Of a stretch of DNA of 35,193 bases, positions 1 to 35,193 are shown piece after piece. A program made the translations under genes and the position numbers. The stretch is from an uncultured Chloroflexota bacterium. GTDB taxonomy: Bacteria > Chloroflexota > Chloroflexia > Chloroflexales > Roseiflexaceae. The notes under the pieces are model-generated. The model ran no database searches. It had not been told where the DNA came from and was given only the letters and a program-made list of their open reading frames with translations. How positions within the stretch are numbered: the first letter of the stretch is position 1; each line of letters begins with the position of its first letter. The DNA is taken from NCBI GenBank assembly GCA_937859575.1, contig CALLZL010000140.1, positions 1 to 35,193 of the forward strand. Reading direction: 5' to 3'.

Positions 1-91
1 GCGACGTATCTCTTGGAGGAGTGGGTTGTTTCAGGGTGCAACGGCGCGATAGTGAGTCGAGCTGTGGTGCAAGCAGCAGCAGTGCGGTGAT

Positions 92-188
92 CCGGCGCAC
101 CCTCCGGCGCGCGAGATCGTGGCTTTTTTGGTAGCATTCTTGTGCAGCGCGCCGTCGAGCGGCAGCTAAGCGGCAATCCATTAGGCGG
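92..188 (+). repeat. Hairpin repeat, copy 1 (5' border of the PIN cassette)
   Basis: This ~97-bp stretch is a diverged direct repeat of 1066-1159. Both copies hold the same inverted arms, GGCGCGC (here 106-112) and GCGCGCC (here 147-153), with a run of six T between them. Both then have TGTGCAGCGCGCC and a tail GCTAAGCGGCAA followed by CCATTAG here or CCGTTAG in copy 2. The tail ends in ATTAGGC (180-186), one base away from the GTTRRRY core used by integron cassettes. The two copies bracket the toxin gene pair. No gene is seen in 1-279. The contig start is only about 90 bases away, so whatever lies upstream is missing. Confidence 0.65.
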
Positions 189-266
189 AAGCTTTGTGCG
201 ACCAGTTGCACGCCACGCGTGTCGCAGTCCGTATTACGCCCCCCGACACCCACACATCCCCTATGC

Positions 267-272
267 TATACT
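267..272 (+). promoter_or_regulatory. Candidate -10 box for a leaderless toxin transcript
   Basis: TATACT lies only 7 bases before the ATG at 280. Initiation 6-8 bases downstream of this box would put the start codon at or very near the mRNA 5' end. No Shine-Dalgarno sequence and no clear -35 box are visible in front of this ATG. The -10 assignment is based on the consensus match alone. Confidence 0.35.
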
Positions 273-279
273 ACGCCAT

Positions 280-723
280 ATGCAAACCGTCTATTTCGAT
301 ACCTGCAGCTTGCAACGTCTGCTGGACGATAAAACACAGGTGCGCATCGCACTTGAAGCCGAAGCCGTGACGGCGGTCATTGCCCTGTGTGAACAGGGAC
401 AGCTGGCGTTGGTTTCATCCGCTGTACTTGACTTTGAAGTCGCGCGCAACCCGCATCCGCAACGCCGTGCCGTGGTCACCGGTATTCTGACCCGTCATCA
501 TCAGTTTCTTCCACTCACTGCGCATGTACACACGTTGGCGCGTCGTTTTGCCGATGATGGCTTCACACCGCTTGATGCACTCCATATCGCCACAGCCCAG
601 GATGCCGCCGTGGATTACTCCTGTACATGTGATGATCGCTTCTTGCGCAAAGCCCGATCCCATCCCGCGATCACCATCACGGTTGTTTCCCCCTTGGAAC
701 TTGCTCAGGAGGTGCTCCAATGA
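280..723 (+). CDS. PIN-domain protein, probable toxin RNase
   Basis: A 147-residue PIN-fold protein of the size normal for VapC-type toxins, which cleave RNA using a cluster of acidic residues that bind Mg2+/Mn2+. The expected acidic positions are visible: D7 in YFDTC near the N-terminus, E53 in LDFEVARN, D99 in PLDALHIATA and D118/D119 in TCDDRF. The frame is open further upstream, but that extension runs through the border repeat and has unrelated composition. The conserved fold begins exactly at the ATG at 280, so that start is chosen. The gene overlaps the next one by ATGA. Placing the toxin first, with a small coupled gene behind it, reverses the usual antitoxin-toxin order. The PIN assignment is firm; toxicity and RNA target are inferred. 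Confidence 0.85.
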   Translation: MQTVYFDTCSLQRLLDDKTQVRIALEAEAVTAVIALCEQGQLALVSSAVLDFEVARNPHPQRRAVVTGILTRHHQFLPLTAHVHTLARRFADDGFTPLDALHIATAQDAAVDYSCTCDDRFLRKARSHPAITITVVSPLELAQEVLQ

Positions 724-935
724 CCACGACCATGCGGCCATTAACCGAGCTGACCGCTGCTGCCATCCAACTCCTTTTCAAAGAGATGGGGGTCGTCAAT
801 ACGTTGCGCTTTCTCAACCAATTCAGCACAGGTTTCGGCAACTATACCACCGAGCGTGATGCCCTGTTTCGTGATATGAGCGTCGACGATATCGTCGCCG
901 AAATCAAACGGACAACGACCACGCACGATCCATAA
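720..935 (+). CDS. Small protein coupled to the PIN gene, putative antitoxin
   Basis: A 71-residue protein whose ATG overlaps the stop of the PIN gene (ATGA), with AGGAGG at 707-712 as a strong ribosome binding site. It is predicted to be mostly helical, has no obvious DNA-binding motif, and carries a conserved-looking segment around FLNQFSTGFGNYTTERD (residues 32-48) and an acidic C-terminal helix (VDDIVAEIKR). I do not recognise a named family with certainty. Size, tight coupling to a PIN protein and a helical acidic tail fit an antitoxin or toxin partner, but that role rests on context. A second ATG at 732 would give a protein four residues shorter and is less well placed for the ribosome binding site. 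Confidence 0.6.
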   Translation: MTTTMRPLTELTAAAIQLLFKEMGVVNTLRFLNQFSTGFGNYTTERDALFRDMSVDDIVAEIKRTTTTHDP

Positions 936-1006
936 CCAATCTGGTGCGTGTGCGTGCCAACCGCAGCGCACTGTATCTCTCCGCTCCGGCCCAACACGCC
1001 GCTGAT

Positions 1007-1027
1007 GAGAAACCCTCGTGGTTTCTC
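1007..1027 (+). terminator. Hairpin after the PIN cassette genes
   Basis: GAGAAACC (1007-1014) and GGTTTCTC (1020-1027) form a perfect 8-bp stem with a 5-base loop, about 70 bases after the last stop codon. A second short hairpin (CACGG/CCGTG, 1039-1052) follows. There is no T-run directly behind the stem, so it may slow or stabilise transcript ends rather than be a classic intrinsic terminator. It could also be part of a larger folded recombination site ending at 1157. Confidence 0.4.
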
Positions 1028-1065
1028 TGGTAAAGGGTCACGGCTGGCCGTGATGATGGGATGTA

Positions 1066-1159
1066 GCCGACCGCCTTCGGCGCGCAATCGGGCCTTTTTT
1101 GATACACCGTAGTGTGCAGCGCGCCTTTGTCGGCGGCTAAGCGGCAAACCGTTAGATGG
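1066..1159 (+). repeat. Hairpin repeat, copy 2 (3' border of the PIN cassette)
   Basis: Diverged copy of 92-188. The outer arms GCCGAC (1066-1071) and GTCGGC (1129-1134) and inner arms GGCGCGC (1079-1085) and GCGCGCC (1119-1125) make an imperfect hairpin with T6 in its centre. The tail runs through AGCGGC (1140-1145) to GTTAGAT (1151-1157), which satisfies the GTTRRRY core of integron attC sites. A matching RYYYAAC box, GCCCAAC, is at 989-995, followed by GCCGCT (998-1003), the exact complement of AGCGGC. The implied site would be about 169 bases, longer than typical attC sites. The rest of 936-1300 holds no convincing gene; 1170-1260 is noticeably AT-richer than its surroundings. Confidence 0.65.
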
Positions 1160-1300
1160 CCTAAAGCATCAGTCAATTCGTACTTATCTCTTGATAAATA
1201 CACGAAATAGGATAAAATACCAGAACATTAGTTCTTATTGTTCGGGCAGTACAGTGGCAAGCGGCCCATAGAATGAGATTTCGGCAACCCTATGGTAGTG

Positions 1301-2131
1301 TCACTGCAGGCGCTGTTGCAGTGCTGCGGCCGCACTAAGCAAAACACCGATCAGCAGCAGCGCGGCCAGTGCGCTATAGCCGCGTGCCCACTGCAATGCG
1401 GTATGACTGCGGCCGGCGCGATCGGCACCCCACACGAGCAGCAACAGCAGCAGCGGCGGAAGCGGCAACAGCCATGCAATCGGGCCGTTTGCGTCGCGCA
1501 GCAGCGACATCCAGGGCAATGCGGTCAGCAGCAGCAGGCCAAAGCTCCGCAGGTAGAGGCCAACGCGCAGCAGCGGGTCGGTTGTGCGACCGAGCGCAAA
1601 CGCGCCGACCTCCAGCATCCCCGGTAGTGCCAGTGTCAACCCGATTGCCCCACCCCAGAAACGCAGTTGATCGATCGACCCGGCATCGGGCGGCAATCGC
1701 AGCAGATTGCGGGTTTCGAGCGTGCCATGCACGGCAACCAGCAGCAGTACGGCGAAGATGACAACCGGAGCCGTGTTTAGGAGTGCGGCCAGCCGGGCGA
1801 CACCACGCTGTTGTGCTGCCGCATCGCCATAATGTATGTCGCTGGCTGCCGCAAGCCAGCGTGGCCATTCGAACAACACCAGTAGCAGCAAGGCATCCGT
1901 GCCGCGACTCAGGTTGGCCAGCAACGGCAGTGGTAGAAGCGCCAGGGCCAGCCAGGGTGCAACAACGGCCGTCAGGGTTTCGGCAAACGGCCGCCGTGGT
2001 TCGGCCGACGGTAGTGGTGCTCGGCGCAGCTCGATAAGCCACAGCAGCAGCAGGGCCGTCAGGCCGGCGGGGAAGAGCAGCAGCCGCGCCCATGCCTGGC
2101 CGAGCAGTGTCAGCAACTCAGCGGCGTTCAT
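1301..2131 (-). CDS. Multi-pass membrane protein, possibly NuoH/HyfC-like
   Basis: A 276-residue, very hydrophobic protein with about seven to eight predicted transmembrane helices. Layout and one loop around IHYGDAAAQQRGVARLAALL resemble the NuoH/HyfC/EchB family, the membrane subunit that couples redox modules to proton transfer in Complex I and group 4 hydrogenases. The acidic residue normally following that loop (in a LAYE-like motif) is absent (LLNTAPV here), so a coupling function may be lost or changed. It overlaps the preceding gene by 14 bases, so the two are probably translated together. No quinone-module or hydrogenase catalytic subunit lies nearby. Membrane location is confident; the NuoH relationship is tentative and should be tested by profile comparison. 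Confidence 0.5.
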   Translation of the reverse strand: MNAAELLTLLGQAWARLLLFPAGLTALLLLWLIELRRAPLPSAEPRRPFAETLTAVVAPWLALALLPLPLLANLSRGTDALLLLVLFEWPRWLAAASDIHYGDAAAQQRGVARLAALLNTAPVVIFAVLLLVAVHGTLETRNLLRLPPDAGSIDQLRFWGGAIGLTLALPGMLEVGAFALGRTTDPLLRVGLYLRSFGLLLLTALPWMSLLRDANGPIAWLLPLPPLLLLLLVWGADRAGRSHTALQWARGYSALAALLLIGVLLSAAAALQQRLQ

Positions 2132-3548
2132 GGCGATTCCGCGGTTTGATCAGGATGCTGAGCCATGGAACAGCCGTATGCAGTGCCTCAAGCAGAGCGG
2201 CGCTATCGTGTGATGCATTATCGACACCACGCGTATTCGGGATGCCACGCAGCCGTGCCAGAAGATACACCAGTGCGCTGAGTACCAGCATCAGGCCGGC
2301 CAATGCCAGCGATGGCAGTACTGTCACTTCGCGGCGTGCTGAGTCGATCAGCGCGATACCCACCCATGGTCTGATTGCCGTATCACCATAGACCGTCAGG
2401 CCGCCCTGGAGTTGTTCGATCACCGGCTGCACCAACGCCATGGTAAGCGGCGGGGTCAGGATCCCGGCGGCAAGCGAGGCAGCGGCACAGACGATCAGCC
2501 GCCGCCGCCCCACCGGCGGTGGGGAAGCCATGACCGCCACGGCATGCAGCAGCATGGCGATCCAGCTGAGTGCCGCCAGCAGGCTGAGGCCACCGGCGAT
2601 TGTGGCACCAACCAGCATCCAGGTTGCGACAAACGGTGCGCTGAGCGGGAAGGCACCGCTCAGCAACCAGCGCGTCAGCGGCGGCGATATGGACGCACCC
2701 GCCGCCGGGTGTGCTTCATCGGTCGCGGCAACGCTGATCAGCCATGCACCAATGGCGGCACAGGCAGCCGCAATACCCGCACCACTGGCAAGCCCGATAC
2801 CGCTCAGCGCCATGCCGAGCATGCCGCTATGAAGTTGTGTATGGCGATGTGTTGCCGCGCTGCCGCGCAGGGTACCAATCGCCGCCCAGAGCATGATCGC
2901 CGTGCCGAGCAGGATGGCAGCAAACGACCAGCCTTCGTTCCAGGGGCTGATCGTATACAAGCGGGCCAGTGGAAAGAGCCAGATGATCTGGGCTATAGCC
3001 TGATCGGGGGCTTGCTCGGCTGGTGCCGCAGCCTGCAACAATAGCGGCAACACCGCTGCCAGCAAGATCAACCCGAATAGACTACCGTCGAGTGCCGCGC
3101 CGGCCAGCGGATCGCTGAAGGCAAAGACGCCGCGCAGTGCCAGAATGCCGGCCGCTGCCACGAGCGCGCCGGCAGACAGCAGGGCGACGAGCCGGGCCGG
3201 GCGGCGATCGGGCGCTGTTATGGCGAGCATGCCCAGCAGCAGCATACCGGCGGCCGGCAGCGCCAGCGGTGTGATGATTGCTCCGAGCAGCAAGCCGAAA
3301 CCGATGAGCCGGCGGGGCGGCGCGACCGGCGCGGCCGGTACGGCGCCGGCGCGCAGTAACATGCCGGCACACAATGCAACGACAAAGAAGGCGGCTAGTG
3401 CATCGAGGTAGATCAATGCCGCCAGTGCCAGCGGGGCACGGCGTACCACCCCGGCCAGCACAAGCGCCGCCAGGCACGCGGCCGCGGCGGCAAGCGCCGG
3501 TGCGCGCAGATCAAGCCGCAGCAAGAAAGGAGAAAGCCGTCTGTCCAT
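2118..3548 (-). CDS. Large polytopic membrane protein, possibly NuoN/HyfB-like
   Basis: A 476-residue protein with roughly a dozen hydrophobic segments. The segment around LHSGMLGMALSGIGLASG and the following helices look like the TM7-TM8 region of antiporter-type Complex I/Mrp/hydrogenase subunits (NuoN, HyfB), but the strongly conserved Lys/Glu channel residues are hard to find. A C-terminal hydrophilic stretch (RGIPNTRGVDNASHDS) precedes a last amphipathic part. ATG 3548 is preferred to the in-frame ATG at 3575 because the latter lies inside the palindromic divergent spacer and adds a Cys-containing, non-hydrophobic leader. Its neighbour 1301-2131 looks NuoH-like, which together suggests a reduced or remnant Complex-I-type membrane module. 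Low-complexity Ala/Leu composition limits certainty. Confidence 0.5.
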   Translation of the reverse strand: MDRRLSPFLLRLDLRAPALAAAAACLAALVLAGVVRRAPLALAALIYLDALAAFFVVALCAGMLLRAGAVPAAPVAPPRRLIGFGLLLGAIITPLALPAAGMLLLGMLAITAPDRRPARLVALLSAGALVAAAGILALRGVFAFSDPLAGAALDGSLFGLILLAAVLPLLLQAAAPAEQAPDQAIAQIIWLFPLARLYTISPWNEGWSFAAILLGTAIMLWAAIGTLRGSAATHRHTQLHSGMLGMALSGIGLASGAGIAAACAAIGAWLISVAATDEAHPAAGASISPPLTRWLLSGAFPLSAPFVATWMLVGATIAGGLSLLAALSWIAMLLHAVAVMASPPPVGRRRLIVCAAASLAAGILTPPLTMALVQPVIEQLQGGLTVYGDTAIRPWVGIALIDSARREVTVLPSLALAGLMLVLSALVYLLARLRGIPNTRGVDNASHDSAALLEALHTAVPWLSILIKPRNRHERR

Positions 3549-3576
3549 GCCTCTCAGCATAGCACAATTTGGCATG

Positions 3577-3596
3577 TGCCGGTATCGATGCCGGCA
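3577..3596. promoter_or_regulatory. Palindrome between divergent genes
   Basis: TGCCGG-TATCGATG-CCGGCA is palindromic at 18 of 20 positions and centred on ATCGAT. It lies between the starts of the membrane-protein pair (minus strand, 3548) and the SbcC-like gene (plus strand, 3655). The position suits a regulator binding site acting on one or both directions. No regulator is encoded next to it. Confidence 0.35.
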
Positions 3597-3610
3597 TGGG
3601 GTATATGATG

Positions 3611-3616
3611 TATACT
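3611..3616 (+). promoter_or_regulatory. Candidate -10 box for the SbcC-like operon
   Basis: TATACT sits in the only AT-rich stretch of the divergent spacer (TATGATGTATACTATAAC), about 40 bases ahead of the ATG at 3655. A ribosome binding site, AGAAGG, follows near 3643. No convincing -35 box is seen at the right distance. Confidence 0.3.
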
Positions 3617-3654
3617 ATAACTGTTCCGCATGCCTGTGCTAGAGAAGGCGAACC

Positions 3655-6600
3655 ATGATCCCACGGCGTATTGCGCTCCGGAATTTTATGTGCTATCGCG
3701 AAGAATTACCGCCGCTCGATTTCGACGGTATCTCGATCGCGTGCCTGGCGGGCGAAAATGGTGCCGGCAAATCGGCGCTGCTCGACGCAATGACCTGGGC
3801 GCTCTGGGGCGAGGCGCGGCTGACGAGCGCCGATGATCTGATTGCGCTTGGTGCCCACGAGATGGAAGTCGAACTGATCTTCACCCTCGATGGCCAGGAT
3901 TTCCGGGTGATCCGCAAGCGGAGCCGTGCCCGTCGCGGCCAGACATGGCTTGACTTTCAGGTGCGCAATGGTGAGGGTTGGAAGCCGCTGAGTGGTGCGA
4001 CCGTGCGTGAAACCCAGCAAGAGATCATCCGCACTCTGCGCATGGAGTACGAGGTCTTTGCCAATTCGGCCTACCTGCGCCAGGGGCGTGCCGATGAGTT
4101 TACGCGCAAGGAACCGGGGCGGCGCAAGCAGGTACTGGCCGATATTCTTGGCCTGAACCAGTACGAACAGCTTGAAGAACGCGCCCGAAACCGCAGCCGT
4201 GATCTCGACGGCCAGATACGCAGCCTTGATGGCCAGATCGAGGCATACCGCCGCCAGGCCGAGCGCCGCGACGAATATGAGCGTTTTGTCGAACGCGCAT
4301 TGCAGCAGGTTGCCGATACCGAGGCCGGAGTTGTGCAGGCCCAGGAGGCATTCGATAGCGCGAGCCTGCGCGTGCAGCAGCTTGAAGGGCGGCGCACCCT
4401 GCGTGATGAACGCCGCCGCCAGGCCGAGCGTTTGCGCAGCGAACGCGACCGGCTGATCGTCGAGATCGAACGGCAACGCCTGCTGTATGCCCGCGCCGCC
4501 GAACGGATCGCCCGGCATGACGAGATCCGTGCCGGTGCCACGGCACTCCAGGCGGCACGTGAGCAGCGCGAACGGCTCGAAACCCTGCGTGATCAGTATG
4601 ATCAGCTGCAGCGTGCCCGTGAGGTGCAGCTTCAGGCATTGCGCGATAATGAGACGAACCTGCGTGCCGAGTTGCGGATTGTTGAAGGTGAACTGCGTGG
4701 GCTGCGCGAACGTGCGGCACGACGGCCGAAGATCCAGGAACAGATTGCACAACTGACGGCCGATCTGGGCCGTTTTAGTACGATCGAGCGTGATCTGGCC
4801 GCAGCACGCGATCAGCGCAATGATCTCGGCACCCGCAGCCAGACGATCGGGAAGTTGCAGTTGCAGCGTGCCGATGCGCTGAAGTTGATCGAAATACGCG
4901 CCGATGCACTTACCACAGCCCGCGAAGAGAAGAAGCGCTTGATCCGCGATGCGACCGAGCGGCTGCGCGCCGAACCGCGCCTGCGTGACGAGCTTGAGCA
5001 GGCACGGCGAGCACGCAGCGAACTTGACGCACTTGGCACGGCTATGGCCGAACTGCGTGAACGTGAACGGAGCGATGGCGAGCGTGCCGGTGCATTGCGT
5101 GCCGAGTGTACGACGATCAAGGCACAGGGCGATGATATCAACCGCAAGATCGCCCTGCTCGATGCTGATGCCGTCACCTGCCCGCTCTGCGGCGGGGAGC
5201 TCGGGCGTGATGGGCTGGCGCATATCGAAGCTGAATATACGCGTCAGCGCGGCGATCTGCGCATGCGCTATGCGGGCGCCCGCCGCGATGCTGATCTGCT
5301 TGAAACCCAACTCGGTGAGCTGCGTGCCGAAATCGCCGCGTGTGAGCGCCGCCTGGCAGAGCAACCCGAGATTGCCGCGGCTGTTGCGCGCCTCGAAGGT
5401 GAGCTGCATGCACTGGCCGAACTGCAGCGCCGCCAGGATGACGATCAGCGTCAGCTGGCCGAGCTGGAGCTCCAGATTATGCGCAAAGACTTCGAGCCGG
5501 CGGCACGTAACGAATTGCGTCGCATCGATGCCGAGATTGCTGCGATCGGTAGCCCTGATGCGATTGCACGCGAGATCCAACGTATTGATGCACGTATTGA
5601 TGATCTGACGATCCAGGCGGTTGAACACGGCCGGCTGCGGAGCGAGATCGAAGGGTTGCAGGCTCGGCTGCGTGAGATCGATGCTGAAGATCCGGCGATC
5701 TACGAACAGGAGGCGCGCCTGCAGCAGTTGCAGACGATCCTCGAACTGGGTGATTTTGCCCACGAGGCGCGCCGTGCCCTGATGCGCTACGATACCGATC
5801 TGACTGCGCTCGGCTATACCCCCGAGGCATATGCGGCGGCACGCGATGCCGAGCGCACGCTTGGCGAATGGGCCGAAGAGTTGAACCGGCTCGAACGCGC
5901 CGAAGAGTGGATGGCACACAACAAAGCACAGCTCGATGCCGACGAAGCCACACTGCTGGCACGCGAAGCCGAGATTGTCGGCGCCGAACACGAGTTGCAA
6001 AGCCTCGAAGAAGAGTTGCAGTCGCTGGGGCCGGCGGTGCGTCGGCGTGATGAAGCGGCCGAACACTTGCGTGCCGGCCGTGCCGACCTGGCAGTCTGGC
6101 AGAAGGATCTGGGTGAGAAGCAGGCCAATCTGCGCCGTGCCGAAGAGGCCGCCGACGAGCTGCAACGCTGCCAACAGCAGCGTAGCGCGACTGTCGAGCG
6201 TAAAGGGTTGTTCGACGAATTGATCCTTGCCTATGGTAAGAAGGGGGTGCAGGCGATGTTGATCGAAACGGCTATCCCCGAGCTCGAACACGAGGCCAAT
6301 GCACTGCTCGGCCGGATGACCGATAATCAGATGCACTTGAATTTCATCACCCAGGGTGCGACGAAAAAGGGTGATGTGACCGAAACCCTCGAAATCGAGA
6401 TTGCCGATCAGCTCGGCAAGCGTAATTACGACGCCTACAGCGGCGGCGAGGCCTTCCGGCTCGACTTCGCGATTCGGATCGCACTCTCAAAGTTGTTGGC
6501 CCGCCGTGCCGGTGCACGCCTCGAAACCCTGGTGATCGATGAAGGGTTTGGTTCGCAAGATGCCCGTGGTCGCGAGCGATTGGTCGAGGCGATCACCTCG

Positions 6601-6720
6601 GTACAGCATGACTTCCGCCGTATTCTGGTGATCACCCATATTCAGGAGCTGCGCGACATGTTCCCGGTGCAGATCGAGATCGTCAAGACGCCACAGGGTA
6701 GTATCTGGTCGATCGCATGA
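3655..6720 (+). CDS. sbcC: SbcC/Rad50-like DNA repair ATPase
   Basis: A 1021-residue SMC-like ATPase, the usual size for SbcC/Rad50. With the nuclease SbcD/Mre11 it tethers and trims DNA ends and opens hairpins. Visible in order: N-terminal half of the ATPase with Walker A GENGAGKS (residues 33-40); a long charged coiled coil rich in Arg/Glu/Ala; the zinc hook CPLC (C509 and C512) at the exact middle; the returning coiled coil; signature motif YSGGEAFR (928-935); and Walker B LVIDEGFGSQ with D962 and E963. AGAAGG sits before the ATG. No SbcD/Mre11 gene is present in the window, unlike the common sbcDC arrangement. The next gene starts inside the stop codon. Confidence 0.93.
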   Translation: MIPRRIALRNFMCYREELPPLDFDGISIACLAGENGAGKSALLDAMTWALWGEARLTSADDLIALGAHEMEVELIFTLDGQDFRVIRKRSRARRGQTWLDFQVRNGEGWKPLSGATVRETQQEIIRTLRMEYEVFANSAYLRQGRADEFTRKEPGRRKQVLADILGLNQYEQLEERARNRSRDLDGQIRSLDGQIEAYRRQAERRDEYERFVERALQQVADTEAGVVQAQEAFDSASLRVQQLEGRRTLRDERRRQAERLRSERDRLIVEIERQRLLYARAAERIARHDEIRAGATALQAAREQRERLETLRDQYDQLQRAREVQLQALRDNETNLRAELRIVEGELRGLRERAARRPKIQEQIAQLTADLGRFSTIERDLAAARDQRNDLGTRSQTIGKLQLQRADALKLIEIRADALTTAREEKKRLIRDATERLRAEPRLRDELEQARRARSELDALGTAMAELRERERSDGERAGALRAECTTIKAQGDDINRKIALLDADAVTCPLCGGELGRDGLAHIEAEYTRQRGDLRMRYAGARRDADLLETQLGELRAEIAACERRLAEQPEIAAAVARLEGELHALAELQRRQDDDQRQLAELELQIMRKDFEPAARNELRRIDAEIAAIGSPDAIAREIQRIDARIDDLTIQAVEHGRLRSEIEGLQARLREIDAEDPAIYEQEARLQQLQTILELGDFAHEARRALMRYDTDLTALGYTPEAYAAARDAERTLGEWAEELNRLERAEEWMAHNKAQLDADEATLLAREAEIVGAEHELQSLEEELQSLGPAVRRRDEAAEHLRAGRADLAVWQKDLGEKQANLRRAEEAADELQRCQQQRSATVERKGLFDELILAYGKKGVQAMLIETAIPELEHEANALLGRMTDNQMHLNFITQGATKKGDVTETLEIEIADQLGKRNYDAYSGGEAFRLDFAIRIALSKLLARRAGARLETLVIDEGFGSQDARGRERLVEAITSVQHDFRRILVITHIQELRDMFPVQIEIVKTPQGSIWSIA

Positions 6721-7499
6721 CACTTATCTCCCTGTTGCCCGCCTTCATGCCCATCCCGGCGCGGCCGTTCCTCATGGCCACGCCCGAGCGCGAGTTGAGT
6801 GCGCTGGCCAGAGCCTATGGCGGTACGCGAGAATCATACCGCGAAGAATCACCGCAGCATCAGATCCGCCTGCAGGCCTGCTTTCTTGCCGTCACCCCGG
6901 TTACCAATGCCCTCTATGCGCTTTTTGTTGCCGCGAGTGGCGCGACACCACCGGTCTACTGGCATGGGGTGCAGCCACCCGCTGCGCTTGCCGATCACCC
7001 GGTGGCTGATGTCAACTGGCATGATGCGCGTGCCTTCTGTGCCTGGCTCAGTGCCGAGCTTGCGGCGCAGCAGTACATCCCCGCCGGGCTGGCGCAGCCA
7101 CCACAGCTACGCCTGCCGAGCGAGGCCGAGTGGGAACATGCCGCACGCGGCAGCGATGGGCGGCGCTTTCCGTGGGGCGAGGGGTGGGATACCGCCAGGG
7201 CCAACACTCGTGACGGCGGCCCCGGTCGTACCACGCCGGTCGGCAGGTATCCGGCCGGCAGTAGCCCGTATGGCTGCCTCGACATGGCCGGCAATGTGTG
7301 GGAATGGACCGCCTCGCTCGATGCGCCCTACCCGTATGTGGCGGATGATGGGCGTGAAGATTCGGATCGCCCCGGCCGCCGCATTCTGCGTGGCGGCTGT
7401 TATGCCAACCCCCATGGCTTTGCGCGCTGTGCCTGCCGTTTTCGCCTCGCACCCGATCTGCGTAATCCGTTCCTTGGCTTCCGCCTCGCATGCAGCTAA
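6717..7499 (+). CDS. SUMF1/formylglycine-generating-enzyme-fold protein
   Basis: A 260-residue protein with the SUMF1 (FGE-sulfatase) fold: MPIPARPFLM at the start, LPSEAEWEHAARG (about residues 136-148), FPWGE, YGCLDMAGNVWEWTAS and a closing RILRGGCYANPHGFARCACRFRLAPD...GFRLA. True formylglycine-generating enzymes need a copper-binding Cys pair spaced C-x4-C. Here the C-terminal segment shows Cys at ARC but no partner five residues earlier, so it is more likely a non-catalytic ligand-binding member or has a different activity. It overlaps the SbcC-like gene by ATGA and no sulfatase is nearby. The pairing with a DNA-repair ATPase has no obvious functional explanation. Confidence 0.85.
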   Translation: MTLISLLPAFMPIPARPFLMATPERELSALARAYGGTRESYREESPQHQIRLQACFLAVTPVTNALYALFVAASGATPPVYWHGVQPPAALADHPVADVNWHDARAFCAWLSAELAAQQYIPAGLAQPPQLRLPSEAEWEHAARGSDGRRFPWGEGWDTARANTRDGGPGRTTPVGRYPAGSSPYGCLDMAGNVWEWTASLDAPYPYVADDGREDSDRPGRRILRGGCYANPHGFARCACRFRLAPDLRNPFLGFRLACS

Positions 7500-7551
7500 T
7501 GCAGTACGGCTGTATGGTTGGCAAGCTGTCGGTGCCGGCAGGCATTCGATC

Positions 7552-7581
7552 TTGACCAGGCAGCATGCTCCGTGGTAGAGT
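7552..7581 (+). promoter_or_regulatory. Candidate sigma-70 promoter for the RlmI-like gene
   Basis: TTGACC (7552-7557), 18 bases, then TAGAGT (7576-7581), 35 bases before the ATG at 7617. The intergenic stretch of 117 bases otherwise shows no strong terminator for the preceding operon. Confidence 0.45.
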
Positions 7582-7616
7582 ACAACCCTTATTCACCACA
7601 ACCACAGGAATAGCGC

Positions 7617-8798
7617 ATGGCAACCGTATTTCTTGCAGCCGGCAAGGAGCGCCCGGTTCAACAGCGCCACCCGTGGATCTTCTCGGGGGCAGTGCGCCGG
7701 GTGCAGGGGTATGTCGGCCGTGGCGATGTTGTCGATGTTTGCGATGCGCAGGGTGAATGGCTGGCGCGTGGCACCTGGAGCAGTGGTTCCCAGATCCGGG
7801 TGCGCCTCTTTACATGGGAAGCTGAGGAGCCGCTTGGCCCGTCTTTCTCCGGGCGGGGGTTTTTGCGGGCGATCGGTGGCCGCAGGGCCCGGGGTTTCAA
7901 CACCCCCGCCGGTGCCTGCCGGCTGGTCTTTGCCGAATCGGATGGTCTGCCGGGGTTGATCGTTGATCGATACGGCGGCTTCCTGGTGGTGCAGTTCCTG
8001 ACACAGGGCATGGCCGTGCGTGCCGATGCGATTGTGGCACTCCTCGCCGAGTTGGTGCAACCACTCGGAATCTACGAGCGTGGCGATGCCGATGTGCGCG
8101 AAAAGGAAGGGCTGCCGCGCGATGATGGCGTGCGCTGGGGTCAGGCACCGCCGCCGCAACTCACGATCGTCGAGGGCGCGCGCCGGCTGCTGGTTGATCT
8201 CTGCGGCGGCCAGAAGACCGGCAGTTATCTTGATCAGGCACAGAACCGCGATCGGGTTGCCGCCTACTGTCGGGGCGCCGAGGTTCTTGATTGCTTCTGT
8301 TATACGGGCGGGTTTACGATTGCCGCCGCAACCGATGCCGCAACCGTCGAGGCGGTCGATAGTAGTGCATCGGCACTGGCAATGCTCGGCGATAACCTGG
8401 CGCAGAACCAGCATACCGCACAGGTGGCCGCCGTCGAAGGCGATGTCTTCAAGATGCTGCGGCAGTATCGCCACGAAGGGCGTTCGTTTGATGTGGTGAT
8501 CCTGGATCCGCCGAAGTTCGCCCATTCGCATGGCCAGATCGAGCGGGCTGCGCGTGGCTACAAAGATATTAACCTGATCGCGATGCAGATCCTGCGGCCG
8601 GGTGGTGTGCTGGCGAGTTTCTCGTGTTCGGGGCTGATCGGGCCGGATCTGTTTCAGAAGATCTTGTTTGGGGCAGCCGTTGATGCGCGGCGCGATGTCC
8701 AGATCCTCGAACGGCTCACACAGGCCGCCGATCATCCACTGCTGCTCACCTTCCCCGAGGGGGAATATCTCAAAGGGCTGATCTGCCGCGTGTGGTAA
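7617..8798 (+). CDS. rlmI: RlmI-like class I rRNA methyltransferase
   Basis: A 393-residue protein with the RlmI/RlmK-L order: an N-terminal PUA-like RNA-binding part (LAAGKERPVQQRHPWIFSGAV, residues 5-25), an EEHEAD-like middle domain (GFNTPAG, SDGLPGLIVDRYGGFLVVQF) and a C-terminal Rossmann methyltransferase. SAM-binding and catalytic features visible are GSYLDQAQNRD, VLDCFCYTGGFTIAA, the acidic VEAVDSS loop, VVILDPPKFAHS and the FSCSG motif whose Cys matches the usual 5-methylcytosine nucleophile. The E. coli relative methylates C1962 of 23S rRNA; the precise target here is inferred. AGGA lies ahead of the ATG. It precedes the ArgJ-like gene by 68 bases and may share its transcript. Confidence 0.88.
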   Translation: MATVFLAAGKERPVQQRHPWIFSGAVRRVQGYVGRGDVVDVCDAQGEWLARGTWSSGSQIRVRLFTWEAEEPLGPSFSGRGFLRAIGGRRARGFNTPAGACRLVFAESDGLPGLIVDRYGGFLVVQFLTQGMAVRADAIVALLAELVQPLGIYERGDADVREKEGLPRDDGVRWGQAPPPQLTIVEGARRLLVDLCGGQKTGSYLDQAQNRDRVAAYCRGAEVLDCFCYTGGFTIAAATDAATVEAVDSSASALAMLGDNLAQNQHTAQVAAVEGDVFKMLRQYRHEGRSFDVVILDPPKFAHSHGQIERAARGYKDINLIAMQILRPGGVLASFSCSGLIGPDLFQKILFGAAVDARRDVQILERLTQAADHPLLLTFPEGEYLKGLICRVW

Positions 8799-8866
8799 GC
8801 GCGAATCATCTGATAGCCGTATTCTTGAAACTCCTGCCCGCGGGGGATTCAAGGAAGAAACAACCT

Positions 8867-10069
8867 ATGAGTTATCATTTTCTTGATGATGGGCATGTCT
8901 CAAGCCCACAGGGGTATCGTGCGACGGGCGTATCAGCAGGCCTGAAGGATGGGCGGGCGCGTGATCTGGCGTTGATCCACGCACTGCGGCCATGCCGGGT
9001 TGCGGCGATCTTCACCCGCAATGCGGTGGTCGCGGCACCGATCTTTTTCAATCAGGCAATTCTGGCACGCAGCCACGAAAATACGCGTGCGGTACTGATC
9101 AATGCCGGGCAGGCCAATGCCGCGACAGGCCCGGCCGGGCTTGCCGATGCGGTCGAGAGCGCGAAGGTCGTCGCCGACGAACTCGAGATCCCGCGCGATA
9201 GTGTGCTGCTCATGTCGACCGGGCAGATCGGTGTGCCATTGCCGATGCCGCGTATGCGTGAAGGGATCCGGCGGGCCGCTTCCGAACTCGATAGTGGCGG
9301 CGGGCGGCGGGCGGCAATTGCGATCCTGACCAATGAGGCGCGGCCAAAGGAGCGTGCACTGCGGGTAGCGCTTCGCGAGGGGCATACGTTGCGGCTCGGC
9401 GGTATGGCCAAGGGGAGCCGGTTTAGCATGCCGCGCCAGGGTACGGTGCTGGCACTGGTGACGACTGATGCCATGCTTGATCAGCGGCTCTTGATGCGGG
9501 CGCTCGATCGTAGCTTTGAGTGTTCGTTTGGCCGGATCCTGATCGACGGCGAGAGCAGCCCGAATGATGGCGTGATCCTGTTGGCGAATGGTGCTGCCGG
9601 CGGTGCGCCCATTCTGGATGCGACATCATGGGAGTATGGCGCTTTTCAAGAGGCGCTTGATGTACTGTGTAGCGATCTGGCACAGCAGGTTGTGCGAGAT
9701 GCGGCAAGTGGCGGCAAACAGATCGTTGTGCATGTTCGCGGTGCGCTGAGTGCGGCCTCGGCGCGGCAGGTGGCTACGGCGGTGGCGCGTTCGCCGGCGG
9801 TACGCTGGGTATGCGCCCATGCCCGGAGCGATTGGGGCGCACTGCTTGTTGCCGTCGGTGAGAGTGGTGTCGAGATCCGCGCCGATCTGCTTGATTTGCG
9901 GATCGGGCCGGTGCCGCTGATGAGTGCCGGCGTGCAGGTTGCCGCACGCAGCGGCGCGATCACGCAGGCGCTGGCCGGCCCCGAGATCGAGATCGGCATC
10001 GATCTGCATCTGGGCACACACCAGGCAGAGATCTGGGCATGTACCCTGCCGGGGGAGGGTATCTCATGA
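8867..10069 (+). CDS. argJ: Divergent ArgJ-family acetyltransferase
   Basis: A 400-residue member of the ornithine/glutamate N-acetyltransferase family, Ntn-fold enzymes that cut themselves at a Thr and recycle the acetyl group in arginine synthesis. Family blocks are clear: INAGQANAATG (79-88), STGQIG, AILTNEARPK and IDGESSPNDGVILLANGAA. The cleavage block usually reads KGSGMI-PNMATML; here it is KGSRFSMPRQGTVLA, so the nucleophile T193 is kept but Ala before it is Gly. The protein stops at WACTLPGEGIS and lacks the usual final YVRINADYT-like tail, which carries Asn and Thr/Ser substrate contacts. ATG 8867, behind AAGGAAG, is chosen over an upstream in-frame start at 8792. No other arginine gene is near, so function may differ from classical ArgJ. 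Confidence 0.85.
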   Translation: MSYHFLDDGHVSSPQGYRATGVSAGLKDGRARDLALIHALRPCRVAAIFTRNAVVAAPIFFNQAILARSHENTRAVLINAGQANAATGPAGLADAVESAKVVADELEIPRDSVLLMSTGQIGVPLPMPRMREGIRRAASELDSGGGRRAAIAILTNEARPKERALRVALREGHTLRLGGMAKGSRFSMPRQGTVLALVTTDAMLDQRLLMRALDRSFECSFGRILIDGESSPNDGVILLANGAAGGAPILDATSWEYGAFQEALDVLCSDLAQQVVRDAASGGKQIVVHVRGALSAASARQVATAVARSPAVRWVCAHARSDWGALLVAVGESGVEIRADLLDLRIGPVPLMSAGVQVAARSGAITQALAGPEIEIGIDLHLGTHQAEIWACTLPGEGIS

Positions 10070-10776
10070 CGCAAAAGATGCCACTCTTTCCCCTCAATAC
10101 GGTGTTGTTCCCCGGCGCGCCGATCTCGCTGCATATTTTCGAAGAACGCTACCGCATGATGATCGGTCGGTGCCTCGAACAGGGTAGCCCATTTGGTGTG
10201 GTGCTGATCCGTAGTGGTGATGAAGTGCAAGCCGACGACCCATGGATCCGACGGTTGCGCGCACTTGCCGGTGCGGCTGGTGAGCCGGATCCGGCACAGG
10301 GTTCACCCGCTATACCGCATGGCATCGGCACCACTGCACGCATCACCGATAGTGTTCGGCTTGATGATGGGCGCTACTATCTGGTGGCAATGGGGCAGCA
10401 TCGCTTTCGTATCCAGTATCTCATCCAGCACCAGCCGTATCTGGTTGCGTCGGTGTCGTATCTGCCCGAAGAGAGCAGTGACGCGCTGCATGACGCGGCA
10501 GACGTATTGCGGCAGGCGTATCAGCACTACTGGAGCCGCCTGCAGGCAGCCACCGGTTATGCTCACGAGGTCGAGCGCCTGCCCGAGGGGGTGGTCGAGC
10601 TCACCTACTGGCTGGCACACCGGCTGCGGGTCGATACACAGCGGAAACAGCACTGGCTCGAAGCCGATGTTGCGACGCGGATCTCTGAAATGACGGCAGC
10701 AATCGAAGCGGAGGTCGCCTTGCTTCCGGGTGTGCGCCCACCGGGGGAGTATGGCAGCATCTGGGCGTGGAACTAA
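10066..10776 (+). CDS. LON substrate-binding-domain protein
   Basis: A 236-residue stand-alone LON N-terminal domain protein. It opens with the typical PLFPLNTVLFPGAPISLHIFEERYRMM block (residues 6-32), followed by GSPFGVVLIRSG and a GTTARI-DSVRLDDGRYYLVAMGQHRFRI strand set, then a helical C-terminal half. There is no AAA+ ATPase or Ser-Lys protease domain, so it is not a Lon protease. Such proteins may bind unfolded peptides or act as adaptors, though their function is poorly defined. The ATG overlaps the ArgJ-like stop (ATGA) behind a G-rich ribosome binding site; an upstream in-frame ATG at 10039 lies inside argJ and is rejected. Confidence 0.88.
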   Translation: MTQKMPLFPLNTVLFPGAPISLHIFEERYRMMIGRCLEQGSPFGVVLIRSGDEVQADDPWIRRLRALAGAAGEPDPAQGSPAIPHGIGTTARITDSVRLDDGRYYLVAMGQHRFRIQYLIQHQPYLVASVSYLPEESSDALHDAADVLRQAYQHYWSRLQAATGYAHEVERLPEGVVELTYWLAHRLRVDTQRKQHWLEADVATRISEMTAAIEAEVALLPGVRPPGEYGSIWAWN

Positions 10777-10779
10777 GCC

Positions 10780-11064
10780 ATGGTAGTTGCGTCATGCCTG
10801 ATCACCCTCTATCTGCCGGGGGTGCATTCGTTGAAAGAAAAGCGTAGCATCGTGAAATCGTTAATCGGCCGGATCCGCAGCCGCTTTAATGTTTCGATTG
10901 CCGAAGTAGCGGCGCAGGATCTGCATGCACGGGCAGTGATTGGTGTAGCGTGTGTTTCGGGTTCGGCTGAGTATGCGCGTGGCCAGCTGGATGCACTGGT
11001 GCGCTGGATCGAAACTGAGCGCCCTGATCTGACGCTGCTTGATGCTGATATCGAGTTGTACTAG
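10780..11064 (+). CDS. DUF503 (YlxP-like) small protein
   Basis: A 94-residue protein with the DUF503 pattern: a beta-strand VVASCLITLYLPGVHSLKEKRSIVKSLIGRIRSRFNVSIAEV over the first half, then RAVIGVACVSGSAEYARGQLDALVRWIE. The family has a ferredoxin-like fold; some members lie beside ribosome-maturation genes such as rbfA and are suspected RNA-linked factors, but no activity is established. It begins 3 bases after the LON gene stop and its stop codon shares one base with the next gene's start, so it is part of the same operon. Confidence 0.85.
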   Translation: MVVASCLITLYLPGVHSLKEKRSIVKSLIGRIRSRFNVSIAEVAAQDLHARAVIGVACVSGSAEYARGQLDALVRWIETERPDLTLLDADIELY

Positions 11065-12080
11065 TGGATGAAATCCTGCCGTTTCCATTCCTTGGCATCG
11101 TCGGCCAGCCCGAGCTGAAGACGGCGCTGGTGCTGGCGCTTGTCAATCCGCAGCTCAGTGGCGTGTTGCTGATCGGGCCGTATGGTGTCGGGAAGACGAG
11201 TGCGGTGCGGGCGTTACTCGATATTCTGCCTGATGTTGAGCATGAAGAGCAGGATGCCGACGGCAAGGCGGTGGTGCGCCGGCAGCGCATGCGTTTGATC
11301 GAGCTGCCGCTCAATGCGCGGCTCGAAGATGTGGTGGGCGGGATCAACGAACGGGTTGCGATCGAGCAGCAGCGCGTCGTCTTCGAGGAAGGTGTGCTTG
11401 CGCGCGCCCATCGCAATCTCCTCTATATCGACGAAATCAACCTGCTCGATACACAGGTTGTTGATGCCATCCTTGATGCGGCGGCGCAGGGGCGCACCTT
11501 CCTGCGGCGGGGTGCCGCAACGCGGCTGTTTGCGTCGCAGTTTGTGCTGATTGGTTCGATGAACCCGGAGGAAGGCTCGTTGCGGCCGCAGATTCTCGAC
11601 CGTTTCGCGCTGAGGGTCTGGATTGCGCCGCTCGAAGGCAGCACCGAACGCATGGAGATCTACCGCCGGGCGCGTGAGTTTCGTGAAGATTCGGCCGCAT
11701 TTCGCAAACGGTATGCTGCCGAAACCGAGCGGCTGCGTGATGAAGTGGCAGCGGCTCGCGAGATCTTGCCGCATGTGATTATTCCACCCGAGAGCGAAGC
11801 CTATGCGCTGGCGTGTATCCAACGGCTGAAGATTCCATCGCACCGGGCCGAGATCGCCCTTTTTGAAGCGGCACGGGCGCGGGCGGCTTCTGATTATCGG
11901 GCACAGGTGACGATCGACGATATTCGGCAGGTTGCGGCACTCGCCCTCCGCCAGCGTCGCAGTGCATCACTCGAAAGTTATGCAGCCCAGGTCGCCGCCG
12001 AGAATGATCTGATCAGCCGCGCACTGGCGGGCGATCCACCGCCTCCGCCACCTTCACCGCAGCGTCGCCGCCGCTCGTAG
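11064..12080 (+). CDS. ChlI/BchI-like AAA+ ATPase
   Basis: A 338-residue AAA+ protein of the magnesium-chelatase I-subunit type. It has the FPFLGIVGQPELKTALVLALVNP start, Walker A GPYGVGKT (residues 38-45), the DVVGGINE insert, Walker B LLYIDEINLL, the sensor block VLIGSMNPEEGSLRPQILDRFAL and a C-terminal helical lid. The tail is a run of six prolines and an Arg-rich end (PPPPPPSPQRRRRS), unusual for BchI. GTG at 11064 overlaps the previous stop. No ChlD/BchD or ChlH/BchH gene is beside it, so it cannot be assigned to bacteriochlorophyll synthesis from this window. It could equally be a metal-insertion or MoxR-type chaperone ATPase. Confidence 0.87.
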   Translation: MDEILPFPFLGIVGQPELKTALVLALVNPQLSGVLLIGPYGVGKTSAVRALLDILPDVEHEEQDADGKAVVRRQRMRLIELPLNARLEDVVGGINERVAIEQQRVVFEEGVLARAHRNLLYIDEINLLDTQVVDAILDAAAQGRTFLRRGAATRLFASQFVLIGSMNPEEGSLRPQILDRFALRVWIAPLEGSTERMEIYRRAREFREDSAAFRKRYAAETERLRDEVAAAREILPHVIIPPESEAYALACIQRLKIPSHRAEIALFEAARARAASDYRAQVTIDDIRQVAALALRQRRSASLESYAAQVAAENDLISRALAGDPPPPPPSPQRRRRS

Positions 12081-12114
12081 GGCGGTTGTGGGTTTCCGAC
12101 GATCGGCATGCTGG

Positions 12115-13158
12115 TCAGGGTGGTGTTGTGCTATGCATCATCTGAACAAATGCCGCGACATATTCCGGATCAAACTGGGTTCCCGCATACCGTTCGATCT
12201 CGCTGAGTGCCTGGCTATGATCCATGGCCGGGCGATAGCGCTTGGCACGTGTCATGGCACAGTAGGCATCAACGATCGAGACGATCCGGGCCGGCCAGGG
12301 GATCTCGCTGCCACGCAGCCGGTTGGGGTAGCCGCTGCCATCCCAATGCTCGTGATGTGCGATGGCGATCTCTTCGGCCATGCGCAGCAGCGGGAAGCGA
12401 CTGCCGGCGAGAATGCCGGCACCAATGGCGGTGTGTGCCTGGAGCACGGCACTTTCGTTCGATGAGAGTTGCCCCGGCTTGAGCAGCAGATCGTCAGGAA
12501 TACCGATCATCCCCAGATCGTGGAGCGGTGCCGCCATCCCGATCATCTCGACATCACGTACCCCGCGACCGAGTGCGCGGGCAAGTTGTTCGGCCAGTTG
12601 GCCGACCTGCTGCGGGTGATCGCTGCTGTTCTCTTCGCGAAACTCGGCGGCGCGTGCTAACCGCTGCAAAATCTCACGCTGTGCCTCTTGCAATTCCAGC
12701 GTCCGCTGGCGTACATGCTCTTCGAGTTTCTGATTCTGTTGCTGAAGTTCGAGATACAGCAGGCGTGTTTCGAGCAGATTATGGATCCGCAGCAACACCT
12801 CAGTTGCATTTAATGGTTTGGTGAGAAAATCGTTTGCACCGCTGGCAAGGGCACGTTGCCGCGCATGCAGGGTAATATCGGCCGTGAGTACCAGAATTGG
12901 CACATACGTATCGGATCCGATCAGCGGAGTCAGCTGTTCGAGTACTGCATATCCATCCATATACGGCATCAGGAGATCGAGCAGAATGAGATCAGGTCGT
13001 AGTTCGATATAGCGTGGAATAACCTCGCGTGAATCGGTTACGATCTGCAGATTGGTATACCCTTTGCGCTGCAGCATGCGCTCAAGCAAACGCGCATTCG
13101 TCAGCTCGTCGTCAACAATCATAATGCGCGCTTTGAAGAAATCTTCCTCTGCGATCAT
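12115..13158 (-). CDS. Response regulator with HD-GYP output domain
   Basis: A 347-residue two-domain protein. Residues 10-125 are a receiver domain with acidic pocket D16/D17, phospho-acceptor D61 (LILLDLLMP) and K114 (LTKP). A coiled linker (about 130-170, rich in Gln/Glu/Leu) leads to an HD-GYP-type domain with HD at 213-214 (APLHDLGMIG), HT at 242-243 and HHEHWDGSGYP at 267-277. HD-GYP domains usually hydrolyse cyclic di-GMP. The signature GYP is intact, whereas the first His motif is shifted to DHPQQV. Its start overlaps the stop of the upstream hybrid kinase (ATGA), which makes that kinase its likely phosphodonor. It converges on the ChlI-like gene with only 34 bases between them. Confidence 0.9.
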   Translation of the reverse strand: MIAEEDFFKARIMIVDDELTNARLLERMLQRKGYTNLQIVTDSREVIPRYIELRPDLILLDLLMPYMDGYAVLEQLTPLIGSDTYVPILVLTADITLHARQRALASGANDFLTKPLNATEVLLRIHNLLETRLLYLELQQQNQKLEEHVRQRTLELQEAQREILQRLARAAEFREENSSDHPQQVGQLAEQLARALGRGVRDVEMIGMAAPLHDLGMIGIPDDLLLKPGQLSSNESAVLQAHTAIGAGILAGSRFPLLRMAEEIAIAHHEHWDGSGYPNRLRGSEIPWPARIVSIVDAYCAMTRAKRYRPAMDHSQALSEIERYAGTQFDPEYVAAFVQMMHSTTPP

Positions 13159-15257
13159 TGGTTCGCAACCTTTTCCAGCAGTTCTTCGAGCGTTGTCATG
13201 AGTTGTTGCAGATCAAACGGTTTACCCAGATACGCGCGTGCTCCGGCAGCAAGTATCTGTTGGCGTGCCAACCCGGTTGGATCGCTGCTCAACACCACAA
13301 TCGGAATAGGTTGTGTCGATGGTGCCTGCTGAAGCGCTTCGATCAGCGTGTAGGTCGCGGCAGTCGGCAGGTCGATATCAAGCAGTATCAGATCGGGCAG
13401 GATCTGGGTAACATACGCCACGCTATCGGCATCAATCGAGCCATGATGCAGCCGGATCCATGGGTAGGCGTGCATGATGCGTTTGATCAGGCTTCGATGC
13501 GCCTGATTGTCATCAAGGCAGACGACACTGCGGGTGGTGGGATGTGCCGTCATGGTGAGGCGCTGTGGCGGCCGGTTTGTGATGCTCGCAGTCAAGGGGA
13601 GTTCGATCCAGAACCGGCTTCCTTCGCCGAGGGTGCTCTCGACGCCGATTGTTCCATTCATGAGCTCAACCAGATGTCGTGATAATGCCAGGCCGATGCC
13701 GCTGCCTTCGACCCCGCGCCGGGCTGCGTCAAGCCGTTCGAATGGGATGAAGAGTCGTTCGAGATGATTGGCAGCGATACCATACCCGGTATCGAGGATA
13801 TCGATATGGGCATGCTTTCCCCGGCGTAGCCAGCGTACCGTCACCAGGCCCCATGGGCGGTTATATTTGATCGCATTGGTGCAGAGGTTTAACAGCACCT
13901 GCATGAGGCGTTGCCGATCGACCCAGACGGTTATCGGCCCGGCGGGATCCGGCTCGGCCGCCAATCTGATGCTCCGCTCGGCGGCAATCGGGCGCACCAG
14001 GTCGATGGCTGTCTGGACGATCTGATCGAGGTGTACGGATGCGAGTGTCACCTTCAGGCGGCCACTCTCGATGTGGGCGATGTCGAGCACTTCGTCGATC
14101 AGTTCGAGCAGATGGGCACCGGCTTTGAGAATATAGCCGACACTTTCGAGTTGTTCTTCCTCGAGCTGATCGTGTTCGAGCAGTTGGGCGAAACCCAGAA
14201 TGGCGTTGAGCGGGGTACGCAATTCGTGGCTCATCCGCGAGAGAAATTCGTTCTTGGCGCGGTTGGCGATCTCGGCCGCTTCTTTGGCCTGGCGCAGGCG
14301 CTCTTCGTTCTCGCGCAAGTTGTGTTCGACCCGTTCACGTTCGGCAAGCTCCTGACGTAGCGCCGTATGCAGGCGCGCCTGTTCGAGCGCCTGGCTGGCC
14401 GCTGCCGCAACATTACAGGAGAGGCGAATCTCGTCATCGCTGAAAGGGCGCTCGACGATCGAGTCGAGCCCGAGGGTTCCGATCACCCGATCGCCGATCA
14501 GCAGGGGCACGATCAGCAGCGAGACGGTGCCACGCCGCCGGCCGATCTCGCGGAATCCCGCGTGGCGTGGATCGAGCAAGACATCAACCGTGACAACCGG
14601 CTCGCGATGCGTGATAACATGCTGTGTCGCCGGGTTGCCGCTGATCGAAATAATGGTGCCGAGTGCCGCTGGGCGCTCGGGTGCGCAATATTCGGCAACG
14701 ACAACCAGATCATCGGTTTCGGGTCGCAGAAGCGCAAACGCAGCCTGCGGCAGGGCGAGTGCCTGCGCCAGTTCGCGGCACAAGATACTCAAGATCTGGT
14801 TCGGTTCGAGTGCCGATGCCGTCGCAGCAAAGACGCGGTTGAGCACGGTTGTTTCGTGAAGGCCGCGGGCGAGCTCGGCTTCGGCCTGTTTGCGCGCTGT
14901 GACGTCGTCGGCGGTGATCAGGATCTGTGGCTGTGCTGTGAGGTGATGGGTAAGCATGGAACTGCGGCAATAGACCCAGCGCCATGCCTCGTGTGGGCCG
15001 CGCAAGCGGAACTCAATGGCCAGGGCGGTTGGCTGGTCGGTGGCGATCAGGTTGTTCCAGGTGGCACGTACCTGTTCGTCATCATCGGGATGGATGAGAT
15101 CCCAGATCGACGCCCCCCCGCTCAGCTGTTGCCAGGCATGATTTGCATAGCGGAGTGTCAACTGAGTGTCAATAATCGCAATCGCCGTCGTCAGATCTCC
15201 GAGCAATGCCCAGGGATCGATATCGGCAGGTACATGCAGCTGCTGATCAGGGCTCAT
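13155..15257 (-). CDS. Hybrid sensor histidine kinase (PAS-GAF-HisKA-HATPase-REC)
   Basis: A 700-residue cytoplasmic hybrid kinase with no membrane helices. From the chosen start: a PAS domain (about 15-110), a GAF domain (about 145-295), a coiled linker, HisKA with the phospho-His in MSHELRTPLNAILGFAQLL (H344), and an HATPase domain with N box NLCTNAIKYN, G1 DTGYGIA and G2 GSGIGLALS. A C-terminal receiver follows with DD in VCLDDNQ, phospho-acceptor D627 (LILLDIDLP) and Lys in LGKP. The PAS and GAF domains suggest a soluble signal or redox input. An in-frame start at 15299 would add 14 basic residues, but it runs through a strong inverted repeat; ATG 15257 follows AAGAAGAA. It is coupled to the HD-GYP regulator gene. 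Confidence 0.9.
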   Translation of the reverse strand: MSPDQQLHVPADIDPWALLGDLTTAIAIIDTQLTLRYANHAWQQLSGGASIWDLIHPDDDEQVRATWNNLIATDQPTALAIEFRLRGPHEAWRWVYCRSSMLTHHLTAQPQILITADDVTARKQAEAELARGLHETTVLNRVFAATASALEPNQILSILCRELAQALALPQAAFALLRPETDDLVVVAEYCAPERPAALGTIISISGNPATQHVITHREPVVTVDVLLDPRHAGFREIGRRRGTVSLLIVPLLIGDRVIGTLGLDSIVERPFSDDEIRLSCNVAAAASQALEQARLHTALRQELAERERVEHNLRENEERLRQAKEAAEIANRAKNEFLSRMSHELRTPLNAILGFAQLLEHDQLEEEQLESVGYILKAGAHLLELIDEVLDIAHIESGRLKVTLASVHLDQIVQTAIDLVRPIAAERSIRLAAEPDPAGPITVWVDRQRLMQVLLNLCTNAIKYNRPWGLVTVRWLRRGKHAHIDILDTGYGIAANHLERLFIPFERLDAARRGVEGSGIGLALSRHLVELMNGTIGVESTLGEGSRFWIELPLTASITNRPPQRLTMTAHPTTRSVVCLDDNQAHRSLIKRIMHAYPWIRLHHGSIDADSVAYVTQILPDLILLDIDLPTAATYTLIEALQQAPSTQPIPIVVLSSDPTGLARQQILAAGARAYLGKPFDLQQLMTTLEELLEKVANQ

Positions 15258-15275
15258 GCGGTTCTTCTTGTTGCG

Positions 15276-15323
15276 TCGGATGCGCTGCAACGACGACACT
15301 CGTGCCGTATGAGCGCATCCGAC
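15276..15323. promoter_or_regulatory. 12-bp inverted repeat ahead of the hybrid kinase gene
   Basis: GTCGGATGCGCT (15276-15287) and AGCGCATCCGAC (15312-15323) are perfect complements separated by 24 bases. The element lies between the PIG-L stop (15335) and the preferred kinase start (15257). There is no T-run on either strand, so a plain terminator is unlikely. It may be a paired operator or an mRNA hairpin just upstream of the ribosome binding site. Confidence 0.45.
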
Positions 15324-15334
15324 GGAAGACTCGG

Positions 15335-16021
15335 TTACAGCGCCAGGCGGCGGAATGATTCGGCGGCGGCGATACCAAGGCTGCTGCCGAGCTCGGCACT
15401 CCGCTGGCGGACGCGATCTTCCCAGCCGGGGTTTTCGTCGAGCTGGGTATGATGTTCGCGCAGCGACAGGATCTTGCGTTCGAGTGTATCGGAAATATCT
15501 TCGTGGTGATCGGGTTGTTCGGCACCCCAGAGGAAGAGAAATTCCGGCCGCCAGACGCCGATGCCGATCTGGCCGAGCCCCGGCATAAACAGATGATCAC
15601 GTGCCGATACGATCCCTTCGATTACGGCAAAACCGACGGCGCGGTGATCGGGGTGCAGCATATAGTGCTTCCATGGGTCGTGCGTAAAGACATAGTGTGG
15701 CTGGAAGTGGCGGATATAGAGGGCGATCTCGGCCCGCAGTGCAGGGGTCGGCTCGAGTTCACCATCGTTATAGCGCAGGAATATGACACGCCCGACATGG
15801 AGCACAGCAGCAGCGGCTAGTTGTTCGGCCTCGCGTAGTTCCGACAGACGAAAGGTTGACATGCCTGGATCATGGCTGCCTTTATTGCCATTGGTGCAGA
15901 TAATGTAGGTTACATCCCATCCCTGGGCGGTGAGGCGGGCGATGGTGCCGCCGGCGCCAAATTCGTTATCATCGGGGTGTGCGCCGATCACGAGCGCACG
16001 TTGCGTGGTATTTGCTGGCAT
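15335..16021 (-). CDS. PIG-L (LmbE-like) deacetylase
   Basis: A 228-residue PIG-L-fold protein. Members are zinc enzymes removing acetyl groups from GlcNAc-type sugars, mycothiol/bacillithiol precursors or antibiotics. The zinc site is visible as AHPDDNE near the N-terminus (His and Asp, with the following Asp as general base) and HPDHRAVG (about residues 116-123) for the third ligand. CTNGNKGSHDP matches the family's active-site loop. ATG 16021 follows AGGAG with 6-base spacing and is chosen over an upstream in-frame start at 16069 that runs into the divergent spacer. It is divergent from mutY. The substrate cannot be told from sequence; thiol metabolism is one possibility. Confidence 0.88.
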   Translation of the reverse strand: MPANTTQRALVIGAHPDDNEFGAGGTIARLTAQGWDVTYIICTNGNKGSHDPGMSTFRLSELREAEQLAAAAVLHVGRVIFLRYNDGELEPTPALRAEIALYIRHFQPHYVFTHDPWKHYMLHPDHRAVGFAVIEGIVSARDHLFMPGLGQIGIGVWRPEFLFLWGAEQPDHHEDISDTLERKILSLREHHTQLDENPGWEDRVRQRSAELGSSLGIAAAESFRRLAL

Positions 16022-16116
16022 GCATGTCTCCTGGGAATCTCTTATTGCGGGTCGTACTGATAATACCATAGAGCGGTAGGGGTAGTTGTGCCGCTACCCG
16101 AGCATTGAAGGTAGGA

Positions 16117-17076
16117 ATGATGCCGAACGAACCGGAGCCGGGCCAGGGGATCGAGGATCAGCGGCTGGTGCAGCTGCAGCGCCGGCTGCTGGCCTGGTTT
16201 GCTGCCGAGGGGCGTGATCTGCCATGGCGTCGCACCCGTGATCCATATGCCGTCATGGTGGCCGAAGTCATGCTGCAGCAGACGCAGGTCGATCGGGTAG
16301 TGCCGCGTTATCTGGCCTTCCTGACACAATTCCCGACTCTGACGGCACTGGCGGAGGCGGCGCCTGCCGAGGTGATTCGCGCCTGGGCCGGGCTGGGATA
16401 CAATCGGCGGGCCGTTAATATGCAGCGTGCGGCGCGGCATGTGCTGGCCGAGTACGGTGGCAGCTTCCCGCGTGATGTTGCGGCACTCCGGCAGCTGCCC
16501 GGCATTGGCCCGTATACTGCCGGTGCTATTGCCTGTTTTGCCTTCGAACAGGATGTCGGCTTTATCGACACGAATATTCGCCGGGTGTTGCTGCGGGTGT
16601 TTGCCGATATGATCGATCCGGCTCTGACCGATGCGCCGTTGAACCGGCTGGCGGCAATGGTTGTGCCTGCCGGCCAGGGATGGGCCTGGAACCAGGCGAT
16701 CATGGAGCTTGGCGCACTGTTGTGTCCATCGGTCAATCCGATCTGCTGGCGCTGCCCGATTGCTGAACAGTGTGCTGATTACCAGGCACGCAAGGCCGCC
16801 GATGCCGATCCATTCGCGGTATCGCCGCCGCGCCGGCGGATTGCCGAGCGTCGCGAAGCGCCGTTTGCCGGTTCGAACCGCTTCTACCGCGGGCGGGTAG
16901 TGGCGCTTTTGCGGGAGCTCGCACCCGGCGCGGTGCTCGCGCTGGCCGAACTCGGGCCGTTGCTCAAGCCGGAATTCCAGCCTGCCGACGAAGCCTGGCT
17001 GCAGCAGCTTGTCGAGGGCCTGGTACGCGATGGGCTGGTATTGCACGGCACGGAGGGATTGCGCCTGCCAGAATGA
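16117..17076 (+). CDS. mutY: Adenine DNA glycosylase MutY, short form
   Basis: A 319-residue HhH-GPD glycosylase that removes adenine mispaired with 8-oxoguanine. Visible: catalytic E50 in VAEVMLQQTQ, the helix-hairpin-helix LPGIGPYTAGAI (127-138), catalytic D151 in FIDTNIRR and the [4Fe-4S] ligands C203-x6-C210-x2-C213-x5-C219. The usual C-terminal NUDIX-like domain for 8-oxoG recognition is missing; instead there are about 80 residues with a short winged-helix look (FYRGRVVALLRELAPG...LVRDGLVLHG). DTN in place of DGN resembles actinobacterial short MutY proteins. AAGG precedes ATG 16117; ATG 16120 and TTG 16105 are alternatives. A thymine/G-mismatch glycosylase role is less likely but not excluded. 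Confidence 0.88.
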   Translation: MMPNEPEPGQGIEDQRLVQLQRRLLAWFAAEGRDLPWRRTRDPYAVMVAEVMLQQTQVDRVVPRYLAFLTQFPTLTALAEAAPAEVIRAWAGLGYNRRAVNMQRAARHVLAEYGGSFPRDVAALRQLPGIGPYTAGAIACFAFEQDVGFIDTNIRRVLLRVFADMIDPALTDAPLNRLAAMVVPAGQGWAWNQAIMELGALLCPSVNPICWRCPIAEQCADYQARKAADADPFAVSPPRRRIAERREAPFAGSNRFYRGRVVALLRELAPGAVLALAELGPLLKPEFQPADEAWLQQLVEGLVRDGLVLHGTEGLRLPE

Positions 17077-17182
17077 GGCTGCGGCCGGTCGGGTGCAGGG
17101 CTGCCGGCCGAATTGGGGTGGCAAAGGGCGAAGGTATGGCAGATCGGCGGGCCTGGCCGATAGATTGCATAGCTGATCGCCG

Positions 17183-17222
17183 AGGGGATCAAGCCGCCGT
17201 TGCTGTGGATGCCTGATCCCCT
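17183..17222. terminator. Inverted repeat between convergent genes
   Basis: AGGGGATCA (17183-17191) and TGATCCCCT (17214-17222) are perfect 9-bp arms with a 22-base loop. A weaker pair, CGGCCGG/CCGGCCG, lies nearer the mutY stop. Both sit between converging genes, so they may end transcription from both sides, although no T-run is present. Confidence 0.35.
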
Positions 17223-17249
17223 GGGTGTGGCTAGCTATCGATCAGCAGC

Positions 17250-18101
17250 TTATGTTCCCAGCCCGGCAGCCCGCCATGCCGCGAGCATAGTCGCGTGGGT
17301 TTCGCGGCTGGCCTGCGCTGGCGGCAGATCGCCGAGGCGCTTCTCGAACGGCTCAGGGGTCACCGGGCCATCGTAGCCAAGCTCGGCGATGGTGCGTAAG
17401 AAGCCCGTCAGATCGATCACCCCGGTTGTTCCGGGCAGGCAGCGCACCAGATCAGCCTGGGCCTCGATGGCAATACCTGCGGGAGCATCATTGACATGGA
17501 CATAGACGATATCTGCGGCGCGCAGGGCGCGCAGATCGGCGATCGTGCCAAGCGAGGTATACCAGTGCCAGCAGTCGAGCAGCAGGCCGACATTCGACCC
17601 GATCGCGTCGGCCAGGCAGAGCATGCCCTCCATGCTGTAGATGAAGCCGTAGCGATGCTCTTCGCGCATGGTGCGTGGCCCGATGAACTCGAGGCCGAGG
17701 CGGCAGCCATGAGCTTCGAGTGTGCGGGCAATCGGCTGAAGCTGCTGCACATGAAACGCAAAGTTCTCGCGGAACGGGCGCTCGTCCGAGAAGGGCAGCA
17801 ACCAGGTGCAGACACGGGTGCAGCCGAGTTGCTGCGCCAGGGCGGCATGCTCGGCAAGGGTGTCGAGCGCTGCCCGATCGTAGGGTACACGCCAGTCGAT
17901 GCTCAGCCCCCAGCCACCGGGGCGGATCCCGGATTCGGTGAACAGCGCGGCCACATCAGCGGCCGAGGTAGTGGCGGCGATTGCAGCTGCTTCACTGATC
18001 GGCACATCGATCCCCTGCCAGCCGGCCTCGCTAGCCAGCGCCAGTGCGCCGCGCAGATCGGTGCGAATTCCGATCGCACCGGGTGCAAGATTACGAAACA
18101 C
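17250..18101 (-). CDS. Sugar phosphate isomerase/epimerase-like TIM-barrel protein
   Basis: A 283-residue xylose-isomerase-like TIM barrel (AP endonuclease family 2 fold). The metal-ligand motifs of these isomerases and epimerases are visible: LGLEFIGP (Glu after a strand), GLLLDCWHWY (Asp and His), VYVHVNDAP (His) and GPVTPEPFEKR (Glu near the C-terminus). The start is GTG, 11 bases after the stop of the RidA gene, so the two genes are probably co-transcribed. Related enzymes act on inositol, ketoses or hydroxypyruvate; no neighbour narrows it down. Confidence 0.8.
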   Translation of the reverse strand: MFRNLAPGAIGIRTDLRGALALASEAGWQGIDVPISEAAAIAATTSAADVAALFTESGIRPGGWGLSIDWRVPYDRAALDTLAEHAALAQQLGCTRVCTWLLPFSDERPFRENFAFHVQQLQPIARTLEAHGCRLGLEFIGPRTMREEHRYGFIYSMEGMLCLADAIGSNVGLLLDCWHWYTSLGTIADLRALRAADIVYVHVNDAPAGIAIEAQADLVRCLPGTTGVIDLTGFLRTIAELGYDGPVTPEPFEKRLGDLPPAQASRETHATMLAAWRAAGLGT

Positions 18102-18112
18102 AGTATTACTTT

Positions 18113-18496
18113 CTACTTATGACGAAGCGCAATAGCTTCGATCTCGACGCGCACATCGCGTGGCAGGCGTGCGACCTGAACCGTCGAGCGTGCCGGCGGT
18201 GCATCCGGAAAGTACTCGGCATAGACGGCATTCATGGCGGCAAATTCACCCATGTCGGCCAGAAAGACGGTCGTCTTCACCACCTGATCGAGCGAACTAC
18301 CGGCGGCAGCCAGCAACCCACGCAGATTGCTCAGCACCTGATGGGTCTGAACAGTGATATCGCCATCGACAAGTGACCCCGTGGGGGTGAGTGGGATCTG
18401 CCCCGAGCAGAAGACCAGATCACCAAATGCGATCGCCTGTGAATATGGGCCGATCGCCTGTGGCGCATCATTGGTCGAAATAATCGTGCGTTCCAT
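18113..18496 (-). CDS. ridA: RidA family enamine/imine deaminase
   Basis: A 127-residue RidA (YjgF) protein of normal length. These trimers hydrolyse reactive enamines and imines released by PLP enzymes such as threonine dehydratase. Typical blocks: APQAIGPYSQAI near the N-terminus, VFCSGQIPL, VVKTTVFLADMGEFAAMNAVYAEYF and the catalytic Arg in PARSTVQVARLPRDVRVEIEAIA. AAGGAAC lies just ahead of ATG 18496. The open frame runs 90 codons further upstream, but that part covers a palindromic repeat and has the composition of non-coding DNA, so it is left out. Second RidA-type gene of the window (see 28263-28715); this one is the closer match to canonical RidA. Confidence 0.93.
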   Translation of the reverse strand: MERTIISTNDAPQAIGPYSQAIAFGDLVFCSGQIPLTPTGSLVDGDITVQTHQVLSNLRGLLAAAGSSLDQVVKTTVFLADMGEFAAMNAVYAEYFPDAPPARSTVQVARLPRDVRVEIEAIALRHK

Positions 18497-18684
18497 GATG
18501 TTCCTTCCCATAACAATGTGCAGGTTCCAGGTACAGCAGCCATGCTGCGTGCGTATTGTACATGGCGGGTGCAAACTCCGGCAAGCGCCCAGGGGTGGGC
18601 CGCAGGCGTGGTGCTCGGGAGGAATTGCATGGCATGCTGCGCACAGCGGATGGCGACGCCGGGCTGGTCCCTTCTCGCGAAGAG

Positions 18685-18711
18685 ATCCTGAGCCGCTGTG
18701 CGGCTCAGGAT
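18685..18711. repeat. REP-like palindrome
   Basis: ATCCTGAGCCGC and GCGGCTCAGGAT form a perfect 12-bp stem with a TGT loop. The outer bases (GATCCTGAG, CTCAGGATGACA) match a type of dispersed palindrome common in GC-rich bacterial genomes. It lies in the 373-base gap between ridA and the next small gene. Only one copy is in this window. Confidence 0.6.
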
Positions 18712-18775
18712 GACATGCAGGCACAGGGGCGCGGCTAGAGAGAACGCATAAGCCCTGAACAGCCGACATGCTTAT

Positions 18776-18805
18776 TTGACAGCAGTATTATGGATGTTGT
18801 ATCCT
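18776..18805 (+). promoter_or_regulatory. Candidate sigma-70 promoter with GTATCC repeats
   Basis: TTGACA (18776-18781), 18 bases, then TATCCT (18800-18805). GTATCC occurs at 18799-18804 and 18817-18822, and its complement GGATAC at 18831-18836. The last two form a 6-bp inverted repeat around the expected transcription start, so an operator is possible. The downstream genes are the 67-codon gene and the HNH endonuclease. Confidence 0.5.
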
Positions 18806-18869
18806 AGAAGTACGGTGTATCCGCCCCGAAGGATACTAAATAGCGCCGATCTTTAAGGAGTTGTGAAGG

Positions 18870-19073
18870 TTGTCGTCGATATTCCACAGATTTATAGCCG
18901 ATCATGCTGCCGCGCCGAGTTATGTCTTCGGTCAGTGGCATCGTGGGGCATATGTGGCGACGCTCCCATACAGCATGGATCGGTGTCGAACAACGCTTCT
19001 CCGGTTCTCGCGGCGGGGGAGAGAGCTCCTCAACGCAAGTGCCGCCGACATCATAGGCAGCGTGCAAGGTTAA
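18870..19073 (+). CDS. Hypothetical small protein upstream of HNH gene
   Basis: A 67-residue protein that I do not recognise. The TTG start lies 9 bases after AAGGAG (18855-18860). Composition looks protein-like (SYVFGQWHRGAYVATLPYS in the middle, a basic stretch and a short acidic-capped helix LLNASAADIIGSV at the end). The competing frame starting at 18863 is rich in Cys and Arg and reads like an accident. No signal peptide, membrane helix or Cys cluster. It sits on the same predicted transcript as the HNH gene, 66 bases ahead of it. A leader peptide or a non-coding leader is the alternative. Confidence 0.45.
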   Translation: MSSIFHRFIADHAAAPSYVFGQWHRGAYVATLPYSMDRCRTTLLRFSRRGRELLNASAADIIGSVQG

Positions 19074-19139
19074 AGGGCTGATCCCCTTTTCGTGTGCACG
19101 CATAGCATTGATGTGCTGCTTAGGAAAGGGGGGTGTTTC

Positions 19140-19646
19140 TTGGGGCAACGTGTTCTCGTCCTCAATGCGAGCTACGAGCCGCTGCAGTTGATCTCCATCC
19201 GTCGTGCGGTGGTGCTTCTGCTTCAAGATAAAGCCGAGCTGGTAGAAGCTGCCGCGCAGCGTCTGCGTGCCAGCGGCATCTCCTTCGAAGTTCCACTTGT
19301 GATCCGGCTTGTGCGCTATATTCGCATTCCACGCCGCCTGCGGTTGCCATGTTCGCGCCGTGGCGTGTTTGCGCGTGACCGCGAGACATGCATGTACTGC
19401 GGGTCGCAACCGGGTCGTGGCAGCCTGACGGTCGATCATGTGTTGCCGCGATCACGTGGCGGCCTGACAACGTGGGATAATGTTGTGGCGGCATGCCGTG
19501 AGTGCAATCATCGCAAGGGCGGCCGCACCCCCGAAGAAGCTATGATGACGCTGTTGACGGTGCCGCGCCAGCCGCAGTATGTTGCATTTGCCCTGCTTGG
19601 CGAACTTGAGCGCCACGATGTATGGAAGAAATACGCCTACAGCTAG
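19140..19646 (+). CDS. HNH endonuclease
   Basis: A 168-residue HNH nuclease with an N-terminal RVLVLNASYEPLQLISIRRAVVLLLQDKAEL block typical of a widespread chromosomal HNH family. It is followed by a zinc-supported HNH core: C84-x2-C87 (CMYC), D99-H100 in LTVDHVLPRSRGG, N114 and C119-x2-C122 with N123-H124 in CRECNHRKGG. TTG at 19140 is chosen because the conserved family start begins right there and AGGAAAGGGGGG precedes it; an in-frame start at 19092 adds 16 unconserved residues. Not adjacent to phage, intron or restriction genes, so it looks like a host gene rather than a homing enzyme. Target unknown. Confidence 0.87.
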   Translation: MGQRVLVLNASYEPLQLISIRRAVVLLLQDKAELVEAAAQRLRASGISFEVPLVIRLVRYIRIPRRLRLPCSRRGVFARDRETCMYCGSQPGRGSLTVDHVLPRSRGGLTTWDNVVAACRECNHRKGGRTPEEAMMTLLTVPRQPQYVAFALLGELERHDVWKKYAYS

Positions 19647-19676
19647 GTGCATCGCTGATCTTCTTCAGAATCTCGG

Positions 19677-19700
19677 AACGGGCGGCAGAGCCGCCCGTTT
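19677..19700. terminator. Intrinsic terminator between convergent genes
   Basis: AACGGGCGGC (19677-19686) and GCCGCCCGTT (19690-19699) form a perfect 10-bp stem with a 3-base loop. A short T-run follows on the plus strand and A/T bases flank it on the other side. It is well placed to end both the HNH transcript and the minus-strand operon. Confidence 0.75.
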
Positions 19701-19706
19701 GGTGTG

Positions 19707-20615
19707 TCAGGCTGTTCGTTTACGCCAGTAGCGCGCCAGGCCATGCCAGCTCATGGCAACCGAAGCGGCCTGGGCGTATTCTGCACGTACCGCTGCGGGG
19801 GCAGCGCTGAGCGCCTGATCGGTGAGCAGCTGCAGGCGTGCGATTGCGGTGGCTTCATCTTCGCTGTGTGCCAGGCTGGAGCGGACGACATCAGCCCAGG
19901 TGGTGGTGGCTTGCCAGAGTTCGGCAAAGTGGTGTGCGGGGTTGCCGGATGGGCCGAAGTGGGTGAGGAGTAACGTTTGCGGGTGCATGGCAAGCAGGGT
20001 ATCGATGGTTGCCCGCCAGGCTTCAAGATCGATATCGGGCGGTGGAGTGGCGGGCTGAATATAGTTGGCGCCCGGCAGGCGGGCCCCGGCAATATCGCCG
20101 ACCCAGGCGCTGCCGAAGGCCGGTTCGAGATAGACGACATGATGCGAGGCATGGCCGGGTGCATCGAGCACCTCGATCCGGCGTGAGCCGAGCTGGATCG
20201 TTTCGCCGCCATGCAGGATGCTAAGGCGATCGGCCGGCAGCGGCAGGAATTCGCCCCACAGGGCCGCCATCTGATCGCCATAGATCCGCTGTGCACTGTT
20301 GATCAGGCGCTCGGGCGCGATCAAGTGCGGCGCGCCCCGCTGATGGACATACACCCGCAGCCGTGGGTTGCGCCGCGCCAGAGTGCCGGCAGCCCCGGCA
20401 TGATCGAGGTGAATATGCGTCAACAACACGGCATGCAGGTCGTCGATCGTCAGCCCGTGCGCCGCCAGGCCGGCCTCAATGGCCGGCAATGTGCTCGCCG
20501 GCCCGGGGTCGACCAGGGCCGGTGCATCGCCGGTGAGCAGATACGCGGCGATAACATGCGGCCGGCCGAGGTGCAGGGCATCGATCATGCTGACGCCGGG
20601 CGGCAGATCGGTCAT
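19707..20615 (-). CDS. Metallo-beta-lactamase-fold hydrolase
   Basis: A 302-residue MBL-fold hydrolase. The metal motif is THIHLDHAG with H67, H69, D71 and H72; further ligands are H in APGHASHH, D in VGDIAGA and H in LLLTHFGP. The arrangement fits glyoxalase II-like or related hydrolases. A helical C-terminal third (DEATAIARLQLLTDQAL...YARYWRKRTA-like) follows the core. The start overlaps the stop of the CoxL-like gene (ATGA), so it is the last gene of that operon. Substrate unknown; thioester or lactone hydrolysis would be typical. Confidence 0.87.
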   Translation of the reverse strand: MTDLPPGVSMIDALHLGRPHVIAAYLLTGDAPALVDPGPASTLPAIEAGLAAHGLTIDDLHAVLLTHIHLDHAGAAGTLARRNPRLRVYVHQRGAPHLIAPERLINSAQRIYGDQMAALWGEFLPLPADRLSILHGGETIQLGSRRIEVLDAPGHASHHVVYLEPAFGSAWVGDIAGARLPGANYIQPATPPPDIDLEAWRATIDTLLAMHPQTLLLTHFGPSGNPAHHFAELWQATTTWADVVRSSLAHSEDEATAIARLQLLTDQALSAAPAAVRAEYAQAASVAMSWHGLARYWRKRTA

Positions 20616-22948
20616 TGTGATTCTTTCCGGTTCTGCAGGGCACGCCAGATACGTTCCGAGCGGAGTGGGATGTCGAGATGGCGCACACCGAGGTGGGCCA
20701 GCGCATCAACAACGGCATTCGTGATAGCCGGGGTCGAGCCGATTGTGGCTGCCTCACCGATCCCCTTGACGCCGAGCGGGTTGTGTGGCGTTGGCGTTTC
20801 GGTTTTGTCGAGGGTGAAGTTCGGCAGATCATCGGCGCGTGGAATGGTGTAATCCATGAGTGAACCACTGAGCAGCTGACCATTCGAATCGTACACGACC
20901 TCTTCAAAGAGTGCCTGGGCGATCCCTTGTGCCAGCCCGCCATGCACCTGGCCAGCGACAATCACCGGGCTGATCCGTGGCCCGCAGTCATCGACGGTAA
21001 AGTAGGAATGAACGCGTACCTGGCCGGTATCTGGTTCGATTTCCACCACCGCAACATGTGCGCCGAAGGGGTAGATCAACTCCGGTGGCTTGAAGAAATC
21101 GACAGCCTCAAGGCCCGGATCAATATCATCGGGCAGATCGTCGGAATAGGCTCGATCGGCGATTTCGATCAGGCTCAGATGGCGATCGGGCACACCACGC
21201 ACCTGGTAGCGCCCGGCTTCGAGCACGATATCATCAGGAGCGGCTTCGAGCAGATGCGCCGCAACGCGGCTGGCCTTCTCGCGAACTTTCGCGACGGCAC
21301 GGACAAGGGCGGCCCCCCCGACGGCCAGGCTGCGGCTGCCCATGGTTCCCTGACCCATGGGGGTGGTTGCAGTATCGCCATGTTTGACGATGATCTGCTC
21401 GAAATCGGCCCCGAGTTGATCGGCAACGATCTGGGCGAAGGTGGTGCCGGTACCCTGGCCATGCGGCGAGATGCCGGTCATCACCGTGACGGTGCCGGTT
21501 GGCTCGACGCGCACCGAGGCGCTTTCGTAGGGGCCGAACCCGCACATCTCGACATAGGTTGCCATGCCGATTCCGAGCAGTGATACCGGTTCGCCGGCGG
21601 CATGTGCAGCGCGGCGGCGTACCTGTTCGGCGCGCAGGCCGGCATAGTCGCTGATCATGAGCGCCTTGCTCAGCGCGCGATCATACTCACCACTATCGTA
21701 GAGTGTATCGACGACGGTACGGTAGGGGAAGGCCGCTGGTGGAATGAAGTTACGCCGGCGTACATCGGCCGGGTCGAGGCCGAGATCGGCGGCAATCACA
21801 TCGACCAATCGCTCGATATAATAGGCTGCCTCGGGGCGTCCGGCCCCGCGATACGCCGCCACCGGCGTGGTATTGGTAAAGACGCAGCTGATCTGCACAT
21901 CGGCCGCGGGAATATGGTATACCCCCACCAGCATCTTGCCCGTCAGATCCGGGATATCGGGTGCGACCGGGTAGGCACCGATATCGGCGGTGATCCGCAC
22001 GCGCAATGCCGTGATCGTGCCGTCGGCCTTGACGGCCGCTTCGTATTCGGCGATCTGGGCGCGGCCATGAGTGGTGGCCAGCATATGTTCGACACGTGTC
22101 TCGACCCAACGCAGCGGGATGCGGTGGATGCGGGCAAGGGCTGCAAGTGCGACATCTTCGGGGTAGACACCGATCTTGATACCGAACCCACCGCCGACCT
22201 CGGGGGCAATCACACGGATCTGGTTTTCGTGCATGCGCAGGGTTTTTGCCAGGCTGCCGCGCGAAAGATGCGGTGCCTGCGTACTCGTCCAGACCGTCAG
22301 GCCATCGGTGGTGTAATCAGGCAGGGCGACGACCGCACGCCCTTCCATCGAAACGCCGGCGAGGCGCTGGTTGGCCATACGCTGTTTGACGATCCGATCG
22401 GCCGATGCGAATGCGCCGGCCACATCACCAACGTTGCATTCCCAGACATGATCGACATTGCTGGGCAGGCTATCGAACAGGCGTGGCGCATCAGGCGAAG
22501 CAGCCTGTTCCATATCGACAATTGCCGGCAGTGGTTGCCAATCGACGATCACATCGGCCACCGCATCGACGGCGACTTCGGGTGAGGTAGCGATCACAGC
22601 GGCGACGATCTCGCCGGTATGGCGTACGCGATCGATCGAGATCGCATAGTGTGAGTGCGGGCGGCTGACGCTACCGCTTGTACCGCCTTCGCCGCCGCTG
22701 CCGATCGGCAACGGCTCGTAGGCATCGAGCAGATCGCGGCCGGGGACAACCGCCGTCACGCCGGGGCGTGCCAGCGCGGCGGATATATCGATATGGCCGA
22801 TAGTGGCGTGTGGGTATGGGCTACGCACAAAGGCGACATGCTGCATACCGGGGAGTTTGAGGTCACCGACATAGGTACCGCTACCGGTGATCAGTCGTGG
22901 ATCTTCCTTGCGGCGCACCTTGGCACCGATCATGGTTGCGTAGGCCAT
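20612..22948 (-). CDS. CoxL-like (form II) molybdopterin-binding hydroxylase subunit
   Basis: A 778-residue large subunit of the xanthine dehydrogenase/CO dehydrogenase family, which oxidises aldehydes, purines or CO at a Mo cofactor. Seen: FVRSPYPHA near the start, GGGFGIKIG, active-site loop AYRGAGRPE (residues 365-373), GQGTGTTFAQIVAD, GQGTMGSRSLAVGG and the C-terminal catalytic Glu in GVKGIGEAA (E732). AYRGAGR marks form II enzymes, not the AYxCSFR loop of true aerobic CO dehydrogenase. ATG 22948 follows AAGAGGAAG and starts the conserved domain; 23005 is an in-frame alternative inside gdhA. The FAD and 2Fe-2S subunits normally beside this gene are absent here, so partners must be elsewhere or the gene has changed role. 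Confidence 0.9.
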   Translation of the reverse strand: MAYATMIGAKVRRKEDPRLITGSGTYVGDLKLPGMQHVAFVRSPYPHATIGHIDISAALARPGVTAVVPGRDLLDAYEPLPIGSGGEGGTSGSVSRPHSHYAISIDRVRHTGEIVAAVIATSPEVAVDAVADVIVDWQPLPAIVDMEQAASPDAPRLFDSLPSNVDHVWECNVGDVAGAFASADRIVKQRMANQRLAGVSMEGRAVVALPDYTTDGLTVWTSTQAPHLSRGSLAKTLRMHENQIRVIAPEVGGGFGIKIGVYPEDVALAALARIHRIPLRWVETRVEHMLATTHGRAQIAEYEAAVKADGTITALRVRITADIGAYPVAPDIPDLTGKMLVGVYHIPAADVQISCVFTNTTPVAAYRGAGRPEAAYYIERLVDVIAADLGLDPADVRRRNFIPPAAFPYRTVVDTLYDSGEYDRALSKALMISDYAGLRAEQVRRRAAHAAGEPVSLLGIGMATYVEMCGFGPYESASVRVEPTGTVTVMTGISPHGQGTGTTFAQIVADQLGADFEQIIVKHGDTATTPMGQGTMGSRSLAVGGAALVRAVAKVREKASRVAAHLLEAAPDDIVLEAGRYQVRGVPDRHLSLIEIADRAYSDDLPDDIDPGLEAVDFFKPPELIYPFGAHVAVVEIEPDTGQVRVHSYFTVDDCGPRISPVIVAGQVHGGLAQGIAQALFEEVVYDSNGQLLSGSLMDYTIPRADDLPNFTLDKTETPTPHNPLGVKGIGEAATIGSTPAITNAVVDALAHLGVRHLDIPLRSERIWRALQNRKESQ

Positions 22949-22967
22949 GGATCTTCCTCTTTCTGTG

Positions 22968-24233
22968 CTATGGGTAGATTCCCCGAATGATATTGGCGTC
23001 GGCAACGCGCCTGACGGCCAGCAGGTATGCGGCCAGGCGTAACGAGATACGTCGCTGCTGTGCCAGATTGTACACTTGATCGAAGGCGCTTACCATGATC
23101 TGTTCGAGGCGATGGTTGACATCCTGCTCGCCCCAGAAAAAGGATTGCAGCCCTTGAACCCACTCAAAATAGCTGACGGTCACACCGCCGGCATTGGCGA
23201 GGATGTCGGGCACGACCATGATCCCGCGCCGGTTGAAGATCTCATCGGCGGCGGGGGTTGTTGGGCCATTGGCCCCCTCGACGATCACCCGGGCCTGAAT
23301 GCGTGCAGCATTCTGCTCGGTGAGCTGATTCTCGAGGGCGGCCGGCACCAGCACATCGCATGCGGTTTCGAGTAGTTCGGCGCTTGTAACGTGTTCGAGG
23401 CCGGCGGCGGTATACCCTTCGAGCAGGCGGCGTGGGTGCTGTGCGGCATAGGTGCGCATGGCGGCGATATCGAGCCCGCTGCGCCGAACATAACCGCCGG
23501 TAGCGTCGCCGATGCCGATCACGCGGCAGCCGAGTTCGGTAAGCAGCAGGGCGGCAATACCGCCGACATTACCAAACCCCTGCACAACGATCGCGAGATC
23601 GCTGAGATCAAGATCCCGGCGTAGCGCCCACTCGCGCACCATGAGGCTGACACCGCGGCCGGTGGCTTCGTTGCGCCCGAGCGAGCCGCCGACCTCGACC
23701 GGTTTGCCGGTGACGACGGCATTGATGGTATGGCCCTGGTGCATCGAGAGAGTATCCATGAACCAGGCCATTGTTTGCGGATTGGTATTGACATCAGGGG
23801 CGGGGATATCGCGTTCCGGGCCGACGATCAGGCTCACTTCGGCGGCAAAACGGCGCGTAAGGCGTTCGAGTTCTTCAAACGACAGATCGGCCGGATCCAC
23901 CACAACGCCGCCCTTCGCACCACCATAGGGGATATTGACCAGGGCACATTTCCATGTCATCCACATCGCCAGGGCGCGCACTTCATCGATATCGACGCTT
24001 GGATGGTAGCGGATGCCGCCTTTGGTAGGGCCACGACCCAGGTTATGCTGGACACGATAGCCGGTGAACACACGGGTCGTGCCGTTGTCGAGCTTCACCG
24101 GGAAACGAACCGTCAGTTCGCGCTGCGGCTCGCGCAGTACATCGCGAACATCCTGCGGCAGATCGAGCATGGCAGCGGCATCATCAAACTGCTGCTGAGC
24201 GATATGGAACGGATTGACACGATCAGACGTCAT
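22968..24233 (-). CDS. gdhA: Glutamate dehydrogenase family protein
   Basis: A 421-residue Glu/Leu/Phe/Val dehydrogenase that interconverts glutamate with 2-oxoglutarate and ammonium. Visible: GYRVQHNLGRGPTKGGIRYHP, catalytic Lys in PYGGAKGGV (about residue 105), DIPAPDVNT and the NAD(P)-binding fingerprint VVQGFGNVGG. Length is normal for hexameric bacterial GDH. GGAGG precedes the ATG. It lies 15 bases after the GNAT gene and 19 bases before the CoxL-like gene, all in one direction. Specificity could also be leucine or another amino acid; glutamate is the likeliest from the overall match. Confidence 0.93.
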   Translation of the reverse strand: MTSDRVNPFHIAQQQFDDAAAMLDLPQDVRDVLREPQRELTVRFPVKLDNGTTRVFTGYRVQHNLGRGPTKGGIRYHPSVDIDEVRALAMWMTWKCALVNIPYGGAKGGVVVDPADLSFEELERLTRRFAAEVSLIVGPERDIPAPDVNTNPQTMAWFMDTLSMHQGHTINAVVTGKPVEVGGSLGRNEATGRGVSLMVREWALRRDLDLSDLAIVVQGFGNVGGIAALLLTELGCRVIGIGDATGGYVRRSGLDIAAMRTYAAQHPRRLLEGYTAAGLEHVTSAELLETACDVLVPAALENQLTEQNAARIQARVIVEGANGPTTPAADEIFNRRGIMVVPDILANAGGVTVSYFEWVQGLQSFFWGEQDVNHRLEQIMVSAFDQVYNLAQQRRISLRLAAYLLAVRRVADANIIRGIYP

Positions 24234-24248
24234 TGTCTGTCCTCCGGA

Positions 24249-24896
24249 TCAGGTGAGATTTTTGCGCATATAGAGCCAGACGCGCTGCTGGAGTATGAGG
24301 CCGGCGAGCAGCGAACGCCGGGTGCGATACGGTTGATAGCCGAAGCGCTCGTATAGCCGGCGGGCGCCTATGTTGGTACTGCTGACATACAGGCCGAGAA
24401 ACTGTTTGTTGCGGGTGCGGGCTTCGACCTCGGCGCGGCTGAGCAGGGCACTTGCCACGCCACGCCCGCGGAAGGGGCTGAGTACGGCGACATCGGTGAT
24501 ATACCCTTCGTTACGGTCGATCTGATGATCGAGGAGCGAGAGGGCGAAGATCGATCGCATGGCACCCCAGATACCGAGGATCTTGTGGAAGGCGAGCTCG
24601 GCGGCGGCACTGCTCTCGCCACTCATCTCCCAGGTACGTAACGAGATAGTGCCGATCACATGCCCTTCGTGGGTGGCAACAAACATGCCGCGCAGCGCGC
24701 TCACCCCCTGGCGTCGCCAGGCTTCAGCCATGGCCTCGATACCGCGTGCAGCGCCCTGAGCGCCAAACGCGGCACCAAACTTGTCGGCAAAGGCCTCGCG
24801 ATGCAACCCGAGGATCGGGTAGATATCATCCATCCGAGCAAGCCGAATGTCGATGGCGAAAGCCGGTGCTGTTGGTTCGTGGCTGGTAGCGATCAT
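24249..24896 (-). CDS. GNAT family N-acetyltransferase
   Basis: A 215-residue GNAT acetyltransferase using acetyl-CoA. The domain starts at IDIRLARMDDIYPILGLHREAF, and the acetyl-CoA pyrophosphate loop is VLSPFRGRGVASALLSRAEVEA (the R-x-x-G-x-G/A motif), followed by LGLYVSSTNIGARRLYERFGYQPYRT, the typical C-terminal part. ATG 24896 is preferred; TTG 24926 would add 10 residues. A strong promoter ends 60 bases upstream. It is the first gene of the run with glutamate dehydrogenase, CoxL-like and MBL proteins. Substrate unknown. Confidence 0.85.
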   Translation of the reverse strand: MIATSHEPTAPAFAIDIRLARMDDIYPILGLHREAFADKFGAAFGAQGAARGIEAMAEAWRRQGVSALRGMFVATHEGHVIGTISLRTWEMSGESSAAAELAFHKILGIWGAMRSIFALSLLDHQIDRNEGYITDVAVLSPFRGRGVASALLSRAEVEARTRNKQFLGLYVSSTNIGARRLYERFGYQPYRTRRSLLAGLILQQRVWLYMRKNLT

Positions 24897-24955
24897 ACGC
24901 TGCAGGCTCACCGACGAATCGGGCAACCTGATGCATCATGCGGTTCCATGGCGTC

Positions 24956-24985
24956 ATTGTAGCACCGCAGATCACGGCGCGTCAA
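24956..24985 (-). promoter_or_regulatory. Sigma-70 promoter for the GNAT-gdhA-CoxL-MBL run
   Basis: On the minus strand, TTGACG (24985-24980), 18 bases, then TACAAT (24961-24956). The expected start of transcription is near 24949. The -35 box is only 4 bases from the -35 box of the divergent promoter, so the two should compete or be co-regulated. Confidence 0.65.
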
Positions 24986-24989
24986 ACAG

Positions 24990-25018
24990 TTGACAGGGGT
25001 GGGTATTGTCTCTACAAT
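24990..25018 (+). promoter_or_regulatory. Sigma-70 promoter for the nine-helix membrane protein
   Basis: TTGACA (24990-24995), exactly 17 bases, then TACAAT (25013-25018). This is a near-consensus promoter. The transcript would carry an ~85-base leader before the ATG at 25111. Confidence 0.7.
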
Positions 25019-25110
25019 CCGGCAAAACATTGAGCATGGGCGGCACACATAACCGAGCGTTCCGAATAACGCTCTGGCTTGCTGCCTGCCGATGCTGGTT
25101 GGAGGTTTTT

Positions 25111-25971
25111 ATGATTATGGCCTCGCCACGGCCACGCTACGACCGGATCGTCTCGCTGGTGTTACTGGTGCTGCTCGGGCTGGCGGTCGTATTCTTCATC
25201 GATATCAACCCTAATATTTTGCGTGCCCGCTTGGGCGGCGATCTGCCGGTGATCACGATCTCGTGGTTGCTGATCGCCTCGCTGGTGGTGATCACCAGCA
25301 CCGGTGCGGATGTCTTCATTCGCACCCACCCCGAGATGCAGACGCGGGCCTTACCGGCGATCCGGATCGGCCCGGTTGCGTTCGAACTGGTGCCGGAATT
25401 CTGGATTCTGCCCTCGTTTGCGATCATCGCCTCGTTTGCGTTCTTTCGGCTATTCAGCGCCAGCCTCGACGCCCTGGCATTTATTATTGCCCTGGTCGCA
25501 GCCGGGGCGCTGCTGTTTGCGGCATTGATCGGGCAGCACTACGGGCTGGATCGCCGCCCGGCGACGCAGCAGTCGGCGCGGCTGGTGCTGCAGGCGATCA
25601 CGCTGTTTCTGGCTTTTGCGGTCTTCAGTGCGGTGTACTATGCGCGCCTGCGAACCCTCTATTCGGCGGCGCTGATCGGTACGACCGGCACGCTGCTGGC
25701 CTATGCGTTGCTCCACTGGTCGCGTGCACGAACCCGGCCATTCCTGTTGTGCGGCACCGTCGGGCTGATGCTGGCCGAGGCGACCTGGGCACTCAACTAC
25801 TGGTCGGCATCGTTCTTGATCGGTGGTGCATTGCTGCTGGTGATCTTCTATGTGGTGATCGGGCTATTGCAGAGCTACCTCGAACAGCGCATGCATGGGC
25901 GTGTGTTGCTTGAGTATTCGCTGTTGGGGAGCGTGCTGCTGGCGTTGCTGGTGTATGTGACGTTCCGGTAG
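25111..25971 (+). CDS. Nine-helix membrane protein of unknown function
   Basis: A 286-residue integral membrane protein with about nine predicted transmembrane helices, the first at RIVSLVLLVLLGLAVVFFI and the last at LLGSVLLALLVYVTF. A central re-entrant or amphipathic part contains PEFWILPSFAI. There is no transporter signature I recognise. ATG 25111 follows GGAGG; an upstream in-frame start at 25006 overlaps the promoter and is rejected. It stands alone in its direction, convergent with the aldo/keto reductase 11 bases away. I do not recognise the family with confidence, although similar lone membrane proteins occur in Chloroflexota genomes. Confidence 0.75.
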   Translation: MIMASPRPRYDRIVSLVLLVLLGLAVVFFIDINPNILRARLGGDLPVITISWLLIASLVVITSTGADVFIRTHPEMQTRALPAIRIGPVAFELVPEFWILPSFAIIASFAFFRLFSASLDALAFIIALVAAGALLFAALIGQHYGLDRRPATQQSARLVLQAITLFLAFAVFSAVYYARLRTLYSAALIGTTGTLLAYALLHWSRARTRPFLLCGTVGLMLAEATWALNYWSASFLIGGALLLVIFYVVIGLLQSYLEQRMHGRVLLEYSLLGSVLLALLVYVTFR

Positions 25972-25982
25972 GTCGCAGGGTA

Positions 25983-26906
25983 TCACGGTTGGGGATCGCT
26001 GAGGGTGCTGAGTTCGGCGAGCTGCGCGCTGCTCAGGTTGAGCGTTGCGGCCTGGAGTGCCTGATCGACATGGGCCGGGCTGCGGCTGCCGATCAGGGTG
26101 CTCGTTATACCGGGGCGGCTAAAGGCCCACGCCAGGGCGAGTTGCGGCATGGTGGTACCCCATGCGGTGGCGCGTTCGCGCAGCAGATCGAGCATGGCAA
26201 AGTTGCGCGTGGTGAAGTAGCCTACCTCGTGGCCGGGAACAACATCGAAGCGCGTACCGGCAGGAATCGGCGCCCCCGGCGCATATTTACCGGTCAGAAA
26301 ACCGGCCCCCAGCGGGCTATAGGCCAGCACCCCCAGTTGCTGGTCGGCACACAGCGGCAGGTGTTCGTCTTCGATGCCGCGCATGGCAAGGCTGTAGTTG
26401 AGCTGAGCGGCCACAAATGGTGCATACCCGGCGACATCCTGCCGCCAGAGCGCCTTGCAGATCTGCCAGGCGGCGTAGTTGCTGCAGCCGACATAGCGCA
26501 CCAGCCCGCGCTGCACCAGTTGATCGAGCGCCGCGAGGGTTTCGTCAAGCGGAATCTCGGGATCCCAGCGATGGAGCTGGAAGAGGTCGATCGTATCGAT
26601 CTGCAACCGGCGCAGGCTGGCTTCGGCGGAAGTGATGACCCGTTCGTAGCTGAGGCTACCGGCGACTTTGGTTGCCACGACGATCTGCCGGCGCGTGCCG
26701 CGTGCGGCAAGCCATTCGCCGACGATCTGCTCGGAGCGCCCGGCGGCATAGACTTCGGCCGTATCGAAGAGGGTGATACCGGCCGCCATGGCGCGATCCA
26801 TCACGGCAAACGCGGTGTCGCGGTCGATCTCGCGCCCAAAGGTGACACAACCAAGGCCGATCGAACTGACATGCAGGTCGCTGTTGCCGAGCTTATTCGA
26901 GCGCAT
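25983..26906 (-). CDS. Aldo/keto reductase
   Basis: A 307-residue NAD(P)H-dependent aldo/keto reductase with TIM-barrel order. The catalytic tetrad is visible as D in LFDTAEVY, Y in the same block (AEVYAAGRSE), K in VVATKVAG and H in FQLHRWD. LNYSLAMRG and the C-terminal IGSRSPAHVDQAL cofactor block complete the family. It is the last gene of the GntR-led operon. Related enzymes oxidise L-fucose, D-threo-aldoses or pyridoxal, which would fit a sugar dehydrogenase role in the acid-sugar hypothesis. That role is inferred from neighbours only. Confidence 0.9.
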   Translation of the reverse strand: MRSNKLGNSDLHVSSIGLGCVTFGREIDRDTAFAVMDRAMAAGITLFDTAEVYAAGRSEQIVGEWLAARGTRRQIVVATKVAGSLSYERVITSAEASLRRLQIDTIDLFQLHRWDPEIPLDETLAALDQLVQRGLVRYVGCSNYAAWQICKALWRQDVAGYAPFVAAQLNYSLAMRGIEDEHLPLCADQQLGVLAYSPLGAGFLTGKYAPGAPIPAGTRFDVVPGHEVGYFTTRNFAMLDLLRERATAWGTTMPQLALAWAFSRPGITSTLIGSRSPAHVDQALQAATLNLSSAQLAELSTLSDPQP

Positions 26907-26950
26907 CGGGTTGCTTTCTTCAGTAGAGCTGCGGTAGCAGCCATGCGATG

Positions 26951-28243
26951 CTACAGGGTGCGCAGGATCTCGCGGGCCGTTTCGAGGGTGCGATCAATAT
27001 CGGCGCGGGTATGGGCAGCGCTGACATGGTTGCGTTTGAGTGCCTGTGGCAGCATGAAGATACCAAGGCGGCACATTTCGCTGCGAAACCAGATATCGCG
27101 GGCGGTATCGTTGGCAAGCAGATCTTCGTATGAGCGGATCGGTGCCCGGGCCGGATCGATAAAGTAAGGGACAAATACCGAGCCGAACTGTGCGACGATG
27201 AGTGGGATGCCCAGATCGGCAGCAATGGTGCGCAATTCACTGGCGGCATAGTCGGCAAGTGCAAAACAGTGGCGGTGAATGCTGCCATCTGCGAGTTCGG
27301 CGATGGTTGCGAGGGCCGCAGCAACCCCCACCGGGTGCCCATTGTAGGTGCCGGCGAAGAAGACCCCGCCCCCCGGGCCGAAGCGATCCATGAGTTCAGC
27401 GCGCCCGACGAGGGCGGCAATCGGGTAGCCGTTGGCCATCGCCTTGGCAAATGTGCTCAGATCGGGCGTCACGCCGCAGATGCTCTGGTAGCCGCCGAGG
27501 GCATGGCGAAAACCGGTGATGACTTCGTCGAAGATCAGCACAATGCCATACTGCTGCGTCAGAGTGCGCAGGGCGGCCAGGAATGCCGGTTCGGGCAGCA
27601 CGCAACCGATATTGTGCGGAATGATTTCAACAATAATCGCGGCAATCGTCTCGCCGCGCTGCTGCAGCAACTCGGTGAGCGCATCGGTGTCGTTGAACGG
27701 CAGCACGACGGTGCTATCGATGGCGGCCGGCAGCATACCGAGCGAGAGCGGATCTTTCCGGCCGATCTTTTCGGGCGGCGAGATCACATTCATCAGAATG
27801 GAATCGTGCCAGCCGTGGTACGTACCCTGGAACTTGATGATGGCATCGCGACCGGTGACGGCGCGGGCCAGCCGCAGGGCGGCGTAGGTTGCTTCGGAGC
27901 CGGAATTAGTGAGTAGCACGCGTTCGGCGCTTGGAATATGATGCACCAGGGTTTCGGCCAGCGTGACCTCGCGCTCGGTCACGCCGGCACCGATGATGTC
28001 GATCTGGTTGATAACGTCGTGCACGGCGGCATTGACGCGCTGATGGTTATGGCCAAGGATCAGCGGGCCGAAGGCGGCGTGATAATCGAGGAAGGTCGTG
28101 CCGTCGGCGTCGGTGAACGAGGCGCCGGCCGCGTGGGTAACCACCAGTGGCCAGGGAAGGCGGCGGTTTGATGAGTTAACCCCACCGGGGATGACAGCCG
28201 CAGCGCGTTGGGCCAGTTCGCTATTAGTATGCGTGATCGACAT
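26951..28243 (-). CDS. Glutamate-1-semialdehyde-aminomutase-like class III aminotransferase
   Basis: A 430-residue PLP enzyme of aminotransferase class III, closest in look to glutamate-1-semialdehyde 2,1-aminomutase (PGGVNSSNR start, LLTNSGSEATYAALRLARA, FQGTYHGWHD, LIFDEVITGFR, PLP Lys in FAKAMANGYP, GTYNGHPVGVAAA). The real heme-pathway hemL usually sits with other heme genes, whereas this one lies inside a catabolic operon, so a transaminase or mutase for a pathway intermediate is more likely. AGGAG precedes ATG 28243. It lies 19 bases after a RidA-family gene, a sensible pairing because RidA clears imines made by PLP enzymes. Confidence 0.88.
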   Translation of the reverse strand: MSITHTNSELAQRAAAVIPGGVNSSNRRLPWPLVVTHAAGASFTDADGTTFLDYHAAFGPLILGHNHQRVNAAVHDVINQIDIIGAGVTEREVTLAETLVHHIPSAERVLLTNSGSEATYAALRLARAVTGRDAIIKFQGTYHGWHDSILMNVISPPEKIGRKDPLSLGMLPAAIDSTVVLPFNDTDALTELLQQRGETIAAIIVEIIPHNIGCVLPEPAFLAALRTLTQQYGIVLIFDEVITGFRHALGGYQSICGVTPDLSTFAKAMANGYPIAALVGRAELMDRFGPGGGVFFAGTYNGHPVGVAAALATIAELADGSIHRHCFALADYAASELRTIAADLGIPLIVAQFGSVFVPYFIDPARAPIRSYEDLLANDTARDIWFRSEMCRLGIFMLPQALKRNHVSAAHTRADIDRTLETAREILRTL

Positions 28244-28262
28244 CAGTCTACTCCTGTGCGAC

Positions 28263-28715
28263 TCAGCGCACTTCCACAATCATTTCGATCTCGACGGCAT
28301 AATCGAACGGTAAGGTCATGCCGACAGCGCTGCGTGCATGCCGCCCGGCATCGCCGAAGACCTCGATCAGCAGATCGCTGCAGCCATGAATAACCCCCGG
28401 TGTGTTGTCGAAACCGGGAGCGACGTTCACCATGCCGAGAACCTTGACGATTTGCACGACGTTGTCGAGCGAGCCAGCGAGGGTTTTGACGGCGCTGAGG
28501 CAGCCGAGTGCCGATAAGCGGGCTGCTTCATACCCCTGTTCGACGCTCAGGTCGGTGCCGAGTTTGCCTTTGATTTCTCGATCGCCCCAGCGCGACACCT
28601 GCCCCGAGGTGTAGATCAGATTGCCGGTGCGAACGGCATGCATCAGGCGGCCGGCGTTGAGTTCGACTACCTCGACACGGTAGCCGAGTGCGGTGAGTTT
28701 TGCTTCGTACGACAT
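28263..28715 (-). CDS. RidA-family protein (second, divergent subfamily)
   Basis: A 150-residue RidA-fold protein, longer than canonical RidA. It begins YEAKLTALGYRVEVVELNAGRLMHAVRTGNLIYTSGQVSRWG and has YEAARLSALGCLSAVKTLAGSLDNVVQIVKVLGMVNVAPGFDNTP, then the Arg-containing block GRHARSAVGMTLPFDYAVEIEMIVEV. These features fit the larger RidA subfamilies found in catabolic operons, whose members can be deaminases or may have other substrates. It lies directly between an amidohydrolase and the class III aminotransferase with 15-19 base gaps. Imine or enamine hydrolysis linked to the aminotransferase is the likely role. Confidence 0.87.
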   Translation of the reverse strand: MSYEAKLTALGYRVEVVELNAGRLMHAVRTGNLIYTSGQVSRWGDREIKGKLGTDLSVEQGYEAARLSALGCLSAVKTLAGSLDNVVQIVKVLGMVNVAPGFDNTPGVIHGCSDLLIEVFGDAGRHARSAVGMTLPFDYAVEIEMIVEVR

Positions 28716-28730
28716 ACAGGCTCCTTGTGA

Positions 28731-29624
28731 TTAGCGCAGGCCGAGAAGTGCCAGCGAGTCGCGTTCGATCAGCGCCTCGATGGCTGCTTCGGGCACACGC
28801 GGCAGATGGGTGCCTTCAACGATCCGGTTGACATTACGCAAACCGTCGATCGTCTCTTGCACCGTGACGATTGGATAATCGCTGCCAAGCAGGAGCTTGT
28901 CAAGCACATTCCATTCGGTAGCACGGATGAGTTGTTCCCAGAACGAGAACGGTCGGTAGAAATTACCCGAAACGTCGGCATAGAGATTGGGATGTTTGCG
29001 GATGACGACACAGGTATCGGCCTGCCACGGGTGCCCCATGTGAGCCATGATAATCTTCAGATCCGGGTAACGCATGGCGATCTCGTCCATGAGCAGCGGG
29101 TGCGCCAGCCGGATCGGTGCATTGCGCACCGGCGAGGTACCCTGGTGGAAGAGTACCGGCATGCCGTAGCGTTGGGCGCGTTCATAGATCGCCAGGGCAC
29201 GGGCTTCGAGCGGGTCGAAGTTCTGATAGTTGGCGCCGAGTTTGACACCACGCAGGCCAAGATCGCTCCGGCAGCGTTCGAATTCGTCGAGGCAGGCCGG
29301 ATCGTGCGGATGGAGCGCCATGAAGCCGATCAGGCGCTCGGGATGCGCCTTGACGAAGGTCGCCGTTGCGTCGTTGATATTGCCCTGATACCAGCTGGTA
29401 TCGCCCACCTCGCGACCGCCGAGTTTTGGTACGATGATGCCGGGATGCCAGGCGACGGCAAAGACGATCGAGACGGCGGCCGGTGCCTGATGGGCCAGGT
29501 AATCGGCCCACGACACACTTGAGACGACGGTGCGATCAGGGCGCCAGGCGGTGTTTATCACCAGTTCGTCTTCCGGTACCGCATCGCGGTACTGCGGTGT
29601 GTGGCTATGCACATCGATAATCAT
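28731..29624 (-). CDS. Amidohydrolase-2 family hydrolase/decarboxylase B
   Basis: A 297-residue TIM-barrel amidohydrolase of the COG2159/amidohydrolase-2 group. MIIDVHSHTPQ carries the two His metal ligands; further motifs are FMALHPHDP, GVKLGANYQNFDP, VLFHQGTSP, IIMAHMGHPW (His ligand) and LLLGSDYPI (Asp ligand). The group includes ACMSD-type decarboxylases and lactonases. ATG 29624 follows AAGGAAA; the frame extends to 29648 but without support. About 90 bases separate it from the next amidohydrolase upstream, the longest gap in the operon. It shares fold but little sequence with 29716-30714. Confidence 0.87.
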   Translation of the reverse strand: MIIDVHSHTPQYRDAVPEDELVINTAWRPDRTVVSSVSWADYLAHQAPAAVSIVFAVAWHPGIIVPKLGGREVGDTSWYQGNINDATATFVKAHPERLIGFMALHPHDPACLDEFERCRSDLGLRGVKLGANYQNFDPLEARALAIYERAQRYGMPVLFHQGTSPVRNAPIRLAHPLLMDEIAMRYPDLKIIMAHMGHPWQADTCVVIRKHPNLYADVSGNFYRPFSFWEQLIRATEWNVLDKLLLGSDYPIVTVQETIDGLRNVNRIVEGTHLPRVPEAAIEALIERDSLALLGLR

Positions 29625-29715
29625 GGGTTGTTTTCCTTGCTGCCGCATACTGCTGCGATGCGCCCTCGCCTACTACCCATGGGTGTTCTCTCCTTCGTTT
29701 GGCAGAGGATGGATG

Positions 29716-30714
29716 TTATATAAAAAGCTGCACCGCATTATTGAAAAAGACATCCTCAAGTTGGCGATCGGTCAGGCGCATGCGATGGCATGCAAGGCGC
29801 AGGCTACGCAGCGCCTCGATGCCAATCAACACCGGACGCAGGGTCATGTGCTTTGCGTCGAGATCCATATCATCGGCATAGAGCCAGTGAAACGAATCGC
29901 CGACGGCAACACAACGACCGCGCACATGGCTCACCGGAAAGTCGGTGCCGTAGAGTAGCCGCTGGTGGCCGAAGGTTTCGATGATTGCCTCGAAGGCCCC
30001 CGCCTCGGTGACGACGCTGGTATCGAAGTAGACATTGGCGAGGCCGCGTAGTGAGTCGATCCCCTCGATGGTGTGCCAGGGGTTGAATCCACGGGCAGCA
30101 TGCGCCAGGATGAGCCGCATATCGGGGTAACGCTCACAATAGCGCCGGATGGTCTGTTGATTGGCCGGGTCGGCAAGGGCGCGATCCCGCACCATGTGGA
30201 GTGTGATCGTGAGGCCGGCTTCGTTGGCGATCTGCACCAGTGATTCCGGGAGGTAGGCCTCGATCGGTGCCAGCCAGCTCGGCCCGGCAACCTGTGCCAT
30301 GGTGTGGTAGCACTTGAGCCCACGCCAGCCGCCGCGACGAATCTCGTCACGCACATGATCCGGGTCGTCGTCGGGGGCTACCACGAGTGCGCCATAGACC
30401 GGATCGGGTGCGGCAGCTGCGATTTCGGCGGCCACGAACGCATTATTGGCGGCACGGTCGCCGGTGAAGGCCAGCCCAAAAAAGAGCCCACCGCTGATCT
30501 GGCGTTCGGGGTGCAGCCATGCCATCAGGCGATGATATTCGGCAAGGCCGAAGGTAGTGTAGTGATCGTCGAAGTATGCCGGTGGTGGGTTGGGGGTATA
30601 GTGGGCACGTGTGAAGAGATGGGCATGGGCATCGAAGATGCGATCGGGCAGGAATGGGACGATCTCACGGGTGATCAGCTGGTGATCGACATCGGTCAGT
30701 TGCCAGCGAGCCAT
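29716..30714 (-). CDS. Amidohydrolase-2 family hydrolase/decarboxylase A
   Basis: A 332-residue TIM-barrel amidohydrolase. RIFDAHAHLF gives metal ligands H30 and H32; ITLHMVRD and LILAHAARG give further His positions; LLYGTDFPVSH gives the Asp. A loop after strand 1 (TRAHYTPNPPPAYFDDHYTTFG) is long and Pro/Tyr-rich, which may shape the substrate pocket. Members open lactones, cleave amides or decarboxylate. In L-fucose, L-rhamnose and D-galactose oxidative pathways, lactonases of this superfamily are common, which makes a lactonase possible but unproven. It is 17 bases downstream of the M19 dipeptidase stop. Confidence 0.87.
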   Translation of the reverse strand: MARWQLTDVDHQLITREIVPFLPDRIFDAHAHLFTRAHYTPNPPPAYFDDHYTTFGLAEYHRLMAWLHPERQISGGLFFGLAFTGDRAANNAFVAAEIAAAAPDPVYGALVVAPDDDPDHVRDEIRRGGWRGLKCYHTMAQVAGPSWLAPIEAYLPESLVQIANEAGLTITLHMVRDRALADPANQQTIRRYCERYPDMRLILAHAARGFNPWHTIEGIDSLRGLANVYFDTSVVTEAGAFEAIIETFGHQRLLYGTDFPVSHVRGRCVAVGDSFHWLYADDMDLDAKHMTLRPVLIGIEALRSLRLACHRMRLTDRQLEDVFFNNAVQLFI

Positions 30715-30731
30715 GCTATGCCTCTTCCATG

Positions 30732-31808
30732 TTACAGGGTATGTTCGAGCAGGCGCAGCCAGTTGCCGTGCATGATTGCATCAATATCGCTGCTACGATA
30801 GCCGCGTCGGGCCAGCAGTTCGGCAATCTGTTGCAGATCGGCGATGGTATCGAGATCCGTCGGTGATTGTTCGCGGCCAAAGCCACCATCGAGATCACTC
30901 CCGATTGCGGCGTGGCGGCTGCTGCTCGTGAGCTGGCAGACATGATCGATCTGGTCGGCGACATTGGTAAGTGTAACAGGCGGATTGGCAGGGTCGGGCC
31001 GTTCGCCGGGAACCCAGCCAGGCACCAGCATCCAGGCATCGAGGGCGGCACCGATCACCCCATCGCGGGCGGCAATTGCGCGGATCTGATCATCGTCGAA
31101 CTGGCGCTGATGCGGCACAATGGTACGGCTGTTGTTATGGCTGGCGATCACGGCACCGCCAAAGCGTTCGAGCGCCTGCCAGAACGCCTGATCGGAGCAG
31201 TGCGTCAGGTCGAGCACCATGCCGAGGCGTTCCATTTCGGCCAGCAGCGCCGGGCCAAGCTCGGTCAGGCCGAGTTCGGTGCCGGTGCCGCCGGCATAGC
31301 GGCCGGGGCCATAGTGGGTGATGCCGATCAGGCGCAACCCGGCGGCCCACCACTCTTCCAGGGTATCGGGTGCCAGGATCGGGTCGGCACCCTCCATGCT
31401 GATCACGAAGCCAGGGGGTGGGCAAGCGGTCGTGGGGGTGGTTTCCCACTGCTGCCAAGCCTGCCAGTGAGCCGCGAGCCCCGGCGCATCGGTGAGGATC
31501 CGCACATGGCCGAGCTGTTCGAGAGCACGGTAATAGGCAAGCTGACCGCGGGCAACGGCATGAGCCTGGGCAGGCGAGCTGAAATCGATATGCGCAATAC
31601 TGCGACCGGTCGAGCGGGCGATCAGCGTGGCAATACAGACGGCGATCCGGCCGCGCCGCATCTCGGGGAGCGCGACGGTACCGAGGCCGCGCCCTTTGCC
31701 GGGTGTGGCCGCTTCGAGTGCCCGCATGGTATAGACCGAGAGGAGCAGATCACGGTTCCACTGCAGTGCATTCCACGAGAGATCAAGATGGGCATCGATA
31801 ATCAGCAT
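30732..31808 (-). CDS. Membrane-dipeptidase-like (peptidase M19) enzyme
   Basis: A 358-residue M19 (renal dipeptidase-like) zinc enzyme. The ligands are visible: H7 and D9 in DAHLD, Glu in SMEGADPI, His in LTHCSDQAFW and ASHNNSR, and Asp in GSDLDGGFG. No signal peptide or lipobox is present, so it should be cytoplasmic. ATG 31808 starts 1 base after the GntR stop; a longer open frame on this strand crosses the regulator gene and is not supported. The M19 family handles dipeptides, some with a C-terminal D-residue, and also beta-lactams, so the pathway substrate may contain an amide or peptide bond. Confidence 0.9.
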   Translation of the reverse strand: MLIIDAHLDLSWNALQWNRDLLLSVYTMRALEAATPGKGRGLGTVALPEMRRGRIAVCIATLIARSTGRSIAHIDFSSPAQAHAVARGQLAYYRALEQLGHVRILTDAPGLAAHWQAWQQWETTPTTACPPPGFVISMEGADPILAPDTLEEWWAAGLRLIGITHYGPGRYAGGTGTELGLTELGPALLAEMERLGMVLDLTHCSDQAFWQALERFGGAVIASHNNSRTIVPHQRQFDDDQIRAIAARDGVIGAALDAWMLVPGWVPGERPDPANPPVTLTNVADQIDHVCQLTSSSRHAAIGSDLDGGFGREQSPTDLDTIADLQQIAELLARRGYRSSDIDAIMHGNWLRLLEHTL

Positions 31809-31809
31809 A

Positions 31810-32583
31810 TCACGAGGCCTGTTCGCCGGCCCGGATGGCCTCGGTAAGCGCACGGTGGACGAGATGCTCTTCAAAGGCCATATGCTTCTCCATGGCATCG
31901 GCGGCGGCGGCACCATCGCGCCGGGCAACCGCATCGAAGATCGCCTGATGGATCTCGACTTCGGTCTGCAGGATGCTCTGCGGGCCGGGATCGCCGAGGG
32001 AGATGAACTCGGTTTCGCGCAAACCCTGCGGAATCGCACGCAGGAGCGTTTCGACAACCGGTGTATAGAACGGGTTAAGCGTCATTTCGGCCAGGGCGAT
32101 ATGAAAATCATGATGCGGGCCCGACAGAGAACGCTGATATGAGCCATGCAGAGTCGTATCGCGGTATTCGTCGAAGATCCGCTGCAGCCGGGCGATCGCT
32201 TCGTCGGTGGCGCGTTCGGCAGCCAGGCGTGCTGTGGTGCATTCGACGGTGCGCCTGGCCTCGATCAGCTTCATACGCATTTCGCGCTGCAAGCTTGCCG
32301 AAAGCCCGGCACGGCCGATATTCGGCACCATCAAATGCAGACTGTCGCTGACAAATGTGCCCTGGCCGGGGCGACTCTCGATCAGCCCCATCATGGCCAG
32401 CCCTTGCAACGCCTCGCGGACCGATGAGCGGCTGACACGTAGGATCTCGATTAACTGGCGCTCCGATGGGAGCCGATCCCCCGGTTTGATGGTGCCGGCC
32501 TGGATCTGTCGTACGATCTGCTCAACGATCGATTCGACAACCGTGACCTTGCGCGGTTGCTCAAGGATGAGTTCGGGCTTCAT
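31810..32583 (-). CDS. GntR family (FadR/FCD) transcriptional regulator
   Basis: A 257-residue regulator. The N-terminal winged helix is clear (GTIKPGDRLPSERQLIEILRVSRSSVREALQGLAMMGLIESRPGQGTFVS, about residues 31-79). The C-terminal all-helical FCD ligand domain (MRMKLIEARRTVECTTARLAAERAT...HDFHIALAEMTLNPFY...EIHQAIFDAVARRD) carries the His/Asp pattern that binds a metal and a carboxylate ligand. It is the first gene of the minus-strand arm and divergent from the aldolase arm. FadR-type members bind TGGTnnnACCA-like palindromes; such a site is at 32785-32795. The inducer is likely a sugar acid or keto acid intermediate. Confidence 0.92.
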   Translation of the reverse strand: MKPELILEQPRKVTVVESIVEQIVRQIQAGTIKPGDRLPSERQLIEILRVSRSSVREALQGLAMMGLIESRPGQGTFVSDSLHLMVPNIGRAGLSASLQREMRMKLIEARRTVECTTARLAAERATDEAIARLQRIFDEYRDTTLHGSYQRSLSGPHHDFHIALAEMTLNPFYTPVVETLLRAIPQGLRETEFISLGDPGPQSILQTEVEIHQAIFDAVARRDGAAAADAMEKHMAFEEHLVHRALTEAIRAGEQAS

Positions 32584-32748
32584 GCAGCTACTCTCTTTGC
32601 TGGTGTTTGCTGATGCGAATGGATGGATCCGCCATTCTCATTTTACCAGACAGCCGGGCCGGCAAATGGCCTGATGATGCATGAGTGTGCACCGCAATGA
32701 TACTCGGAGCATACGATACCAGGCCCTGCGGATCCTTGCTATTCCTGC

Positions 32749-32776
32749 TTGACAGCCGACTATTGCCTACTATAAT
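32749..32776 (+). promoter_or_regulatory. Sigma-70 promoter of the aldolase-SDR-MR arm
   Basis: TTGACA (32749-32754), 16 bases, then TATAAT (32771-32776). Both boxes are exact consensus. The leader to the ATG at 32847 is about 65 bases. Such a strong promoter usually needs repression, consistent with the operator just downstream. The rest of 32584-32846 holds no gene. Confidence 0.8.
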
Positions 32777-32784
32777 AGACATAT

Positions 32785-32795
32785 TGGTCAGACCA
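32785..32795. promoter_or_regulatory. Candidate GntR/FadR operator
   Basis: TGGTC-A-GACCA is a perfect palindrome overlapping the expected transcription start (+1 near 32783) of the promoter above. It matches the core of E. coli FadR-type sites (TGG-n5-CCA). The divergent GntR gene next door is the obvious protein to bind it. Only one clear copy is visible. Confidence 0.6.
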
Positions 32796-32846
32796 GCATT
32801 ACATTTCATCTGAGTATACCACAATACATGAATGAGGTCAACCACA

Positions 32847-33623
32847 ATGCGGAAGAGCAAGGTACTTGCCAAACTACGGGCGGGCGCATTCGCACGGTTC
32901 TCGGCGATGGGTCATTTTCTGCCGTTTTTTGTGCAGCACAGTGCGGCAAACGGCTACGATGGAATCTGGCTTGATCTTGAGCATCGCACAATGGGGGATC
33001 GCGAGATCCAGGCGCTGCTGGCGTATTGTCATGTGAGCGATATCGACTGTATGGTGCGCCCGCCGACGCGTGAGCACAGCCGGCTCTACCGCTACCTCGA
33101 GGAGGGCGCAAGTGGCTTGATGATGCCGCTTGTTGACAGTGCCGCCGAGGCAGCGCGCATTGTAGCGGCAATCAAGTTCCCACCGGATGGGAACCGAGGC
33201 CTTGATGGTGCCGGCTTCGATGCTCGGTTTGGTTTTGACGCCTGGCCGGCCGGCAGCAATTTCCCGGCCGACGCCAATCGCGAGACATTCCTACTGGTGC
33301 AGATCGAGACACAGGTGGCCGTAGCGGCCGCCGACGAGATCGCCGCCGTGCCGGGGGTTGATTGTCTGTTTATCGGGCCGGGTGATCTGCGGTTGCGCCT
33401 TGAGGCGGCCGGTGAAGACGCCGATGCCGGGATCGCTGCTGCGGTCGAACATGTAGCTGCCGCTGCACGGCGGCATGGCAAGGCGTGGGGTATTACGGCC
33501 GGCACAACCGAAGTATTGGCCCATTACCGTGATCTCGGAGCGCAGATCATCCCGTGGGGCGGCGATTTTGCGCTGGCGGCGTATCTTGCGCAGTGCGGGC
33601 GCGATCTGGCGGCGTTGGGGTAG
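32847..33623 (+). CDS. HpaI/HpcH-family aldolase
   Basis: A 258-residue class II aldolase of the HpaI/GarL/RhmA type, which splits 2-keto-3-deoxy sugar acids into pyruvate and an aldehyde. Landmarks: GIWLDLEHRTM, CMVRPPTREHS, GLMMPLVDSAAEA, LLVQIETQVAV (metal-binding Glu) and DCLFIGPGDLRL (metal-binding Asp). ATG 32847 follows GAGGT with 8-base spacing; the in-frame ATG at 32832 has no ribosome binding site. As first gene of the plus arm it pairs with the MR/MLE enzyme downstream, which would supply its 2-keto-3-deoxy substrate. Confidence 0.9.
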   Translation: MRKSKVLAKLRAGAFARFSAMGHFLPFFVQHSAANGYDGIWLDLEHRTMGDREIQALLAYCHVSDIDCMVRPPTREHSRLYRYLEEGASGLMMPLVDSAAEAARIVAAIKFPPDGNRGLDGAGFDARFGFDAWPAGSNFPADANRETFLLVQIETQVAVAAADEIAAVPGVDCLFIGPGDLRLRLEAAGEDADAGIAAAVEHVAAAARRHGKAWGITAGTTEVLAHYRDLGAQIIPWGGDFALAAYLAQCGRDLAALG

Positions 33624-33689
33624 GGAATAGGAGAAGAGGAGAACCGAGGAACAGAAGAACTACGCACCACGTCACCGCCACAATTCTTT

Positions 33690-33727
33690 ATACTGCTCGC
33701 GGCGGCGACGCCGGTATCAAGCAGTAT
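33690..33727. promoter_or_regulatory. Inverted repeat just ahead of the SDR ribosome binding site
   Basis: ATACTGCT (33690-33697) and AGCAGTAT (33720-33727) are perfect 8-bp arms; the 22-base loop contains a further GGCG/CGCC pair. The element ends where the GGAGG of the SDR gene begins, in the 116-base gap after the aldolase gene. It could modulate translation or be an mRNA processing or stability hairpin. TATACT inside the first arm is also a possible -10 box. Confidence 0.4.
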
Positions 33728-33739
33728 GGAGGAAAGAAG

Positions 33740-34495
33740 ATGAATCGACTAACCGACAAGGTCGCACTGGTGACGGGTGCTTCGCGGGGGATCGGGCGCG
33801 GGATTGCGATCTGCCTGGCGGAAGAGGGTGCCGATGTGGTGGTTGGCTACCGCACCCATCCCGAGGAGGCCGAAGAGACGGCGGCCGCGATTGCGGCACT
33901 TGGGCGCCGGGCAATCATCAAGCAGGTGGATGTTGCGCGTCGCGATGAGGTGATGGCGCTGGTACGTGCAGCAGTCGACGCATTCGGTCGTCTCGATATC
34001 GCGGTTGCCAATGCAGCCTTTTCGATTCGCCAGCCGGTGGCTGAAGCAGTATGGGAGGATGTGCTGCGCACGCTTGAAGTCACACAGCATGGAGTGTTTC
34101 ATACATGCCAATTTGCGGCGCAGCAGCTGCTGGCACAGGGCGGCGGCGGCAAGATCATCATCATCAGTTCGGTGCATGCCGAAAAGCCGGTTGCCAGCAG
34201 TGCAGCCTATAACATGGGCAAAGCGGCGATCAACCATCTTGGTGCAACAATGGCGTCGGAGCTTGCAGCGGCGCGCATCAATGTCAATGTTATTAATCCG
34301 GGATGGATCGACACCCCCGGTGAACGTGCGTTTTATAGCGAGGAGCAGATCCAGGCGGGCGGTGCGAAGATGCCGTGGGGGCGGCTCGGTACCCCGCGTG
34401 ATATCGGGCGCAGTGTCGTGTTTCTGGCAAGTGATGATGCCGACTATATTACCGGTTCGGTATTGCGTGTTGATGGCGGCATCATGGTGCGTTGA
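33740..34495 (+). CDS. Short-chain dehydrogenase/reductase
   Basis: A 251-residue classical SDR. NAD(P)-binding TGASRGIGRG (residues 13-22), the NAxx-type block VANAAFSI, catalytic Ser in IIISSVHAEK, YNMGK with catalytic Tyr and Lys, and the C-terminal GSVLRVDGG are all present. GGAGG precedes the ATG; the frame extends upstream to 33554 through the preceding gene and is not supported. The residue after the nucleotide-binding strand (VVVGYRTHPEE) is not a clear Asp, and the following Arg hints at NADP(H). Within the locus it may oxidise a sugar or a 2-keto-3-deoxy acid. Confidence 0.92.
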   Translation: MNRLTDKVALVTGASRGIGRGIAICLAEEGADVVVGYRTHPEEAEETAAAIAALGRRAIIKQVDVARRDEVMALVRAAVDAFGRLDIAVANAAFSIRQPVAEAVWEDVLRTLEVTQHGVFHTCQFAAQQLLAQGGGGKIIIISSVHAEKPVASSAAYNMGKAAINHLGATMASELAAARINVNVINPGWIDTPGERAFYSEEQIQAGGAKMPWGRLGTPRDIGRSVVFLASDDADYITGSVLRVDGGIMVR

Positions 34496-34530
34496 TTCTA
34501 CCCGAGCCTAACGCAACGGAGGTCGTGCTC

Positions 34531-35144
34531 ATGCAGATTACCGATGTACGCTGTTTCTTGTGCTCGTCGAGCAACCCCGCCGGCTATGTTGCCGGTTCGG
34601 CCATTATTCGCATCGAAACCGATATTGGGGTTGCCGGTCATGGCGAGGCACTCATGGGGCTCTTCTGTGGTGAGGTTGCCGCAGCAGCAACGCAATACTA
34701 CGCGCCGCTGTTGATTGGCGCCGATCCGAGCCGTATTGGCGCACTCTGGCAGACCATGTTCGATTCGAGTGTCTGGTGGGGTCGCAGTGGTGCGGCCGTA
34801 AGTGTGATCGGCGCCATCGAGACGGCTCTATGGGATATTGCCGGCAAGCTGGCCGGAGTGCCATGCTACCAGTTACTTTCCGACACCCCGCGCGCCAGTG
34901 TGCCGGTGTATGCCAGCCTCGGATCGGCCCCCGAGGATCCGGCCCGGGTTCCGCCGCTGGTCGAGGCGCTGGTGGCCGAGGGGTTTCGCGGCCTGAAGCT
35001 GGGCCTGCAGTTTGGCAATGCGGCCGGTACCGAGATCTATGAGCCGCGTGGTGATGCCCTGCTCGCATTGCTTGACACGACACTCGCCGCCATCCGGCGC
35101 ACGGTCGGCGATTCATTCATTATCGGTGTCGATGGGCATATGGG
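34531..35144 (+). CDS. Mandelate racemase/muconate lactonizing enzyme family protein, partial
   Basis: The first ~204 residues of an enolase-superfamily enzyme that is cut by the contig end. The N-terminal capping domain (MQITDVRCFLCSSS...AALWQTMFDSSVWWGRSGAAVSVIGAIETALWDIAGKLAGVPCYQLL) and the start of the barrel (VPVYASLGS, GFRGLKLGL with the catalytic-side Lys, IIGVDGHMG with the first metal Asp) are clear. Residues that would follow (DRKSVV and a stop) are adapter sequence, not protein. CGGAGG precedes ATG 34531. Relatives dehydrate acid sugars such as fuconate, rhamnonate or galactonate, and would feed the HpaI aldolase three genes earlier in the arm. Confidence 0.9.
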
Positions 35145-35193
35145 AGATCGGAAGAGCGTCGTGTAGGGAAAGAGTGTAGATCTCGGTGGTCGC
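35145..35193 (+). other. Illumina adapter contamination at contig end
   Basis: From AGATCGGAAGAGCGTCGTGT onward the last 49 bases match the reverse complement of the Illumina TruSeq universal adapter, as remembered, through to the final base. This is library sequence left in the assembly, so it must be trimmed before any protein or repeat analysis. It creates a false in-frame stop at 35164-35166 for the MR/MLE gene. Confidence 0.97.

Follow-up and report, generated by a model that had tools for sequence, protein, structure and literature searches.

Adapter contamination of microbial genome assemblies has been described by Moeller et al. (2024, BMC Genomics 25:1033; PMC11536531). According to the passages of that paper considered here, adapter sequence was significantly enriched (p < 0.01) in 1110 of 15,657 reference assemblies, contiguity was better after trimming, and the conclusion drawn for other microbial assemblies is that adapter breaks contigs. 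On the protein side, the known relatives are the MR/MLE sugar-acid dehydratases of the enolase superfamily, which have the MR_MLE_N domain in common with the last gene of the sequence studied here, a gene of which this sequence holds the N-terminal half only. We analyzed a whole stretch of 35,193 bases (referred to as the window) and consider it nearly certain, with a probability of about 99%, that its tail is untrimmed Illumina TruSeq adapter that gives this MR/MLE gene a false end.

The window is the entire contig (C140), whose total length is exactly 35193 bases; the adapter reaches the final base and therefore sits at the physical contig end. A previous reading made from the sequence only had taken the final 49 bases for read-through into the TruSeq universal adapter, and the alignment bears this out: positions 35145-35193 (AGATCGGAAGAGCGTCGTGTAGGGAAAGAGTGTAGATCTCGGTGGTCGC) are identical, 49 of 49 with no mismatches, to bases 1-49 of the reverse-complemented universal adapter, which is 58 bases long. 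The probability of an exact 49-mer match arising by chance is negligible. The 13-base adapter core, AGATCGGAAGAGC, has a single exact occurrence in the window, at 35145-35157. Both arms of the TruSeq adapter are also quoted in the passages considered from Moeller et al. (PMC11536531). The 26 bases preceding the junction at 35144 occur once in the assembly, and no alternative contig continuing past 35144 was found there.

The consequence for the gene is a matter of reading frame. Starting from ATG 34531, which is preceded by GGAGG as a plausible ribosome site, the frame runs for 205 residues and then continues with DRKSVV and a TAG stop. Codon 205 (35143-35145, GGA, Gly) is the last one with genomic bases, its third base being the first base of the adapter, whereas adapter bases alone make up the codons of residues 206-211 (DRKSVV) and the TAG stop (35164-35166). 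The foreign part of the 211-residue protein is only its last six residues and the stop; residues 1-205 are genuine. Because the adapter keeps the frame open for six codons and then supplies a TAG, gene-calling software would take the 211 residues for a complete protein. The sequence-only reading had anticipated precisely this, a seemingly complete MR/MLE protein of about 211 residues ending in DRKSVV, and the length is correct when counted from ATG 34531; from the upstream TTG 34492 the open reading frame has 224 residues. The features of this region are collected in Table 1.

Table 1. Features at the 3' end of the window (positions are those of the window).
Feature	Coordinates	Strand	Basis
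HpcH/HpaI aldolase-family gene	32832..33623	+	Pfam HpcH_HpaI E 3e-30; same neighbour in both relatives
SDR-family dehydrogenase gene, immediately upstream of MR/MLE	33734..34495	+	Pfam adh_short_C2 E 7e-59; same neighbour in both relatives
Genuine 5' part of enolase-superfamily (MR/MLE) dehydratase-like gene (residues 1-204, plus two bases of codon 205)	34531..35144	+	Pfam MR_MLE_N E 4e-16; 141/205 identical to 402-aa ortholog; cut by contig end
Illumina TruSeq universal adapter read-through, non-genomic	35145..35193	+	49/49 identity; 53 further contig ends in assembly carry TruSeq adapters
False codons D-R-K-S-V-V and false TAG stop, adapter-encoded	35146..35166	+	Translation of adapter bases

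A frame that is open and closed by a stop is also what would be seen if the 49 bases were genomic and the gene encoded a real short, C-terminally truncated MR/MLE protein. However, such a genomic tail would be exactly identical, over all 49 bases, to a synthetic oligonucleotide, and the same adapter is found at dozens of other contig ends. The assembly consists of 735 contigs (5.3 Mb). We counted adapters as exact copies of the 13-base core, and extracted and classified the surroundings of every copy. The core has 57 copies in the assembly, against a chance expectation of about 0.16, and its sequence read backwards, used as a control, has none. Outward-pointing cores that start 13-55 bases from the end of a contig account for 54 of the 57 copies. 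These terminal copies comprise 26 with the universal adapter and 28 with the indexed adapter (one of the 28 has only 13 bases and is not typable), and 42 of the 54 tails have no mismatch to an adapter over their whole length. The indexed copies of sufficient length carry a single barcode, TAGCTT, which we take to be TruSeq index 10. Both adapter types are present, matching the expectation for paired-end read-through. Of 400 sampled genomes from the phylum, 29 besides this one contain the core at all, none of them more than 3 times; thus, with 57 copies, the library behind this assembly is unusually poorly trimmed.

The remaining three copies are internal, with partial adapter lying between genomic stretches: in C520 (7223-7246), in C524 (around 3430-3471), where a frame open for 277 codons enters the adapter, and in C688 (from 4045). 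At these places, therefore, either the joins are chimeric or genes are interrupted by adapter.

The gene itself points the same way. Its product contains the N-terminal capping domain (PF02746, MR_MLE_N; E 4.1e-16), the only Pfam domain found in the 211-residue window ORF, where the C-terminal barrel domain (PF13378) has no match. The latter domain is present in the orthologs and on another contig of the same assembly (C713), and its lack in the window ORF is thus due to truncation of the gene, not to biology. G008:C353 and G002:C170, the two orthologs, come from the same bacterial family and have 402 residues each. Residues 1-205 of the window protein are 68-69% identical to both of them, and the alignments end at residue 205, exactly where the adapter starts. 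The nearest solved relatives of the full-length ortholog are galactonate dehydratase-like proteins (e.g., 3sjn and 5olc). When the full-length ortholog was tested against the NCBIfam equivalog models, it reached no named substrate family; its best score was 149.6 bits, against a cut-off of 311 for galactonate dehydratase. The nearest named families are sugar-acid dehydratases, but the scores lie far below every named equivalog cut-off, and for this reason we leave the substrate unassigned. The gene encodes an ordinary enolase-superfamily enzyme. No copy of it was found in the plasmid collection.

The missing part of the gene can be located. When a full-length ortholog is compared with the window's own genome, its residues 1-206 match C140, and residues 256-397 match C713 starting at base 31 of that contig; the segment unassembled between the two contigs amounts to about 50 codons. 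Over the residues equivalent to ortholog positions 257-395, C713 is identical to each ortholog at 90 of 139 positions, and its match to the Pfam MR_MLE C-terminal domain begins at profile position 98. The real gene has about 400 codons, with its 3' part at the start of C713. Another claim of the sequence-only reading, that the true gene is truncated and continues off the contig, is thereby supported. As for a genomic tail, a protein ending in DRKSVV would be without most of its catalytic barrel domain, whereas the orthologs are of full length, and this very gene has its C-terminal part elsewhere in the assembly. The assembly-wide adapter pattern and C713 together refute a genomic origin of the tail, which we regard as practically inconceivable.

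Gene order agrees with this continuation. Both relatives have an HpcH/HpaI aldolase gene, followed by SDR dehydrogenase and then MR/MLE. The G002 contig extends further: a 464-aa gene comes next, followed by a 2-hydroxyacid dehydrogenase-like gene and then by proteins of 372 aa and 391 aa. At its end C140 has the aldolase, the SDR dehydrogenase, and the start of the MR/MLE gene, and C713 carries the rest of MR/MLE, followed by genes that match the order in the relatives. Because the MR/MLE gene is split between the two contigs and the gene order matches that of the relatives, C140 and C713 are almost certainly neighbours in the genome, although their physical adjacency is deduced.

We found no evidence against the adapter explanation; the one untidy point is the first 33 bases of C713. 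Their translation is not the one expected for the MR/MLE gene; what they resemble is codons 126-133 of this gene family in G008. The possibility that they are degraded adapter was rejected, as they score no better than shuffles. Being neither the expected gene nor adapter, they make the C140-C713 join itself untidy, and they suggest either that the contig tip is chimeric or that the copy is rearranged. The latter would fit a reading in which the adapter is real contamination, yet the gene is also naturally broken nearby, that is, a pseudogene: the mismatch with the expected gene and the resemblance to codons 126-133 could then reflect rearrangement or an internal deletion. On the other hand, the frame is open and conservation is good over residues 1-205 as well as 257-395, the gene order agrees with that of two relatives carrying intact genes, and chimeric tips are plausible where adapter broke the assembly. 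We therefore hold a pseudogene to be very unlikely, and, judged from the same 33 bases, rearrangement or partial deletion of the MR/MLE copy behind the tail to be highly improbable. Under every reading, the adapter-encoded tail is an artefact.

As to how the untrimmed adapter came to end the contig, we infer the following course, step by step. Some inserts would have been shorter than the read, so that reads passed through the insert into the adapter on its far side, and adapter trimming of the reads would have been incomplete. The assembler may then have extended C140 from genomic base 35144 into adapter. Since every adapter copy has the identical sequence, the assembly graph would branch at this shared stretch, and the contig would stop there.

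The same false ending can be seen in other records. An "endonuclease" of Escherichia phage HMD-P3 (XIJ71931.1; PQ462667.1) also ends in DRKSVV and a stop, read from this adapter in an identical frame. Its gene is unrelated to that of the window protein, however, and the adapter lies within a record designated complete rather than at a contig end. In PQ462667.1 the adapter lies at 1001-1033 of the extracted region, and the CDS just downstream of XIJ71931.1 is also called endonuclease; with endonuclease CDSs on both sides of the adapter, one gene has probably been split in two. The genome of Pbunalikevirus phiFenriz (KT254133.1), a phage genome recorded as complete, contains all 49 adapter bases in an unannotated gap (1001-1049 of the extracted region). 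Within the present assembly, a frame of at least 60 codons is open into the adapter at 40 of the 54 adapter-tailed contig ends, and at 28 of these 40 the longest open frame is closed by an adapter stop; thus, gene calling on it could yield several short "complete" proteins. Such records may be found by their signatures, namely the protein endings DRKSVV, DRKSTRLNSSH, and IGRASCRERV, and RSEERRVGKECRSRW. The significance of the finding is that of a data-quality warning on database records only.

A literature search for adapter-encoded peptides found no paper. The tail of C140 belongs to a known class of artefact and holds no biological novelty. In the passages considered, Moeller et al. (PMC11536531) deal with the MGnify catalogues and with assembly contiguity, and, unlike here, false protein ends are not discussed in them. 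In its form, however, the contamination seen here is like theirs: the TruSeq core (AGATCGGAAGAG) stands at contig ends and, as its reverse complement, at contig starts, the universal- or index-specific arm comes next, and the contigs are broken there.
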